A stretch of DNA of 64,000 nucleotides from Arthrobacter sp. MYb213 (GTDB lineage Bacteria > Actinomycetota > Actinomycetes > Actinomycetales > Micrococcaceae). A model generated the notes under the pieces. That model saw only the letters and a list, made by a program, of their open reading frames with translations, was not told where the DNA came from and did no database searches. The stretch spans positions 248,001 through 312,000 of the forward strand of contig NZ_PCQA01000001.1 in the NCBI RefSeq assembly GCF_002979915.1, read 5' to 3'. Made by a program: the position numbers and the translations under genes. Positions 1 to 64,000 of this stretch are shown one piece after another. Position 1 is the stretch's first letter; every line of letters starts with the position of its first letter.

Positions 1-154
1 CGACTAATGAACTGGTACTGCGTTCGGCTGCCGGAATGGAGCTGAGCAGTCCGAAAACGGCAAGGATGACAGCGAGCGCCCCGAGGAGCCAGAGGCGTGC
101 TCCGCGACGCGAGGTGAGCGAATTCGCTACCGATGTGAGAACTGGAGATTTCAT
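1..154 (-). CDS. Probable MMPL-family transporter, N-terminal fragment (runs off window)
   Basis: Reading leftward from an ATG at 154, the frame stays open to the window edge (51 codons). It begins MKSPVLTSVANSLTSRRGAR, followed by a strongly hydrophobic stretch (about residues 21-40) and the segment SIPAAERSTSS. A short basic N-terminus, one early membrane helix and a Pro/Ala/Glu/Ser start to the extracellular loop are usual in MMPL/RND-type exporters. It lies 96 bp downstream of a response regulator on the same strand, which fits an efflux gene under two-component control. The family call is inferred from this short piece only. Confidence 0.5.
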   Translation of the reverse strand, partial: MKSPVLTSVANSLTSRRGARLWLLGALAVILAVFGLLSSIPAAERSTSSLV

Positions 155-213
155 ACTTCTAGTCAATGCCAAATCGAGGTTTAGCAAATCGTGAAAGCGT
201 TCGAACTCTATCT

Positions 214-229
214 CAACCGTTCGGTTGAT
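214..229. promoter_or_regulatory. 16-bp perfect inverted repeat between response regulator and transporter genes
   Basis: TCAACC-GTTC-GGTTGA lies between the stop of the response regulator and the start of the downstream transporter. It could be an operator for that regulator or a small hairpin in the transcript. No T-run follows it on either strand, so a terminator is less likely. Confidence 0.3.
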
Positions 230-250
230 ACGCCCACTTGGAGCGGGCTG

Positions 251-868
251 CTAAATTAGTCCGTGGTTGCGGGCAGCCTGCACCGCGGCGGTTCGTGTAG
301 GCGCTTGCAGCTTGTCAAAAATATGCACCAAGTGGGTCTTCACGGTCGCTTCGGAGACGAAGAGTGTCCGCGCAATTTCGCGGTTACTTAGTCCCGTGGC
401 TAGCTGTTTTAGTACTTCGGCTTCTCGGCTGGTCAACGCAATTTTTGGTTTGCGCAACCCGGCCACTACACGTTGGGCCATTTCGGGGGCCAACACCGTG
501 TGCCCGGAAGCTGCCTGGCGGACCGAATCGATGATCGTTTGTGAGGCAACGTCCTTGAGTAAGTACCCCGCGGCTCCCGCCTCGATGCACTGTAGGATCT
601 CGGCATCCTTATCAAAGGTGGTCAGAATGAGTACTTGGGGCGGATTGGGTAAAGATCGAAGCGCCGCGGTAGTAGTCACACCATTCATGCCATCTCCCAG
701 CCGGAGGTCGCACAAGACCACGTCTACCGGGTTTTGAGAGGCTAACTTAACCGCTTCTTCACCACTGCCAGCCTCGCTGAGTACGGAAATGTCCGCATAG
801 TTTTCAAAGAGTGCGCGCAGCCCGGTGCGCACGATTGGGTGGTCGTCAACCAGCATAAGGTTAATCAA
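251..868 (-). CDS. NarL/LuxR-family response regulator
   Basis: A 205-residue two-domain regulator. The receiver domain (about 1-120) has the acidic pair D8-D9 (VDDHP), phospho-acceptor D54 (VLCDLRLGDG) and a conserved Lys near 105 (YLLKD). The C-terminal LuxR helix-turn-helix (about 143-205) reads LTSREAEVLKQLATGLSNRE followed by EATVKTHLVHIF. The length is standard. Its start overlaps the stop of the histidine kinase by 4 bp, so the two are translationally coupled. The probable target is the transporter gene immediately downstream. No target site is proven. Confidence 0.93.
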   Translation of the reverse strand: MINLMLVDDHPIVRTGLRALFENYADISVLSEAGSGEEAVKLASQNPVDVVLCDLRLGDGMNGVTTTAALRSLPNPPQVLILTTFDKDAEILQCIEAGAAGYLLKDVASQTIIDSVRQAASGHTVLAPEMAQRVVAGLRKPKIALTSREAEVLKQLATGLSNREIARTLFVSEATVKTHLVHIFDKLQAPTRTAAVQAARNHGLI

Positions 869-2160
869 TTTCCGGCCTCTGGGTTCTTTAGTGGGACATA
901 GGCCGACAACGCGGTACCTTCGCCCAGCGTACTTTCAATGTCGAGCCCGCCGCCTAGTTCGCGTAGGCGTTGGCGCATGGCGGGTAAACCGAATCCACCG
1001 GATTCTAAGTTTTTTCCCACGTTGGATTGCCATTCTTTAAGACTAAATCCAACGCCGTCATCAACGATATCTAATCTGATGGCATCACCGGTATCTGCCA
1101 AGGAGACTACCGTCCGTGTGGCTTTGGCGTGGCGACGCACGTTGGCTAGCGCAGACTGGGCGGTGCGTAATAGGGCCACCTGAATTCCGGGATCTAACAC
1201 TGGAAGGTCGGCATCCACCCGTAGCTCACTGGAGACCGCACAGTCCTTTTCAAAGTCTTCGAGCATACGCCGCAGTGCTCCGGCGAGCGCTTGGGAATCT
1301 AGTTCGCTCGGGGACATCGCAGCAATGATTCGGCGTAGGTCGGACAGTCCTTGCCCGGAGAGCTCTTCGATTCTTTCTAAGGCGTTGGTTGCTTGGCCAA
1401 TTTGCTGCGTGTGGAGGGCGGCTTTGGCATGGAGACCAATGGAGGAGAGCTGCTGAGCGATGGTGTCATGGATTTCTCTGGCCACTCGGGTACGTTCGGC
1501 GAGTGCACCGGCTTCATGCTGGGAGCGTGCCAGTTCCTCTTGAAGATCAGCCATTTCCTGATGTGCGCGTAAGAGTGAGGAGACAAGCTCGTTGCGTTCG
1601 GCAATATCTCGTTCGAGCTGTAAATAGCCGCGGGAAATTCCCCACGCGAAGGTGCCACCAACCAGTGGGCCAACTACGCCGGAGACTGTGGTTGCACCGT
1701 TATGTAGGAAAGGGGCCACAACGGTGAGCACATATACGGCCGCGGACCAGACAATGGAAAGCCCCAGGGCTAATTGGTGGCCAATGAGTAGCCAGAGACT
1801 AAAGGCAACCCACATGAATTCCGGTGAGGCGCTCATCCCTAGAGCCCAGATGGCGACGAGCACGGCAAGCCAATAACCCGGTAGTCGAGTACTTTCCTTC
1901 GAACGGAGAACTACGAATCCGAAGAGGTACCACAGAGCAAAAAGTCCTGCGGCGGCGATGGCTAACCAGAGACTGGATGTTGTGGTCGATGCTGCACGAA
2001 GTAGCGCGACAAGGAGCAGAACCGCCGTGATTAGGTGTTGCCCCCAGCGCAGAGCACTCACCGAGAGCGCCCGTTGTTGTGCGACTTTCGGCGAAAACTT
2101 CGCCGTGTTGGATACCGACACGGCGGCTTCGCTGGGCATGTTCATGACTTGTCCACCCAT
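865..2160 (-). CDS. Sensor histidine kinase (HisKA_3 / NarL-type)
   Basis: 431 residues. Several hydrophobic segments (about 40-170) form a membrane domain. A coiled-coil region follows, then a HisKA_3 dimerisation helix with the H-box REIHDTIAQQLSS (His near residue 232). A HATPase domain has DDGVGF and the G-box GGFGLPAMRQR at the C-terminus. The family phosphorylates LuxR-type regulators, here the overlapping downstream gene. Start choice: the ATG at 2160 has no clear Shine-Dalgarno, whereas an ATG five codons later (2145) is preceded by GGGTGGA, so the real protein may be slightly shorter. The signal sensed is unknown. Confidence 0.92.
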   Translation of the reverse strand: MGGQVMNMPSEAAVSVSNTAKFSPKVAQQRALSVSALRWGQHLITAVLLLVALLRAASTTTSSLWLAIAAAGLFALWYLFGFVVLRSKESTRLPGYWLAVLVAIWALGMSASPEFMWVAFSLWLLIGHQLALGLSIVWSAAVYVLTVVAPFLHNGATTVSGVVGPLVGGTFAWGISRGYLQLERDIAERNELVSSLLRAHQEMADLQEELARSQHEAGALAERTRVAREIHDTIAQQLSSIGLHAKAALHTQQIGQATNALERIEELSGQGLSDLRRIIAAMSPSELDSQALAGALRRMLEDFEKDCAVSSELRVDADLPVLDPGIQVALLRTAQSALANVRRHAKATRTVVSLADTGDAIRLDIVDDGVGFSLKEWQSNVGKNLESGGFGLPAMRQRLRELGGGLDIESTLGEGTALSAYVPLKNPEAGN

Positions 2161-2347
2161 GGTCTAAAACTCATAACTCTGACTCTATCGAAAGCATTTG
2201 TCCCAATGAAGTTGCGTGTGCACCTTTGCTGACGTGGCGGGGACTGAACAAGACTTTAGCTCTGCTTCATCTTGCGTTTGATAACGGGTTGTTTCCATCG
2301 GGAAGGGTAAGTCGCGAAGCATTCTCAAGCCAAAGGACATTGTAGAA

Positions 2348-3550
2348 ATGAAAATTCGTTCCCTAGCAGTTGGCGCGTTGACCGCCTGTTTAGCGGCTAC
2401 CGCAGTAACCCCGGTGCTGGCCGAGACTCCAAAACACAATGGTGAGACTATCTTGATAGGTCATCGTGGCGCGGCAGGTGTCGCGCCAGAGAACACGATT
2501 GCTGCCATTGAAGCAGGAAGCCGCTCGGGAGCAGGATTTGTGGAGATCGACATTCAACTCTCTGCAGACGGCGTGCCGTTTATTTTCCATGACGATACTC
2601 CCGCGCGCACCAGTAATGTGGCTGAGGTTTTCCCAGGCCGTGAGAATGACCCGATTACCTCCTTCACCTGGGATGAGCTTCAGCGCTTGGATGTTGGTTC
2701 GTATTTCTCAGAGCAATTCACTGGCGAAAAGATCCCGCACTTTGACGATGTCGCTGATGCGCTGACCGGCGAAACCGGAGTGTTCATCGAGATCAAATCC
2801 CCGGCGAAGTCCCCTGGGGTAGAACAGGTTGTGGCTGATTATCTTAAAACCGATCCGCAGTGGAGTGCATTAGAGGCGGGAGGAAAAATCGAGGTTCTCA
2901 GCTTTGATGCAGCCTCGAACAAACGATTCGCCGCGCTCGCTCCGGAGGTACCGTTGCAACAACTGCTCGGTTCGGTACCAAGCGCTTCGGAACTGGAAGG
3001 AATTGCCAGCTACGCAGATTCATTCGGTACTAGCTACCGCACCCTTGACGTGGCCGGTGCAGCGCGAGTGAAAGATGCCGGGCTGGGGCTAGGGGTCTAC
3101 ACCGTCAATTCTGTGCAGGCCGCCCAGGCTTCGTTGGACATGGGAGTGGAGCGTTTGACCGGAGATTTCCCCGCACAGATTCACCGTCACCTCAAGGGCC
3201 AGAAAGTTTTCCCTTCGGACAATGGTGTGGTGATCGAGAACTCGGTCAACGATGTGCCCGGCAATGACGTTCAAGCCGAAACCGGTGAACATGTGGTGCT
3301 GACTAATAGTTCCAAGCGCACGATTGACGTATCGGGCTACCTGCTTCGAGATGCAGGGAATAACATGCTCTCCATCGGTGAAGGTTATGCATTGCAGCCA
3401 GGCCAAGAGCTGCGCGTCTACACCGGCCCGGGGACTAATTCTGCCCAGGCGTACTACAACGGAGGCACTGCTAGTGTGCTGAATAACGGTGGGGATTCAG
3501 TGGCTTTGTGGACAGCAAACGATAAGCTGGCCGATACTTTCGCCAACTAG
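2348..3550 (+). CDS. Secreted glycerophosphodiester phosphodiesterase with C-terminal lamin-tail domain
   Basis: 400 residues. A signal peptide (MKIRSLAVGALTACLAATA, probable cleavage after VLA, residue ~25) is followed by a GDPD TIM barrel (about 35-285). Catalytic signatures are GHRGAAGVAPENT, EIDIQLSADG and FHDD; these residues bind metal and hydrolyse glycerophosphodiesters to glycerol-3-phosphate and an alcohol. Residues ~300-400 form a small beta-rich domain (VVLTNSSKRTIDVSGYLL, then LQPGQELRVYTG) typical of lamin-tail (LTD) domains on secreted bacterial hydrolases. AAGGA lies 10 bp before the ATG. It is monocistronic, between a divergent kinase gene and a convergent helicase gene. Confidence 0.93.
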   Translation: MKIRSLAVGALTACLAATAVTPVLAETPKHNGETILIGHRGAAGVAPENTIAAIEAGSRSGAGFVEIDIQLSADGVPFIFHDDTPARTSNVAEVFPGRENDPITSFTWDELQRLDVGSYFSEQFTGEKIPHFDDVADALTGETGVFIEIKSPAKSPGVEQVVADYLKTDPQWSALEAGGKIEVLSFDAASNKRFAALAPEVPLQQLLGSVPSASELEGIASYADSFGTSYRTLDVAGAARVKDAGLGLGVYTVNSVQAAQASLDMGVERLTGDFPAQIHRHLKGQKVFPSDNGVVIENSVNDVPGNDVQAETGEHVVLTNSSKRTIDVSGYLLRDAGNNMLSIGEGYALQPGQELRVYTGPGTNSAQAYYNGGTASVLNNGGDSVALWTANDKLADTFAN

Positions 3551-3569
3551 TCCCGGGTAAGGGAACGTT

Positions 3570-3605
3570 CGCCGGGCCACGGAGTAACAACTTCGCGACC
3601 CGGCG
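3570..3605. terminator. Candidate shared hairpin between convergent genes
   Basis: CGCCGGG at 3570-3576 pairs with CCCGGCG at 3599-3605 around a 22-nt loop, in the 62-bp gap between the GDPD gene and the convergent helicase gene. There is no T-run, so function as a terminator is only plausible. Confidence 0.35.
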
Positions 3606-3612
3606 CACTGCG

Positions 3613-5832
3613 TTAAAACATTTCTAAAGGTTCGTCGGACAGAACAATGAGCTGACCAGTCGCACGCGTCATGCAGACATATCGGTGTACGAAGCCTGAG
3701 AAGCCGTCTCCAAAATTCTCGGGGCGGTTCAAGATGACTAGATCAAATTCGAGGCCTTTTGACTGCGTAGGGCTTAACGAGCGGATTCTTTCGGTCTGAG
3801 TAAACAGTGGGTCGCCAATGACGACGCCGACACCCAACGGGTTGTCACTCAGCCATTTCGCTAAGAGGTCAGCTTGTTGGTTTGGCCTGGCGTAAATCAC
3901 TGGCGCACCGTCGGTTCGAATCGAGCTTGGTACGTTAGCATCCGGTAGTTGTTGACGGATCACGCTTGCTGCCGCATCCATGATTTGTTGGGTGGTGCGG
4001 TAGTTCACGCTGAGCTTCGCTACACGGCAACGAGAGATTCCGGACCGCACCAAACGTTCCTCCCAGGACTCGGTGAATCCATTGGCGGCCTGTGCACGGT
4101 CTCCGACGATTGTCAGACTTCCCGACGGGCAACGCCGTAGCACCATGGACCATTGGGCCTCGGTGAGATCTTGTGCTTCATCGATGATGATATGTGCGAA
4201 TGGTCCTGTGAGGGATTCGGTGGGTGCCTCTGCTTCTGCACGCTGAAGAACGAGCTTATCTTGGAGATCTTCATTGCGTAATTGAGCGGAGAGGTCCTCC
4301 ATATCGTCGACTGCTGCGATCAGATCACCGATGACCCGCTGTATCATTTCACGCTCACCGGCAAGCAAGGCGTCACGTTGGTGTTTGGCAACCTCAACGT
4401 CTGGATCGCCTACAAAGAAACGCGCAGCATCCAACAGTGGCCCGTCCTCGACGCTCAACATGTGGGGTTCGTCAGATAATAGGCACTCTTGCTCCGAGCC
4501 GGTGAGCCATGGCGCACTGAAACGCAACAGTGCGGGGATGGAAAACAACGAGGTGATTAATTTGTGCGGATCCAGCAACGGCCAGTGAACTTCGAGGGCA
4601 TCAGCCAACTGTGCGTTGCGAGTAATCTCGGCATGAACCTGTGTCGCAGGTGCACAGCCGCTAGGTAATTGTTCGCTCAAGATTTCTTCCAGCACCTGAC
4701 GAATCTGGGATCTAGCTTCGTTGTGGTTGACTCCTGGATCCACCGAAGCCACCGCATTCATCCAATGCTGCACCGTCAAATTCAGTTCGCCCCAGCTAGT
4801 CTCAATGAGAAGATCGCACTCCGGGCGTTGTTCAAAAACCGACACTGCCCGTCGCACGGCGTCCACCATGCGATATGTAGACTTCAGCTGCGCTATAGGA
4901 GCAGATGATTCAAGGGTTGAATCGCCGATTTCCGGAACCAAATCGTTCAGGGTCGCGATCAATACATCTTCCTCGCCGAGGTTGGGCAGAATATCGGAGA
5001 TGTAGGCGGTGTACGCCTCGTGTGGTCCGAGAACCAATACCCGACCGCCACCGCTGTGAAGTTGTGCATCGGCATGCAGAAGGTATGCTGCTCGGTGCAA
5101 GGCAACCACCGTCTTTCCAGTGCCGGGGCCACCATCAACTACCAAAGCGCCCTTGGCGGAGCTACGAATGATGGAGTCTTGGTCCGCTTGTATGGTTGAG
5201 AGCACATCCTGCATTTTTCCTACGCGGTTGCTGCCAAGCGAGGCCAAAAACGAGGAATGTTCGTCTAAAGAGGTGCTTTTGCTCAGTTGTGTGAGGTCAA
5301 AAACTTCATCCCAGAAATTGACGATTTTCCCCAGCCGCCAACGGTAGCGACGCCGACTACTGAGCATATATGGCTGTGCGTGCGTGGCGGCGAAGAACGG
5401 TTCGGCCGCGGGCGCGCGCCAATCTACGAGTAGCTGTTCTGAATTTTCATCAGTCAGTCCTATTCTGCCCACATAGGTGCGTTGCCCGGTGGTCGCATGC
5501 ACCATGAAACCCAGACACGCCTCTGGACCCATTCGATCCAGGGCACGTAGACGACGGGCTAACCGTTCTAAATCCACGTCACGTTCCAAGGATTGCTGCA
5601 GGATCCCGGCGCGGTCGTGTCCGCGTTTGGCCAGGCGCTCAGAGACTTCACGGCGTTGCTCGGCAACCAGTCGTGCAATACAGCGAAGATGAATTTGGTC
5701 CTCACTAATTTCTGCTCCAAAGTCGGGGTTTTCCAAGCGATCTGGTAGCCGGAAGTAGCTGGGTGTCGAGTCGGTGCGCATAAACGGCATCTCCGGTCTG
5801 TAGTTGCTAAGGGGCGTGGAGCAAGTACCCAT
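3613..5832 (-). CDS. helR: HelD/HelR-type RNA polymerase-associated UvrD-like helicase
   Basis: 739 residues, close to the usual length of actinobacterial HelD. The order is an N-terminal alpha-helical secondary-channel arm (about 40-110); a HelD-specific segment with YVGRIGLTDE and LVDWRAPAAEPFF; Walker A GGPGTGKTVVALHRAAYLL (~234); a clamp-opening insert (~300-520); and the Walker B/DEAQ motif IIDEAQDLTEAQW (~549) with the motif VGDRAQAANGFTESW. Family members dislodge nucleic acid from RNA polymerase; the HelR branch also protects it from rifamycins. The ATG at 5832 fits a leaderless transcript, since TATAAG ends 8 bp upstream. A later ATG (MRTDSTP) is the alternative. The HelR subtype is inferred from the RAE-like site, not from residues I can verify. 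Confidence 0.82.
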   Translation of the reverse strand: MGTCSTPLSNYRPEMPFMRTDSTPSYFRLPDRLENPDFGAEISEDQIHLRCIARLVAEQRREVSERLAKRGHDRAGILQQSLERDVDLERLARRLRALDRMGPEACLGFMVHATTGQRTYVGRIGLTDENSEQLLVDWRAPAAEPFFAATHAQPYMLSSRRRYRWRLGKIVNFWDEVFDLTQLSKSTSLDEHSSFLASLGSNRVGKMQDVLSTIQADQDSIIRSSAKGALVVDGGPGTGKTVVALHRAAYLLHADAQLHSGGGRVLVLGPHEAYTAYISDILPNLGEEDVLIATLNDLVPEIGDSTLESSAPIAQLKSTYRMVDAVRRAVSVFEQRPECDLLIETSWGELNLTVQHWMNAVASVDPGVNHNEARSQIRQVLEEILSEQLPSGCAPATQVHAEITRNAQLADALEVHWPLLDPHKLITSLFSIPALLRFSAPWLTGSEQECLLSDEPHMLSVEDGPLLDAARFFVGDPDVEVAKHQRDALLAGEREMIQRVIGDLIAAVDDMEDLSAQLRNEDLQDKLVLQRAEAEAPTESLTGPFAHIIIDEAQDLTEAQWSMVLRRCPSGSLTIVGDRAQAANGFTESWEERLVRSGISRCRVAKLSVNYRTTQQIMDAAASVIRQQLPDANVPSSIRTDGAPVIYARPNQQADLLAKWLSDNPLGVGVVIGDPLFTQTERIRSLSPTQSKGLEFDLVILNRPENFGDGFSGFVHRYVCMTRATGQLIVLSDEPLEMF

Positions 5833-5839
5833 TCTGCGC

Positions 5840-5845
5840 CTTATA
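5840..5845 (-). promoter_or_regulatory. Candidate -10 element of helR (leaderless)
   Basis: On the minus strand TATAAG directly abuts the RAE-like palindrome. Its last base is 8 bp from the A of the helR ATG, so transcription would start at or within two bases of the start codon. The 22 bp separating the upstream TTGTAG from this hexamer is longer than normal, so the -35 region is effectively the palindrome itself. Confidence 0.45.
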
Positions 5846-5868
5846 GGGGGTCTTGCGGCAAGGCCCCC
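5846..5868. promoter_or_regulatory. Rifamycin-associated-element-like palindrome (RAE)
   Basis: Two 11-base arms, GGGGGTCTTGC and GCAAGGCCCCC, flank a single central G with one mismatch. The core GTCTTGCGGCAAGGCCCC closely resembles the RAE described upstream of rifamycin-inactivating and helR genes in actinomycetes (recalled consensus about GGGGCTTGCGGCAAGGCCC). It sits directly upstream of the helR -10 hexamer and also contains a -35-like TTGCGG for a rightward promoter. The match to the consensus is from memory. Confidence 0.7.
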
Positions 5869-5881
5869 TACAAGCTATATT
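5853..5881 (+). promoter_or_regulatory. Rightward sigma-A-like promoter overlapping the RAE
   Basis: TTGCGG (5853-5858), an exact 17-bp spacer and TATATT (5876-5881) form a good vegetative promoter. Its -35 box lies inside the palindrome, so helR and whatever is transcribed rightward may be co-regulated. The expected start is about 5888, which is the A of an ATG. Confidence 0.45.
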
Positions 5882-5887
5882 CTGAAA

Positions 5888-6076
5888 ATGAAGGGGATAA
5901 AAGTAGCTCTTCAAATGATGCGGTTCAGAATTGAACTTCTTGTGTACTTCGCACCTCCATCGCCAAAAATGTTCAAGCAATATGGCTATCGGCCTCGCAG
6001 GGCGGCTGAGGGAACCAAGGAGCTTAAACCGAGTCCAGATGACGGAAGTGATTCAGCTTTCATCGATGCTGATTGA
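5888..6076 (+). CDS. Possible small leaderless ORF divergent from helR (62 aa)
   Basis: An ATG 7 bp past a good -10 opens a 62-codon frame. The product has a hydrophobic/basic first half (RFRIELLVYFAPPSP), then RPRRAAEGTKELKPSPDDG and an acidic end (FIDAD). I do not recognise it. Codon use (ATA, AGA and AGG present; third-position GC near one half) is unlike the neighbouring housekeeping genes, so it may instead be an untranslated leader or chance. Its only support is the promoter geometry and its position opposite helR. Confidence 0.25.
   Translation: MKGIKVALQMMRFRIELLVYFAPPSPKMFKQYGYRPRRAAEGTKELKPSPDDGSDSAFIDAD
5923..5936. repeat. 14-bp inverted repeat upstream of ileS leader
   Basis: GTTCA-GAAT-TGAAC is a perfect dyad. 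It could be an operator, but no regulator can be named. Confidence 0.25.
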
Positions 6077-6077
6077 G

Positions 6078-6106
6078 TTTTCAGCGTGGTCAATACGCGC
6101 TAGACT
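6078..6106 (+). promoter_or_regulatory. Candidate promoter of the ileS T-box leader
   Basis: TTTTCA (6078-6083), a 17-bp spacer and TAGACT (6101-6106) would start transcription about 6112, a few bases before the first T-box stem. The -35 is weak. The spacing and position support it. Confidence 0.4.
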
Positions 6107-6112
6107 GGTAGC

Positions 6113-6334
6113 TACGCGACATTGATCCGGATATCACCGGGGAGTCCTTGGAAGAAGAATCAGGATGCAGCTTTGCACTTGATCCAGTAGAACCAAGCGG
6201 GACCAGCCCGTCATAGCTGATGAGAAGCGGTTTTTCACTTTTATGCGAGAGCATCACGGTGGGGAATAAGCGGGGTGGTACCGCGGCCAAGTGTCGTCCT
6301 CGTAGGCAAGTTTTTTTGACCCTACGCTTGAAGG
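6113..6334 (+). promoter_or_regulatory. ileS T-box riboswitch (ultrashort stem I, translational type)
   Basis: A T-box leader that senses uncharged tRNA-Ile. A short stem I, CCGG-ATATCA-CCGG (6127-6140), displays an ATC isoleucine specifier at 6133-6135. The conserved T-box, GGGTGGTACCGCGG, at 6273-6286 carries the TGG that pairs with the tRNA acceptor end, followed by the usual CGTCCTC. A hairpin (CGTAGG 6301-6306 with CCTACG 6321-6326) lies just before the GAAGGA ribosome-binding site. The tiny stem I and absence of a terminator before the gene match the actinobacterial class that acts on translation. Confidence 0.92.
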
Positions 6335-6346
6335 ATGGCCATTTCG

Positions 6347-9300
6347 ATGAGCTTCTACCCAAAGGTCACTACCGACCCGACCGGTTCAACCCCGGCCTCA
6401 CCGCGTTTCCCAGAAATTGAGAAGCGAGTCCTCGAATACTGGAAGAATGACGGCACCTTTCAGGCCTCCATTGACCAGCGTGAGGGTGAAGAGTTCGTCT
6501 TCTACGATGGTCCTCCTTTCGCTAACGGCCTGCCACACTACGGCCACCTGCTCACCGGTTACGTCAAGGACCTCGTAGCCCGCTACCAGACCCAGCGTGG
6601 CAAGCGTGTAGAGCGCCGTTTCGGTTGGGATACCCACGGTTTGCCAGCCGAGTTGGAAGCCATGAAGCAGCTGGGCATGACCGACAAACAGCAGATCGAG
6701 TCGATGGGTATCGACAAGTTCAACGATGCTTGCCGCACCTCGGTGATGAAATACGCCGATGAGTGGAAGCAATACGTCAACCGCCAAGCGCGCTGGGTTG
6801 ACTTCGAAAATGACTACAAGACCCTGAACGTTGAGTTCATGGAATCTGTCATCTGGGCTTTCAAACAGCTTTCAGACAAGGGCCTGACCTACCAGGGTTT
6901 CCGCGTCCTGCCATACTGCTGGAAAGATGAAACTCCACTGTCCAACCACGAGTTGCGCATGGACGACGATGTCTACAAGAACCGTCAGGATCAGACGGTC
7001 ACCGTCGGCTTCACGATTCTTGCCGGAGAAACGGAAGCTTCCAAGGCACTTGCCGGCGTTCAGGCCTTGGCCTGGACGACCACCCCTTGGACCCTGCCAA
7101 CTAACGCCGCTCTGGCCGTGCACCCGAAGATCGAATACGTAGTCGTGCCTGCAGGAGAGGCCGGCGTGAAGGCTTCCGCTGCCGCCGGACCGTTCTTGCT
7201 GGCCAAGGATCTACTTGGCTCCTATGCGAAGGATCTTGGTTACAAAGACGCGAAGGAAGCCGCCTCGGCGATCACCGCGAATTTCCAGGGTTCCGAACTT
7301 GCTGGGGTTCGTTACGAACCACTGTGGGACACCTTTACCGATACCGAAAAATACGGTACCGAAAACGCTTGGCAGATTGTCACCGCTGACTACGTCACCG
7401 TGGGCGACGGTACCGGAATCGTGCACCAGGCCCCGGCTTATGGTGAAGATGACCAGCAGGTCTGTGAAGCACACGGCATCCCGGTAGTGCTCTCGATCGA
7501 TGAAGGTGCAAAGTTCCTTCCACTGTTTGCTGGCGGGCCGCTGAACGACATCGCCGGCGTGCAGGTTTTCGACGCTAATAAAACCATCACGAACGTTCTG
7601 AAGGATGACGCCCGCTTGGTTAAGCAGGCCTCCTACGAACACTCCTACCCACACTGCTGGCGCTGCCGTACACCACTGATCTACCGCGCCATCTCCTCGT
7701 GGTACGTGGAGGTCACCAAGATCAAGGACCGGATGGTCGAGCTCAACGAGCAGATCAACTGGATCCCAGGCAACGTGAAGCACGGCCAGTTCGGAAAGTG
7801 GCTGGAAAACGCCCGCGACTGGTCCATCTCACGCAACCGCTACTGGGGTTCGCCAATCCCCGTCTGGGAATGCTCGGGCGTTGAGTGTACTCACCGCGAA
7901 GTCTTTGGCTCGCTTGAAGAGATCAAGAACTTCTTCGGACGCCTGCCGCTGAATCATGAAGGACAGCCAGATCTGCACCGCCCATTCATCGATGAGCTGA
8001 CCAAGGCTCACGAGGGTTGCGCCGAGGGTGGCACACTCTCACGCGTTGAGGACGTGCTTGACGTGTGGTTTGACTCAGGTTCCATGCCTTACGCACAGGT
8101 CCACTACCCATTTGAAAACGGTCAGTGGTTCGACTCTGGTCACCACCCGGCAGATTTCATCGTTGAGTACATTGGCCAGACTCGTGGTTGGTTCTACACC
8201 ATGCACGTGCTGTCCACCGCACTCTTTGACCGCCCTGCCTACACCAACGTCATCTCCCACGGCATTGTGCTCGGATCCGACGGACAGAAGATGTCCAAGT
8301 CCCTGCAGAACTACCCGAACGTCAACGAAGTTTTGGACCGCGACGGTTCCGACGCGATGCGATGGTTCTTGATGGCCTCACCAATTCTGCGCGGTGGCAA
8401 CCTGGTAGTGACCGAGCAGGGTATCCGCGATGGCGTGCGCCAGGTCTTGCTGCCACTGTGGAATGTCTGGCACTTCTTCAACCTGTATACCAACTCCGCG
8501 AATAACGGAGCCGGCTATGAAGCTAAGCGTTCAACCAGCTCTACTGACCCACTGGATCAGTACATGCTGGCGGCCACCGGAGAACTCGTTCGCGAAGTCA
8601 CCGAAGCACTGGACACCTACGAAGTATCCGATGCTACCGAAGCGGTTCGTCACTACATGGACACGCTCACCAACTGGTACGTGCGCCGTTCGCGCCAGCG
8701 TTTCTTCGACGAAGATACTCAGGCCTTTGACACGCTATACACCGCGTTGGAAACCTTAGTGAAGGTTTCGGCATCGCTGTTGCCACTTGCCAGCGAAGAA
8801 ATTTTCCGTGGGCTGACCGGGGAACGTTCGGTGCATCTGACCGACTGGCCAGATGCCAATGATTTCCCAGCCGATACGGTATTGCTGGAAACCATGGACA
8901 CCACCCGAAAGATCTGCTCGGTAGGCTCCTCGCTGCGCAAGGCTAAAAACCTGCGCGTCCGCTTGCCACTGGCAGAGCTGAAGGTAGTACTCACCGATGC
9001 GGCGCGTCTGGAAGGCACCTACGCTTCGATCATCAAGGACGAGCTGAACCTGAAGTCAGTGACCTTGATCGATGCTGCCGGCGTGGACACCGCAAGTTAT
9101 GGCATCAGCCAGCAGCTGGTGGTCAACGCTCGCGCGGCTGGTCCGCGCTTGGGCAAGAATGTCCAGCAGGCTATCAAGGGCGCTAAGTCCGGTGACTGGT
9201 CGGTGACCGCTGGCGTGGTTACCGCCGGTGGCCTTGAACTGGCCGAGGGTGAATACACCTTGGACACCGTAGTTGATGAGGCGGCCGAAATCGCGGCAGC

Positions 9301-9586
9301 CGTCATCGACGGAGGGTTCTTGGTCTTGGATACCGAGGTCACCACTGAGCTTGCTGCCGAAGGTACCGCCCGCGATATGGTTCGCGCCATCCAGTCGGCC
9401 CGTAAGGAAGCAGACCTGCAGGTTTCGGATCGTATTCGTACGGTGATCACCGCTACCGCGCAGACCGTTGAAGCGTTGGAAAACAACCGCGAATTGATCA
9501 GCAGTGAAACCTTGACCGCCATCTTGGAGCTGGTCGTTGACGAGTCACAGGTTGAAACGAAAATTGAAGTGGAGCGCACCGTATGA
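6347..9586 (+). CDS. ileS: Isoleucyl-tRNA synthetase
   Basis: About 1079 residues. It charges tRNA-Ile in the cytoplasm. The class I signatures are present: HIGH-type [12 protein letters not shown] near residue 60, and KMSKS near 647. An editing (CP1) domain lies between them ([14 protein letters not shown], and [15 protein letters not shown]). An anticodon-binding domain follows, with a C-terminal extension typical of the long actinobacterial/eukaryotic-like IleRS. I chose the ATG at 6347 because GAAGGA (6330-6335) precedes it at usable distance. The ATG at 6335 overlaps that Shine-Dalgarno. Expression is controlled by the T-box leader. Its stop overlaps the folC start (ATGA). Confidence 0.96.
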
Positions 9587-10938
9587 GTGATCTAGAGCGC
9601 GTCTACGCCGAGTTACTTGCTCGCGCGCCAGAAAACAAGATCGAACCACGCATGGACCCGATGTTTCGTGCCATGGAAATCTTAGGGGAGCCGCAAAAAG
9701 CTGCGCCGGTTATACACATCACCGGCACCAACGGAAAAACTTCCACCGCACGGATGATCGAGTCGCTACTGCAGGCCCACGATATCCGTACCGGACGCTA
9801 CTCCTCGCCACATCTGCTGAAGGTTACCGAACGAATCAGCATTGACGGGGAACCGGTTGATGACGAGACGTTTGTGCGCGTCTGGGATGAGATTGCCCCT
9901 TTCCTTGACCTAGTCGACGCGGAACTTGCCGAACGATCAGAGAATCGGCTGACCTACTTCGAAGCGGTGACCATCCTCGCGTTCGCGATTTTCGCCGAGG
10001 TACCGGTGGAAGTTGTTGTGTTGGAGGTAGGCCTTGGTGGAATTACCGACGCGACTAATGTGGCAGATGCCCAAGTGTCGGTGTTCACCCCAATTTCTTT
10101 GGATCACACGGATCTGCTGGGGGATACCACCGAGCTAATCGCCGAAGAAAAGGTTGGAATTCTTAAGCCAGGCGGCTACCTAGTCTCCGCACGGCAACCA
10201 GAAGACGCGGCCGAGGTATTGGTTTCCAAGGTGCGTGAACTGGAAGTTCCTATGGCCTTTGAAACCAGGGACTTCAAGCTCATTGACCGCACCATGGGCG
10301 TTGGCGGACAAATATTGTCCATCGAGGGACAGACTGGTCGTTATGACGAGATTTACCTCCCGCTCTATGGTGCACACCAAGCGCAGAACGCTGTCGTTGC
10401 ACTGGCTGCTGTTGAAGCTTTCCTCGGAGGTGGCGAACGCGAACTGAACGTGGAGCTCGTCCGCGATGGCTTTGCTGCCACCACCAGCCCGGGCCGACTA
10501 GAGCTGGTGCGCAGTGCGCCAAGCATCTTGGTTGACGCCGGACACAACCCCGATGGTATAAAAGCCAGCGCTGAAGCAATCAAAGAATCCTTCGGCTTCT
10601 CCCGCCTGGTACTCATGGTCGGTATCCTGCAGGAAAAGGACGCCGAAGCGATGCTTTACACCATGCGTGAAGAGTACGGCGATCTGGTTGATGACCTTTG
10701 CTTGACCCAGTCCTCTTCACCACGCGCAATTCCGGCTGGCGAATTGTCCACCATGGCTATCGAAGCTGGATGGCCAGAGGAAGACCTCCACGTCACCGAA
10801 AATCTTGAAGACGCGGTGGAGTGGTGCGTGGGACGCGCTGAATCCGGAGATGACCTTGCCGGCGGCGTACTTGTCACCGGTTCGATTACACTGGTGGGCG
10901 AAATCTCACTACTGCTCAAGGGAGGGCAGAGCTCCTAA
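9583..10938 (+). CDS. folC: Bifunctional dihydrofolate synthase / folylpolyglutamate synthase
   Basis: 451 residues of the Mur-ligase-like family. The ATP-binding loop is [14 protein letters not shown] (about 47-60). The folate and glutamate domain motifs include [18 protein letters not shown] and VVLEVGLGG. The C-terminal domain has VDAGHNPDG. It adds L-glutamate to dihydropteroate and then to reduced folates. The 4-bp overlap with ileS and 1-bp overlap with the next gene indicate one transcript, so folC may share T-box control if read-through is the only promoter. Confidence 0.95.
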
Positions 10939-11372
10939 TGGCCAAGTTAACTAAGGCACAGCGCGAGTGGCGTCCGGGGATGAAAAAGAAGCCCCGTTCG
11001 ACCAAGGTGATGTTTGCTTCCACGGTATTGACCTGTGAGGCGTTTCTCGCCATCTTTGTCACCCTGGCAGCCTTTGGACTCAAGCGCGCCGAACCTGCGG
11101 TAGTGCTTAGTCTCGGTGCCGCGATGGCAGTACTGTGCATCGTCACCTGCGCGTTATTGCGTAAGCCTGCCGGCTACTTGATCGGCTGGATCCTTCAGGT
11201 GCTGTTCTTCCTGACCGGGTTCATCTTGGTAGACATGTTCTACCTGTCGGTCTTCTTTGGCCTGTGCTGGTGGTACGCGCTGAAGAAGGGTGGCGAAATG
11301 GACGTGGAAGACAAACGTCGAGCCGCTGCACAAGCTGAGTGGGACAGTGCCCACCCAAACGTAGAATCTTAA
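10938..11372 (+). CDS. DUF4233 membrane protein
   Basis: 144 residues. A basic N-terminus (AQREWRPGMKKKPRSTK) is followed by four hydrophobic segments (about 27-47, 53-70, 77-95, 97-113) and a charged cytoplasmic tail. Proteins of this family almost always sit between folC and ndk in actinobacteria; their role is unknown. It starts on the last base of the folC stop (TAATG), so it is translationally coupled. Confidence 0.9.
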   Translation: MAKLTKAQREWRPGMKKKPRSTKVMFASTVLTCEAFLAIFVTLAAFGLKRAEPAVVLSLGAAMAVLCIVTCALLRKPAGYLIGWILQVLFFLTGFILVDMFYLSVFFGLCWWYALKKGGEMDVEDKRRAAAQAEWDSAHPNVES

Positions 11373-11407
11373 TAAACCAAAGTATCTAGGAACGAAGAGG
11401 TAGAAAC

Positions 11408-11824
11408 ATGACCGAACGTACTCTCATTCTCGTCAAGCCAGACGGTGTGAAGCGCGGCCTAACCGGCCAGATCCTCGCTCGCATTGAAGCGAAGGGTTAC
11501 ACCATCGCCGAGTTGCAGCAGCTGAACGCTTCCCGCGAGCTGCTGGCAGAGCACTACGCCGAGCACGAGGGCAAGCCATTCTACGAGCCACTGGTGGAAT
11601 TCATGCTCTCGGGCCCAGTCGTTGCGATTGTTGCCGAAGGCCAGGGAGTCATCCCCGGTTTCCGCTCGCTTGCAGGTACTACCGATCCAACCAGCGCAGC
11701 TCCGGGCACCATCCGTGGTGACTTCGGACGAGATTGGGGCCTGAAGGTTCAGCAGAACCTGGTTCACGGTTCGGATTCGGTTGAGTCTGCAGAACGTGAA
11801 ATCGGCATCTGGTTCGCCAAGTAA
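11408..11824 (+). CDS. ndk: Nucleoside diphosphate kinase
   Basis: 138 residues, the standard bacterial length. It equilibrates NTP and NDP pools using a phospho-histidine; the active-site histidine is in NLVHGSDSVESAEREI (about residue 117). The N-terminal strand ERTLILVKPDGVKRGLTGQI is diagnostic. GAAGAGG precedes the ATG. A strong hairpin terminator follows, closing the ileS-folC-DUF4233-ndk unit. Confidence 0.97.
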   Translation: MTERTLILVKPDGVKRGLTGQILARIEAKGYTIAELQQLNASRELLAEHYAEHEGKPFYEPLVEFMLSGPVVAIVAEGQGVIPGFRSLAGTTDPTSAAPGTIRGDFGRDWGLKVQQNLVHGSDSVESAEREIGIWFAK

Positions 11825-11855
11825 GCCACGCTGTATAGCTCTTCGACGAGAGCGA

Positions 11856-11893
11856 AAATCCCTGTCCGCCTCTCAAGGCGGACAGGGATTTTT
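11856..11893 (+). terminator. Rho-independent terminator of ndk
   Basis: AAATCCCTGTCCGCC pairs perfectly with GGCGGACAGGGATTT around TCTCAA, followed by a T-run. The A-run on the left also makes it usable from the other strand. Confidence 0.9.
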
Positions 11894-12021
11894 GATATCC
11901 AGCACAGGTTAAGCATCGCTAACAAGCGCGAGCAAAAGAGAAATATTTAGCTGGACGGCAGGGCAAAGAGCAATGGTGTAAACACTCAATTCCCGGCTAC
12001 AGGCTCAGGGACCGCTGAAAC

Positions 12022-12273
12022 TTAGAACCAGTCATCCAGGGAGTTATGTGAATGAGGTACCAGTGATGGGTTTGAAGCGGGAGATGAACCCCAAGAAGCG
12101 TGAGCCGAAGCCGGTACCGAAGACTGACGAATGGAATCATAATCGTCTTTAGAGAGCATGACGACAGATTCTTTGGGGGACCTGGAAACAGAGACAACTG
12201 CATGTTCGGTCACGACATTATCGACCAAACTAGAAAAATTCTTTAGTGCATCCTCATAGCTGAAATTCAGCAT
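12022..12273 (-). CDS. Orphan Phd/YefM-type antitoxin
   Basis: 83 residues. The N-terminal half (FSYEDALKNFSSLVDNV, then ESVVMLSKDDYDSI) matches the DNA-binding part of Phd/YefM antitoxins. After residue ~50 it departs from the usual helical neutralising tail and becomes Ser/Pro-rich, ending HNSLDDWF. A perfect AGGAGG lies 6 bp before the ATG. No RelE/YoeB or Fic/Doc toxin is adjacent, so it is an orphan or its partner is a new type. The nearest candidate partner is the small Cys-rich ORF directly upstream. It may act only as an autoregulator. Confidence 0.75.
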   Translation of the reverse strand: MLNFSYEDALKNFSSLVDNVVTEHAVVSVSRSPKESVVMLSKDDYDSIRQSSVPASAHASWGSSPASNPSLVPHSHNSLDDWF

Positions 12274-12282
12274 GAGTACCTC

Positions 12283-12450
12283 CTAAATATCGCAGTGAGC
12301 GCCCAAAGGCACTTCGTTGGTGTAGTCAAGCGTGGCCTGCGTTGAGATCTGATCTGAGCAAAAACCGGATCTTGTTGCTGTGACAACGATTCTCAAGGCG
12401 CCGCACTTGTCACATAAAGCCGCTTCTTTCACTTGAGTCACATTAAACAC
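12283..12450 (-). CDS. Small Cys-rich ORF coupled to the antitoxin (55 aa)
   Basis: A GTG-initiated frame begins MFNVTQVKEAALCDKCGALR and ends with LGAHCDI. It holds a CxxC pair, a third Cys (GFCSD) and a terminal His-Cys, which suggests a metal-binding knuckle. Its TAG stop lies inside the AGGAGG of the antitoxin, so translation would be coupled. The frame is open back to the stop of the upstream acetyltransferase gene, and no strong Shine-Dalgarno is seen, so the exact start is uncertain. I do not recognise a family. Confidence 0.4.
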   Translation of the reverse strand: MFNVTQVKEAALCDKCGALRIVVTATRSGFCSDQISTQATLDYTNEVPLGAHCDI

Positions 12451-12495
12451 ATCACTAGACGAAAGCGCAACGTTGCAGTTCTCCAGATGACGCTT

Positions 12496-13026
12496 CTAAT
12501 CAGTTCGCAGCTTTGCGAATAGCAATGAATCACGGCGCTGAGAATTGATGAGTTTGTGCCCGCGTAGCAACCCCTCATAAGTCAATCCAGCCTTTTCCAA
12601 GACGCGGCGAGAGGCGGTATTCTGTGGCGCGCACGTAGCGGTGAGGCGTTGCAGATCAAGGGCGCTAAAGCCTAGCTCAAGGAGCAGCTGTGCCGCTTCG
12701 GTGGCGTACCCGCGTCCCCAGTAGCGCTGGTTGAGGCTGTAGCCAAGCTCGCCACATCGGTGTTGCTCGTCCGTGGTCCACACGGCCGCGGCACCAATGA
12801 GCTGACCTTCTACGAGCACTGCCAGAGTTAGCGCCTCTGTGGACGGCGTACAGGCTTCCAGTAAGTACTCTCGGGTCTGCGCTTCGGTGTTCGGGCCCCA
12901 TTCGGCATATCGATAGACCAGCGGGTCGGTGGCATACTCATGTACCGCAGCAAAGTCCGAGGGCAGAAAACGACCTAGGGACACCGTTGTATGTGTGGTG
13001 ATGATTTCGCGTTTTATTTCAGCCAT
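12496..13026 (-). CDS. GNAT N-acetyltransferase (RimJ/RimL-like)
   Basis: 176 residues from ATG 13026, which has GAAAGGTG at good distance; an in-frame TTG at 13041 coincides with that Shine-Dalgarno and is rejected. The acetyl-CoA binding motif A is near YWGRGYATEAAQLLLELGF. The C-terminal TCAPQNTASRRVLEKAGLTY is typical of RimJ/RimL-like enzymes that acetylate N-termini or small amines. The substrate is unknown. A terminator from the upstream gene separates the two transcripts. Confidence 0.88.
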   Translation of the reverse strand: MAEIKREIITTHTTVSLGRFLPSDFAAVHEYATDPLVYRYAEWGPNTEAQTREYLLEACTPSTEALTLAVLVEGQLIGAAAVWTTDEQHRCGELGYSLNQRYWGRGYATEAAQLLLELGFSALDLQRLTATCAPQNTASRRVLEKAGLTYEGLLRGHKLINSQRRDSLLFAKLRTD

Positions 13027-13044
13027 CGCTGCACCTTTCAATAC

Positions 13045-13084
13045 AAAAAAGTCTTGGCCCCACCAAAATCGGTGAGGCCAAGAC
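13045..13084 (-). terminator. Terminator of the AI-2E family transporter gene
   Basis: On the minus strand GTCTTGGCCTCACC pairs with GGTGGGGCCAAGAC (one mismatch), followed by TTTTTT (13045-13050). It closes the transporter gene just before the acetyltransferase start. Confidence 0.85.
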
Positions 13085-13100
13085 GAAGCACTATCGAGTT

Positions 13101-14390
13101 CTAACTTTCGGTACCTCGTGCGGTGCCTTCGGGAAGAGAATCGTCGGCGTCCAGTGATTTCTTAGGATCTTCTGGTTTGACCTTCGCCTCGATGTCCTTC
13201 TTGGCATCATCAACGGCATCCGAGTTATCTCTATCCGTCCAGACCTTGACCACTGCCCAAGCTGCTGCGGTCAGCGGCACAGATAGTACGGCGCCGATAA
13301 TGCCCGCCAGCACGGTGCCGGCGGCCAAAGCGATCAAGACTACCAGAGCATGTAAGTTCAGCGCGTTGGCCATGACCACCGGCTGAAGGAAGTTGCCTTC
13401 TAGCTGGTTGACGATGATTACCGCTGCCAGCACGATCAAAGCGACGACTGGACCGTTGGTTACCAAGGCGATCAGCGTAGCCAGAATACCGGCCACGGTG
13501 GCACCTACCATCGGAATGAACGAACCGAGGAAGACAATAACCGCCAGCGGTAGAGCCAAAGGAACTTGCAAGATCAACAACGTCGCAGCGATACCGAGAG
13601 TATCTACGGCGGCGACTGTTGCGGTTCCGCGAATGTATCCGCCGAAGGTGCGTAAAGCTCGGTCACCGGAAAGGATCCACTTGTTGCGGTAGTGCTTTGG
13701 CGTCCAAGAGACGGCAAAAGCCCAGATCCGGTCCCCGTCCTTTAGGAAGAAGAACAAGATCACTAGCAGTAAGACCAGGCCGGTCACGAAGCTACCGGCC
13801 GCACTGAGCGTGTTTAGCGCGCCAGTTCCGAACTGCGAACTTGTCAGGAATGAGGTGACCGAATTTACGACACCATCGATCTGCGCTTGGTCGATGGATA
13901 GCGGCATATTGCCGATGAAACCTAGGACCATGTCATTGAGCTGGTTAAAGCCTTCGACGGCCTGATCAACAAGCTTGGGCCATTCTTTGATGACTGAGAA
14001 GACTAAGCCGGTACCAATTCCGCCTAGCACCAGTAACGAACCGAGGAAGACGATCCATGCGGAAAGCAGGGGGGAGAAGACCTTGCGCAGTTTCAGTACC
14101 AGTGGCCACAATGCGCAAGAAATAATCACCGCGAGCAGGGTCGGGATAACGATCACCGTGAGGCGCAACATGCCAATAATAAAGAACGCCGCTAAGGTTC
14201 CGACGATTAGCAGCTGTGCGCTGCGAATACCCAGACGGCCGAGCATGTCCGTCCATAGCGCGGGCACTGTGAAGTTGGGCTTAGCCACTTCTGACTCGCT
14301 GAGAAGTTCCCCTACCGGAGGTTCGGGGGGTGCTGACGGAGCGGCTTTTGGCTGACGCTGCGGCAACTTAAGTTTACGGAGAAAATCCAT
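13101..14390 (-). CDS. AI-2E family (PF01594) membrane transporter
   Basis: 429 residues with about seven to eight transmembrane helices (first near residues 58-80 and 83-100). A conserved central region includes FFFLKDGDRIW, and GSFIPMVGATVAGILATLIA is the family signature. The N-terminal tail is Pro-rich; the C-terminal tail is highly charged (AKVKPEDPKKS). Despite the family name, members variously export autoinducer-2 or act as Na+/H+ exchangers or permeases, so the substrate cannot be stated. It is monocistronic with its own terminator. Confidence 0.9.
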   Translation of the reverse strand: MDFLRKLKLPQRQPKAAPSAPPEPPVGELLSESEVAKPNFTVPALWTDMLGRLGIRSAQLLIVGTLAAFFIIGMLRLTVIVIPTLLAVIISCALWPLVLKLRKVFSPLLSAWIVFLGSLLVLGGIGTGLVFSVIKEWPKLVDQAVEGFNQLNDMVLGFIGNMPLSIDQAQIDGVVNSVTSFLTSSQFGTGALNTLSAAGSFVTGLVLLLVILFFFLKDGDRIWAFAVSWTPKHYRNKWILSGDRALRTFGGYIRGTATVAAVDTLGIAATLLILQVPLALPLAVIVFLGSFIPMVGATVAGILATLIALVTNGPVVALIVLAAVIIVNQLEGNFLQPVVMANALNLHALVVLIALAAGTVLAGIIGAVLSVPLTAAAWAVVKVWTDRDNSDAVDDAKKDIEAKVKPEDPKKSLDADDSLPEGTARGTES

Positions 14391-14520
14391 GGGTACTCCT
14401 TGTAACTGACACTAACTAGCTCCAACAATAGGCTAACGAGTAGATTAGCAATCAGCACAACGCCGAGAGAAGCCAATTTCAGCTCTGGCTTTTGTGTTTA
14501 CAAGCCTTCGAAGCAACAAA

Positions 14521-14560
14521 ATGGGGTGTTTGTCCACGAAGACGTGGACAAACACCCCAT
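14521..14560 (-). terminator. Terminator of the RimJ/RimL-like acetyltransferase gene
   Basis: An 18-bp perfect stem (14521-14538 with 14543-14560) around AAGA; on the minus strand it is followed by TTTTG. It lies 27 bp after the stop of the gene at 14587. Confidence 0.85.
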
Positions 14561-14586
14561 AAGAGCTAGTTCGAGTCAGTGGGGGA

Positions 14587-15171
14587 TTAGTTCCCGAAAT
14601 ACTCCTCGGCGAGCAAGCTCATCAGAATGCGGTCATGGAATGCTCCATCGTGGAATCCTGCCTGGCGGTGGCGGCCTTCCTCGCGGAAACCAGCACGCGA
14701 GAACGTGCGAAGTGCGCGTTCGTTGTATGCCCAGATTCCCAAACCAATTCGGTTCAGTCCCATTTCACGAAAGCCGAAGTCGACAATCATTTTCGTCGCG
14801 ACGGTGCCGTATCCCTGGCCGACATTTGAGCCGCCAATCATCAGCATGAGTTCAGCCGAACGTGCCGGAGCGTTGAAGTTATAAAGCGCTGTGTGCCCAA
14901 TCAAGGTGTCATCTGGCAGGGTCACGGAAAGACCCACGCCATCTTTCGTTCCACGATTCAGGCTCCAGCTCTTAAAAAGACTGGCTGCTTCAATTCCTGG
15001 ATGTGGCAGGACAATATTTCCTTGCAGTGCCATGAATTCTGGGCTGTTCCACCACTGGGTCAGGATTGGTAGGTCATCGTCTTGTAGCTCGCGGAGCCTA
15101 ATTGTGTCCGAGATCAGTAGATTGATGCCATAATCTTGGGCATTTTCTGTATTCCAATTGTCGCTTCCCAT
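14587..15171 (-). CDS. GNAT N-acetyltransferase
   Basis: 194 residues of the acetyltransferase_3 type. It opens with a substrate-side segment (IRLRELQDDDLPILTQWW). Motif A is NVGQGYGTVATKMIVDFGF (about 115-133). The terminal AYNERALRTFSRAGFREEGR is the RimJ/RimL-type end. The physiological acceptor is unknown. It is not closely similar to the other GNAT protein encoded 1.6 kb away. It is monocistronic with a strong terminator. Confidence 0.88.
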   Translation of the reverse strand: MGSDNWNTENAQDYGINLLISDTIRLRELQDDDLPILTQWWNSPEFMALQGNIVLPHPGIEAASLFKSWSLNRGTKDGVGLSVTLPDDTLIGHTALYNFNAPARSAELMLMIGGSNVGQGYGTVATKMIVDFGFREMGLNRIGLGIWAYNERALRTFSRAGFREEGRHRQAGFHDGAFHDRILMSLLAEEYFGN

Positions 15172-15318
15172 GACCCTAATCTAGACGCTTTGAACTCGAT
15201 TGGGGTGATTTGGCTCATGGAGACCAGTCGACGCGGTGCGGGGTCTAAGCAGTAACTTCCCTGATTGTGCGGGGGAGTAAGTGAGAATTCGAAGGGCACT
15301 GGTGCCTCAAGGTTTTCG

Positions 15319-15723
15319 CTAATAGCGCGAATGAGTGATTCGGCGTTGCCAAAACAAATCAACGAGAAACGCGAAAAGCACACCGATAAGGTAAGCCACG
15401 AGATCAGTTGCCGCAAAGCCGGTCCCAAAAACCAACCGTGCCGGTGCGAACAAGTGCGCCGCGGTGCTGGGGAAAGCGGTTAATTGCAATAGTTCCACCG
15501 CTACGCACCATCCCAGTGCCCACAATCCCACGGTAATTCGCGTGCTTGCGGGGACCAAGAAGGCCACTAAAACATAAATAAAGCTCGCGTAGAGAATTCC
15601 CCCAGATAGATCCGAAAGCAAGCCCCAAGGCTGAAAGCGCAGGAATAAACCGATGGGGATCAGCGCCACCGCACTGATCCCCATCGCGAGTCGACGCCGG
15701 CTAATACTAGCCAAAGAAGGCAT
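15319..15723 (-). CDS. DUF2809 family membrane protein
   Basis: 134 residues with four hydrophobic segments. Family features are PIGLFLRF near the start, SDLSGGILYASFIYVL, the polar motif CVAVELLQL within a helix, and FGTGFAATDLVAYLIGV. The ATG at 15723 (MPSLASISRRR) overlaps the end of the VKOR gene by 17 bp and marks an operon with it. Function is unknown. Confidence 0.78.
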   Translation of the reverse strand: MPSLASISRRRLAMGISAVALIPIGLFLRFQPWGLLSDLSGGILYASFIYVLVAFLVPASTRITVGLWALGWCVAVELLQLTAFPSTAAHLFAPARLVFGTGFAATDLVAYLIGVLFAFLVDLFWQRRITHSRY

Positions 15724-16327
15724 TCGGGAATCGCATGACAATCGAGGCCGCAACTAAGACCCAGAGGATTGCCGTGATAATCCAGCTCCATTCGGTGACG
15801 AACTTTTTCAGTCCTGCTGAACTTGGGATGACGCCTCGGGCAATATTGTGTGAGGTGGTGAAGACAAAGAGGGGGATCATGACCGCCCAGACCACCATGC
15901 AGTACGGGCATAGCGCGTTAATCTCGTAAAGCGCCTGAGACCAGAGCCAAATTATGAATATCATGGCGATGGTTACACCGGTTTGGATTCCAATCCAGAA
16001 CCAACGCTGGAACTTGGCGCCTGCGAGCAAGGCCATGCCAATGGTAATCAGCACACCAAAGAGCACTATTCCCAGAAATGGGTTGGGGAAACCAAGGAGC
16101 GCCGCTTGGCTGGACTTCATTACGGTGCCGCAGGATACCCATGGGTTGAAATCACAGCTGGTGACGTAATCGGGATTCTTGTAGAGCTCGAGGCGCTCTA
16201 AAACCAAAATGCCAGAAGCAATCCATGCGATTGTTCCGGTGAGTACAGCGAATACTCCATAGCCGCGCTCTTTTGCCCACCAGGGCAACACGCCCGAGTT
16301 CTGCGGACTCTCAAGTGATGAAACCAT
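15707..16327 (-). CDS. Vitamin K epoxide reductase (VKOR) family protein
   Basis: 206 residues from ATG 16327; an upstream in-frame extension of 36 codons is not membrane-like and is discarded. Features are five hydrophobic helices, a first cysteine pair in the loop (SCDFNPWVSCGTVM) and the active-site NALCPYCMVVW (CxxC) in the fourth helix. Such proteins reoxidise DsbA-like thiol oxidases and reduce quinone, driving disulfide formation outside the membrane. No DsbA-like domain is fused. A VKOR between ndk and rne is usual in Arthrobacter-like genomes. Confidence 0.92.
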   Translation of the reverse strand: MVSSLESPQNSGVLPWWAKERGYGVFAVLTGTIAWIASGILVLERLELYKNPDYVTSCDFNPWVSCGTVMKSSQAALLGFPNPFLGIVLFGVLITIGMALLAGAKFQRWFWIGIQTGVTIAMIFIIWLWSQALYEINALCPYCMVVWAVMIPLFVFTTSHNIARGVIPSSAGLKKFVTEWSWIITAILWVLVAASIVMRFPNAFFG

Positions 16328-16823
16328 ATCTTGACTATTCCATATGTTCAGTCGAATGCGGGTCAACGCGCAACTTGCATAGCTCATACTATGGAGCTTT
16401 TCTGTGCAATATATATGTGTTTGTGAACTTGTCATGAACTAAATATGAGAGAATGGAAATGGTTGTTCGCGGATCCACAGTCTGCTTTCAACCCGACGAC
16501 AGACTTTTGAAACGACAGATCGTCTTGCGATGCATCGCTTCGGTTGAGTGCCCATTACGTGCGCCTCCCGAGGGAATACCGCGGATCGTAGGGCTGCAAA
16601 GGAAAGCAGCCGGTTTTCAACGGCCACGTTGAGCCGCAGCAAGTGCATGCCGGATCAGTCAAATGAATCGGTGTGAGACAAGTTGCGGAACACACAAGGA
16701 CTTTTGTGTCTGGCCGACTCTTCGAGGACGGCCGTAAGACACGTGACGAATGTTGTTTCAGCCTAGGCACCGTCTGTGGAGGTCGCCGAAGCGGGAATTT
16801 AAACTAGGAGTACGCGAATTTAA
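16328..16823. other. Intergenic region / long rne leader
   Basis: 496 bp between the divergent VKOR and rne genes with no convincing gene. An AT-rich stretch (16380-16460, including ATATATAT) is the likely promoter zone. That would leave rne a 5' untranslated leader of more than 300 nt, as is common for RNase E genes, which are often autoregulated through the leader. TAGGAG precedes the rne ATG by 13 bp. I cannot resolve a specific structure by eye. Confidence 0.4.
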
Positions 16824-19800
16824 ATGAGCGCATCAAATCAGCGAAAGGGAGGCGCACAGTCAAATAAGCGTGGCAATCGTTCGCGAGCCCGCCGTACCAC
16901 TGTAGCCACCACCCCCTCACGTCCGTTGCGACGTGCACTAACTTTGGCCGAACTCAATGCCGCAGCCGGTGTAGAGGAAAGCCCATTCCGTTGGCGCGCC
17001 ACGCGCCGCACACAGGTCTCCACTCCTGACTCGGTCAAACGCCTGAGCCGCCAAGCCGAACGTCGCCAGCAAGTGGCTCGTGACGCGGTCGAGCAGGCAG
17101 CCGCAGCGTCTGACGAGAAGTTAGTCTCGCAGGAGACCCCGGCTGAGGTCGAAGTTGAGCAGGCTCCGGAAGAAACCGGTCCGAAGCTCGCCGCGGCAGT
17201 CACCGAACCAACCAAGGGTTCCGAGACCAACGAAGTTTCGCCGGAGGATCACACCGGAGCCTTGCTCGCAGAGCACGGCAACACCATGATCATGAACCCG
17301 TTCGCAATTCCAGAGGCAGCTCACACCGTAGTGCAGCACGCGGTGGCTAAAACCGCTAACCCGGTGAAGGCACGAACCCCACGCCAGCAGCACAGTGATG
17401 TGACCGAAGACGACGATGTCACTTCGCGTCGTCGTCGTCGTCGCCGCCGTGGAGATGTTGACCTTGAGGTTGAAGGTGGTTCACAGGATGATCCACCAAA
17501 TACCGTGACCCGCGTTCGCGCCCCACGCGCCAGCGTTGAGTCGCAGCTTCCAGCGTCGGACCGCGTGACCTCCGTTCGAGGCTCCACCCGTCTGGAAGCA
17601 AAACGTCAGCGTCGCCGCGAATCGCGTGAAACCGGACGTCGTCGTCAGGTGATCACCGAAGCCGAGTTCTTGGCTCGTCGCGAATCGGTAGAGCGCAAGA
17701 TGATTGTGCGCCAGCGCGAAGATCGAATTCAGATCGGTGTCATGGAAGATGGAGTGCTCGCCGAGCACTTTGTCTCCAAGACCCAGCAAGATTCATTGAT
17801 TGGCAACGTTTACCTGGGCAAGGTCCAGAATGTGCTGCCTTCTATGGAAGCTGCGTTCGTTGATATTGGCCGCGGCCGTAACGCCGTGCTTTATGCCGGT
17901 GAAGTGAACTGGGATGTGGCAGCACTTGAAGGCCAGCCACGTCGCATTGAAAATGCATTGAAGGCCGGAGACTCGGTCCTCGTGCAGGTCACCAAGGATC
18001 CAGTGGGCCACAAGGGTGCACGTCTGACCAGTCAGGTGTCCCTTCCGGGCCGCTACCTGGTTTATGTGCCAGGTGGCTCAATGACAGGTATCTCCCGCAA
18101 ACTTCCAGACGTGGAACGTCAGCGTCTGAAGAAGATCCTGAAGGATCACCTGCCGGAAAATGCTGGCGTCATCGTACGTACCGCAGCCGAGGGTGCATCC
18201 GAAGAAGAGCTGACTAACGACATCAACCGTCTGCGAGCTCAGTGGGAAGGTATCGAAGCACAGTCTTCCTCAACCAAGACCCTAGCTCCAGAGCTTCTGT
18301 ACTCCGAGCCTGACCTCACCATCAAGGTGGTTCGTGATGTTTTCAACGAAGACTTCACGAAGCTGATTGTTTCTGGCGAACAGGCTTGGGACACTATCGA
18401 GGCTTACGTCATGTACGTGGCACCGGATCTGATGAGCCGTTTGGAGAAGTGGGAACAGTCTGAAGATATCTTCAACAATTTCCGCATTGACGAACAGATC
18501 AACAAGGCGTTGGATCGTAAGGTCTTCTTGCCATCCGGTGGTTCGTTGGTTATTGATCGTACCGAAGCCATGACCGTCATTGACGTGAACACTGGCAAGT
18601 TCACCGGCTCTGGCGGAAACCTAGAAGAAACCGTCACCAAGAATAACTTGGAGGCGGCCGAAGAAGTTGTCCGCCAGCTGCGCTTGCGTGACATTGGTGG
18701 CATTATCGTCATCGACTTCATTGACATGGTTTTGGAAGCCAACCGCGATCTCGTGTTGCGCCGATTGGTCGAGTGCCTTGGCCGTGACCGCACTAAGCAT
18801 CAGGTAGCTGAGGTGACCAGCCTAGGACTGGTACAGATGACGCGTAAGCGCATGGGTACAGGTCTACTGGAGGTCTTCGGTGAAGAATGTGAAGCATGTG
18901 CCGGTAGCGGCTTCATCACTCATGAAGAGCCAGTAGAACACCGCAAATCCTTCAACTCTTCCGGTGAAGCTCACGCAAAGAAGTTCCCGGAGAAGTCTTC
19001 GTCTCAGCGTCCAGAGCGTCGTCGCCGTCGTGGCAACGAACGTGAAGATGTGAAGCCAGCAGAGCAGAGCACCGAGCATCATGAATCTGAACCTGGTGAG
19101 AAGAACGAAGCAACTCGCCACGCGTTAGCCAATATTGCCGCGGCTTCGCATCTTGAGCAGCCTAGCGAATCTGGTTTGAAGTTCGACGGAGCAAACGTCC
19201 CGGTTACCAAGGGTGAAGCCGCACAGACTTCTTCCGAGGAGAACTCGGTAACTCTGGAAGCCTTGGAAGCCGCGCTTCCTGGCGGAGTTGAAGGGGAGGA
19301 TTCGGAAGGCCTTGAAGCTGGACGCAAGCCACGTCGCCGTTCACGATCACGCTCACGCGGTCGTGGCCACGCGGACCAGGGACATGGATCCGAACATGCT
19401 GAAGTTCAGGCTTCCGCTCCAGAAACTGAAACTGAAACCTCTGTGGTTCCGGTTGCCGAAAAGCAGCCAGAACCAAATGCACGCAAGCGTGGCTCACGCC
19501 GAGCTACCCGCGCGCAGAGTGAATCCGTAGCTGCGCCCAGCTCGTCCGGACAGCCAATGCTGACTGGGCTTGCAATGCCAGCCTCGCAGGGAGCGCAGGT
19601 AGCGCAAGCTACCTCAGCCGCTCCAGTCGCCGCAGCAGCCGCTGTGGCCCCACAGAGTTCCACTAAACCAAAGCGACGCAGCCGTCGGGCCACCTCGGTC
19701 CAGGGCGATGCGCACGCAGAGGTTAGTGTGGCCGAGGTATCTGCTGCCACCGGTTCGGTGGTCCAGATGGATACCAGCAGTGCACGAAACGTAAAGCCAA

Positions 19801-19862
19801 CCGAGGCTGCCGGGAAACCGGTAATGCTTGGTGTTGGAGTTCCGGTTCGTGAACTGAAATAA
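16824..19862 (+). CDS. rne: Ribonuclease E/G
   Basis: 1012 residues. It is the endoribonuclease for mRNA decay and rRNA/tRNA processing. A long disordered N-terminal arm (1-285) holds an eight-Arg run encoded by a CGT repeat (~residue 202). The catalytic core starts at ~290 (RKMIVRQREDRIQIGVMEDG) with the S1 domain (GNVYLGKVQNVLPSMEAAFV), then the DNase-I-like catalytic aspartates in DVNTGKFTG (~587) and IDFIDM (~631), and a Zn-link CEACAGSG (~688). The C-terminal arm (~715-1012) is Ala/Glu/Arg-rich and disordered. This arrangement with arms on both sides is typical of actinobacteria. Confidence 0.96.
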   Translation: MSASNQRKGGAQSNKRGNRSRARRTTVATTPSRPLRRALTLAELNAAAGVEESPFRWRATRRTQVSTPDSVKRLSRQAERRQQVARDAVEQAAAASDEKLVSQETPAEVEVEQAPEETGPKLAAAVTEPTKGSETNEVSPEDHTGALLAEHGNTMIMNPFAIPEAAHTVVQHAVAKTANPVKARTPRQQHSDVTEDDDVTSRRRRRRRRGDVDLEVEGGSQDDPPNTVTRVRAPRASVESQLPASDRVTSVRGSTRLEAKRQRRRESRETGRRRQVITEAEFLARRESVERKMIVRQREDRIQIGVMEDGVLAEHFVSKTQQDSLIGNVYLGKVQNVLPSMEAAFVDIGRGRNAVLYAGEVNWDVAALEGQPRRIENALKAGDSVLVQVTKDPVGHKGARLTSQVSLPGRYLVYVPGGSMTGISRKLPDVERQRLKKILKDHLPENAGVIVRTAAEGASEEELTNDINRLRAQWEGIEAQSSSTKTLAPELLYSEPDLTIKVVRDVFNEDFTKLIVSGEQAWDTIEAYVMYVAPDLMSRLEKWEQSEDIFNNFRIDEQINKALDRKVFLPSGGSLVIDRTEAMTVIDVNTGKFTGSGGNLEETVTKNNLEAAEEVVRQLRLRDIGGIIVIDFIDMVLEANRDLVLRRLVECLGRDRTKHQVAEVTSLGLVQMTRKRMGTGLLEVFGEECEACAGSGFITHEEPVEHRKSFNSSGEAHAKKFPEKSSSQRPERRRRRGNEREDVKPAEQSTEHHESEPGEKNEATRHALANIAAASHLEQPSESGLKFDGANVPVTKGEAAQTSSEENSVTLEALEAALPGGVEGEDSEGLEAGRKPRRRSRSRSRGRGHADQGHGSEHAEVQASAPETETETSVVPVAEKQPEPNARKRGSRRATRAQSESVAAPSSSGQPMLTGLAMPASQGAQVAQATSAAPVAAAAAVAPQSSTKPKRRSRRATSVQGDAHAEVSVAEVSAATGSVVQMDTSSARNVKPTEAAGKPVMLGVGVPVRELK

Positions 19863-19884
19863 GATGAACTTGATCACGCTTCAC

Positions 19885-19916
19885 CCGCTGGGGCAGTTTC
19901 TATTTGCCCCGGTGGT
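19885..19916 (+). terminator. Hairpin after rne
   Basis: GGGGCA pairs with TGCCCC and the stem extends with wobble pairs (CCGCT with GGTGG), starting about 20 bp past the rne stop. No T-run follows, so it may attenuate or protect rather than terminate. Confidence 0.35.
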
Positions 19917-19939
19917 GTTGACTAGCGTAATCTGGTTGA

Positions 19940-20093
19940 TCGGTGCTAAACGCCAAGATCACGGATTTCTGATCCGCTCGGCGTCAAGGCACAAGCGCAT
20001 GAGATCCCTGATTCAGGCATCTAATTTATTAGATGTTCGGGTTGATTTCTGCGCCGGTAAGACAATAAACGTCGAGTAGAAGCGAGTACCCAC
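19940..20093 (+). promoter_or_regulatory. Structured leader of rplU (candidate L21 leader)
   Basis: Three small hairpins occur in a row: ACGCC/GGCGT enclosing CGGAT/ATCCG; CCTGA-T-TCAGG (20007-20017); and CATCTAA-TTTA-TTAGATG (20018-20035). Ribosomal protein operons are commonly autoregulated through such leaders. I cannot assign it to a known leader family. Confidence 0.3.
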
Positions 20094-20402
20094 GTGGTGT
20101 ACGCAATTGTCCGCGCAGGCGGCCACCAGGAAAAGGTCTCCGTTGGAGACCTCATCACCGTAGACCGTCTTCGGGCTACCCCAGGTAGCTCTATTGAGCT
20201 TCCAGCCTTGTTGTTGGTAGATGGCGAGAAGGTAACTTCCGCCGCTGCTGACCTGGCTAAGGTCAAGGTTTCCGCTGAGGTTGTAGAAAACCTCCGCGGC
20301 CAGAAGATTGTTATCCAGAAGTACAAGAACAAGACCGGTTACAAGAAGCGCCAGGGCTTCCGTGCCGCTCTGACCAAGGTCAAGGTCACCTCGATCGCCT
20401 AA
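20094..20402 (+). CDS. rplU: 50S ribosomal protein L21
   Basis: 102 residues from a GTG start. It is a 23S rRNA-binding large-subunit protein. The N-terminal [19 protein letters not shown] and the C-terminal [14 protein letters not shown] with LTKVKVTSI are the family signatures. rpmA follows after 50 bp, the usual pair. Confidence 0.97.
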
Positions 20403-20452
20403 TTTGGGCTGATCGTAATAACCAATTTTTGTAGCGAAAGAGGCTAAAAGGC

Positions 20453-20707
20453 ATGGCACATAAGAAAGGTGCGAGTTCCACTCGCAACGGTCGCGATTCC
20501 AACGCACAGTACCTAGGCGTAAAGCGCTTTGGTGGCCAGGATGTCAAGGCAGGCGAAATCATCGTCCGCCAGCGTGGCACCCACTTCCACCCAGGCGCCG
20601 GCGTAGGCCGTGGCAAGGATGACACCCTGTTCGCTCTGGCTGCTGGCGCAGTCGAGTTCGGCACCCGTCGTGGTCGTCGCGTAGTGAACATTGTGACTGC
20701 TGCCTAA
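20453..20707 (+). CDS. rpmA: 50S ribosomal protein L27
   Basis: 84 residues. The N-terminus [20 protein letters not shown] is the mature form that reaches the peptidyl transferase centre; there is no Firmicute-type cleaved extension. [10 protein letters not shown]-type and [10 protein letters not shown] motifs are conserved. A perfect-stem terminator follows. Confidence 0.97.
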
Positions 20708-20734
20708 CTTTAGGCAACAGACAATTATTTCAGT

Positions 20735-20772
20735 GCACAAGGGGTGGGCCGATTTCGGTCCGCCCCTTGTGT
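20735..20772 (+). terminator. Terminator of rplU-rpmA
   Basis: CACAAGGGGTGGGCC pairs with GGTCCGCCCCTTGTG (one mismatch) around GATTTC. There is no long T-run but the stem is strong, and obg has its own upstream region. Confidence 0.7.
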
Positions 20773-20833
20773 GCGTATAGATAGACTTTAAGCGAGCATA
20801 TGCTCGCACCCCGTTATAGGAGAAGATGGCCCC

Positions 20834-22417
20834 GTGGCTGCATTCGTTGATCGCGTAACTCTAGATGTCACCGCAGGTAATGGTGGCCACGGTTGTGTGT
20901 CCATCAAGCGCGAGAAGTTCAAACCGCTCGGTGGACCAGACGGTGCAGCAGGCGGCAATGGTGGCAGCGTCTTCTTGCGCGTCGACCCGCAGGTCACCAC
21001 CTTGCTGGACTTCCATCACCTGCCACACCGTAAGGCTGCCAATGGCGAGCCAGGTAAGGGCGATCTGCGCCCGGGCAAGCAGGGTGAGGACTTGATCCTT
21101 GGCGTCCCAGCGGGCACCGTGGTGAAAACCAAGGATGGCGACATCATTGCCGACCTGGTCAAGGTCGGTGACGAATACCGTGCTGCCATAGGTGGCCTCG
21201 GTGGTCTGGGCAACGCGGCTATCGCTTCGGATAAGCGTAAGGCTCCGGGTTTCGCCCTGCTTGGTACCCCCGGTACCAGCCAAGAAATTGTGCTGGAACT
21301 GAAGTCAGTGGCGGATATTGCCCTGGTTGGCTTCCCTTCGGCCGGTAAGTCTTCGTTGATCGCCGCCGTATCGGCTGCCCGTCCGAAGATTGCTGACTAC
21401 CCATTCACCACCTTGGTGCCAAACCTTGGCGTCGTCATGGCCGGCGAAATTCGTTTCACCGTAGCCGATGTCCCTGGGCTGATCCCCGGTGCGTCTGAAG
21501 GTAAGGGATTGGGTCACGAATTCCTCCGCCACGTTGAACGCTGTGCCGCTATTGTGCACGTGCTTGACTGCGGATCTCTAGAGTCGGATCGCGATCCTAT
21601 TGGCGATTTGGAAACCATCGAAGCCGAATTGGCGGCCTACGAAGCCGACTCGACTTTCGCCGGAACCGACGGCAATATTATTCCGCTGACCGAGCGTCCA
21701 AAACTTGTTGCGCTCAACAAAGTAGATATGCCTGACGGTGCCGACATGGCCGAGTTTGTGCGCCCAGAGCTCGAAAAACGTGGCTACCGCGTCTTTGAAA
21801 TCTCGGCTTTGGCACGTAATGGATTACGTGATTTGACCTTCGCCATGGCTGAATTGGTAGAGAAGGCACGCTCCGAGCGTGTCGAAGAAACCCCGGTTGT
21901 GGAAGTTCCGATGCTGCGTCAACGCACCGGAAAGAAGACCGAATTTATTATTCGCCGTGAAGAGGTGAGCAACGAACCGCTCTGGCGTGTCATTGGTGAA
22001 AAGCCTGAACGCTGGATCGTGCAGACCGACTTCCGTAATGACGAAGCAGTCGGCTACCTGGCAGACCGCCTAGCAAAGCTGGGTGTTGAAAACCAGTTGT
22101 TTAGGGCCGGGGCAAAGCCTGGCGACGCCGTCGTGATTGGCGCCGAAGAAAACTCGGTGGTCTTCGACTGGGAGCCAACCATGGCTGCCGGTGCAGAATT
22201 GCTCGGCTCACGCCGTGGCGAAGACATCCGTCTTGAAGACCGAAACCGTAAGACTCGTGAACAGAAGCGCGCAGAGCATGAAGATCGTCGTGCCGCGAAG
22301 GCCGAGGCGCGTGCGGAGCTTGAAGCTGAACGTCGCGCTGGCATCTGGACCGAGTCTGTACATGCTAAGAATGCTGAACGCGCTGCGAAGGATCGAGCAG
22401 CAGAAAAGGAAGACTAA
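20834..22417 (+). CDS. obg: GTPase ObgE/CgtA
   Basis: 527 residues, GTG start with GGAGAAG. It is a ribosome-assembly and stress GTPase. The glycine-rich Obg fold (1-158) includes [15 protein letters not shown]. The G domain (~159-340) has G1 [10 protein letters not shown]3 [20 protein letters not shown] and NKVD. A C-terminal OCT domain (~360-440) is followed by a highly charged helix (residues ~450-527, [20 protein letters not shown]), longer than in Firmicutes. proB starts 2 bp after the stop. Confidence 0.96.
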
Positions 22418-22419
22418 GT

Positions 22420-23577
22420 ATGAATGTGCGAGCAACCAAGACATTATCTTCAATTTCCTCACTTCGAGATCTACCTCAAGCACGAAGACTAGTAGTCAAG
22501 GTGGGATCCAGCTCGCTGACAACCGTCAGCGGGGGAATCTCCCATGAGCGGCTGAAGTTCCTGGCCGACACTCTCGCACAAACAGTGCACGACGACACTC
22601 AAATCGTTTTAGTCTCCTCCGGCGCTATCGCCGCAGGCCTGTCGCCGCTGGGGTTGGACAAGCGTCCTAAAGACCTTGCCACCCAGCAGGCGGCAGCAGC
22701 CGTAGGTCAGGGCTTACTGCTAGCGCAGTACACCCAAGAATTTGCCAAATATAACCTGAACGTCGGGCAGGTCTTGTTGACCGCCGATGATTTGATGCAC
22801 CGCACCACCTACACCAATGCACTGCGTTCACTGACCCGCTTGTTAAATCTGGGCGTCTTGCCGATTGTCAACGAAAATGACGCGGTAGCCACCCGAGAAA
22901 TCCGTTTTGGTGACAATGATCGTTTGGCCGCCTTGGTAGCCCACCTGATCAAAGCCGACGCGTTGCTGCTATTTTCCGATGTTGACTCGGTTTATGACGC
23001 ACATCCAAAGGACGGCGGAAGCCGTATCTCGCATGTGGGTCACCCTGATGAACTCGACACGGTTGATCTGGGCACTCCAGGTTCTGCGGGCGTCGGTACC
23101 GGCGGAATGATCACTAAGGTTGATGCCGCGACCATGAGCTCTTCGGCCGGTATTCCTACCTTGGTCACGAGTACCGATAACGCTGCTCGTGCGCTAGCCG
23201 GCGAAGACGTGGGAACCTGGTTTGCTGCTCGCAACACGCGCCGTTCGGCCCGTGACGTATGGCTTGCACACCTGGCATCCGCCGAAGGTCGACTCATCTT
23301 GGACGCCGGCGCGGTACGCGCAGTCGCCGATGGAACGAACTCATTGCTTGCCGCAGGCATCACCGCAATTCGCGGAGAATTCGAAGCCGGCGACGCAGTA
23401 GAGATCTGTGATGCTGAAGGCACCATTATTGGCCGAGGCTTAGTAAATTATTCTTCGGAAGAACTTCCAGACATGCTGGGACGTACCACTAGTGAGATCG
23501 CCGAATCGCTTGGCGAAGGTTACGAGAAGGCTGTGGTGCATATCGATGATCTGGCTTTGATGGAGGTGGGTCAATAG
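22420..23577 (+). CDS. proB: Glutamate 5-kinase
   Basis: 385 residues. It phosphorylates L-glutamate as the first step of proline synthesis. The amino acid kinase domain (about 24-270) opens with RRLVVKVGSSSLTT and has VSSGAIAAGL, VNENDAVA and FGDNDRLAALVA. The C-terminal PUA domain (about 290-370) includes DAGAVRAVADGTNSLLAAGI. It is in an operon with obg and proA and may be feedback-inhibited by proline, as is usual in this family. AAGGAAG lies before the ATG. Confidence 0.96.
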   Translation: MNVRATKTLSSISSLRDLPQARRLVVKVGSSSLTTVSGGISHERLKFLADTLAQTVHDDTQIVLVSSGAIAAGLSPLGLDKRPKDLATQQAAAAVGQGLLLAQYTQEFAKYNLNVGQVLLTADDLMHRTTYTNALRSLTRLLNLGVLPIVNENDAVATREIRFGDNDRLAALVAHLIKADALLLFSDVDSVYDAHPKDGGSRISHVGHPDELDTVDLGTPGSAGVGTGGMITKVDAATMSSSAGIPTLVTSTDNAARALAGEDVGTWFAARNTRRSARDVWLAHLASAEGRLILDAGAVRAVADGTNSLLAAGITAIRGEFEAGDAVEICDAEGTIIGRGLVNYSSEELPDMLGRTTSEIAESLGEGYEKAVVHIDDLALMEVGQ

Positions 23578-23578
23578 A

Positions 23579-24883
23579 ATGGGAGACATGAGTCTAGATT
23601 CAGCCGAAACCAAGACCGAATCCACCACCGACGTTGCTACGTCGGTTAACCAGCTGGCAGATCGGGCCCGCCGGGCCTCGCGAACTCTTGCGCGAGCAAA
23701 CCGTGATTGGAAAGATAAGGCGCTACGCGCCATCGCTGACACCATTGATTCCCACCGTCAGCAAATTATGGCTGCAAACGCCAAAGACCTAGAGAACGGT
23801 CGGGAGCGCGGCACAAGTGCTGCAATGCTTGACCGACTCAAGCTTGATGATCAGCGTATTGACGGACTGATCTCGGCCCTTGAAGAACTTATTGGCCTAC
23901 CCGATCCGGTTGGACGTGTAGTGCGTGGAGAGACCTTGCCTAACGGCTTGCGGATGCGTCAGATTAACGTGCCAATGGGCGTTATCGGCACCATTTACGA
24001 GGCGCGTCCCAACGTAACCGTAGATATCGCGGGGTTGTCACTGAAGAGTGGCAACGCGGTATTGCTCCGTGGTGGTTCCGCTGCGTTGAACTCAAATGTC
24101 GCATTGGTCAACTACATCCGTAACGCCTTGGAATCCGTCTCCTTGCCACGAGATCTAGTGATCTCCGTGGACGAATACGGACGCGAAGGCGCCGACGCAA
24201 TGATGGCAGCACGTGGCCGAATCGATGTGCTGATCCCACGTGGTGGTCGAGAATTGATCCAGCGTGTAGTGACCACGGCCAAGGTGCCAGTAATCGAAAC
24301 CGGCGAAGGTAATGTGCACATTTTCATGAGCGCAAGCGCCGATGAGGAAATGGCTACCGACATCTTGCTCAACGCGAAGACTCACCGTCCGAGCGTGTGC
24401 AATACGGTAGAAACTCTGCTGATCGCTAAGGATGCTCCGGCTGCACCGGCGGTACTGCGAGCTCTTGCGGAGGCTGGCGTGACGCTACATACCGACGCAC
24501 GGGTTGCTTCCTTGGTGCCAGGAATTGAGACTATTGCTGCCGGGGAAGATGACTGGCGTAATGAGTACCTAGACCTGGATATCGCGGTCAAACTCGTAGA
24601 TACGATGGATGAGGCGCTGGAACATATCCGCGAATACTCCACCGGGCATACCGAAGCGATCATTACTTCGTCACTGGCTGAGTCCGAGAGATTTATTGCG
24701 GAGATTGAATCTGCCGCAGTGATTGTTAATGCTTCGACTCGATTCACCGACGGTGGGCAGCTGGGCTTAGGTGCCGAAGTAGGTATCTCCACCCAGAAGA
24801 TGCACGCGCGCGGTCCTATGGGTCTGTCCGAACTGACGACAACTAAATGGATCGTTCAGGGCGACGGGCATATTCGTAAATAG
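23579..24883 (+). CDS. proA: Gamma-glutamyl phosphate reductase
   Basis: 434 residues of the aldehyde dehydrogenase fold. It reduces glutamyl-5-phosphate to the semialdehyde with NADPH. The catalytic-cysteine motif is AKTHRPSVCNTVETLL (~residue 280). GVIGTIYEARPNVTVD is the family signature, and FTDGGQLGLGAEVGISTQK lies near the C-terminus. GGAGGTGGG positions the ATG at 23579, one base after the proB stop. The first ~20 residues are a poorly conserved tail. Confidence 0.96.
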   Translation: MGDMSLDSAETKTESTTDVATSVNQLADRARRASRTLARANRDWKDKALRAIADTIDSHRQQIMAANAKDLENGRERGTSAAMLDRLKLDDQRIDGLISALEELIGLPDPVGRVVRGETLPNGLRMRQINVPMGVIGTIYEARPNVTVDIAGLSLKSGNAVLLRGGSAALNSNVALVNYIRNALESVSLPRDLVISVDEYGREGADAMMAARGRIDVLIPRGGRELIQRVVTTAKVPVIETGEGNVHIFMSASADEEMATDILLNAKTHRPSVCNTVETLLIAKDAPAAPAVLRALAEAGVTLHTDARVASLVPGIETIAAGEDDWRNEYLDLDIAVKLVDTMDEALEHIREYSTGHTEAIITSSLAESERFIAEIESAAVIVNASTRFTDGGQLGLGAEVGISTQKMHARGPMGLSELTTTKWIVQGDGHIRK

Positions 24884-24989
24884 TTTATGTTCTGTGTTTT
24901 CGGTAGGATGTAGAAGAATCGTACCGTTACTTTTCGGACCAGTATTTGTCGTACAGATATGGTCTCGTTAAAACGTTTGGAGAAATAAG

Positions 24990-25199
24990 TTGAACGCGTT
25001 GATTATGGCTTCTGAAGCTGCATCCACCGGCATGGACCCGCATACCATGGCAATCATCATTGGTGGTGGCATCTTCCTTACGCTGATGGTGTTGTTGCTG
25101 GTCACCGTTTCCTACACCAACGTGGGTATGCGTCACGCGGATCACGCTGAGGGTGAAGATGTCCACCGTCAGTTCAAGGTTCACGGCGACAAGCACTAG
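24990..25199 (+). CDS. Small conserved single-pass membrane protein
   Basis: 69 residues from TTG 24990 (GGAGA 4 bp upstream); an internal ATG at 25005 is the alternative. One hydrophobic helix spans about residues 20-42 ([20 protein letters not shown]), followed by a His/Asp/Lys-rich cytoplasmic tail ([14 protein letters not shown]). The function is unknown. It ends 2 bp before nadD and is probably co-transcribed. Confidence 0.75.
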
Positions 25200-25201
25200 C
25201 T

Positions 25202-25807
25202 TTGGCTGATCCAAAAGACAAGAACCGCCCATTGCGCCTCGGCGTGATGGGCGGTACTTTTGATCCCATCCATAATGGTCACTTGGTAGCAGCCAGCGAG
25301 GTTGCCTCCGAATATGATCTGGATGAAGTGGTGTTCGTTCCTACTGGACAGCCCTGGCAGAAGTCCACACGGGATGTCTCTGCCGCCGAGCATCGTTACT
25401 TGATGACGGTTATTGCGACGGCCTCGAACCCGGGTTTCACGGTGAGCCGAGTGGACATCGACCGTGAAGGCGCAACGTATACGCACGACACTTTGCTTGA
25501 TCTTCGTGCCGAACGTCCCGAAGCAGAACTGTTCTTTATCACCGGTGCCGATGCGTTGAGTCGTATCGCCAGTTGGAAAGACATAGATCAAGTCTGGGAC
25601 TTGGCACATTTTGTCGGTGTGAGTCGTCCAGGGCACGTACTTCCGGAACTTCACCAAGAGAACGTTTCATTATTAGAAATCCCAGCATTGGCGATTTCCT
25701 CCACAGATTGTCGCGGTCGAGTAGGCCAAGGCAAGCCTGTCTGGTACTTGGTTCCGGACGGTGTGGTGCAGTACATTGCAAAATATGGGCTCTATACCGA
25801 GTCGTAA
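25202..25807 (+). CDS. nadD: Nicotinate-nucleotide adenylyltransferase
   Basis: 201 residues, TTG start. It joins ATP and nicotinate mononucleotide in NAD synthesis. The nucleotidyltransferase signature [18 protein letters not shown] (with HxGH-type His) is near the N-terminus. [11 protein letters not shown] follows, and the late [20 protein letters not shown] corresponds to the ISSTxIR motif (Cys instead of Ile at one position). Its place before rsfS is conserved in actinobacteria. Confidence 0.95.
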
Positions 25808-25889
25808 CCTCACATTGCTACCTCTAACACGGCATAATCTCTAGGTAAGGGTGACGGTATTTTGTCTACGCGGTCGGGAGAAGAACAGG

Positions 25890-27452
25890 ATGAGCGATAA
25901 CACGCAGCCGGCTTCAAGCCGGCGAGCATTGCGTGAAAAGCGGCGCGCTGAAATGGAAGCCATGCTGGCCAGTAGTAAGGCCGAGCAGGAAGCCAAGAAG
26001 CTAGCCGATCAGCAGGCAACTGAAAAGAAGGATGTCAAGCCTTCGGCAGGTGCCAGCCCAGCTGACCCGAAAACTGCCACTCCATCTGCTTCAAATCCTC
26101 CGGCGAAACCAGAAGCAAAGACCCCTCCGGCGAAAGCGCCAGTGAAGCCTGCTTCGGTAAAAGCCCCGGTTGGGAAAAGCTCACCCGGCGTACCGGACAA
26201 GGTAGCCACCGAAGCAAAGAAGCCAGCAGGGAAGCCTGCCGTTGCTCCAAAGGCTGGTCCTGCCCCTAAACAGGCAACGGAACCTAAGGTGGCCCCTTCA
26301 GCTCCCAAGCCAGCTGTAAAGCCGGCTGATAGCGCCGTGAAGCCTGCCTCGGCACCAAAAACTGAGTCTGCTACAAAGCCTGACGAATCATCAGATAAGC
26401 CAATGGGGGAGCGCGCATCGTTGCGTCGTGCCCGTGACCGCGAAGCACTACGCGAACGCCGTCGCCTTGAAGAAGAAGTCGGTGCGCTCACCACAAACGT
26501 TCCCACAGTGGAACCCGCTGAAGAGCCAAAACCGTTGACCCGACGCCAGCTACGCTTGCAGTCGCTGGCAGACCAAAATCCTGACTCGGCGAATCAGAAG
26601 CCCAAGGCCGCTAAGCCGGCTTCGAAACCGAAGTCAACCGACGATTCACCGGAAACCACGGTGATGAGTGTCGAAGAAGCCTTAGCCGCTCGACGCTCCC
26701 ACGATCCCAAGACTCCAGTCGATCCGAATCTTTTGAACGAAGATGATGGTGAGATTGATCTCGAAGTACTCGCTCATCAGCGGGAAATGGCGGCTCGTGC
26801 TGCAATCATTTCTCGTCGTGCTGCAGAGCGTGAACGACTACGTATTGAGAACGCAAAGAAGGGTAAAGAGCAGCCGCTCTCCGATCCTTTTACCGGCGCC
26901 CTGGGCAATATTCGCGAAGTCGAAGACCGTATCGCCAAGACTGGCGTGCAAGGTCCTAAGACTGAAAGCGTCTCGCTGGATCTTGATTCCAGTGGGAAAC
27001 TCTCTGACAAACTGAAGCATAATTCGCAGGCATCCAAGAAGCCAAGCGTTGGCAAGATGCCTCCAAAGCCTGCCGCGAAAACTGTTAAGCCGGTGGTCAA
27101 GCCAGCTTCAACGGTTTCACCAGCTAAACCAGCACCGGCAGCGGCGAAGCCACAAGCCGTACCTGCGCCTAAACCTGCGACTGGCCAAGCGGTCAAGCCA
27201 GCGGCAAAGCCGCAATTAAAAACCGCTGGCTCAAATGATCAATCGACTGCTCAAGCTTCGGCGCCGCAAGCGAATGTGGAAATGCCACGTATCGAGGCGG
27301 TTAATGCTCAAGGGCTGCAGCCACTAGATGCTCAAACTCATGGCGTTCGGCGTGCAAATAACATGCTGATTGCTATGATCGCTGCACTCAGCGTGGGCGG
27401 TGCCGCACTCATTGCGGGTATTGTTATGTTGATCAGTTCGCTGTCTTCGTAG
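25890..27452 (+). CDS. Large low-complexity (Lys/Pro/Ala) protein with C-terminal membrane anchor
   Basis: 520 residues from ATG 25890, which has GGGAGAAG upstream; the longer in-frame start is rejected. The N-terminus is charged (RRALREKRRAEMEAMLAS). Long KPA-rich repeats cover ~30-180 and ~390-470. Arg-rich helices lie at ~180-215 and ~310-330 (RREMAARAAI-type and ERERLRIENAKK). One membrane helix (MLIAMIAALSVGGAALIAGI) is almost at the C-terminus, so the bulk is probably cytoplasmic. I do not recognise a family. Position between nadD and rsfS is typical of Micrococcaceae hypothetical proteins. Confidence 0.75.
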   Translation: MSDNTQPASSRRALREKRRAEMEAMLASSKAEQEAKKLADQQATEKKDVKPSAGASPADPKTATPSASNPPAKPEAKTPPAKAPVKPASVKAPVGKSSPGVPDKVATEAKKPAGKPAVAPKAGPAPKQATEPKVAPSAPKPAVKPADSAVKPASAPKTESATKPDESSDKPMGERASLRRARDREALRERRRLEEEVGALTTNVPTVEPAEEPKPLTRRQLRLQSLADQNPDSANQKPKAAKPASKPKSTDDSPETTVMSVEEALAARRSHDPKTPVDPNLLNEDDGEIDLEVLAHQREMAARAAIISRRAAERERLRIENAKKGKEQPLSDPFTGALGNIREVEDRIAKTGVQGPKTESVSLDLDSSGKLSDKLKHNSQASKKPSVGKMPPKPAAKTVKPVVKPASTVSPAKPAPAAAKPQAVPAPKPATGQAVKPAAKPQLKTAGSNDQSTAQASAPQANVEMPRIEAVNAQGLQPLDAQTHGVRRANNMLIAMIAALSVGGAALIAGIVMLISSLSS

Positions 27453-27500
27453 GACAATTAAGTTCTCGATCTATACCTCTATAAGGAGACACCCCACTTC

Positions 27501-27869
27501 ATGGGAGCACACGCAGACTCTATCGCCCTCGTTCAGGTGGCCGCTCAGGCCGCATCTGACAAGTTGGCAGAAGACATTGTGGCACTTGATGTCGCCGAAC
27601 GTATGGGCGTAACTGACGCGTTCCTGATCGTCTCCGGTGGCTCTGAGCCACAGGTCAACGCAATCGCTGACGAGGTCCAGGCAATGGTCCTCGGAAAGTT
27701 TGACCTTCGTCCGGTACGCCGCGAAGGATTCGGCTTGGGCCGTTGGGTACTTCTGGACTATGGCGACGTGGTCGTTCACATCCAGCACCAGGAAGACCGT
27801 GTCTTCTACGCCCTGGACCGCCTGTGGTCGGACTGCCCGGTCATCGAAATCACTGCAGAAGCCAAATAG
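27501..27869 (+). CDS. rsfS: Ribosomal silencing factor RsfS
   Basis: 122 residues of the Iojap/YbeB family. It binds L14 of the 50S subunit and blocks subunit joining in starvation. Signatures are KLAEDIVALDVAERMGVTDA, FLIVSGGSEPQVNAIADEV and VLLDYGDVVVHIQHQEDRVF. It is full length, with AAGGAGA 11 bp upstream. It ends the nadD cluster. Confidence 0.95.
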   Translation: MGAHADSIALVQVAAQAASDKLAEDIVALDVAERMGVTDAFLIVSGGSEPQVNAIADEVQAMVLGKFDLRPVRREGFGLGRWVLLDYGDVVVHIQHQEDRVFYALDRLWSDCPVIEITAEAK

Positions 27870-27951
27870 TCTTAAGTGAAAATCGGATTTGCTTCCGAGA
27901 TTAGAGCTCACTTATGATTAGTAAGTTGCCTGATCAGGAAGCAATCCTTTT

Positions 27952-28024
27952 GGGGGTATGGCGCAGTTGGTAGCGCGTCTGCATGGCATGCAGAAGGTCA
28001 GGGGTTCGAATCCCCTTATCTCCA
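27952..28024 (+). tRNA. tRNA-Ala (GGC)
   Basis: A 73-nt cloverleaf. The acceptor GGGGGTA pairs with TATCTCC and includes the G3-U70 alanine identity pair. The anticodon stem TCTGC/GCAGA encloses ATGGCAT, giving anticodon GGC. The T-loop is the standard TTCGAAT. The CCA end is not encoded (ACA follows). Confidence 0.97.
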
Positions 28025-28039
28025 CAAATTAAATTCAAG

Positions 28040-28074
28040 AGTCCCATCTCGTTACTCACGAGGTGGGACTTTTG
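28040..28074 (+). terminator. Terminator after tRNA-Ala (GGC)
   Basis: AGTCCCATCTCG pairs with CGAGGTGGGACT (one mismatch) and is followed by TTTT. Confidence 0.8.
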
Positions 28075-28213
28075 TGATCTGCCAGGTATGAGATCCGTAT
28101 TTCGAGAGTTTCAATGTCTTGAACTACGCGGCACAGGACGCACTATCTGCCTGTTCCATCGATGGAGTGATCAACCGGGATGAAATTTACAGGAGTACGG
28201 TCGAAGATATCGC

Positions 28214-28286
28214 GGGGCTATAGCTCAGTTGGTAGAGCGCTTCGTTCGCAACGAAGAGGTCAGGGGTCCGATTCCCCTTAGCTCCA
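28214..28286 (+). tRNA. tRNA-Ala (CGC)
   Basis: A 73-nt cloverleaf. The acceptor GGGGCTA pairs with TAGCTCC and again includes G3-U70. The anticodon stem CTTCG/CGAAG encloses TTCGCAA, giving anticodon CGC. The T-loop reads TCCGATT, so the nearly invariant U55 is C; the stems are otherwise perfect. CCA is not encoded. Confidence 0.93.
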
Positions 28287-28288
28287 CT

Positions 28289-28313
28289 GCCTGCGTTGAG
28301 TCGCAGGCCTTTT
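28289..28313 (+). terminator. Terminator after tRNA-Ala (CGC)
   Basis: GCCTGCG pairs with CGCAGGC around TTGAGT, followed by CTTTT. Confidence 0.75.
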
Positions 28314-28430
28314 GAATATCTTCAGATACATTGTCGTTACTCAGTTCTAGAACCGGTTGCTAGCTTCCCAAACCCGGTTTCCAGACGTAGCTGAAGTAGC
28401 CAGCATAGCCTTGACGAGAGTCGCACAAGA

Positions 28431-29819
28431 CTAGTTAGGCTTGCTCCATCCCTCCAAGGCTTGCACCCACGGACTAATACGAATCTTCGCACCGTCGAGA
28501 ATATCTAACGAGGTGTCGGCACCTTCAATTTGTGGCGTTAGCTTGGTCGGTTCCAGTCCGGGCAGTAAAGAGATTTCCAGACGCGTAGTTTCATCGGGAT
28601 CCTGAGAGGTCGACATGGCGCCCCATTTCATTGTGGTCATCGCCGTTTCTCCTTCGGGAATGACCACTAATTCTGGGGAGATTCCCGGATCTGCTGTCAC
28701 CGTAACATCCGTTTGGGGTTGGCCCTTTTCGTTGAAAAACTCCAGATTAGCCAGGCCTTGAACCGCACAAGGTGTATCGGAAATGTTCGTCGCGTAGACC
28801 GATAAATATCGGGAACCAAGAGCGGCGTCAGGTGCACTGAGTTCGAACTTCACATCGTTAGTCGTACAGTAATTAGCATTTGGATCTTGTTTCCACGCGT
28901 TGGTTCCCTCAGGCAAAGGAGCAGGCACTGGGATTAACGAATCCGGGAGTACTTTGCCAATCCACCCCTCAAGGATTTTTGCGTAGCCAGGGGAGGAAAC
29001 AGAGTACTTCAATGGTTGATTGTGTGGAGGCGTGTGCTGCTCTAGCCATTGTTGAATGGCGCTGGTTTCAACGGTGCTATCGGCAGTGGCGCTGTGAACG
29101 GAAAGCATTTGACTGCCGTAAAGGGCTGTTTCGACGTTCGGCAATGCTCCCGCATCGATAACGAGAGCCACTTTTTCCATATCGATTGTCGGATCGGGTG
29201 TATAGCGCACTTTTTGATCCTCGGTTTCTAGGCTGACATCGAAACCCTGTTCTTTGGCGAAACTGGCTATCCGTTGCAAGTCTTGTGGATCGATAGCGAC
29301 CACGGACGAGTTAGTGACGCGCAATGCCCCAGCATTTCTGAGCATGAAAGCTTGGCGCAATTCGCTCTTCAAATCCTTAAAGGGGGAGACGCTCAGCTCA
29401 TAATATTGACCTGTTGTTGCTTCGGTTTTGATGACCCGTGGTATCCCGAGCACGTACTGAGAGTAATTTTGTAGCTCTACGGTGGGAACCACCGTTCCCT
29501 GCAGGATCTCTTCTGCGCGAACCGCAGATTCGATTGCTACGCTATCTTGTTGATTCTCTGACAGATTCACAGTCCAAGTGGCGGAGGATCTACCTCCGTC
29601 CTTGAGATCAATAGCTATCGTCTCGTAGTCGACTTGTACTGAGGCTATGCCATCTAGGCTCTGGATCTTCTCGAAATTTTCGCATATCGGTTGAGGCGCA
29701 TCGCAAGAATCCCATGGATTCCAGATGACAAGCCCCACGGCGACAATAAAGAGCACCGAGACCAGTGCGACTATTCGAGACTTCTTCACCTCGTTACCGT
29801 ACCAAAAGTTCAAAGTCAT
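28431..29819 (-). CDS. Membrane-anchored hypothetical protein with C-terminal DUF4232 domain
   Basis: 462 residues. One N-terminal membrane helix (RIVALVSVLFIVAVGLVIW, ~13-33) puts the rest outside the cell. The middle (~50-290) is not recognised. The C-terminal ~140 residues match DUF4232, a beta-sandwich common in secreted actinobacterial proteins: YCTTNDVKFELS, SRYLSVYATNISDTPCAVQG and EGETAMTTMKWG, with two conserved cysteines. Start choice is uncertain: a GTG ten codons in (29789) is possible. It is monocistronic. Confidence 0.72.
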   Translation of the reverse strand: MTLNFWYGNEVKKSRIVALVSVLFIVAVGLVIWNPWDSCDAPQPICENFEKIQSLDGIASVQVDYETIAIDLKDGGRSSATWTVNLSENQQDSVAIESAVRAEEILQGTVVPTVELQNYSQYVLGIPRVIKTEATTGQYYELSVSPFKDLKSELRQAFMLRNAGALRVTNSSVVAIDPQDLQRIASFAKEQGFDVSLETEDQKVRYTPDPTIDMEKVALVIDAGALPNVETALYGSQMLSVHSATADSTVETSAIQQWLEQHTPPHNQPLKYSVSSPGYAKILEGWIGKVLPDSLIPVPAPLPEGTNAWKQDPNANYCTTNDVKFELSAPDAALGSRYLSVYATNISDTPCAVQGLANLEFFNEKGQPQTDVTVTADPGISPELVVIPEGETAMTTMKWGAMSTSQDPDETTRLEISLLPGLEPTKLTPQIEGADTSLDILDGAKIRISPWVQALEGWSKPN

Positions 29820-30316
29820 TCATCCGTTGGAAGACCACTGCGGACACGTGAGGCCAGAAGTATCGGCATGAAAATGATATTCGCATGCAATGGCCTTCCC
29901 CGGTTGCTTAGAGTGCTAAAGCGCAATGTGGCCCGCTCCTAAACTGCCAACGAGGTCCATAGCGTTGGGGAATTTGAACAGCTATCTATGCCGAAGCCGT
30001 AGCTCATCGCGGCAGGCGCAGTACGAACATTGGCGTTGAATCGTGACCTTACCAGCGCGAAGATTCCTGCGATCGCGCCGTAAAGCAGTGACACCTAAGA
30101 AAGCCAACGCGACAAGTGCAACGGTGATGTCTCCGAAGAAAGATCTGATGGCGGGAAATGACTACTAACAGCCGAAAAGACGCGTGTAGCGCCGATAATT
30201 TCCCCAGTAGCCCTATACCTTAGAGGGATACGATACGTTGAAGCCCGTTTGGTTCACTGGAATGCCGCGGAATTCGCCTACGCCCAAGTTTCGTAGGATT
30301 TTGGACAGGAGCCCAG
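29820..30316. other. Non-coding gap with a possible degraded gene remnant
   Basis: 497 bp between divergent genes. The right end is probably the corA promoter zone. The middle carries a protein-like minus-strand frame without a start, listed separately. I see no RNA gene. Confidence 0.4.
29983..30163 (-). pseudogene. Possible remnant of a small membrane protein gene
   Basis: A minus-strand frame of about 60 codons ends at a TAG (29983-29985). It reads like a membrane helix and basic tail (FFGDITVALVALAFLGVTAL, then RRDRRNLRAGK and CSYCACRDELRLRH). An overlapping frame also gives hydrophobic YGAIAGIFALVRSRF, as expected of frameshift decay or chance. Two stop codons precede it and there is no ATG or GTG start. 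Family unknown. Confidence 0.25.
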
Positions 30317-31411
30317 ATGAGGGAACCAACCCGCAAAGTATTGCACCGTACTAATCGAGCCAAAGATGCTCTGAAGTATGAACATGCGCCTTTTATGGTG
30401 AGATTCGTTGAGGACGGTTCGGTGCGAGCGGCGCCAGCTGCTACTTCGCCTACTAACGCATTGGAATACGCAGACAGTGCCGCGGGACGCGTGTCACTGA
30501 GCCTATATCCGACGCCAGATGAACAAGATATTCACGAGCTCGCACAAGCCTGGGAATTGCACCCGGTCCTGGTAGATGACTTGATGCATGCGCGGCAAAG
30601 ACCGAAACTAGAACGATATGGCAACGTGTTGCTGTTAGTGGTGCGTTCGGCACGATACTTAGACGATCTTGAAGAAGTCGAGCTTTCGGAATTTCACATC
30701 CTTCTTCGACCGGGTTCCATTGCGGTGCTTTGCCAAGACCATCGCTGGATCGATGGCACCCCTGGGCTAAAGCTTGAAACCTCGGTGGCGGACGAATTTG
30801 TGGCCCGGGATCGGACATTATTGGCCGATAACAAACTACTGAGCATGGGCGCCGAAGCGGTGCTCTATAGGTTGCTAGATGAGATTGTCGATGGCTACGT
30901 GCCCGTCTTGCAAGGCTTGGGAATAGATAAAGAACAGATCGAGCGTCAGGTATTTAGCGGCGATGCAGCGGTCACCGAACGTATCTACCGGTTGAGCCAA
31001 GAGATTATCGATATGCAGCATGCGACGGCCTCGTTGCTTGAAGTAGTACGTTCGCTATCGGATGGCTTCAATAAATACGACGTACCCAATGAGTTGCAAA
31101 CCTATCTCCAAGACGTCACCGATCACCTGACCCGGGCACATGTGCAGACCGTGGAATATCGTGATGCGCTCTCCCAAATCCTGAATGTGAATTCAACGCT
31201 GGTGGCGCAACGTCAAAACGAGGATATGAAAAAGATTTCCGGGTGGGCTGCGATCTTGTTCGCGCCGACCCTGATAGCAGCGATCTACGGAATGAACTTT
31301 GACGTAATGCCAGAACTGCACTGGGCTTTGGGTTATCCGGCGGCAGTAATCCTGATGATTGGGTTCGCGGCGACCCTTTATATTGTCTTCCGACGCCGTG
31401 GCTGGTTCTAA
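30317..31411 (+). CDS. corA: CorA-type magnesium/cobalt transporter
   Basis: 364 residues. A long cytoplasmic funnel domain (1-~300) ends in a stalk helix, followed by two C-terminal membrane helices (~303-325 and ~338-358). The signature YGMNFDVMPEL (GMN, ~325) forms the pore mouth for hydrated Mg2+ or Co2+. AGGAG lies 6 bp before the ATG. The next gene starts 17 bp after the stop, so the two are probably co-transcribed. Confidence 0.93.
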   Translation: MREPTRKVLHRTNRAKDALKYEHAPFMVRFVEDGSVRAAPAATSPTNALEYADSAAGRVSLSLYPTPDEQDIHELAQAWELHPVLVDDLMHARQRPKLERYGNVLLLVVRSARYLDDLEEVELSEFHILLRPGSIAVLCQDHRWIDGTPGLKLETSVADEFVARDRTLLADNKLLSMGAEAVLYRLLDEIVDGYVPVLQGLGIDKEQIERQVFSGDAAVTERIYRLSQEIIDMQHATASLLEVVRSLSDGFNKYDVPNELQTYLQDVTDHLTRAHVQTVEYRDALSQILNVNSTLVAQRQNEDMKKISGWAAILFAPTLIAAIYGMNFDVMPELHWALGYPAAVILMIGFAATLYIVFRRRGWF

Positions 31412-31427
31412 GAAAGAGGCGCAAGCG

Positions 31428-32054
31428 ATGGCTGAGAAAGTCGATCTAAAGAAAAGTTTGCTCGGGTATCGAGCGAAGCATGAAGAGTTTGCACTACTTG
31501 AGCTACCCGAACGCAAATACCTGATGATTGATGGGTACGGGGATCCGAACACTTCGCCGGCCTATGCTCAAGCACTGCAGGCGCTGTATCCGGTGGCCTA
31601 CAAGCTGAAGTTTTTCAGTAAACGTGAACTTGGCCGTGACTACGTGGTGATGCCCTTAGAAGGGCTCTGGTGGGCGAAGGATATGACCTCCTTTACCGAG
31701 CACAGGGACAAGTCCTTGTGGCACTGGACCATGATGATCATGGTTCCTGACTGGGTTGAGCAAAGCATGTTTGAAAGTATCAAAGAAGACTTAGGGCGGA
31801 AAGATCCGCCGATAGATCTAGCAAAGGTGCGATTCGAAATCTTCGCCGAAGGGTTATGTGTACAAACCCTACATATCGGACCCTATGACGATGAAGCCCA
31901 AACACTACGCCGAATGCATCAAGAATTCATTCCTGCGCATGCTCTTGAGCTGACCGGGAAACATCACGAAATTTATTTGAATGATCCGCGACGTGTTGCA
32001 GCGGAAAAACTCCGGACGATCCTTCGTCAGCCCGTGCAGAGCATAGCCGGATAA
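31428..32054 (+). CDS. GyrI-like small-molecule-binding domain protein
   Basis: 208 residues from ATG 31428 (AGAGG upstream), beginning MAEKVDLKKSLLGYRAKHEE. Family signatures are ERKYLMIDGYGDPNTSPAYA, LEGLWWA and LCVQTLHIGPYDDE, with a C-terminal KHHEIYLNDPRR. Stand-alone GyrI-like proteins bind or hydrolyse small lipophilic compounds; the exact ligand is unknown. No DNA-binding domain is attached. It lies between corA and a phosphatase-like gene. Confidence 0.85.
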   Translation: MAEKVDLKKSLLGYRAKHEEFALLELPERKYLMIDGYGDPNTSPAYAQALQALYPVAYKLKFFSKRELGRDYVVMPLEGLWWAKDMTSFTEHRDKSLWHWTMMIMVPDWVEQSMFESIKEDLGRKDPPIDLAKVRFEIFAEGLCVQTLHIGPYDDEAQTLRRMHQEFIPAHALELTGKHHEIYLNDPRRVAAEKLRTILRQPVQSIAG

Positions 32055-32060
32055 CCAGAT

Positions 32061-32528
32061 ATGCAGAAGGGCCCAGGGCAGTGGACAGATGGAGCGCAAT
32101 GGCCGGCAGACGAGCCTGGTCTGGTGCGTTTGCCAGATGGAAAGCAAATTCGAGGTGCCAGCCTAAAACGTAGCAAAGCCTTGAACCCTCCTGATTTTGG
32201 GGTGTATCTACTAGGCCGGGATCCTCAATTTTCGGACCGCGAATACCGGTGGGTCCAATGGCGAGATTTTTCGACACCCAAGTCAACCCAATCCGCCGTG
32301 GCTGCGCTGCGCGAAGCATACCGGCGGGCCTCGTTTCAACGTGTTGAGGTCTCCTGCCGCGGGGGAGTAGGCAGGACCGGAACTGCCCTAGCGGTACTGG
32401 CCGTGCTCGGCGGCGTATCACCAGCAGATGCTGTGCCTTGGGTCAAAGAGAACTATCATCCCAAGGCAGTAGAAACCTTCGGGCAAAGACACTGGCTGAA
32501 ACGCCTGCTACCCGTACTTGCACGGTAG
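32061..32528 (+). CDS. Protein tyrosine phosphatase-like protein
   Basis: 155 residues. The P-loop VSCRGGVGRTGTALAVL (Cys near 98) is the CX5R phosphatase signature, though Ser replaces the usual His before Cys. WRDFSTP (~70) is placed like the WPD-loop aspartate. The C-terminus YHPKAVETFGQRHWLKRLL is typical of small actinobacterial dual-specificity phosphatases. The substrate is unknown. The gene starts 6 bp after the GyrI-like gene. Confidence 0.8.
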   Translation: MQKGPGQWTDGAQWPADEPGLVRLPDGKQIRGASLKRSKALNPPDFGVYLLGRDPQFSDREYRWVQWRDFSTPKSTQSAVAALREAYRRASFQRVEVSCRGGVGRTGTALAVLAVLGGVSPADAVPWVKENYHPKAVETFGQRHWLKRLLPVLAR

Positions 32529-32606
32529 ATAAATCGCTGAAGCAACACGCACGGCTACCTTGATGTAGTTGATGATCCGAAGCCAGATATCAGGGAAGAT
32601 AAGACC

Positions 32607-33296
32607 ATGAGTACCGACATTGAACTGAGTCCTTCGAGTAATGTTGCCGACGTACAACGGGCGCTGGAATCCTTAGAAGATCCACGGATCCGCGCCATCA
32701 ACGAAAAACACGGGGACGACTACGGGGTAAATCTTGGCAAACTGCGCGCCTTGGCCAAGGCACTGAAAAGTAATCACGAACTTGCCACCGAGCTATGGCA
32801 TACCGACCAGACAGGATGTCAGCTGGTCGCCACTCTCATTTGCAAGCCGCGGGCGTTCACCATTGATGACTTAGAACAGTGGGTCAGGCAGTCCCGTACG
32901 CCAAAGGTTCAAGCATGGTTCCTGAACTATGTGGTGAAAAAGAGCAAGCATCTTGAAGAGCTTCGCCGAAGGCTCGTGGATGATCAGGACCCAGTGGTCG
33001 CAAGTGCAGGATGGGAGCTGACGGCCCACCAAGTGGTTAAAGCTCCAGAAAACCTTGACCAATCCGCATTGCTTGATGTTGTCGAAGCCCAAATGCTTCA
33101 CGCCCCACAGCGTTTGCAGTGGGCCATGAACAACACCCTGGCCCAGATTGGTATCGAGAACGAAGAACTACGCCCTCGCGCTTTACGTATCGGAGAGTCC
33201 TTGCAGGTTTTAGCGGACTATCCCACGCCTGCCGGGTGCACGTCACCCTTCGCTCCGATTTGGATTAATGAAATGGTCAAACGCCGATCGGCCTGA
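32607..33296 (+). CDS. DNA alkylation repair protein (AlkD-like)
   Basis: 229 residues, all-helical HEAT-like repeats. Family features are INEKHGDDYGVNLGKLRALA, the short repeats ATELWHTDQTGCQLVATL and WVRQSRTPKVQAWFLNYVV, and the late DYPTPAGCTSPFAPIWI. AlkD-type glycosylases remove bulky or cationic alkylated bases without base flipping. Here the protein ends with KRR. Whether it is a glycosylase or the structural DUF variant cannot be told by eye. Confidence 0.85.
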   Translation: MSTDIELSPSSNVADVQRALESLEDPRIRAINEKHGDDYGVNLGKLRALAKALKSNHELATELWHTDQTGCQLVATLICKPRAFTIDDLEQWVRQSRTPKVQAWFLNYVVKKSKHLEELRRRLVDDQDPVVASAGWELTAHQVVKAPENLDQSALLDVVEAQMLHAPQRLQWAMNNTLAQIGIENEELRPRALRIGESLQVLADYPTPAGCTSPFAPIWINEMVKRRSA

Positions 33297-33307
33297 AATG
33301 TGTAGAC

Positions 33308-33357
33308 AAAAACCGGGAAGCCGGCGGAACCAAAAGGTTCCGCCGGCTTCCCGGTTT
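33308..33357. terminator. Bidirectional terminator
   Basis: A 22-bp perfect stem, the right arm being GGTTCCGCCGGCTTCCCGG plus TTTT, closes around AAAA, between the AlkD-like gene and the convergent permease gene. The A and T flanks allow use in both directions. Confidence 0.9.
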
Positions 33358-33373
33358 TAGTTCGGGTAGTCAG

Positions 33374-34765
33374 TTACCGCTGGTGCTGCGGGGCAGCTCC
33401 CAGCTTCAATGCCTTGGAAACTAACCAAAGGGCCGCGGTCAAGCCAAGGGTGAGCAAGAGCTGCGTGCGGGCTACCGCATCAGTCATCGCGATACCCACA
33501 ATGACAACCATCATGGCAATGGTGGCCAAAGATAAGTAGGGGAAGCCCCAGAGCTTCAACGGCAAGTGCGTTCCTTCACGTTCTGCACGACGGCGCAGAA
33601 TGTATTGCGTGAGAGCAATAAAGCACCAGATCACGATGATCGTTGAGCCGACCACGTTGAGCAGGATCGGCATGACTGCATCTGGCCAGATCCAGTTCAA
33701 CCCCACCGCGATGAAGGAGAACGCTACCGAGCCGAGTACTGCGTTGGCTGGAACTCCCTTACCGGTGACGTGAGTGACCGCACGTGGAGCCATCTTGCGG
33801 GTGCCGAGCGAATACAACATGCGTGAGGCGCCATAGATGTTCGCATTCATTGCGGAAAGCAGTGCGATAACTACTACGGCACTCATGACCAGTTCAACGC
33901 CAGGTACGTTCAGTACGCCTAAGACCGCGGAGAATGGACCGTCGATAATGGCGGGGTTATTCCAAGGAAGTACTGCAACGATCACGATGACCGAGCCGAG
34001 GTAGAAGAACATAATACGCATCATCACGGACTTGATGGTCCGTTTGATATTGCCCTGTGGGTCATCGGATTCGGCTGCGGCGATGGAGACTACTTCGGTA
34101 CCGCCGAAGGAGAAAATCACGATTAATAGGGCCGCCGCAATACCGGTCAAACCGGCCGGAGCGAATCCGCCGTGGGCGGCAAGGTTCGCCAAACCAACTG
34201 GCTCGTCGGTAGGAATAATCCCAAGCAGAACTAGTGTGCCGACGGCCAAGAAGGCAACAATCGCCGCGACTTTAATGAACGCGAACCAGAACTCGAACTT
34301 TCCGTAGTTTCCTACGCCCAGTAAGTTTGCCCCGGTAAACAGGACCACAAAGCCTAGGACCCAAGCCCATTGCGGGAAGTTGGGGAACCACGCGGCAACA
34401 ATCGCGGCCGCACCGGTTGCTTCGGCCGCAATGACCACAACGAGCTGGATCCAATAAAGCCAGCCAACGGTACTGCCGGTACTGCTACCCATCGCTTTAT
34501 GCGCGAAGGTACTGAATGCTCCGGAGGAGGGGTCTGCCGCTACCATTTCGGCGAGCATCGACATGATCACAATAACCACGGTGCCGGCGATCAAGTAGGA
34601 CAGTAGTACGGCTGGGCCAGCGATGGAGATTGCTTGGCCTGAGCCTACGAAGAGCCCAGCACCAATAGCACCGCCAAGACCCATCATGGAGATCTGACGT
34701 TGAGTTAGCCCAGCGTGGAGTTTGGGGGCATCCTCACTTTTCTGGAGGTCGGTCTTCGTACTCAT
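33374..34765 (-). CDS. APC-family amino acid permease (AAT type)
   Basis: 463 residues, about 12 membrane helices. Helix 1 holds MGLGGAIGAGLFVGSGQAIS. IVIFSFGGTEVVSIAAAESD (helix 6 region) and AMNANIYGASRMLYSLG are AAT-family motifs shared with GABA, proline, asparagine and aromatic permeases. It overlaps the upstream aminotransferase gene by 4 bp. The coupling suggests import of an amino acid that the aminotransferase then uses. Substrate not determinable. Confidence 0.9.
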   Translation of the reverse strand: MSTKTDLQKSEDAPKLHAGLTQRQISMMGLGGAIGAGLFVGSGQAISIAGPAVLLSYLIAGTVVIVIMSMLAEMVAADPSSGAFSTFAHKAMGSSTGSTVGWLYWIQLVVVIAAEATGAAAIVAAWFPNFPQWAWVLGFVVLFTGANLLGVGNYGKFEFWFAFIKVAAIVAFLAVGTLVLLGIIPTDEPVGLANLAAHGGFAPAGLTGIAAALLIVIFSFGGTEVVSIAAAESDDPQGNIKRTIKSVMMRIMFFYLGSVIVIVAVLPWNNPAIIDGPFSAVLGVLNVPGVELVMSAVVVIALLSAMNANIYGASRMLYSLGTRKMAPRAVTHVTGKGVPANAVLGSVAFSFIAVGLNWIWPDAVMPILLNVVGSTIIVIWCFIALTQYILRRRAEREGTHLPLKLWGFPYLSLATIAMMVVIVGIAMTDAVARTQLLLTLGLTAALWLVSKALKLGAAPQHQR

Positions 34766-35829
34766 AGGCTAGTTACCTGTACTTTGTTGTTCAATGCTGC
34801 CAAGACGCGGTCAACGTCGTGGGGATTGCCAGAGGAAATACGCAGACCCTCGCCTGCAAAGGCACGAGCCACGACATTTCCTTCGTTTAAGGTGGCCTCC
34901 AACTGCGCGGTGTCTTCACCGGCAGCGACCCACACGAAATTGGCTTGTGAGGGAACCGCTGGATAACCGGCGGCGAGTAGTCCTTCGAGCATGCGATCGC
35001 GTTGCTCTACTACTTCTTCGATGCGGACGTTGAGTTCCTCGGCGGCTTCAAGCGAAGCCACGGCTGCACGCTGAGCAAGGTCGGTAACGCCGAAAGGCAC
35101 TGCAACCTTGCGCAAGTTCTGTGCAACCGGAAGTGGGCTGATGGCATATCCAATACGCAGCCCGGCTAAGCCGTAAGCCTTGGAGAAGGTATGCAAAACT
35201 GCAACGTGCGGGTACTTGCGAAAGAGCTTGAGTCCGTCGGCGCGAATATCTGAGCGGTCAAAGTGCACATAAGCTTCGTCAATAACTACCAGGATGTTTT
35301 CGGGGACTGCTGCCACGAACTCTTCCAATGCCTCGGCGGCAACGACGGTTCCGGTGGGGTTATTTGGGTTGCAAATAAAGATGAGCCGGGTGCGCTCGGT
35401 AATCGCAGCGAGCATGGCAGTCAGGTCGTGCTTGAACTCGGCGTCTAGCGGGACCTCAACTGGAACGGCTCCAGCGATACGAACCAGCGATGGATAAGCC
35501 TCAAATGAACGCCAAGCGAACATCACCTCGTCACCTTCGCCGGCCACAGCATGAATGAGTTGGGAGGCTACTTCAACGGAACCTGCACCCAACGAAATCT
35601 GCTCCGGATCCAAGTCATACTCTTTAGCTAACGCGCTAATGAGTTCTGGAGCGGCCATATTTGGGTAGCGATGTATGTTCTCTAAACCCTGCGCGATGCT
35701 TTGAATCACCGAAGGCAACGGCGCGTGTGGCGATTCATTGGACGAGAGCTTCGAGGCGCCCGGCGCAGCAGATTTCCCCTGGCGGTAGGCCGGAACTGCG
35801 GCGAGGGAGGGGCGTTGATTGATGTTCAT
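34762..35829 (-). CDS. Histidinol-phosphate/aromatic aminotransferase family protein
   Basis: 355 residues of PLP fold type I. The ATG at 35829 has AGAGAGGAA upstream; the longer frame start is rejected. Features are LSSNESPHAPLPSV at the N-terminus, ICNPNNPTGTVV (substrate side), the PLP lysine in HTFSKAYGLAGLRIGY (~222) and SQANFVWVAAG. The family includes HisC and actinobacterial Pat (aromatic). No his genes surround it, while a permease is coupled, so aromatic or general amino acid transamination seems more likely than histidine synthesis. Confidence 0.85.
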   Translation of the reverse strand: MNINQRPSLAAVPAYRQGKSAAPGASKLSSNESPHAPLPSVIQSIAQGLENIHRYPNMAAPELISALAKEYDLDPEQISLGAGSVEVASQLIHAVAGEGDEVMFAWRSFEAYPSLVRIAGAVPVEVPLDAEFKHDLTAMLAAITERTRLIFICNPNNPTGTVVAAEALEEFVAAVPENILVVIDEAYVHFDRSDIRADGLKLFRKYPHVAVLHTFSKAYGLAGLRIGYAISPLPVAQNLRKVAVPFGVTDLAQRAAVASLEAAEELNVRIEEVVEQRDRMLEGLLAAGYPAVPSQANFVWVAAGEDTAQLEATLNEGNVVARAFAGEGLRISSGNPHDVDRVLAALNNKVQVTSL

Positions 35830-36024
35830 TGATTCCTCTCTAAAAGTCATGAATCGCCGTAGACAAAACGGTGAAGTGCGGTCTGCCGAGAATTTGATAC
35901 CCAGGACACAAACCTAGGTGAAGCGAGTCACAAGAAAAGACTGTAGGTGTGAGTGTGTGTACGGCGCAATCGGGTCATAAAAGGCTATGCATGCTGTATA
36001 CCGTTTGGGCCGTAGCTGCAGAAT

Positions 36025-36534
36025 TTACTGATCGATTTGTATAGTCTTCTCATCGGGTGGCGAATTTTTTGCATAGGCTTTAACCAGTGGGAGGGTCCGC
36101 CCTTGAAAATGCTCACGGAGCGCCAGTGATGACGAGGTGCGAGCCACCCCGGGTACCAGATTGATCCGGTCGAAAATTGCTTGAAGGTCGCCGGCGTTTC
36201 TTGCCACGACCCGCAACTGTAGATCAGAGGTTCCGGTGACCGTATACATGTCCACAATTTCGGGGATGGAATCGGCTAAGCCGGTGGCTACTGGTTCATG
36301 ACCAAATTTTTGGATGATTTCCACCGAGCAGAAGGCGACCAATTGATAATCGAATCCGGCAGGCTGTACTTGCGGAACGATTGCCTTGATCACCCCACCT
36401 TCATGTAAGCGTGCCAAGCGGCTAGTCACCGTGCCGCGCGCCACGCCAAGGCGCCTGGCGCATTCCATCACGGGCAGCATGGGGGATTCGGTGAGGAGCT
36501 CGATTAAATCGGCGTCGAGGCGGTCGATATGCAC
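36025..36534 (-). CDS. Lrp/AsnC-family transcriptional regulator
   Basis: 169 residues from GTG 36534 (AGAGGA 8 bp upstream), VHIDRLDADLIELLTESPML; the longer frame has no Shine-Dalgarno. Helix-turn-helix at ~12-58 (CARRLGVARGTVTSRLARLH). C-terminal AsnC ligand-binding domain (~70-150) with VDMYTVTGTSDLQLRVVARN. It is on the same strand as and upstream of the aminotransferase/permease pair, which it probably regulates in response to an amino acid. Confidence 0.9.
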   Translation of the reverse strand: MHIDRLDADLIELLTESPMLPVMECARRLGVARGTVTSRLARLHEGGVIKAIVPQVQPAGFDYQLVAFCSVEIIQKFGHEPVATGLADSIPEIVDMYTVTGTSDLQLRVVARNAGDLQAIFDRINLVPGVARTSSSLALREHFQGRTLPLVKAYAKNSPPDEKTIQIDQ

Positions 36535-36775
36535 TGCGTAAGTCCTCTGCTGGAGGTAAACATCGGATGCGGTGGTCAAGGTGGTCGAAACTATGGGCCA
36601 CCGCGCACCACTGTTCAAGAGTATCGCGAACGACTTGAGGTGCTGGGGATCAAATGATGCCAGGACGCCATGGACTAGGGGATCGACGCGCCATCACCCT
36701 TCGCGATGTAACGCGCCTCACGTTGTAGGGTAAGTTTCACTTGGCCATGATCGGCTTAACTATGGGAGGAAATCG

Positions 36776-37645
36776 ATGAGTGAGAGCGCACGCTTAGAAT
36801 CGGTGGCAGGTCTGACAGTTCTGGTTACCGGAGCAGCTCAAGGAATGGGTGCACTGTTTGCTCGTATGGCTTGTCTGGAAGGTGCTCAGCGTCTGATCCT
36901 TTGGGATGTCAGCGGTGAGCAACTCAGTGCGCGTGCCGAAGAACTCACGGAGTTAAACCCTGCATGTAAGATTCAGACTCAGGTCGTGGACCTGCGTAAT
37001 CAGTCGGCAATCACGGCGGCTGCAGACCAGGTCCTAGCCGGTGGGAGCGTCGATGTGCTGGTGAATAATGCCGGCGTGGTTACTGGCACGAGCTTTGCAA
37101 AACATCGTACGGCGCAAATCACGGACACCATGGCGGTCAATTCCCTCGCCCCGATGTATTTGACGCATGCACTGCTAGAACAGATGGGCACGCAGGGGCG
37201 TCCTGGCCGAGTTCTGACAATTGCCTCAGCAGCCGCGTTGGTATCCAACCCGAATATGAGTGTTTATGCAGCCTCTAAAGCCGCGGCCATGAGTTGGAGT
37301 GACTCGCTACGTTTGGAACTTGAGCAAGAAGCCGAACGGAACATTAAGGTCACCACTTTTTGTCCCACTTATGTTTCCACCGGGATGTTCGCCGGGGCGA
37401 AAAGCATGTTGCTGACTCCCATCATGGAACCTGAGCAGGTAACAGCTAAGGCCTGGAACGCGATGCTTCGTGGAACACCGTTAGTATTGTTGCCTTGGGC
37501 CAGCAAGCTTGGGCAAGCCTTGCGCGGTATTTTGCCACGTGCAGCGTGGGATCTGGTAGCAGACAAGGTCTTCAGAATTTATGGATCCATGAACGAGTTC
37601 ACCGGTCGTCAAAGATCATCAGAAGTCGACGAAACAGTGTCCTAA
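36776..37645 (+). CDS. Short-chain dehydrogenase/reductase
   Basis: 289 residues, classical SDR. The NAD(P)-binding TGAAQGMG (~18), NNAGVV (~98), catalytic Ser region LTIASAAAL and YAASK (Tyr/Lys ~163-167) are intact. GGGAGGAAAT precedes the ATG. The C-terminus (~215-260, PEQVTAKAWNAMLRGTPLVL) resembles the retinol/short-chain alcohol dehydrogenase branch. The substrate is unknown; it is monocistronic. Confidence 0.9.
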   Translation: MSESARLESVAGLTVLVTGAAQGMGALFARMACLEGAQRLILWDVSGEQLSARAEELTELNPACKIQTQVVDLRNQSAITAAADQVLAGGSVDVLVNNAGVVTGTSFAKHRTAQITDTMAVNSLAPMYLTHALLEQMGTQGRPGRVLTIASAAALVSNPNMSVYAASKAAAMSWSDSLRLELEQEAERNIKVTTFCPTYVSTGMFAGAKSMLLTPIMEPEQVTAKAWNAMLRGTPLVLLPWASKLGQALRGILPRAAWDLVADKVFRIYGSMNEFTGRQRSSEVDETVS

Positions 37646-37802
37646 CGAAGGGCTTGGTTAGCACCATATTTACTGCCAACCTATTTACCTCAAGGTTCAG
37701 CCGGAGTAGCGTAACTGAGGTAACCGGGGTGTAGCTTCTGGCCCTTCAGAAGCTGTTGCGTAGACACCGTAGCCGGTTTTTTAGCTTCAGGAGTGAGTGA
37801 GC

Positions 37803-38702
37803 GTGCAAAAGTTCATCCCCAACCTCTGGTTTGCTGGAAATGCCGAAGAAGGCGGGCAGTTCTATAGCTCCATCTTCCCGGATACCACTTCTGCAGTGGA
37901 ATCTCGGTATCCCACCGAAGGGTTGCTCGATTTTCAGGAGCCATTAGCAGGTCAACCACTGACGGTGACGGTAAATATCGCTGGAACTCAACTCACCCTG
38001 GTGAACGCCGGCAATGACTTCACTCCCAACCCGTCAATTTCATTTATGCTCAGCTTTGACCCGGAAAACTATCGGGGCTCCGCAGAAGCTACAGGTAAAG
38101 CCCTTGCCGCAACCTGGGACAAGCTTCGTGAGGGTGGAAGCGTATTGATGGAATTAGAAAAATACCCCTTTAGCGAGCTCTACGGGTGGGTACAAGACCG
38201 CTACGGAATTAGTTGGCAATTGCTTCAAACAAACAATGGGCAGAGTGAATCTTTCGTGACCCCGTCGTTGATGTTTGGAGGAGCCGCCCAGAACATGGCG
38301 GTGCCGGCGGTTGATTTTTATGTTGACGTTTTTTCCGATGCGGAGCTAGGTAGCCGGTTCCCATATCCGGAGCCTACCGAAGTCACGACGGCCGGCGCCG
38401 TAATGTTTAGTGATTTCAAAATGGCGGGACAAAACTTTGCCGCCATGGATTCTGCCGTCGAACAACCTTTCAGCTTTACCCCGGGCATATCTATTGAGGT
38501 TAAATGTGAAGATCAAGCCGAAATCGACAGGCTATGGACGGCGCTGTCGGCGGTACCCGAGGCCGAACAATGTGGTTGGCTGCAAGATCAATACGGAGTG
38601 AGCTGGCAAATAGTTCCACGTAACATGGGCGAGCTCATGTCTCGTCCCGGAGCCTTCGAAAACATGCTTAAAATGAAGAAATTAGTGATCGCAGATTTCT
38701 AG
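37803..38702 (+). CDS. Double-domain VOC (PhnB-like) protein
   Basis: 299 residues from GTG 37803, nine bases after AGGAG (an earlier GTG is only 3 bases away). Two PhnB-type VOC domains (1-~145, ~150-299) each start with an FIPNLWFAGNAEEG-like strand and contain WVQDRYGISWQL or WLQDQYGVSWQI. The usual protein of this family has one domain and dimerises; here duplication makes a covalent dimer. The second copy has lost several conserved residues (MFGGAAQNMAVPAVDFY). Function unknown; metal binding is possible. Confidence 0.82.
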   Translation: MQKFIPNLWFAGNAEEGGQFYSSIFPDTTSAVESRYPTEGLLDFQEPLAGQPLTVTVNIAGTQLTLVNAGNDFTPNPSISFMLSFDPENYRGSAEATGKALAATWDKLREGGSVLMELEKYPFSELYGWVQDRYGISWQLLQTNNGQSESFVTPSLMFGGAAQNMAVPAVDFYVDVFSDAELGSRFPYPEPTEVTTAGAVMFSDFKMAGQNFAAMDSAVEQPFSFTPGISIEVKCEDQAEIDRLWTALSAVPEAEQCGWLQDQYGVSWQIVPRNMGELMSRPGAFENMLKMKKLVIADF

Positions 38703-38782
38703 TGTTTGAGTCATCGCCGGCACCGGTAATGACGTGACACCAAGCTGAGGTTCAAGCAGTAGTGTGTGAACGGAGAACACAG

Positions 38783-39751
38783 GTGTCAGCACGTCGCGCA
38801 GTACTCGCCGGGGCGTCCGGATTTATCGGGGAACATCTGCGAAGTGAGCTGTTAGCCCAAGGCTACGAGTTGTCGATTATTGGACGGGGTGGACCCATCC
38901 GTTGGGATGAGCCCAGTGCGATCGAGTACGCCGTCAACGGCGCGGAGCTACTAATTAACTTGGCTGGAAAGAACGTGGGTTGCCGCTATAACACCAAAGC
39001 GCGCAATGAAATCCTAAATTCACGGGTTAAGACAACTCGTATATTGCACGATGCGGTTTCCAAAGCCACGACACCACCAAAATTATGGCTAAACGCTTCC
39101 ACCGCGACCATCTACCGTCACTCCATGGGCCAGCCCAATACTGAAAGTACCGGGCGACTCGGTGATGGATTCTCCGTGGATGTCGCCAGGAACTGGGAGC
39201 GGGAGTTTTTGCGCGGCGAACTTCCGAGTACTCGGCGAGTAGCTCTTCGCATGGCCATTGTGCTCGGTGATGGACCGGCATCGCAAAAACTCTTGGCGCT
39301 AGCCAAATGGGCAGTGGGTGGTCCGCAAATTGACGGTTGGTGGCCATCGCATACGCGGTACCGTGGCATTGGACCAGACCCCACCGGGCCTCAACGAAGC
39401 AGTTTTTACCGCACGCGGGGCCAGCAACGGTTTAGCTGGATCCACCTTGAGGATGTGATCGGGGCGATTAGGCATATTCAGGATCATCCAGAAGTTTCCG
39501 GCCCAGTAAATCTCTGCTCACCTCAACCAGTGACTAATACCGAACTTATGGCGGGCTTGCGACGAGTCGCTGGCCGAAGCTTCGGCTTACCGGCGTATCG
39601 TTGGATGCTTGAACCTGCGATGTTCGTGCTCCGGGTTGAACCGGAAATGCTGTTGAAGTCTCGGTGGGTACTGCCCGAGGTCCTTCTAGAGTCGGGCTAT
39701 AAGTTTAGCTGGCCTGATCTCTACCCAGCGCTGGGAGACATCGCAGACTAA
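38783..39751 (+). CDS. TIGR01777-type NAD(P)-dependent epimerase/SDR39U1-like protein
   Basis: 322 residues from GTG 38783 (CGGAGAACACAG before it). N-terminal Rossmann motif AVLAGASGFIGEHLRSELL. Family features: LINLAGKNVGCRYNTKARNE, SRVKTTRIL, WLNASTATIYRH and the C-terminal DUF1731 region PEMLLKSRWVLPEVLLESGY. It belongs to the SulA/YfcH group of unclear activity. It lies 80 bp downstream of the VOC gene and is followed by the pentapeptide-repeat gene, so one operon is possible. Confidence 0.85.
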   Translation: MSARRAVLAGASGFIGEHLRSELLAQGYELSIIGRGGPIRWDEPSAIEYAVNGAELLINLAGKNVGCRYNTKARNEILNSRVKTTRILHDAVSKATTPPKLWLNASTATIYRHSMGQPNTESTGRLGDGFSVDVARNWEREFLRGELPSTRRVALRMAIVLGDGPASQKLLALAKWAVGGPQIDGWWPSHTRYRGIGPDPTGPQRSSFYRTRGQQRFSWIHLEDVIGAIRHIQDHPEVSGPVNLCSPQPVTNTELMAGLRRVAGRSFGLPAYRWMLEPAMFVLRVEPEMLLKSRWVLPEVLLESGYKFSWPDLYPALGDIAD

Positions 39752-39804
39752 AAGACGTGCATCGTTGGTGAACATCACCGGGTGCTTGTGAAAGGAACCT
39801 AGGC

Positions 39805-40470
39805 ATGGCCCGTGGAAAGACAATCGGGGCTGCCCCGCGTATTAGAGACTTCCAACTACCTGACCTTGAGGTAGGAACGATTGAAGACCTGTTGGGTGGT
39901 GGATACGTTGAGGTACTTCATTTCACGGGCTTTGATCAGTCCCTACTAGATTTGACCGATGGCCGGCTCGAAGATTGCCTGTTCTCAGAGATGAATATCG
40001 GCGAGCTGTCCATGCGTAATGCGCGGTACATTCAATGCGAATTTAAACAGCTCAGTGCACCGATTCTTGATGGGGCGGGTGCAACGCTCAACGATGTGCG
40101 CGTGTCTCATAGTCGTTTCGGATCCGCAGATCTCTCAGACTCATCGATTGACTCGGTGGTCTTTGAGCATTGCAAATTTGGCTGGGTAAACCTTCGCACG
40201 GCACAAGTTCGCGATGTTGTTTTTCGTGATTGCAGTTTTGACGAAATAGATCTTCAACTAGTTAAGGCACAGCGCGTCAAATTTGAGAATTGCCGTACCG
40301 GAGCATTAAATGTTGAACGCGCCGGCCTTGGTTCAGTTGATTTGACCGGCCTTGAAATTGCTCAAGTCCAAGGCCTCGAAGGGTTACGTGGTGCGATGAT
40401 CAGTGAACAGCAACTGATGTCACTATCTCACGAGTTTGCCGCCCACCTTGGGATAAAAGTTATGGGCTGA
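39805..40470 (+). CDS. Pentapeptide-repeat-like protein
   Basis: 221 residues. From ~40 to ~185 it shows spaced A(D/N)LXX-like five-residue units and their Phe/Cys variants (LEDCLFSEMNIGELSMRNA, FRDCSFDEIDLQ), predicting a right-handed quadrilateral beta-helix. The N-terminal 35 residues and the C-terminal ISEQQLMSLSHEFAAHLGI are the usual caps. Some family members mimic DNA and protect gyrase from quinolones, but most, like this, have no known role. The gene converges with the LysR gene. Confidence 0.8.
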   Translation: MARGKTIGAAPRIRDFQLPDLEVGTIEDLLGGGYVEVLHFTGFDQSLLDLTDGRLEDCLFSEMNIGELSMRNARYIQCEFKQLSAPILDGAGATLNDVRVSHSRFGSADLSDSSIDSVVFEHCKFGWVNLRTAQVRDVVFRDCSFDEIDLQLVKAQRVKFENCRTGALNVERAGLGSVDLTGLEIAQVQGLEGLRGAMISEQQLMSLSHEFAAHLGIKVMG

Positions 40471-40471
40471 G

Positions 40472-41407
40472 TTAGTCACTGACCTGCAAACTAGTGATTC
40501 GCGATTGCCGTGAGGCGAGCTGGCTAGCGGTGTGAAGAATGATTTCCTGCATGGCCGCTGCCGCGCGAGTTAAGCTGACGTCCTTGCGATGGGCCAGCCC
40601 AATGGTTCGCGTCAATCGTGGATTTTGAAGCGCGACAGCGGTCAGCCCGGGACGGTCCACAAGTACCGTGGCTGGCACAATTGCCACCCCTAGCCCAACC
40701 TCAACAAAACGTAGTACCGCATCCATTTCGCCGCCCTCTAGTACCACGTTCGGGACGAGATTTCGTGAACGGTAGGCATCCATGGTGCTTGCTCGTAGGT
40801 CATAACTTTGCGAAAAAACGATCTGCGGTAGTTGTGACAGGGTTTTTAGATCAATGGATTCTTTCCCTAGAAGCCGTGGGTTGTTGCTGGAGTCGATGAC
40901 AACTAATTCTTCGGCGAGTAACGGCAGGCTTTCCAAGTTTTTCTGTGCGACTGCGTGTTCCGAAGTGACGATCAGTGCAAGATCCAGTTGCCCACCGTCT
41001 AGCTCATCTAACAGGTTTTTTGAGCCTGCTTCGCTCAAATGAAGTTCAATGCCGGGGTACCGGCGATGAAATACGCCAAACACTTCGGCTACCAGCGACA
41101 CACACAAAGTAGGCGGAGCGCCTAGTCGCACACGACCCTTGCGCAGACCGGCTAATTCAGCCATTTCCAAACGGACGTTTTCTTCATCTGCAAGCATTCG
41201 CCGTGCTAGTGGTAGTAACGCTTCACCGGCCGCGGTCAGCGAGATATTCCCTCGTGCTCGATGGAAGAGTTCAGATCCGAGATCCTGTTCGAGGCTCGCA
41301 ATCTGGCGACTTAGGGAGGGTTGCGCCAGGTGCAATTCTTCGGCTGCGCGCGTGAAGTGCCCCACTTCGGCGATAGTAGCGAAGCCACGCAATTGCTCTA
41401 GATTCAT
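40472..41407 (-). CDS. LysR-family transcriptional regulator
   Basis: 311 residues from ATG 41407 (MNLEQLRGFATIAEVGHFTR). N-terminal winged helix (QPSLSRQIASLEQDLGSELF). Substrate-binding domain from ~90, opening VRLGAPPTLCVSLVAEVFGV. It is transcribed divergently from the flavoprotein gene; a T-N11-A box lies between them, so this is probably its regulator. There is no evident Shine-Dalgarno, so leaderless translation is possible. Confidence 0.9.
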   Translation of the reverse strand: MNLEQLRGFATIAEVGHFTRAAEELHLAQPSLSRQIASLEQDLGSELFHRARGNISLTAAGEALLPLARRMLADEENVRLEMAELAGLRKGRVRLGAPPTLCVSLVAEVFGVFHRRYPGIELHLSEAGSKNLLDELDGGQLDLALIVTSEHAVAQKNLESLPLLAEELVVIDSSNNPRLLGKESIDLKTLSQLPQIVFSQSYDLRASTMDAYRSRNLVPNVVLEGGEMDAVLRFVEVGLGVAIVPATVLVDRPGLTAVALQNPRLTRTIGLAHRKDVSLTRAAAAMQEIILHTASQLASRQSRITSLQVSD

Positions 41408-41412
41408 AATGC

Positions 41413-41427
41413 ATAGCGTACTGCTAT
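41413..41427. promoter_or_regulatory. LysR-type T-N11-A operator
   Basis: ATAGC-GTACT-GCTAT, a perfect dyad of the T-N11-A kind, lies 5 bp upstream of the LysR start in the intergenic region shared with the flavoprotein gene. This is the expected position for an autoregulatory and activation site. Confidence 0.5.
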
Positions 41428-41485
41428 CGAAACGATGATAATAATTCATTGGACGCATGATGCTTTCGCGCGGAAGCTTGAAAGC

Positions 41486-43225
41486 ATGAACACATACACC
41501 AGCAAAGAACAGCAGATTTCGACCACAGTCTTGGTTATCGGCACCGGCGGATCCGGGTTACGTGCAGCCATCGAATTAGCCGAGATCGGCGTGGACGTGT
41601 TGGCAGTGGGCAAACGTCCGCGAAATGATGCCCACACCTCCCTGGCCGCAGGCGGAATCAACGCCGCATTAGGCACCATGGATGACGAGGACAGCTGGCA
41701 GCAGCACGCGGCTGACACCATCAAGGAAAGTTATTTCCTCGCAGATCCTCGCACCGTGCAAACGGTAGCCCAAGGCGCACAGCGAGGCATCGAAGATCTA
41801 GAGCGCTACGGCATGAACTTTGCCAGAGAAGAAGACGGTAGAATTTCTCAGCGCTTCTTTGGTGCGCATAAATTCCGACGCACCGCTTTTGCCGGCGATT
41901 ACACCGGCTTAGAAATCCAACGCACCCTCATCCGGCGGGCCGAGCAACTCGACATCCCCATCTTGGACACCGTGTACATCACCAGATTGCTGGTCAAAGA
42001 CAACCAAATTTTCGGCGCCTACGGGTTCGACCTCAACAACGGAACCCGATACCTCATCCATGCAGACTCGGTGATCTTGGCAGCCGGCGGGCACAACCGG
42101 ATTTGGCGTCGCAGCTCCTCGCGCCGAGACGAAAACACCGGCGATTCATTCCGCTTGGCCGTTGAAGCCGGCGCCCGCTTACGCGATCCGGAATTGGTCC
42201 AATTTCATCCCTCGGGCATCATCGAACCAGAATCGGTGGCCGGAACATTGATCTCCGAGGCGGCTCGCGGCGAAGGGGGCATCTTGCGTAACGCCTTGGG
42301 CGAACGCTTCATGGAAAACTACGATCCGCAACGTATGGAACTATCCACTCGTGACAGGGTGGCATTGGCCGCCTATACAGAGATCCGCGAAGGCAGAGGA
42401 ACTGCTAAGGGTGGTGTTTGGCTCGATGTTTCTCATCTGCCACGAGCTGTGATTATGGATCGTTTACCGAGGGTCTACCAAACAATGCTCGAAGAACAGA
42501 TGCTCGATATTACCCGTGAACCCATTGAAATCGCACCTACCGCGCACTACTCAATGGGTGGGGTCTGGGTTGACCCCTATGATCATTCAAGCGAAGTGGA
42601 AGGCTTGTATGCCATTGGCGAGGCTTCTAGCGGGCTACACGGAGCCAACCGGCTAGGTGGTAACTCCTTGATTGAACTCTTAGTCTTTGGACGCATTGTG
42701 GGCCAGGCTGCCGCGAAGTACTCGCAGTCCCTAGAATCCCAGCCTCGAAGTCGTGAAGCTATCGATACCGCACGAGCGGACATTGATGAGCTGCTTGCCA
42801 GTGACGGAGTGGAAAACGTCCGCGCTTTACAGCGTGCCATCCGCGATCTGATGACTGAGCACGCTGGGGTAGTTCGTGACGAACAAGGCCTGCTCAGCGG
42901 CCTGAAAAAACTTGACGAGGTGGAAGCGCGCATGGCTAACGTAGGCATACATCCCGATATCGCCGGCTTTCAAGATCTTGCGCACGCATTCGATTTGAAG
43001 TCCTCAGCGCTTTCGGCTCGGGCCACTTTGGAAGCAGCCTTGGAACGGCGTGAAACTCGTGGATGCCATAACCGAAGCGACTTCCCAAATATGGATCCAG
43101 AATTGCAGGTCAATCTAGTTTGGTCAGCGAAGTCGGGAATAACTCGGGAACCCATCGTGGATGTCCCTGAGGAAATCGCCGAGCTCATCGAAGAGGTGTC
43201 CAGCGCCGGCAAACTGGTTGAGTGA
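41486..43225 (+). CDS. Fumarate reductase/succinate dehydrogenase flavoprotein-like FAD protein
   Basis: 579 residues from ATG 41486. FAD-binding GTGGSGLRAAIE at ~19. H50 in DAHTSLAAGGINAALG matches the covalent FAD-linkage site of SdhA/FrdA, which L-aspartate oxidase lacks. Active-site region QFHPSGI and EGGILRNALGERFM; TAHYSMGGVWVD (His) and GEASSGLHGANRLGGNSL are also conserved. A C-terminal helical domain is present. No iron-sulfur or membrane subunit lies next to it, so it is not a complete Sdh/Frd complex. Substrate inferred to be a dicarboxylate. Confidence 0.85.
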   Translation: MNTYTSKEQQISTTVLVIGTGGSGLRAAIELAEIGVDVLAVGKRPRNDAHTSLAAGGINAALGTMDDEDSWQQHAADTIKESYFLADPRTVQTVAQGAQRGIEDLERYGMNFAREEDGRISQRFFGAHKFRRTAFAGDYTGLEIQRTLIRRAEQLDIPILDTVYITRLLVKDNQIFGAYGFDLNNGTRYLIHADSVILAAGGHNRIWRRSSSRRDENTGDSFRLAVEAGARLRDPELVQFHPSGIIEPESVAGTLISEAARGEGGILRNALGERFMENYDPQRMELSTRDRVALAAYTEIREGRGTAKGGVWLDVSHLPRAVIMDRLPRVYQTMLEEQMLDITREPIEIAPTAHYSMGGVWVDPYDHSSEVEGLYAIGEASSGLHGANRLGGNSLIELLVFGRIVGQAAAKYSQSLESQPRSREAIDTARADIDELLASDGVENVRALQRAIRDLMTEHAGVVRDEQGLLSGLKKLDEVEARMANVGIHPDIAGFQDLAHAFDLKSSALSARATLEAALERRETRGCHNRSDFPNMDPELQVNLVWSAKSGITREPIVDVPEEIAELIEEVSSAGKLVE

Positions 43226-43235
43226 TCGATCCGCT

Positions 43236-43284
43236 TAAATAGTCGACCACGAATACCTGGAAGGTATTCGTGGTCGACTATTTT
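43236..43284. terminator. Bidirectional terminator
   Basis: 21-bp perfect stem (AAATAGTCGACCACGAATACC with its complement) around TGGAA, followed by T-run, between the flavoprotein gene and the convergent ABC-F gene. Confidence 0.9.
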
Positions 43285-43305
43285 ACGGGACCAACTAGTG
43301 GTGAA

Positions 43306-44988
43306 CTAGCGATCTCGTTCTACACGCTTTTCGTCCCATACCGGGGTATCGGACTCGTAGACCTTGCCGTCGGAACCGAAGACGAGGAAGCGGTCGAAGG
43401 ATCTCGCAAACCAGCGATCGTGTGTCACCGCCAGCACGGTGCCCTCAAATGAGTCGATGGCACGCTCCAGTGCCTCACCAGAGTGCAGGTCCAAGTTATC
43501 GGTCGGTTCATCGAGCAACAGTAAGGTCGCTCCGGAGAGTTGCAAGAGCAAAATCTGGAAGCGTGCCTGCTGTCCACCAGAGAGTGACTCAAATTTCTGC
43601 TCGGCTTGGCCAGCTAATCCATAACCATCCAACGCCCCCGAGGCAGCCTCACGGGCCATACCGGAACGGTGTTCGTCACCGCGATGTAAGATCTCCAGCA
43701 AAGTGCGGCCAAAAAGATCAGGTCGGGTATGAGTCTGAGCGAAATAGCCAGGGCGGATGCGAGCCCCAAGTTTGACCGAGCCTTCATGGGGTACCTCGGC
43801 TAGTTCGACGTCGGAAACGGGAAGGTGCTCGCGTTCCGGATCGGTACCGCCGGCCGCTAAGAGGCGCAGGAAGTGGGATTTTCCTGAACCGTTGGACCCC
43901 AGCACACCCACACGGTCACCGAACCAGATTTCATTGCTAAAGGGTTTCATCAAGCCGGTGAGTCCGAGCTTTTCGGCGACTACCGCGCGCTTGGCGGTAC
44001 GGCCACCCTTCAAGCGCATCTGTACATTTTGTTCCAGTGGGATAGCTTGGGGTGGACCAGCCTCTAGGAATCTGTCCAACCGTGTTTGCGCAGCATGGTA
44101 ACGGTTGGCCATGTCGGAGCGGAATGCGGCTTTGGTCTTGTACATGATGACCAATTCCTTGAGCTTGGAATGTTCTTCATCCCAGCGCTTGCGCAGTTCT
44201 TCGAAGCGCTCATTACGTTCCTTACGTGCCTCGACGTAGGAACCGAAAGAACCGCCATGGATCCACGCAGTGGCACCTCCATGACCTGGTTCTAAGGTAA
44301 CGATTCGGGTGGCCGCGTTGTTCAGCAACTCGCGATCGTGGCTAATGAAGAGGACCGTTTTGGGGGAGCGAGCCATCATCGCTTCAAGCCATCGTTTACC
44401 CGGGACATCGAGGTAGTTGTCAGGCTCGTCAAGGAGTAGCAAATCGTCGTTGCCTTCAAAGAGGGCCTCTAAGACGAGACGTTTTTGTTCGCCGCCGGAT
44501 AAGGTGCGTGCCAAGCGTTCTTCTGCCTTATCAAAAGGTATGCCAAGCGCTGCCATGCAGACTTTGTCCCACGTGGTTTCGAGTTCGTAACCACCGGCAT
44601 CACCCCAGGCAATGATCGCTTCGGCGTAGCGCATATGAACTTTTTCATCATCGCTCACCAGCATCTTGGCTTCACAGGCCGAGACCTTGGCAGCGGCAGC
44701 GGCTAGCTCCGGAGCGGCCGTTGAAAGTAGTAGATCCTTGACCGTAGATTCATCGCGGACCTGCCCGACGAACTGACGCATGATGCCCATCGAACCCGAG
44801 CGGTTGATGGCACCTTCATCGGCCTTCAGATCACCGGAAATGATCTTGATCAAGGTAGTTTTGCCCGTACCGTTAGGGCCGATTAGCGCGGTTTTTGAAC
44901 CTGCACTGACCTTGAAAGTGACTCCGCCCAGCAACTGTGTGCCATCGGAGAGGAAGTATTGGATTTCGGTAACGTCGATATGTGCCAC
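43306..44988 (-). CDS. ABC-F family ATPase
   Basis: 560 residues from GTG 44988; TTG at 44991 is also in frame, AGGATGG fits the GTG better. Two ABC domains without membrane segments: first Walker A GPNGTGKTT and LSGGEQKRLVLE with LLLDEPDNYLDVP; second GSNGSGKSHFLRL, LSGGQQARFQ and LLLDEPTDNLDLHSGEALE. The interdomain linker (~235-305) is a charged coiled coil. Family members bind the ribosomal E site; some give antibiotic resistance, others are translation factors. The specific type is not determinable. Confidence 0.9.
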   Translation of the reverse strand: MAHIDVTEIQYFLSDGTQLLGGVTFKVSAGSKTALIGPNGTGKTTLIKIISGDLKADEGAINRSGSMGIMRQFVGQVRDESTVKDLLLSTAAPELAAAAAKVSACEAKMLVSDDEKVHMRYAEAIIAWGDAGGYELETTWDKVCMAALGIPFDKAEERLARTLSGGEQKRLVLEALFEGNDDLLLLDEPDNYLDVPGKRWLEAMMARSPKTVLFISHDRELLNNAATRIVTLEPGHGGATAWIHGGSFGSYVEARKERNERFEELRKRWDEEHSKLKELVIMYKTKAAFRSDMANRYHAAQTRLDRFLEAGPPQAIPLEQNVQMRLKGGRTAKRAVVAEKLGLTGLMKPFSNEIWFGDRVGVLGSNGSGKSHFLRLLAAGGTDPEREHLPVSDVELAEVPHEGSVKLGARIRPGYFAQTHTRPDLFGRTLLEILHRGDEHRSGMAREAASGALDGYGLAGQAEQKFESLSGGQQARFQILLLQLSGATLLLLDEPTDNLDLHSGEALERAIDSFEGTVLAVTHDRWFARSFDRFLVFGSDGKVYESDTPVWDEKRVERDR

Positions 44989-45362
44989 CAAGCCATCCTA
45001 ACCGTGTTTGGCTTCGGGGCTCATTTGAGCAACATCGATTAGTGCCTATCCTCCGAGCAGCGAATACAGGCTGACTCATCGGCCGCCACTGCGGATGGCC
45101 GCCGAGAGCAATGCCCAAGGAAAAGATGATTGGCTGTGCCTGGAGTCTGAAAGTTAACTGGAGACGAAAAATTGCTTGATCGTTCGGTGACGGATGTTTG
45201 GGCATCGCGGGGCTGGTGTCTGCCCGGTTCAGCTCAGTACCCCATTCTTGCTACCTATATGTTTGATTCGATTAACCTCGAATTCACCGTCTAGTGGTTA
45301 TGGTTTGCCAATCTTATAAGGACATTACTAGCAAACTTTAAGCTTGATGAGGGAAGACTTTC
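44989..45362. other. Intergenic region between divergent ABC-F and esterase-like genes
   Basis: 374 bp with no gene I can support. GGCCGCC occurs twice in direct repeat (about 45082 and 45098). An AT-rich stretch with TTGATT and TATAAG-like hexamers near 45265-45325 is a likely promoter area for the gene at 45363. Confidence 0.4.
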
Positions 45363-47954
45363 GTGAATCGTTCCGCAAGAAAATCAGTGGGCGTATTGGC
45401 CGCCGCTATAGTGGTCGGCGCTGTCGGTATCGCACCATTAACTTTGGCGGACGCTGCAACCGCCGATACGGGAAGCTACTTTGAGCGCGTGGCGACCTAT
45501 CCTGTTTATCAGAATCACCCGGACGGAGTAGCAGCCGAGACTGCCTCGGAAATCTCCACTGTTTCCGAGGACGGGAATACGCTGATCTACTCCGACGCAC
45601 TATCGCGGCAAGTCGGGTTTATGGACATCTCGGATCCGTCCAACCCGAAGGGTCTGGGAACCGTTGGGCTACATAAGCTCGGTAGCCCCGAAGATGAACC
45701 GACGAGCGTTGCCGCGTACGGTGACTACGTTTTTGTCGTCGTAAATACCTCGGAAAGCTACGCAAACCCCTCTGGCAGGGTAGACGTACTGCGAATTGCC
45801 GATCGCACTCTGGTTCACAGTATTGACCTTGTCGGGCAACCTGACTCTATTGCTATTTCTAAGGACGGCGCCTTCGCCGCGATAGCCATTGAAAATGAAC
45901 GTGATGAGGATGCAGGAGATGGGGGACTGCCCCAAGCGCCTGCAGGATCAGTTCAGATCATTGACTTGATCGGCGCGCAACCAAGTGGTTGGAACATTCG
46001 GGAAGTACCGCTCACTTCGGGAACCCGCGACGAACCAGTGGCCCTGCCTATCCTGAGTAATGCCGGACTTGATACCCCACAAGATCCGGAGCCCGAGTAC
46101 GTCACCATCAACGCAAAGAACCAATTGGCGGTAACCCTCCAAGAAAATAATGGTGTGGTCTTAATCGACCTACCAACCGGTGAAATCACCAAGGCGTTCA
46201 GCGCCGGAAGCGTGAATTTGAAAGATGTGGATATTGCCGAGGACGGAAAATTAGATCCCACCGGGTCACTGCAAGACATCCCGCGCGAACCCGACGCTAT
46301 CGACTGGATCCAGGATCGCTATTTGGCTACCGCCAACGAAGGCGATTGGAAAGGCGGAAGCCGCGGTTTCACAATTTTTGATTCCGAGACCGGAGAGGTC
46401 GCCTGGGATGCCGGAAACAGTTTTGAACATCTAGCTCTCTCGCAGGGCCTGTTCCCGGAAAAACGTGCCGGGAAAAAGGGAACCGAGCCAGAGGGTTTGG
46501 CCGTCGAGACCTTCAACGGCGTTGACTACGTATTTGTTGCTTCCGAGCGTGGCAACTTTGTCGCGGTCTATGATCTAAGCGATCCCGTGAACCCGAACTA
46601 TGTTCAGACTTTGCCAACTACCAATGGGCCCGAGGGTATCCTGCCGATTCCCGGTCGTAATCTGCTGGCTGTAGCTTCAGAAACCGATGAGGCCGAAATC
46701 GGTGTGCGTTCAGCGATGACGCTTTTCAAATTTGGAGCCACCGAAGCGCAGTTCCCAACTCTGGAATCTGAGCGCGAAAATGTAGTTCCTTTTGGTGCAC
46801 TCAGTGGGTTGAGTGCCAACCCAGCGCAACCTCACAAACTCTTTGCGGTCAGCGATAGCGCCTATGAACCGCTCATCTACACGATTGATGTCGAGAAATC
46901 TCCCGCGCTGGTCGAAAGCTCCATGCCTGTCACGAAAGACGGACTTGTAGCCGACTTAGATCTAGAGGGAATCTCGGCTCGTTCCGACGGTGGATTCTGG
47001 GCTGCCCACGAAGGCAAAGAGGGCGTAGAAAATGCGCTTATCCGAATCGATGACTCTGGTGCGGTTACCACCGAAGTGCCGTTACCGCCCGAGGTAGTCT
47101 CGGCCTTAGGCGGACAAGGACTTGAAGGAATTAGCGTTCGAGGCAGCGGCGAACGAGAAGAGGTTATCTTTGCTCTGCAACGTGAGGTTCCAGGCGAAGA
47201 CTTTGTCCGGATCGGTAAGTACTCAACGGCCAGTGGAGAATTCACCTGGTATGGATATCGACTCGAACCGTCCGGAGACGATCAGTCATGGAACGGGCTG
47301 TCCGAAATTACCGAACTACCCGACGGAAAATTCGCTGTGATCGAGCGCGACAAACGAATTGGTGAAGACGCTCAGCTGAAAGCCATTTATCAGTTCGAAC
47401 TGCCCGAAGCCGTGACTGAAGATGTCACCATGGTGGACAAGTCCTTGGCAGTTGATGTGTTACCCGTGCTCGAAGCTACTCATGGGCGTACGCAAGAAAA
47501 GCTTGAGGGGCTGAGTATTTCCGGAGCTGGTGATGTTTTTGTGGTGACCGACAATGACGCCGTGGATGATGCGAGCGGTGAAACCGTCTTTGCTAATTTG
47601 GGTTCCGTAAGCGAGGTATTCGGGGCAACCATGCAACCAACTGATTCGGCCTCCCCACAGCCGAGCGAGACTCCACAAGACACCGAGCAACCGACACAAT
47701 CGCCGGTTCCAACTTCTTCCCCTGAGGCTACGCAAAGCCCGGAAGTTGTGGAGAGCGAAAGCGAGACATCACCGGCTGAAAGCTCGGAACCAGAACCTAG
47801 CTCGACTCCCTCTGACGAGCCAGCGAAACCGGAGAGCGAGCGTCTAGCCGATACCGGCATCAACAGCTTATGGCTGATCCCTGTCGGATTAGTGATGGCA
47901 GGCTTCGGTGTGGCCGCCGCGATGAAAACTTCGCGGGCACGCAGACAACGGTAG
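45363..47954 (+). CDS. Cell-wall-anchored phytase/esterase-like protein with LAxTG signal
   Basis: 863 residues, GTG start. Signal peptide at 1-~32 (SVGVLAAAIVVGAVGIAPLT). Residues ~35-460 form a beta-propeller of the choice-of-anchor type (VLIDLPTGEITKAF, FVASERGNFVAVYDL). Residues ~475-740 match the esterase-like activity of phytase domain (LEGISARSDGGFWAAHEG and LEGLSISGAGDVFVVTDNDA). A Ser/Pro/Glu/Thr linker follows (~755-825). The sorting signal RLADTG, a hydrophobic helix and RARRQR end it. LAxTG is typical of class E sortases; none is in this window. Exact hydrolytic substrate unknown. Confidence 0.85.
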   Translation: MNRSARKSVGVLAAAIVVGAVGIAPLTLADAATADTGSYFERVATYPVYQNHPDGVAAETASEISTVSEDGNTLIYSDALSRQVGFMDISDPSNPKGLGTVGLHKLGSPEDEPTSVAAYGDYVFVVVNTSESYANPSGRVDVLRIADRTLVHSIDLVGQPDSIAISKDGAFAAIAIENERDEDAGDGGLPQAPAGSVQIIDLIGAQPSGWNIREVPLTSGTRDEPVALPILSNAGLDTPQDPEPEYVTINAKNQLAVTLQENNGVVLIDLPTGEITKAFSAGSVNLKDVDIAEDGKLDPTGSLQDIPREPDAIDWIQDRYLATANEGDWKGGSRGFTIFDSETGEVAWDAGNSFEHLALSQGLFPEKRAGKKGTEPEGLAVETFNGVDYVFVASERGNFVAVYDLSDPVNPNYVQTLPTTNGPEGILPIPGRNLLAVASETDEAEIGVRSAMTLFKFGATEAQFPTLESERENVVPFGALSGLSANPAQPHKLFAVSDSAYEPLIYTIDVEKSPALVESSMPVTKDGLVADLDLEGISARSDGGFWAAHEGKEGVENALIRIDDSGAVTTEVPLPPEVVSALGGQGLEGISVRGSGEREEVIFALQREVPGEDFVRIGKYSTASGEFTWYGYRLEPSGDDQSWNGLSEITELPDGKFAVIERDKRIGEDAQLKAIYQFELPEAVTEDVTMVDKSLAVDVLPVLEATHGRTQEKLEGLSISGAGDVFVVTDNDAVDDASGETVFANLGSVSEVFGATMQPTDSASPQPSETPQDTEQPTQSPVPTSSPEATQSPEVVESESETSPAESSEPEPSSTPSDEPAKPESERLADTGINSLWLIPVGLVMAGFGVAAAMKTSRARRQR
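47865..47948 (+). repeat. 84-bp repeat, copy 1 (inside the sorting signal)
   Basis: 76 of 84 bases match the segment at 49002-49085. This copy encodes the hydrophobic and basic tail of the wall-anchored protein. Confidence 0.85.
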
Positions 47955-48421
47955 AAAGTAACCTAAAAATTAATCGCAAGGAACGCTCGGAGTAACCCTG
48001 AGCATTCCTTGCGATTGATCGATGAGTAGGACAAAAGAGAAGCTGCGCTGATTGCGGGAGCATTTTTCTGGTGGCTAACTTTTGAGCCCACTCAGCATTC
48101 TCGATAAGAGCTTTCGTTCGGACGATTACCACACCGATACTGACCCGGATATGGGCTAGCGGATGGGTGCGTCTGGTGGGTGGAACTGGCAGCTTTGCTA
48201 AGCTGCGCCGGAGCATTCTGATTAAAGGGAATTAAAGTAAGTCCTTTAAACTGGTCAGTAAAGGCGTGTAAATGAGGCGGTGGCACGGCGAAAGACCTGC
48301 TTACCTGTGGGAGTAGTTACTCGCATGCTTAACAAGGGGTATACGGACGCGCCTGCAATAGTAGGGGGAATTGGCCAGTTTAGGTCTTTGCTGGCGCCAT
48401 GGGTAGGAGTACGCTTCCTGC
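47955..48421. other. Intergenic region after the wall-anchored protein
   Basis: 467 bp. A hairpin terminator lies at the left end; the rest holds no recognisable gene or RNA. The sequence near 48340-48420 should contain the promoter of the DUF1801 gene. Confidence 0.45.
47972..48016 (+). terminator. Hairpin terminator of the wall-anchored protein gene
   Basis: AATCGCAAGGAACGCTC pairs with GAGCATTCCTTGCGATT, one mismatch, around an 11-nt loop. No T-run. Confidence 0.6.
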
Positions 48422-48916
48422 ATGACTAATACCGAGTCTGGCGAAAGCAAGAAGCTGAAACCAGCCACGAATGATGCACGGCAAGGTACTGACCCCGTGA
48501 TCCTTCCCGCCGCGATGTCTGGCAAGGCCAGCCCCGCTAAGGCTGCGTTGGGTGATAAGCCCGTCTTCGCTTATATCGCTAGCCTGCCGCAGCCGCAACG
48601 GGGCATCGCCGAGGCAATTTATGCGTTGGCCGCCAAAACTTTGCCCCAATTGCAGCGTTCGGTGAAATGGGGCATGTCGTATTACGGCGTTGGTGACGGA
48701 TGGTGTTTCAGCTGTGGGGGTTTCGCAGGCCACGTCAAGGTCATGTTCATCAATGGCATATCGCTTGACCCCAAACCTCCAGTCACGCCCGTAGCAATGG
48801 GCAAGGCCACACGAGGTGTGGAATTAGAGTCTTTGAACGACGTTGACGAGTCCCAACTTGTGTCCTGGATAAGGCAGGCTACCTCGGTCCCAGGTGTGGG
48901 CGGCAAAAAACGTTAG
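48422..48916 (+). CDS. DUF1801 (YdhG/YjbR-like) domain protein
   Basis: 164 residues. The domain runs from ~44 to ~155: VFAYIASLPQPQRGIAEAIY, VKWGMSYYGVGDGWCFSCGG (the usual KWGxPxY with M and S substitutions) and HVKVMFINGISLDP. The N-terminal ~40 residues are a charged disordered tail. Family proteins are small cytoplasmic alpha/beta folds of unknown role. The gene is flanked by the wall-anchor gene and its relic. Confidence 0.82.
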   Translation: MTNTESGESKKLKPATNDARQGTDPVILPAAMSGKASPAKAALGDKPVFAYIASLPQPQRGIAEAIYALAAKTLPQLQRSVKWGMSYYGVGDGWCFSCGGFAGHVKVMFINGISLDPKPPVTPVAMGKATRGVELESLNDVDESQLVSWIRQATSVPGVGGKKR

Positions 48917-48944
48917 TACTCGTTTTTGCGCACACCGAGACAAA

Positions 48945-49091
48945 ACCGGCGGGGCAGTGGACGCTTCTGTCCCGATGACGGTCTTCGGGTGCTATTACAG
49001 CAGCTCATGGCTGATCCCTGTCGGATTAGTGATGGCAGGCTTCGGCGTGGCCGCCGCCATGAAAACGTCGCGATCACGCAGGGAACACTAA
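48945..49091 (+). pseudogene. Relic of a sortase-signal C-terminus
   Basis: The frame ending at TAA 49089-49091 reads SVPMTVFGCYYSSSWLIPVG, continues with a hydrophobic helix and stops after RSRREH. The last ~28 residues copy the C-terminal anchor of the protein at 45363-47954. VPMTV sits where LPxTG or LAxTG is expected and looks degenerate. No signal peptide or main body precedes it; the DUF1801 gene ends 28 bp upstream. Best read as the tail of a deleted paralog. Confidence 0.6.
49002..49085 (+). repeat. 84-bp repeat, copy 2
   Basis: Matches 47865-47948 at 76 of 84 positions. Three of the eight differences are third-position, amino-acid-neutral changes in the core of the helix. Confidence 0.85.
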
Positions 49092-49197
49092 GGCAAAATC
49101 TCACCATCAGTCCCATGCCCTGCGCAGACTTCCCCTGCGCAGGCTATGTGATTTTTTATTGTGCCCGGAAAGAAAGTAACTACGCTACGCTGAGCGC

Positions 49198-49929
49198 GTG
49201 AGCATTTTTCTAGTGGGCGGCGGCGTGCCTGATACGCCTGCATACGAGCCGATCTTGGACGCGTTTCTTCAGGATGTTCTCCAGAACAAGTCGCATGATG
49301 GTCAGCCAATTCTTGCGCTAGCCCTTGTTGATCATGCGGGCAGTGGTCAACATTATCTTCCGGCCTACGTGATACCCATAGAAGCACGTATGCCTTGTCA
49401 GATCCGGCCAATATATCTACGTCTCGATAAGCCCGCCGACCCTGTGAGCTTCGAGAATGTAGATGGAATTATTGTCTGCGGCGGACCCACGCCAGAGTAT
49501 CTAACCAGGTTGCGCACTTGTGCGGACACTATTCGAGGAGCTGCAAACCGGGGGATTCCCTATCTGGGGTTCTCCGCTGGAGCGATGATCGCTTCCAAAA
49601 ATGCACTGATTGGCGGATATTTTTCTGAAGGTATAGAAATCTGCCCGGAAGAATCTTCAGAGAATCTGAAGGAGATCACACTAGCGGACGGGCTTGGGCT
49701 GACCACTTTTACCGTCGAGGTGCATGCAGCCCAAGCGGGGACACTGGGACGAGCCGTAGCTACCGTTGAAAGAAATCTTACCGAGATGACTATTGCGATC
49801 GATGAAGATACCGCCGCTGTTGTTGAACTGGAGAATCCAGAGAATCTCAAAGTTTTGGGTGCCGGGCACGTCTGGATTGTGACACGCAATGCGGAGTCAA
49901 TAAATGTGGAGCTGCGCACCGGTAGCTGA
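49198..49929 (+). CDS. Peptidase S51-like (dipeptidase E / class I glutamine amidotransferase-like) protein
   Basis: 243 residues, GTG start. FLVGGGVPDTPAYEPIL at the N-terminus; GIIVCGGPTPEYLTRL (~90); the nucleophile elbow YLGFSAGAMIAS (Ser ~128), as in cyanophycinase and aspartyl dipeptidase. The C-terminal half has TVEVHAAQAGTLGRAVATVE with the His usually in the catalytic relay. Substrate unknown; it is probably an intracellular serine peptidase or hydrolase. It has a bidirectional terminator. Confidence 0.82.
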   Translation: MSIFLVGGGVPDTPAYEPILDAFLQDVLQNKSHDGQPILALALVDHAGSGQHYLPAYVIPIEARMPCQIRPIYLRLDKPADPVSFENVDGIIVCGGPTPEYLTRLRTCADTIRGAANRGIPYLGFSAGAMIASKNALIGGYFSEGIEICPEESSENLKEITLADGLGLTTFTVEVHAAQAGTLGRAVATVERNLTEMTIAIDEDTAAVVELENPENLKVLGAGHVWIVTRNAESINVELRTGS

Positions 49930-50027
49930 ACTGGTGCTAAATTCGAAGCCAAAAACGTACTCAATACTGATCGTTCGCCGGTGAGGACAAATCACGATGA
50001 GATCGGCGTCGCAAGGCCCTGAACGCA

Positions 50028-50061
50028 AAAACCGTGGTCCTGAAAAATCAGAACCACGGTT
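50028..50061. terminator. Bidirectional terminator
   Basis: AAACCGTGGTCCTG pairs with CAGAACCACGGTT, one mismatch, around AAAAAT, between convergent genes. Confidence 0.75.
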
Positions 50062-50090
50062 ATTGCGACGTTTAGGTCATGCAGACTTCG

Positions 50091-50450
50091 TTAGTGTGCG
50101 GCACTCTTCTTGGTGCTCGCAACGACTACAGCGACGATAGCAGCAACAATGGTGCCCACTAGCAGGAGCTTGCCACTCTTGCACGATGACTTCTGTGGAG
50201 CACCCAGTTTCTGCTGTGCGGTCTTCACTGCGCTTTCAACCGATGAACGGGTGCGCTTCGCGACCTTTGAATTGCCGGTGACGTTTTCGATCAGGCTGGC
50301 GCCTGCGTTGCCGATGGCTTCGCCGTTGACTCCGGAGATGGCGTTATTCCAAGACTCGCGAAGATCCTTCGGGAGTTCTGCCTTGGCTGACTTCGCTAGT
50401 TTGTTCAGCGATTTTTCAACTTCTTTGAAACTCTTAGCAGTCTTTGACAT
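50091..50450 (-). CDS. Small hypothetical protein with C-terminal membrane anchor
   Basis: 119 residues from ATG 50450 (TAGGTTTAAG upstream); 19 more codons in front are open but have no signal. The N-terminal ~85 residues are Lys/Ser/Ala-rich amphipathic helix (FKEVEKSLNKLAKSAKAELP). A membrane helix follows (LLLVGTIVAAIVAVVVAS) then KKSAAH. No family recognised; the layout resembles tail-anchored or CsbD-like stress proteins, but that is only a resemblance. Confidence 0.7.
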   Translation of the reverse strand: MSKTAKSFKEVEKSLNKLAKSAKAELPKDLRESWNNAISGVNGEAIGNAGASLIENVTGNSKVAKRTRSSVESAVKTAQQKLGAPQKSSCKSGKLLLVGTIVAAIVAVVVASTKKSAAH

Positions 50451-50667
50451 CTTAAACCTACTCTCGTCGAGGATCCCGGGGTTGTTACTTGTGGTAACTC
50501 GGGCCACTCAATCTACCCTAGCCAGCCTAAAGATAACTCTCAATAGCAGGGGGTTTAGCTCACCGCGAACTCACAGGAAAGTGGAGCTCACAGCGCGGCC
50601 CTGACGCCTCGGTTTCGTTCATGTCGGCGCTGAACGCAAGTCAATAGAGTAGCGATAGAGTAGGTGC

Positions 50668-51750
50668 GTGACTGAGCAGATAAGCAAACCAAATCATTGG
50701 GTCCGGAACGCTATTGCATTGCTTGACGCGGATGCCAACCGTAGCGCCGATACCCACCTTCACGTCTTTCCCCTCCCGAAAGAGTGGGGGATAGACCTCT
50801 ACCTCAAAGACGAGTCGGTACATCCCACCGGGTCCCTTAAACACCGTTTGGCTCGTTCGTTGCTGCTCTATGGTTTGGTCAACGGAAGAATTGGTGAACA
50901 CACCACGTTGGTGGAAGCCTCCAGCGGATCTACCGCGGTTTCTGAAGCTTATTTTGCTCGCATGCTTGGCCTGCCCTTTATCGCTGTGGTCCCAAGAAGT
51001 ACCAGTAGCGAGAAAATTGAACTTATCGAGTTCTACGGGGGACACTGCCATCTGGTTGAAAAAGCAGGCGAAGTAGACCTTGCCGCCCGCCGGCTGGCCG
51101 AAGAATCTGAAGGTTACTACCTAGACCAGTTCACCTATGCCGAACGAGCAACTGATTGGCGCGGAAACAACAACATCGCGGAGTCGGTCTTCTCGCAGCT
51201 TTCCGCCGAGCGGCACCCGATCCCATCATGGATAGTTGTCGGTGCAGGTACCGGAGGCACCTCGGCAACCTTTGGCAGGTATGTGCGTTACCGCCAACAT
51301 GATACCCAGGTGGCCGTGGCCGACCCGGAGAACTCATCTTTTTATGAAGGATGGCGTACCGGAAATATGAGCCACTCAACCGGTCTTGGCTCACGCATCG
51401 AGGGAATTGGGCGACCAAGTGTCGAACCCTCTTTTGTGCCCGGAGTCATCGACCATATGATCCAGGTACCTGACGCAGGATCGCTCGCTGCCATGTACCT
51501 GCTGCGGGCACATACCCGACACTGGACCGGTGGGTCCACCGGAACGAACCTCTACGCGGTCTTCCAAATTATTGCTGGCATGCTCGAACGCGGTGAACAA
51601 GGAAGCATTGTCACGCTCATTTGTGACTCCGGCGAGCGCTATGCGAACACCTATTACAACCAGCAATGGTTGGACGAACAAGGACTAGATCTTGCCCCGC
51701 ACCGGATGAAGCTTGAACATTTTCTGGAAACTGGACGTTTCGAGGATTAG
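50668..51750 (+). CDS. cds1: Cysteine-synthase-family protein, Cds1-like L-cysteine desulfhydrase
   Basis: 360 residues, GTG start, PLP fold type II. PLP Lys is in [19 protein letters not shown] (~56). [15 protein letters not shown] binds the substrate carboxylate. [20 protein letters not shown] is the phosphate loop. The C-terminal extension ([17 protein letters not shown]) is as in Mycobacterium Cds1, which converts cysteine to pyruvate, ammonia and H2S. No cysE is adjacent, consistent with degradation rather than synthesis. It overlaps the tail of the convergent cupin gene by 4 bp. Confidence 0.82.
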
Positions 51751-52361
51751 TCGTTCGTTGTTCGCAGCGTAGGCATTAGACCGAGCGTCTTCTTGCGCTG
51801 GTGAACGGAGAAGTATTTAAGTCCGTGGTCCCCTGCCACGAAGTGTCTCCGGGAACGCGCAGGGAGGTAGAGCACGTCACCGAGATTCAGTGAGATTGAA
51901 TCGATTTCGGTGTGTAAGGTGCCGGTGCCTTCAAACACATGGATGAGCACATCGAGGTCGGGTCCGCGGTGTTCGCCGATTTCTTGGTGCGGTTGCAGTG
52001 CGATGATATTCGCGTCGAGGTCTCTGGCATCGGGTTCGAGCTTCCAGATGGCTCCGTCCAGCGTGTTTTCTTGTTCTCCGAGCCATGCGGTGTTTGTCAT
52101 GATTCGTGGAGCCGGGGTGTTGGTGAGTTTGGTAATGATGATTTCCCAGTCACCGCCGATGCGTTCGGTGGCTTGCCAGGTGTAGGTGCCGGGCAGGTTC
52201 CGTTCGAACTCTTTACGCAGATTGACCGGTTCATGGTCGTTGAGCAGGCTCAGGTAGTCGCTGGCGGGGAGGGCGTTGTAGACCGCCATGATTTTCGGGT
52301 GGCGTTCTGCTTTCGGGATGTTTCGCACATCTACCACTTGCCCGCTGGTCTGCTCGTCCAT
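51747..52361 (-). CDS. DUF2249-cupin fusion protein
   Basis: 204 residues from ATG 52361, five bases after GGAGG (the in-frame TTG upstream overlaps that site). N-terminal DUF2249 (about 10-80): [39 protein letters not shown] and [19 protein letters not shown]-terminal cupin (~120-190): [38 protein letters not shown] with metal-binding His/Glu residues. The family occurs with nitrite/nitric oxide or redox functions; no such genes are here. The role is unassigned. Confidence 0.83.
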
Positions 52362-52495
52362 CGATACCTCCAAAGTGCTGTGTCTGAGTTGTTGCTTGTC
52401 TTCAGCCTAGTAGCTCATCAGCCTTATCTGTCTAGGGGTATTACGATGAAGTGAGATTTAGAATTTACTTCGTTAGTACTAGGAGCAGTATCTTC

Positions 52496-53275
52496 ATGAG
52501 CCAACCAGCCTCGAATTCAAGCGCAGCGAGTTCGGCTAGTACTGTCGAGGACTTCAAAGCTAACCTCGCCTCCATTCGCGGGCGGATCGCTACAGCTGAG
52601 AGCGCCGCCGGGCGAGCCGCCGGTAGTGTGCGTCTGCTGCCGGTGACCAAGACGGTACCGGAGGACCGACTGCGTCTGGCCATTGAAGCTGGGGTGCAGT
52701 GGTTGGGTGAAAACAAGGTGCAGGAAGCCGCCCGGAAGGCCGAGAACCTGGCCGATATTGCCGGACTCAAATATTCGGTAATTGGGCATCTGCAGACCAA
52801 CAAGGCCAAGGACGTGGCCCGTTTTGCGCACGAGTTCCAAGCCCTGGATAACCTGCGCCAGGCTACCGCTTTGCAGAGGCGTCTTGAACTAGAAGATCGC
52901 AGCTTAGATGTTTTTGTTCAAGTGAACACCTCTGGTGAAGAAACAAAATTTGGTCTGGAACCCTCGGCGGTACCGACATTCCTGAAATCTCTACCGGGCC
53001 TTGACCGTCTGCGAGTCAAGGGGCTGATGACGCTGGCGATCTTCTCTACCGATCATCAAGCGGTGCGCACCTGCTTCACCATGTTGCGTGAATTACGTGA
53101 TCAGCTGCGACAAGATGCACCCGAAGGAATTGGCCTGGAAGAATTATCCATGGGGATGAGTGGAGATTTTGAGCTGGCAATTGCCGAAGGTTCCACGGTG
53201 GTTCGTGTGGGGCAAGGAATCTTTGGTGCACGCGCGCTACCTGATTCGCATTATTGGCCAGGGTTTGCCGGATAG
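52496..53275 (+). CDS. YggS-family PLP homeostasis protein, copy 1
   Basis: 259 residues from ATG 52496 (TAGGAG upstream). Single-domain PLP-binding barrel. Lys in VRLLPVTKTVPEDRLRLAIE holds PLP; GENKVQEAARKAENLA, YSVIGHLQTNKAKDVARFAH, FVQVNTSGEETKFGL and LSMGMSGDFELAIAEGSTVVRVGQGIFG are the family motifs. YggS/PLPBP carries PLP to apo-enzymes and has no catalytic activity. Copy 2 lies on the other side of poxB. Confidence 0.93.
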   Translation: MSQPASNSSAASSASTVEDFKANLASIRGRIATAESAAGRAAGSVRLLPVTKTVPEDRLRLAIEAGVQWLGENKVQEAARKAENLADIAGLKYSVIGHLQTNKAKDVARFAHEFQALDNLRQATALQRRLELEDRSLDVFVQVNTSGEETKFGLEPSAVPTFLKSLPGLDRLRVKGLMTLAIFSTDHQAVRTCFTMLRELRDQLRQDAPEGIGLEELSMGMSGDFELAIAEGSTVVRVGQGIFGARALPDSHYWPGFAG

Positions 53276-53358
53276 TCGCTAGCCAGCAGGGCGTTTTTTC
53301 TCGTAGGCTGGCGATATCAACCGGTAGTAACCGGATCCCTGTTTGCAGGAGGAAATTA

Positions 53359-55083
53359 ATGCCTACCGTCGCCGAACACATGATCGATCAGTTCTACACC
53401 CAGGGCGTCAAACGTATTTACGGAGTCCCGGGCGATTCACTCAATGGGCTGACCGACGCACTGCGGGAAAATGGGCAGCTTGAATGGGTTCACCATCGCC
53501 ATGAGGAAGGCGCGGCCTTCGCAGCTGCTGCCGAGGCCGAAATTACCGGAGAGCTCACCGTATGTGTGGGCTCCTGCGGCCCAGGAAACCTGCACCTGAT
53601 CAATGGACTCTACGATGCCCAGCGCACTCGGGTCCCGGTACTGGCCATCGCGGCACAGATACCCACCGAAGAAATCGGGTCAAACTATTTTCAGGAAACC
53701 CATCCGGTAGAAATCTTCCGAGGCTGCTCCGTATATGCCGAACAAGTCTCGGATCCTAAGCAGCTTCCGCGGATGCTACGTATTGCGATGCGTGAAGCAA
53801 TTGAAAAACGCGGTGTTGCAGTACTCGTCATTTCCGGTGATGTGGCTCTATCCCAGATGGACCGTGTACTCACCCAAGAAATCGTCAAAACAAACCCGCG
53901 AGTGGTGCCCAACGAGGTAGAACTCGAACGGGCCGCGCAACTCTTGCAATCCTCGGCTAAGGTCACCATCCTTGCCGGAGCAGGGACCGCCGGGGCGCAC
54001 GCCGAAGTGATGGAGTTAGCCGACAAACTCGCCGCTCCTATTGTGCATTCGATGCGCGGTAAAGAACATATCGAATACGAGAACCCCTTCGATGTGGGAA
54101 TGACCGGGTTGCTAGGCTTTGCCTCTGGTTTCCGGGCTATCGATGAGTGCGAGGTGCTCTTGATGCTTGGCACCGACTTTCCATACCAACAGTTCTACCC
54201 GCAGAACGCGAGCATCATTCAGGTTGATGTGCGCGGAGAACAGCTAGGCCGGCGGACCAAGGTCGATGTCCCCTTGGTGGGTACGGTCAAAGACACCGCA
54301 GCCGCGCTCGCCGCTATCTTGCCACGACAGAAGAAACGCAAGCACCTAGATGATGCGTTGGCGCACTATGCAAAGACTCGCATCAAACTCGATGAACTAG
54401 CCACCCCGTCCAAGGGTAAAGCGGCCATCCATCCGCAATATTTGGCGAGGCTAATCGATCAGGCAGCGGATCCCGACGCGATCTTTACCGCAGACGTGGG
54501 TTCCCCGGTAATTTGGGCTGCCCGTTATGTGGCGATGACCGAGCAACGCCGACTACTAGGTTCCTTCAACCATGGGTCGATGGCCAATGCGCTCTGCCAC
54601 GCGCTGGGTGCTCAGGCTATCGACCGCAACCGTCAGGTGATCGCGTTCGCCGGCGACGGAGGACTGGCGATGATGCTTGGTGAGTTACTCACCGCGACGC
54701 AAAATAAGTTGCCCATCAAGATTGTCGTGTTCAACAACTCCTCGCTGAACTTCGTAGAACTTGAAATGAAGGCCGCAGGTTTTGTCACCTACGCGACAGA
54801 TCTAGAAAATCCTGACTTCGGTGCGGTCGCCAACGCCGCCGGGCTGAAGGGATACCGGGTGGAGGACTCGAATCTGCTCGAAGCCACGGTTGCTGAATTC
54901 CTTGCCCATGATGGGCCTGCCCTCCTTGACGTGGTCACTGACAGGCAAGAAATGTCCATGCCGCCGAGCATCAAGGTGGAACAGGCCAAGGGATTCGCGC
55001 TCTACGCCATCCGAACGGTGCTTTCCGGGCGCGGCGACGAACTCTTTGACCTTGCCAAGACGAATTGGCGTCAAATGTTCTAG
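53359..55083 (+). CDS. poxB: Pyruvate:quinone oxidoreductase (pyruvate oxidase)
   Basis: 574 residues from ATG 53359 (AGGAGGAAATTA before). A peripheral membrane, ThDP- and FAD-dependent enzyme that converts pyruvate to acetate, CO2 and quinol. Domains: Pyr (VKRIYGVPGDSLNGLTDALR, EEGAAFAAAAEAE with the Glu for ThDP); FAD middle domain (LLMLGTDFPYQQFYP); PP domain (GDGGLAMMLGELLTATQNKL ending FNNSSLNF). Length equals the Corynebacterium enzyme. The C-terminal amphipathic end (GRGDELFDLAKTNWRQMF) fits lipid-activated membrane binding. Confidence 0.9.
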   Translation: MPTVAEHMIDQFYTQGVKRIYGVPGDSLNGLTDALRENGQLEWVHHRHEEGAAFAAAAEAEITGELTVCVGSCGPGNLHLINGLYDAQRTRVPVLAIAAQIPTEEIGSNYFQETHPVEIFRGCSVYAEQVSDPKQLPRMLRIAMREAIEKRGVAVLVISGDVALSQMDRVLTQEIVKTNPRVVPNEVELERAAQLLQSSAKVTILAGAGTAGAHAEVMELADKLAAPIVHSMRGKEHIEYENPFDVGMTGLLGFASGFRAIDECEVLLMLGTDFPYQQFYPQNASIIQVDVRGEQLGRRTKVDVPLVGTVKDTAAALAAILPRQKKRKHLDDALAHYAKTRIKLDELATPSKGKAAIHPQYLARLIDQAADPDAIFTADVGSPVIWAARYVAMTEQRRLLGSFNHGSMANALCHALGAQAIDRNRQVIAFAGDGGLAMMLGELLTATQNKLPIKIVVFNNSSLNFVELEMKAAGFVTYATDLENPDFGAVANAAGLKGYRVEDSNLLEATVAEFLAHDGPALLDVVTDRQEMSMPPSIKVEQAKGFALYAIRTVLSGRGDELFDLAKTNWRQMF

Positions 55084-55104
55084 AACGTGAACTATGCCTA
55101 TGCT

Positions 55105-55139
55105 TAAAGCCGGACTCGAGCTCTCGAGGCCGGCTTTTT
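55105..55139 (+). terminator. Terminator of poxB
   Basis: AAAGCCGG...CCGGCTTTTT with inner CTCGAG/CTCGAG pairing, T-run present. Confidence 0.85.
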
Positions 55140-55179
55140 GCAGGTAGTTTCACCAAACTGAAAGAGGCATAGGCGTTTT

Positions 55180-55929
55180 ATGACTTCGCAACCGGCCGCA
55201 GCACAGGCGGCAACCACCGAGGATTTCTCCCGGAACTTGGCAACTGTGAATCAGAAGATCGCCGAGGCCGCATCGCGCAGTGGGCGTCAGGCCAGCGCCG
55301 TGCGACTGCTACCAGTAACCAAGACCATTGAACCTGAACGCCTGCGACTGGCTATCGCAGCCGGCGTGCAGACGCTGGGGGAGAACAAGGTTCAAGAAGC
55401 TTTGGCTAAATCAGAGGAGTTCGCCTCTGAATTTCCCACGCTACGCTACGCGGTTATTGGTCCCCTGCAGGCAAATAAGGCAAAGTTTGTGGCACGCTTT
55501 GCCCATGAATTTCATGCCCTGGATTCGCTGAAACTTGCCCAAACGCTACAACGCCGTCTTGAGCTTGAAGAGCGCACCCTAGAAGTTTTTATCCAAGTTA
55601 ATACCTCCGGTGAGGACAGCAAGTCAGGCATCGCTGCCAGCGAGGTGGCCGGGCTGCTCGAAGCTATTGCACCGCTGGACCGGCTGGTCCCGCGCGGATT
55701 GATGACTATGGCTGCTAACACCACCGACGAATCAACTATTCGTGCCAGCTTCGCGTTGCTCCGCACTACGTTGGAAGATGTGAAGGTTTCTGGTGCACCC
55801 GTTGGATTTGATCAGCTCTCCATGGGTATGAGTGGTGACTTCGAGCTGGCTATTGAGGAAGGCGCCACCGTAGTGCGAGTAGGCCAGGGCATCTTCGGAG
55901 CGCGTAGCTACCCACAGGCATCGGCGTGA
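55180..55929 (+). CDS. YggS-family PLP homeostasis protein, copy 2
   Basis: 249 residues. Same motifs as copy 1 (VRLLPVTKTIEPERLRLAIA, GENKVQEALAKSEEF, YAVIGPLQANKAKFVARFAH, FIQVNTSGEDSKSGI, SMGMSGDFELAIEEGATVVR) and clearly a tandem-derived paralog. The two share most motif residues but differ in the N-terminal ~15 residues and at several loop positions. It overlaps the pyridoxal kinase gene by 4 bp, joining PLP carrier and PLP synthesis. Confidence 0.93.
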   Translation: MTSQPAAAQAATTEDFSRNLATVNQKIAEAASRSGRQASAVRLLPVTKTIEPERLRLAIAAGVQTLGENKVQEALAKSEEFASEFPTLRYAVIGPLQANKAKFVARFAHEFHALDSLKLAQTLQRRLELEERTLEVFIQVNTSGEDSKSGIAASEVAGLLEAIAPLDRLVPRGLMTMAANTTDESTIRASFALLRTTLEDVKVSGAPVGFDQLSMGMSGDFELAIEEGATVVRVGQGIFGARSYPQASA

Positions 55930-56732
55930 GCGGCTTCGAACTAGATACTCGCCCCGTAGCCGCCGTGGTGCTCAGCTCTCAGCTAGCCTACGGTGCGGTG
56001 GGAAATAACGTCATCGCCCGGATGATCGAGCGTGCAGGTCACCGCACGGTGGCTGTGCCTACCGTGCTCTTAAGCAACCTGCCGCATTACCCTACGGTTT
56101 CCGGTGGTGCGATCAGTGACCAGTGGCTTTCGGGCATCCTGACTGACCTGCTGAATCGCGAGGCCTTAACGCAAGCACGCTACGTTGTGGTCGGCTATCT
56201 TGGGTCACCAAGCCAAGCGCGGATTATTGCTCAGTGGTTCCTTGCTGCGCGCGATCGCTACCCGCAGCTTCGATTGATCCTGGATACCGCATTTGGGGAT
56301 TCGGATGTTGGTCTTTATGCCAGTGAGGAAGTCGCAGCCAGCTACGGCGAGTATTTGATTGAGCATGCCTGGCTGATGACTCCCAATGCCTTCGAACTGG
56401 AGTTGCTCACCGAGTCAAAAATCCATGATGAGCAAGACGCTGCTAACGCGGCCCTGGATTTGATGGATGCCGGACCTGCCCACGTGATTGTCACCTCCGC
56501 TCCCACCGAGGACGCCGATTTTATCGGGTGCCTGTTAGTCCTCGATGAGGAGAACCTCGAACAGTTCGACACGGGCCGCGTCCAGACCGAGGCCAAGGGG
56601 GCAGGAGACTGCTTCCTGGGCATGCTTACCGGTGCCTTGCTCAATGATGTCTCACTGATCGATGCAGTGGCCCAGGCGGTCGCTGGGACCTCCGAAGCCC
56701 TGTCCGGGGTACACCCTGCCTTCACCGAATAG
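55926..56732 (+). CDS. pdxY: Pyridoxal/pyridoxine kinase (PdxY/PdxK type)
   Basis: 268 residues of the ribokinase fold, GTG start. It salvages B6 vitamers to PLP using ATP. AVVLSSQLAYGAVGNNVIAR is the substrate strand; LTPNAFELELLT-like MTPNAFELELLTESKIHDEQ, VIVTSAPTEDADFIGC and RVQTEAKGAGDCFLGMLTGA (the anion-hole GAGD with catalytic Asp) confirm the family. Co-operon with yggS copy 2. Confidence 0.9.
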   Translation: MSGFELDTRPVAAVVLSSQLAYGAVGNNVIARMIERAGHRTVAVPTVLLSNLPHYPTVSGGAISDQWLSGILTDLLNREALTQARYVVVGYLGSPSQARIIAQWFLAARDRYPQLRLILDTAFGDSDVGLYASEEVAASYGEYLIEHAWLMTPNAFELELLTESKIHDEQDAANAALDLMDAGPAHVIVTSAPTEDADFIGCLLVLDEENLEQFDTGRVQTEAKGAGDCFLGMLTGALLNDVSLIDAVAQAVAGTSEALSGVHPAFTE

Positions 56733-56783
56733 GTGTTACCCACAAATCGTGTTTAGTCGCCCCAAATGTCGGAAGGTGGGCGG

Positions 56784-56799
56784 ACACTACATGTAGGGC
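56784..56799. promoter_or_regulatory. Possible upstream NrdR-like palindrome
   Basis: ACACTACATGTAGGGC contains the perfect dyad CTACATGTAG and resembles an NrdR half-pair, but it lies about 210 bp before the main pair. Confidence 0.3.
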
Positions 56800-56945
56800 A
56801 CAAGAAATGTGGCCCGTCTAGCTAGACGAAGCTGAACACGCCGAGGAACATCTCACATGAAGAATTTTTAAACCACATTGACCATTCCCAAGGCTGTGGA
56901 CAAGTTTTGGTCGTCCGCGGGAAATCGCGGTTTAAATGAGGGTTA

Positions 56946-56965
56946 ATATCCACAGCTCCTGTGGA
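56946..56965. promoter_or_regulatory. DnaA-box-like dyad upstream of nrdHIE
   Basis: TCCACAG-CTC-CTGTGGA (56949-56965) is a perfect dyad and includes ATATCCACA, one base off the DnaA nonamer. A second near-match TGTGGACAA lies at 56895-56903. In E. coli DnaA regulates nrd, so this is a candidate only. Confidence 0.3.
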
Positions 56966-56994
56966 CTGGCCGGTGGATGAATGACATACTTGTA

Positions 56995-57010
56995 ATACAT
57001 CATCTAGTGG
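56995..57010 (+). promoter_or_regulatory. NrdR box 1
   Basis: ATACATCATCTAGTGG fits 11 of 16 positions of the NrdR consensus (ACACWATATWTWGTGT type) and lies just upstream of the -35. Confidence 0.6.
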
Positions 57011-57014
57011 CCAC

Positions 57015-57042
57015 TTGACCGACCAAACACAAGATGTAGTAT
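57015..57042 (+). promoter_or_regulatory. nrdHIE promoter
   Basis: TTGACC (57015-57020), 16-bp spacer, TAGTAT (57037-57042). Expected start ~57049, giving a leader of about 128 nt before nrdH. Confidence 0.65.
57027..57042 (+). promoter_or_regulatory. NrdR box 2
   Basis: ACACAAGATGTAGTAT fits 13 of 16 consensus positions and covers the -10. It is 32 bp (three turns) from box 1, the spacing typical of NrdR box pairs. Confidence 0.7.
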
Positions 57043-57176
57043 TGAACCCGTTGGTGAGTGAAACACCGAAAACACCCCAGAGACGATATTTTGGGGCATC
57101 CGCGAGGATGGCCGGAAGCGCCGAAAATGGCGCAGTCCGAGCCAAAACAGGGACTTTTAAAAGGGGAAACAGGGAA

Positions 57177-57407
57177 ATGGCAATCACCGTTTACACGAAG
57201 CCGTCCTGCGTGCAGTGCAACGCTACATACCGCGCTTTGGACAAGCAGGGCGTCGAGTACAACAAGGTAGACATCTCGCAGGATGCCGCCGCCCTGGAGC
57301 ACGTACGTGGCCTTGGCTACCAGCAAGCTCCGGTTGTTATCACCGACAACGATCACTGGTCGGGTTTTCGCCCAGACAAGATCGCTAGCTTGGCAGTAGC
57401 CAACTAG
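57177..57407 (+). CDS. nrdH: Glutaredoxin-like protein NrdH
   Basis: 76 residues from ATG 57177 (GGG of the preceding AGGGAA as Shine-Dalgarno). Reductant of class Ib ribonucleotide reductase. Thioredoxin fold with active-site PSCVQC (CxxC) at 10-15, APVV cis-Pro and the NrdH signature WSGFRPDKI at the end. The frame is open further upstream but that part crosses the promoter and is not coding. Confidence 0.95.
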   Translation: MAITVYTKPSCVQCNATYRALDKQGVEYNKVDISQDAAALEHVRGLGYQQAPVVITDNDHWSGFRPDKIASLAVAN

Positions 57408-57474
57408 TCGGCAGTCGGACCCCACCATAGGTCCTAAGAATTATCTCGTCGAGCATCTCGCGGAGGCGACAAAA

Positions 57475-57957
57475 ATGCCACCAACAGCAGTTGCCGATTA
57501 TCGGCAAAACGCTGAGGCGAATGAAGTCACGGTGACCACCGATACCACGTTGATTTATTTCTCCTCGGTATCGGAAAACACCCGGCGCTTCGTTGAAAAA
57601 CTAGATGTCACTGCGGCTCGTATCCCAGTTTTTGCAACTGAGCCGCAACTGATCGCCACAGCACCGTATGTATTGCTCATACCAACCTACGGTGGTGAAC
57701 GCGGAAAGCGTTCGATCCTTCCCCAGATCATGAAGTTTCTGGGTCACGAAGCAAACCGCGCAAACCTGCGCGGAGTGATCGGCGCAGGGAACACGAACTT
57801 CGGCGAGTACTACTGCATCGCAGCTAAGAAAATTGCGGCCAAATGCAACGTACCCGTTTTATACACATTCGAACTTATGGGAACGCCAGAAGATGTTCTC
57901 AACGTCAATGAAGGGCTTGAAACCTTTTGGGCACCAGCGTCGCACAAGAAGAAGTAA
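57475..57957 (+). CDS. nrdI: Flavodoxin-like NrdI
   Basis: 160 residues. FMN protein that supplies oxidant to build the dimanganese-tyrosyl cofactor of NrdF. FMN loop [17 protein letters not shown], then [20 protein letters not shown], and [20 protein letters not shown]. The first ~25 residues are an extra N-terminal tail. GCGGAGGCG precedes the ATG. nrdE starts 2 bp after its stop. Confidence 0.95.
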
Positions 57958-57959
57958 CG

Positions 57960-60098
57960 ATGAGCGAAACTAAAGAGCTCCCCGCAAACATGCAGGGTCT
58001 GAGCTACAACGATCTGAACGCCATGCTGAACCTTTACGGTCCAGATGGCAAGATCCAGTTTGAGGTGGACCGCTACGCAGCCCGCCAGTACTTCTTGGAT
58101 CATGTTAATAACAACACCGTCTTCTTCCATGACTTGGATGAGAAGCTCGAATACCTGGTCAAGCACGAATACTACGAGCGTGAAACTCTCGACCAGTACT
58201 CGATGAACTTCATCCGTGATCTTTTTAAGCGTGCCTTCGCTAAGAAGTTCCGCTTTGAAACCTTCCTCGGTGCCTTCAAGTTCTACACCTCCTACACGCT
58301 GAAGACCTTCGACGGTAAGCGTTACCTGGAGCGTTACGAAGACCGCGTATGCATGGTTGCCCTACACCTTGCACGTGGCGACGAGCAGTTGGCCACAAGC
58401 CTGGTTGATGAAATCATCGGTGGCCGCTTCCAGCCTGCTACCCCCACATTCCTCAACGCCGGCAAGGCACAGCGCGGAGAGCTCGTCTCCTGCTTCTTGC
58501 TTCGTATTGAAGACAACATGGAGTCCATTGCCCGTGCGGTGAACTCCTCGCTACAGCTGTCCAAGCGTGGTGGCGGCGTAGCATTGTCGCTGACTAACCT
58601 GCGTGAGCATGGCGCTCCGATCAAGCAGATCGAGAACCAGTCCTCCGGTGTCATCCCAGTGATGAAACTTCTCGAAGATTCCTTCTCCTACGCTAACCAG
58701 CTCGGTGCACGTCAGGGTGCCGGTGCGGTGTACTTGAACGCCCACCACCCAGATATCCACCGCTTCTTGGACACCAAGCGTGAGAATGCCGACGAGAAGA
58801 TCCGCATCAAGACCCTTTCCCTTGGCGTGGTGATCCCGGACATCACCTTCGAGCTTGCCCGCAAGAACGAAGATATGTACCTCTTCAGCCCATACGACGT
58901 GCAGCGTGTCTATGGGGTGCCATTCAGCGAAATCTCCGTTACTGAAAAGTACGAGGAGATGGTCGATGATTCGCGCATCAAGAAGACGAAGATCAGCGCC
59001 CGTGAGTTCTTCCAGACTCTGGCCGAGATCCAGTTCGAATCCGGTTACCCGTACATCATGTTCGAGGACACCGTAAACCGTGAGAACCCAATTGAGGGTC
59101 GCATTACGATGTCGAACCTCTGCTCGGAAATCTTGCAGGTTTCTTCGGCTTCCGAATTTGCCGATGACTTGAGCTACTCCAAGGTTGGCAAGGACATCTC
59201 CTGCAACCTCGGCTCGATGAACATCGCTAAGGCTATGGACGGCAAGGACCTTGAAGGTTCAGTTGATATCGCGATTCGTGCCTTGAGCGCGGTCTCGGAC
59301 ATGTCCTACATCGGTTCGGTTCCATCGATTGCCGACGGAAACAAGAAGTCGCACGCCATCGGCTTGGGTCAGATGAACTTGCACGGCTTCCTAGCGCGTG
59401 AGCACATCTACTACGGCTCCGAAGAAGGCATCGACTTCACCAATATTTACTTCTACACGATTCTGTTCCACGCATTGACCGCGTCGAACAAGATCGCTAA
59501 GGAACGCGGCGAAACTTTCGATAACTTCGAAAATTCAAAATACGCATCCGGTGAATTCTTCGACAAGTACACCACTCAGCAGTGGGTTCCTGCCACCGCG
59601 CGAGTGAGTGAACTCTTTGACGGAATCCACATTCCTACCCAGGAAGACTGGAATGCCCTGAAGGATTCGGTCATGAAGTACGGCATCTACAACCAGAACC
59701 TGCAGGCCGTACCTCCAACCGGTTCGATCTCGTACATCAACAACTCGACTTCCTCGATCCACCCGGTCGCAGCGAAGATCGAGATCCGCAAGGAAGGTAA
59801 GATCGGCCGCGTGTACTACCCGGCTCCTTACATGAATAACGAGAACATCGATTTCTACGAAGATGCTTACGAAATCGGTTACGAGAAGATCATTGACACC
59901 TACGCCGCTGCAACCCAGCACGTAGATCAGGGCCTGTCCCTGACCCTGTTCTTCAAGGACACCGTGACTACTCGTGACATCAATAAGGCGCAGATCTACG
60001 CATGGCGTAAGGGCATCAAGAGCCTGTACTACATCCGCCTACGCCAGCTCGCGTTGGAAGGCACCGAGGTTGAAGGTTGCGTCTCCTGCGCACTGTAA
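57960..60098 (+). CDS. nrdE: Class Ib ribonucleoside-diphosphate reductase alpha subunit
   Basis: 712 residues from ATG 57960, the usual length of NrdE, which lacks the N-terminal ATP cone. Substrate-binding motif [28 protein letters not shown] (reactive Cys), MSNLCSEI and [21 protein letters not shown]-terminal redox pair EGCVSCAL. It reduces NDPs to dNDPs with NrdF and NrdH. A stable hairpin follows before nrdF. Confidence 0.97.
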
Positions 60099-60136
60099 TA
60101 CCTCTAGTTTGTGACCGATTAGCTGGTCATTAACGT

Positions 60137-60184
60137 CACGCAACAGCTGCCGCTTGGTCTGACTAAACGGCAGCTGTTGCGTAT
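60137..60184 (+). terminator. Hairpin between nrdE and nrdF
   Basis: ACGCAACAGCTGCCG pairs perfectly with CGGCAGCTGTTGCGT around a 15-nt loop; little T-run. Terminator or attenuator separating nrdHIE from nrdF. Confidence 0.7.
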
Positions 60185-60305
60185 GAAATACCACGTCAGA
60201 TCGTTACTGATCTGATAATAACTTTATGCTTCGCTGCATCTGTAAAGTTCGAAAGAACGGTAGAGTTGTAAGCAAAGTTCTTAACACGATTTAGCGTTTC
60301 GATGA

Positions 60306-61286
<981 letters not shown>

Positions 61287-61322
61287 GAAATTCTCCTAAT
61301 CGTCTAGCTGAAAAGACTTGAT

Positions 61323-61364
61323 GAGGCTCGGATCCCCGCGAAAATGCGTGGGGATCCGAGCCTT
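61323..61364 (+). terminator. Terminator of nrdF
   Basis: AGGCTCGGATCCCCGC pairs with GTGGGGATCCGAGCCT, then TTTA. Confidence 0.85.
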
Positions 61365-61470
61365 TACCTGTGTTATTGGCTAATCGCTCTAGCATGATCT
61401 GGCCTTCATAGTCTTTGCCGAGGATTATCCGCTGTAAACTTGCGCCAACTTAGAGTGTCAAGGCAATGGG

Positions 61471-61488
61471 TGTCGCCTGATTGGCGAC
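61471..61488. promoter_or_regulatory. Inverted repeat upstream of the MFS gene
   Basis: GTCGCC-TGATT-GGCGAC, about 40 bp before the start, a candidate operator or 5'-leader hairpin. Confidence 0.3.
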
Positions 61489-61528
61489 GGATCGACGATA
61501 CTTGAAAAAGTACTGCTACTAATAGGCA

Positions 61529-62818
61529 ATGATCGCGGGGATGAAAGTGCAACTTCAGTCATCGAAGAATGACTTCAGCGCATTGGGCGAAGAACAAGTC
61601 CAACGTATTCGGCGCAAGTCAATTTCGGTGCTTGCTGCCGGACAGATCCTCGGTGGATTGGGTAGCGGTGCCACACTAACTCTCGGCTCATTACTTATCG
61701 TCAGCATCTCAGGTTTAGACTCCTTGGCAGGAATGGCTGCCACCATGAATACGCTTGGTGCGGCAGTCATGGCCATTCCGTTAGCTTTAATGGCTCAGAA
61801 GCATGGTCGCCGGGTTTCACTTTCTAGCGGTGCAATATTGGCCGCCAGCGGCATTGTGGTGATTATTTCCGCAGCGATATTGAGCTTTTGGCCATTGCTG
61901 ATGCTTGGAATGTTAGTACTTGGCACTGGGTCGGCGATGAACCTCCAGTCACGTTTCGCGGCCACCGATCTATCCAGCAAAACCACTCGAGGCCGAGACC
62001 TTTCGGTGGTCGTCTGGTCAACAACCATTGGTGCAGTGATCGGGCCAAACCTCTTTGAACCAGGCGAAGTTGTTGCCCAATACCTCGATCTTCCAGTCTT
62101 TACCGGTGGCTTTCTTATAGCGATGGTAGCTCAGTTAGCTGGGGCTCTAGTTTATTTCTTTGGCTTACGTCCTGACCCATTACGTGTGGCGCAATATCGG
62201 GCATCCGCTCATGTAAAAGCTGGCCAGCTTCGTCGCCGAGGTTGGAATATTTTGCGCAACACACCTATGGCCAGGCGTGCGGTGTTGACCGTTGCGCTAT
62301 CCCATATGTATATGGTCGCAATGATGTCGATGACCCCGATTCACATGCAACACCACGGAGCAGAACTAACCCTCATCGGGTTTACCATTTCTATGCATGT
62401 GGCCGGAATGTACGCTTTATCTCCAGTATTTGGTTGGCTTACCGATAAATTCGGTGCCCGACCGATCATTCTTCTCGGGCAAGCGTTGCTGATCTCGGCG
62501 AGTCTTTTAGTTTGGGTCAATCCATCAGACCATACGATGACAACCATCGCACTGCTTTGTTTGGGCCTCGGGTGGTCAGCGTCAACGGTGGCCGGTTCCA
62601 CCATGATTTCCGGAGCAGTCGAAGTCTCCGAGCGGCCACAACTACAGGGAACTTCCGATTTATGCATGAGTTTAGCTGGGGTCATTGGTGGGCTTAGCGC
62701 TGGCCCAATTCTCGCTGCTGTCGACTTTAAAGGCTTGGCGGTGGCCTTATTGGCTCTCGCAATAATTATGATTGGGCTCAATTTGCGGGCAACCAAAACT
62801 GAGACTATCCGCGCCTGA
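61529..62818 (+). CDS. MFS transporter
   Basis: 429 residues, 12 predicted membrane helices. The N-terminal loop 2-3 QKHGRRVSLSSGAILA matches the MFS GxLxDRxGRR motif (KHGRR), and FGWLTDKFGARPIILLGQAL has the C-half GWLTDKFGAR. This places it with drug/sugar efflux permeases but not a specific substrate. A later ATG four codons in is possible. The neighbouring FAD monooxygenase gene is 51 bp downstream and may share an operon, as seen for resistance pairs. Confidence 0.85.
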   Translation: MIAGMKVQLQSSKNDFSALGEEQVQRIRRKSISVLAAGQILGGLGSGATLTLGSLLIVSISGLDSLAGMAATMNTLGAAVMAIPLALMAQKHGRRVSLSSGAILAASGIVVIISAAILSFWPLLMLGMLVLGTGSAMNLQSRFAATDLSSKTTRGRDLSVVVWSTTIGAVIGPNLFEPGEVVAQYLDLPVFTGGFLIAMVAQLAGALVYFFGLRPDPLRVAQYRASAHVKAGQLRRRGWNILRNTPMARRAVLTVALSHMYMVAMMSMTPIHMQHHGAELTLIGFTISMHVAGMYALSPVFGWLTDKFGARPIILLGQALLISASLLVWVNPSDHTMTTIALLCLGLGWSASTVAGSTMISGAVEVSERPQLQGTSDLCMSLAGVIGGLSAGPILAAVDFKGLAVALLALAIIMIGLNLRATKTETIRA

Positions 62819-62869
62819 GAAATAGTGCCAAGCTGAAAGTAGCTAGAAGCTTCCTAAGGAATGGTAATT

Positions 62870-64000
62870 ATGGACTCATCGACTCGATGCATCATCGTTG
62901 GTGGCGGCCCTGCAGGCATGGTGGCCGGTTTGCTTCTGGCACGGTGCGGAATCCCTGTGACTGTTTTTGAGAAGCACGGCGATTTCCTCCGAGATTTCCG
63001 CGGAGATACCATTCATCCATCAACGCTTCAGTTATTAGATGAACTGGGACTGATGGGTGAATTTGAAAAAATAAACTACTCCAAAGTGACACATGCTGAA
63101 TTCCCTTGCAAAGACGGAACACTGAGCACCGTGGTAGATCTGTCCAGGCTCAAGCACCCCTATCCTTATATTGCTATGGCGCCGCAATGGGATTTCCTAG
63201 ACCTCTTAGCGCGCGCTGGTGCCAACGAAGACTGCTTTGAACTTCGCATGAACTGCGAGGTGACTGATTTACTCATTGAGGGTGATCGTGTCGTTGGGGT
63301 TCGCTATTCCGGGCCCGAGGGTAAAGGGCAGATGCGAGCATTGCTGACGATCGCTGCTGATGGCCGCTGGTCGAAAGTTCGCGAAGTTGCAGGGATATCC
63401 ATGAAAGCGTTTCGTGTGCCACTAGACGTTTGGTGGTTCAAAGTTCCGGGCCAGCTGAAGGTTGAAAACGTGCTTGCGCCAGCGTTTGCGAAAAATCGTG
63501 CATTCGTTCTTATTCCGCGTAACGGTTATGTCCAAACCGCAATGCTTCTATCCAAGGGCGCGGACGCACAGTTGCGTGCTATGGGTGCCGAAGTTTGGCA
63601 TCAGGCGATTGTCGCTGCAGCCCCTGAGTTACACGATGGTGTCTCAGGATTAAAGCTGGAGGATGCAAAACTGCTGGATATAAAAGTCAACCAGGCAATA
63701 CGTTGGTGGCGCCGAGGACTGCTGTGTATCGGCGATTCTGCTCATGCTATGAGTCCAGTAGGGGGAGTCGGTGTAAATCTCGCGGTTCAAGATGCGGTGG
63801 CGACCGCCCGCATTCTCGCAGGGCCACTAAAATCAGGGACTATTTCGGATCGCGACGTGGCCGCCGTACAGAACCGCCGAATTATCCCTACGTTGTTGGT
63901 TCAGAGTACTCAGCGGCTGATGCATTTGGGCTTGGAACGCCTGATGAAAAGCAATCAAGAAGTTGCTATGCCTGTACCCGTGGCAAAATTCTTGAAAGCG
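62870..64000 (+). CDS. FAD-dependent monooxygenase (UbiH/PHBH family), C-terminus beyond window
   Basis: 377 codons are open to the window end. ATG 62870 has AAGGA upstream; ATG 62861 is in frame but adjoins that site. Rossmann FAD motif IIVGGGPAGMVAGLLLARCG, then the central IAADGRWSKVR (DG motif), and GDSAHAMSPVGGVGVNLAVQ (GD motif that binds ribityl and flavin). RGDTIHPSTLQLLDELGL and FEKHGDFLRDF match class A hydroxylases acting on aromatic substrates. Substrate unknown; only the last residues are missing. Confidence 0.85.
   Translation, partial: MDSSTRCIIVGGGPAGMVAGLLLARCGIPVTVFEKHGDFLRDFRGDTIHPSTLQLLDELGLMGEFEKINYSKVTHAEFPCKDGTLSTVVDLSRLKHPYPYIAMAPQWDFLDLLARAGANEDCFELRMNCEVTDLLIEGDRVVGVRYSGPEGKGQMRALLTIAADGRWSKVREVAGISMKAFRVPLDVWWFKVPGQLKVENVLAPAFAKNRAFVLIPRNGYVQTAMLLSKGADAQLRAMGAEVWHQAIVAAAPELHDGVSGLKLEDAKLLDIKVNQAIRWWRRGLLCIGDSAHAMSPVGGVGVNLAVQDAVATARILAGPLKSGTISDRDVAAVQNRRIIPTLLVQSTQRLMHLGLERLMKSNQEVAMPVPVAKFLKA

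Follow-up and report, generated by a model that had tools for sequence, protein, structure and literature searches.

Among the known systems closest to the locus analysed here are the genes preceded by the rifamycin-associated element (RAE). In excerpts from four papers (PMC10719064, PMC8655204, PMC10194278 and PMC7283461), the RAE is a 19-bp palindrome found before helR/helD, rox, arr, rph and rgt genes, and both the palindrome and the gene families are alike in the present analysis. The same excerpts describe the RAE as overlapping the -35 element of the proximal sense promoter; in M. smegmatis this is promoter 2 of helD (PMC10719064). Rifampicin induces helD/helR, and deletion of half of the RAE abolishes the induction (PMC10719064, in part). 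Some genes of the HelR group are reported to have no identifiable RAE (PMC8655204, in part). In the excerpted text of PMC12802891 (January 2026), the mechanism by which the RAE senses rifamycins is called unresolved.

The window, a stretch of 64,000 nucleotides from Arthrobacter sp. MYb213, contains such a palindrome beside helR. Its comparison with other sites suggests a pair of mirror-image promoters around the RAE, with one predicted promoter directed towards helR and the other directed away from it into a non-coding RNA.

The RAE of the window and its relatives

The original prediction described a 23-bp near-perfect palindrome at positions 5846-5868 that resembled the RAE. The letters of the window confirm the palindrome, in which only the T5851/G5863 pair and the central base are non-complementary. 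Inside this dyad lies the 19-bp core GGGTCTTGCGGCAAGGCCC (5848-5866, no strand), which differs at one position from the RAE consensus used here. Shuffled windows (n=100) held a mean of 0.03 matches to this consensus at up to three mismatches. The core also fits the pattern GGGNCTTGCNGCAAGNCCC, which has a single site in the 3.79-Mb genome even when two mismatches are tolerated; the reversed pattern has no match in that genome. The resemblance to the RAE is thus upheld by the motif scan. Positions 5400-6400 of the window have no match in the plasmid collection.

The gene next to the palindrome, helR (3613-5781, minus strand), encodes the RNA polymerase recycling motor HelR, and its product scores 901.9 bits against NF041254 (cut-off 750). 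The palindrome therefore stands upstream of a rifamycin-resistance gene, as it does in relatives, and its overlap with a proximal sense -35 element is predicted only from conserved spacing. Judged from sequence, the palindrome at 5846-5868 is a genuine RAE in front of helR. A second HelD-like gene in the same genome (33% identical, on C12) has no RAE at two or fewer mismatches, because the genome holds a single one.

Translation of helR likely starts at ATG 5781, which is preceded by a GGAG, rather than at ATG 5832, as judged from the spacing of the GGAG and from comparison with L008, the closest relative. A leaderless helR starting at ATG 5832 behind the -10 element TATAAG (5845-5840, minus strand) had been proposed, but neither part of this proposal survives comparison. 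L008 reads ATA in place of ATG 5832, which consists of the AT of the conserved -10 element CAGAAT and the G that follows it. The letters TATAAG are present but not conserved: among the collected RAE sites described below, the consensus reads G, T, C, G, T, G from d3 to d8 on the sense side, and L008 has CTGCAAGG at this place.

A HelR-class gene (E <= 1.5e-233) occurs in 14 of 18 genomes of the genus. The RAE before it is exact in 10 of these, carries one mismatch in two (G008 and G016) and is half-degenerate in two (G009 and G010), both of which retain the two -10 elements discussed below. The expectation that relatives would have the palindrome between a helD homologue and ileS is borne out in all 12 genus loci that have HelR and an RAE with at most one mismatch, each with a divergent ileS within 1.5 kb. 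Two loci (L008 and L013) have several hundred extra bases in between. The helR counts do not include one-mismatch RAE-like sites of the genus without an adjacent HelR (L002, L014, L015 and L016). In the family sample, HelR was found at E <= 1e-120 in 14 of 120 genomes, and coordinate comparison gave 11 exact, one one-mismatch and two half-degenerate RAEs. Weaker HelR homologues are not included in this count; G034, for example, has no match at the threshold, yet in its locus L058 an RAE is accompanied by a HelR-like gene.

Mirrored -10 elements on the two sides of the RAE

At the Arthrobacter locus, the RAE is flanked on both sides by a predicted -10 element, in each case at a distance of exactly 11 nt. 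On the helR side it is CAGAAT (5831-5836, minus strand), which would be served by the -35 element TTGCCG inside the RAE (5856-5861, minus strand) at a fixed distance, with a 19-nt spacer and a predicted start near 5824. On the other side it is TATTCT (5878-5883, plus strand), and the mirrored -35 element TTGCGG, also inside the RAE (5853-5858, plus strand), would again be separated from it by 19 nt, with a predicted start near 5890. The two predicted starts are 66 bp apart. A simple consensus scan of positions 5700-6400 returned no sigma-70-type promoter and no terminator (0.5 and 0.6, respectively, in shuffles), so comparison alone points to the promoters. The originally proposed rightward promoter joined TTGCGG (5853-5858) through a 17-bp spacer to TATATT (5876-5881). 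Its letters are present and TTGCGG is retained as the proposed -35 element, but TATATT is not conserved as a -10 element. The broader idea of a divergent promoter hub is strengthened, as a prediction from sequence comparison, by the conserved rightward -10 element.

The comparison used 183 exact RAE sites from fetched loci, of which 155 were oriented by the cluster of the downstream protein. These correspond to 157 entries (69 helR, 55 rox, 12 arr, 12 rph and 9 rgt) since two sites, L116 and L184, were entered both ways. Removal of near-duplicates left 137 entries, and removal of the two wrong-way copies of L116 and L184 left 135; the letter frequencies and hairpin statistics rest on the 137 entries, with the wrong-way copies included. 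The clusters were built by single linkage, and family models (NCBIfam and Pfam) named their representatives only. The arr and rph representatives pass the curated cut-off, and the matches of the rox and rgt representatives to the rifampin monooxygenase and Rgt models fall below it.

An antisense TANNNT stands at offset 11 from the RAE in 132 of the 135 entries, a sense YANNNT at the same offset in 117, and both in 116. All other offsets from 0 to 44 yielded at most 5 of 137 on the antisense side and 7 of 137 on the sense side. The pair recurs before every gene family: within the 137 entries, sense and antisense elements number 50 and 54 of 57 for helR, 45 and 50 of 51 for rox, 11 and 11 of 12 for arr, 8 and 9 of 9 for rph, and 5 and 8 of 8 for rgt.

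The letter frequencies at these places come from the 137 entries. The key A and T of the sense -10 element are present in 99% and 98%, C is usual at -12, and a strict TANNNT occurs on the sense side in 3 of 137. Three letters of the antisense hexamer (T-12, A-11 and T-7) are fixed at 96-99% and T-8 is found in 72%, and the predicted antisense start shows T-1 (74%), G+1 (91%) and G+2 (87%). The TTGCNG of the RAE is present on both arms with a 19-nt spacer to the -10 element, and G at -16 is conserved in 96% on the antisense arm and 84% on the sense arm. The letters u14 and u15 inside the antisense hexamer are near random, which argues that the fixed -10 letters are not common merely through recent copying.

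The remaining exact sites (n=28) were not assigned to a cluster; 20 have both -10 elements and eight have neither. The eight come from records labelled with other phyla or, once, only as "bacterium", and none is labelled actinobacterial. Among the titles listed for the 20 two-sided sites, at least 14 are actinobacterial and at least one is from Stenotrophomonas (L135). A known rifamycin-resistance gene is next on the CANNNT side in 16 of the 20; L090 has an MFS transporter there, and the stretches of L111, L135 and L180 are too short to tell. L135 has TANNNT on both sides, and the side matching L139 was taken. In L139, also a Stenotrophomonas record, the RAE module stands before arr, and in L135 it occupies the matching place. 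A plasmid search with the L139 arr region gave matches of 60-80% identity in 1555 records, and no match spanned over 80% of the query; among the 10 matches listed, the alignment starts after the RAE and is therefore uninformative on the element.

Antisense hairpins and the predicted rightward transcript

The predicted antisense transcripts often begin with a hairpin. A strict terminator-like hairpin is found within antisense +1 to +50 in 40 of the 137 entries, compared with 3.0 in letter shuffles, one for the same stretch on the sense strand and one for the next 50 nt upstream; sense +1 to +50 has none. Near the predicted antisense start, 56 hairpins have 8 bp or more, and 38 of them begin between -3 and +2 nt from it. 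Under a looser definition, 86 of 137 entries have an anchored hairpin compared with 30.6 in shuffles, and the T fraction is 0.40 on the antisense side and 0.34 on the mirrored sense side, a weak strand bias. With the upstream gene oriented by crude ORF calling, hairpins are present in 42 of 71 divergent, 31 of 45 tandem and 6 of 10 uncalled cases. The strict hairpin is absent from 97 of the 137 entries, and the scan of 5700-6400 found no terminator in the present window.

The rightward RNA of this locus is predicted to be non-coding. A small protein had been envisaged to start at ATG 5888, which coincides with the T-1/G+1 step conserved at the predicted antisense start. The open reading frame (5888-6076) has no NCBIfam or Pfam match, its stretch varies in sequence and length among relatives, and L008 reads ATG TAG, all of which leaves the proposal unsupported; no conserved reading frame was found for the rightward RNA in the 12 aligned genus loci.

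Further to the right, ileS has a putative T-box leader at 6113-6304 (plus strand). The full-length match to RF00230 (38.1 bits, E 5.9e-7) is below the gathering score of 93, and a gathering-level Rfam scan gave no match; the leader is conserved in the 12 aligned genus loci. The conserved TA-rich hexamer TAGACT before it (6101-6106, plus strand) is the probable -10 element of an ileS promoter, and a start from it would suit the T-box start at 6113. The rightward transcript from the RAE was considered as the main source of ileS expression and rejected, since the putative T-box and a conserved promoter-like stretch stand directly in front of ileS.

A model for the RAE and its alternatives

The explanation that best accounts for these observations combines mirrored promoters on the RAE dyad with an RAE-binding factor, and its probability is put a little above even. 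The identities of the RAE and of HelR, the mirrored -10 elements and the strand bias of the terminators at other sites are read from the letters; dual transcription, exclusion, the factor and the switch are postulated. On this view, the site would be the rifamycin-response promoter of helR, and the RAE dyad would hold two overlapping -35 elements (TTGCNG), one for each of two housekeeping-type promoters that stand back to back and have spacers of 19 nt alike. Transcription of helR would start at about 5824 from the left arm, and that of a non-coding RNA at about 5890 from the right arm. Since both polymerase footprints need the RAE, two polymerases could not bind together. A 5'-end hairpin would halt the antisense RNA immediately at many other RAEs; at this locus, where no such stop is seen, the RNA would extend in the direction of the ileS leader. 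In the likeliest version, helR would be kept low by a putative dimeric factor on the RAE together with polymerase drawn into the antisense arm, and rifamycin would lift this hold and allow the sense arm to fire. The dyad is richer than a -35 element needs, which favours a dimeric factor, and the RAE centre lies near -33 of both predicted starts, which would most simply make that factor a repressor of both arms. Several points weigh against the model: both spacers are 19 nt compared with the usual 17, the sense -10 element mostly has C at -12, the strict hairpin is missing from most entries and from this window, the looser hairpin definition leaves little strand bias, and HelR-group genes lacking a recognisable RAE are on record (PMC8655204, in part).

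A skeleton query combined the two mirrored -10 elements with the inner TTGCNGCAA and did not require the GGG and CCC triplets. Among the 394 genomes searched in the class, 158 had a match, and the reversed pattern gave no match in the same table. Among the 119 skeleton matches listed, which overlap partly with the collected RAE sites, C5 is present in 119, G15 in 118, GGG in 114, CCC in 97 and the complete RAE in 91, compared with about 0.03 complete RAEs expected (eight letters, each with a probability of 0.36). Other reversed-pattern controls found a match in 1 of 18, 1 of 197 and 1 of 396 genomes, compared with 13, 50 and 30 for the true pattern. The skeleton results suggest that the RAE and the two -10 elements travel as one unit and that the outer triplets of the RAE are kept beyond what a -35 element requires.

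This surplus also speaks for another reading, in which a rifamycin-responsive regulator would bind the RAE and the box upstream of it as a single large operator, the box being a protein contact and the sense promoter standing alone. The 19-bp dyad has far more fixed bases than a -35 element requires, GGG and CCC recur in most skeleton matches unrequested, and the mirror-image conservation extends to C at u8 (96%) and G at d8 (84%). However, the fixed letters of the box are precisely T-12, A-11 and T-7 of a -10 element, at a distance equal to that of the sense -10 element, and are followed by the T-1 G+1 step, to which 40 of the 137 entries add an antisense-facing terminator. A single large operator is thus considered unlikely.

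A different possibility is that polymerase itself is the sensor and no regulator is needed. Antisense cycling would block the sense arm, and rifamycin-bound polymerase would free it in the manner of B. subtilis. An antisense promoter that is conserved and in many cases carries its own stop would suit such a device, the dual promoters of B. subtilis (PMC12802891, in part) provide a precedent, and the RAE module in the Stenotrophomonas records L139 and L135 may work across phyla, which adds to the appeal of a mechanism without a regulator. However, the arms share the -35 region, so that a polymerase arrested on the antisense arm should obstruct the sense arm as well. In B. subtilis, the del17 variant, which brings the promoters closer so that their footprints clash, lost inducibility (PMC12802891, in part). 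The conservation of GGG and CCC is also left unaccounted for. The B. subtilis-like scheme is accordingly doubtful. In a related regulator-free form, the antisense arm would constantly produce a very short RNA (about 25-35 nt) that in many cases terminates itself; once rifamycin stopped this cycling, the shared -35 dyad would change its occupant and transcription of the resistance gene would begin. This form is offered as a tentative and rather unlikely idea.

The upstream box is pseudo-symmetric (CANNNTA) and can thus be read leftwards, as the -10 element of a second, upstream sense promoter that would form a tandem pair like that of M. smegmatis helD. The leftward reading CANNNT has C in 88%, A in 99% and T in 99%, and M. 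smegmatis helD reportedly has a pair of sense promoters (PMC10719064, in part). However, positions u33-u41 carry at most 0.18 bits and offer no conserved -35 element, the start of promoter 1 in that report is separated from the RAE by about 20 bp on its upstream side rather than the roughly 6 bp expected from this -10 element, and the fixed A following the hexamer is left without explanation. A tandem pair is quite improbable. Although the inverted repeat could fold in RNA, an attenuator hairpin in the sense leader is highly improbable, as arm positions 4/16 form a Watson-Crick pair in just 45 of 137 entries (G-U in 8 more) and the predicted sense start lies downstream of the palindrome. A leaderless helR from TATAAG with a rightward small protein from ATG 5888 is hardly credible: the letters are in the window but are not conserved, and L008 lacks the ATG of helR at this place and has a stop codon right after that of the small open reading frame.

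The mirrored promoters with an RAE-binding factor are therefore retained as the preferred model. If the mirrored pair is real, rifamycin sensing at the RAE becomes directly testable, and any model of the RAE must explain why the antisense -10 element is retained in 132 of 135 sites. A mirrored -10 element, an antisense RNA or an antisense-facing terminator at the RAE is not mentioned in the excerpts of PMC10719064, PMC8655204, PMC10194278, PMC7283461 and PMC12802891; the feature may have been noticed earlier elsewhere.

Two known systems resemble the proposed arrangement. The helD/pps rifampicin alarm of B. subtilis (PMC12802891, in part) likewise pairs the sense promoter of a resistance gene with an antisense promoter. 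Its promoters converge within 39 bp including both starts and have footprints that do not clash, whereas here the predicted promoters stand back to back, with divergent -10 elements around one RAE and a shared -35 dyad. That the two arms would share their footprints speaks against the RAE as a simple replica of the B. subtilis system. The bidirectional promoters described by Warman and colleagues (PMC12825309, in part) consist of pseudo-symmetric DNA that polymerase can use either way, one at a time, as is proposed here. In those promoters the -10 element is common to both directions and the divergent starts are mostly 18 bp apart (10 and 23 bp are also common), whereas at the RAE there are two -10 elements, the predicted starts are much further apart and the -35 region would be the symmetric centre.

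RAE modules in Stenotrophomonas and half-RAE variants

The rifamycin-associated element (RAE) together with its two predicted -10 elements, one on the sense arm toward the resistance gene and one on the antisense arm, is found inside a gammaproteobacterium, going by the labels of two Stenotrophomonas maltophilia records. One locus (L139) carries the RAE at 1939-1957 with both -10 elements upstream of arr, and a hairpin and a T-run are oriented in the antisense direction. The other (L135) has a RAE at 142-160 with a matching layout at the edge of the locus. Half-RAE variants also occur naturally, as the HelR loci L019 and L023 (genomes G009 and G010) have a RAE without the upstream GGG and retain both -10 elements.

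ileS start codon and a small ORF in the window

In the ileS alignment with 12 genus loci, the upstream ATG (window 6335) is missing from most relatives, and the ileS start may be the ATG at 6347 rather than 6335 (window 6335-6349). A small ORF on the minus strand (window 12022-12273) is Phd/YefM antitoxin-like, with a PF02604 score of 28.2 bits that lies slightly below the cut-off of 29.8.

Genes on the sense and antisense sides of the RAE

In an Actinoplanes aureus record (L090), the gene behind a full RAE module (RAE at 116-134, both -10 elements and the antisense hairpin) encodes an MFS transporter (about 230-1797; PF07690, 162.4 bits) and is not a known rifamycin-resistance gene. This transporter is possibly a RAE-controlled exporter. 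Two RAEs are flanked by resistance-type genes on both sides: at the RAE of L116 (2661-2679), rgt lies in the sense direction and a HelD-like gene in the antisense direction; that of L184 (2006-2024) has helR on its sense side and a more distant rgt homologue on the opposite side. The antisense arm at these two loci may point at a gene.
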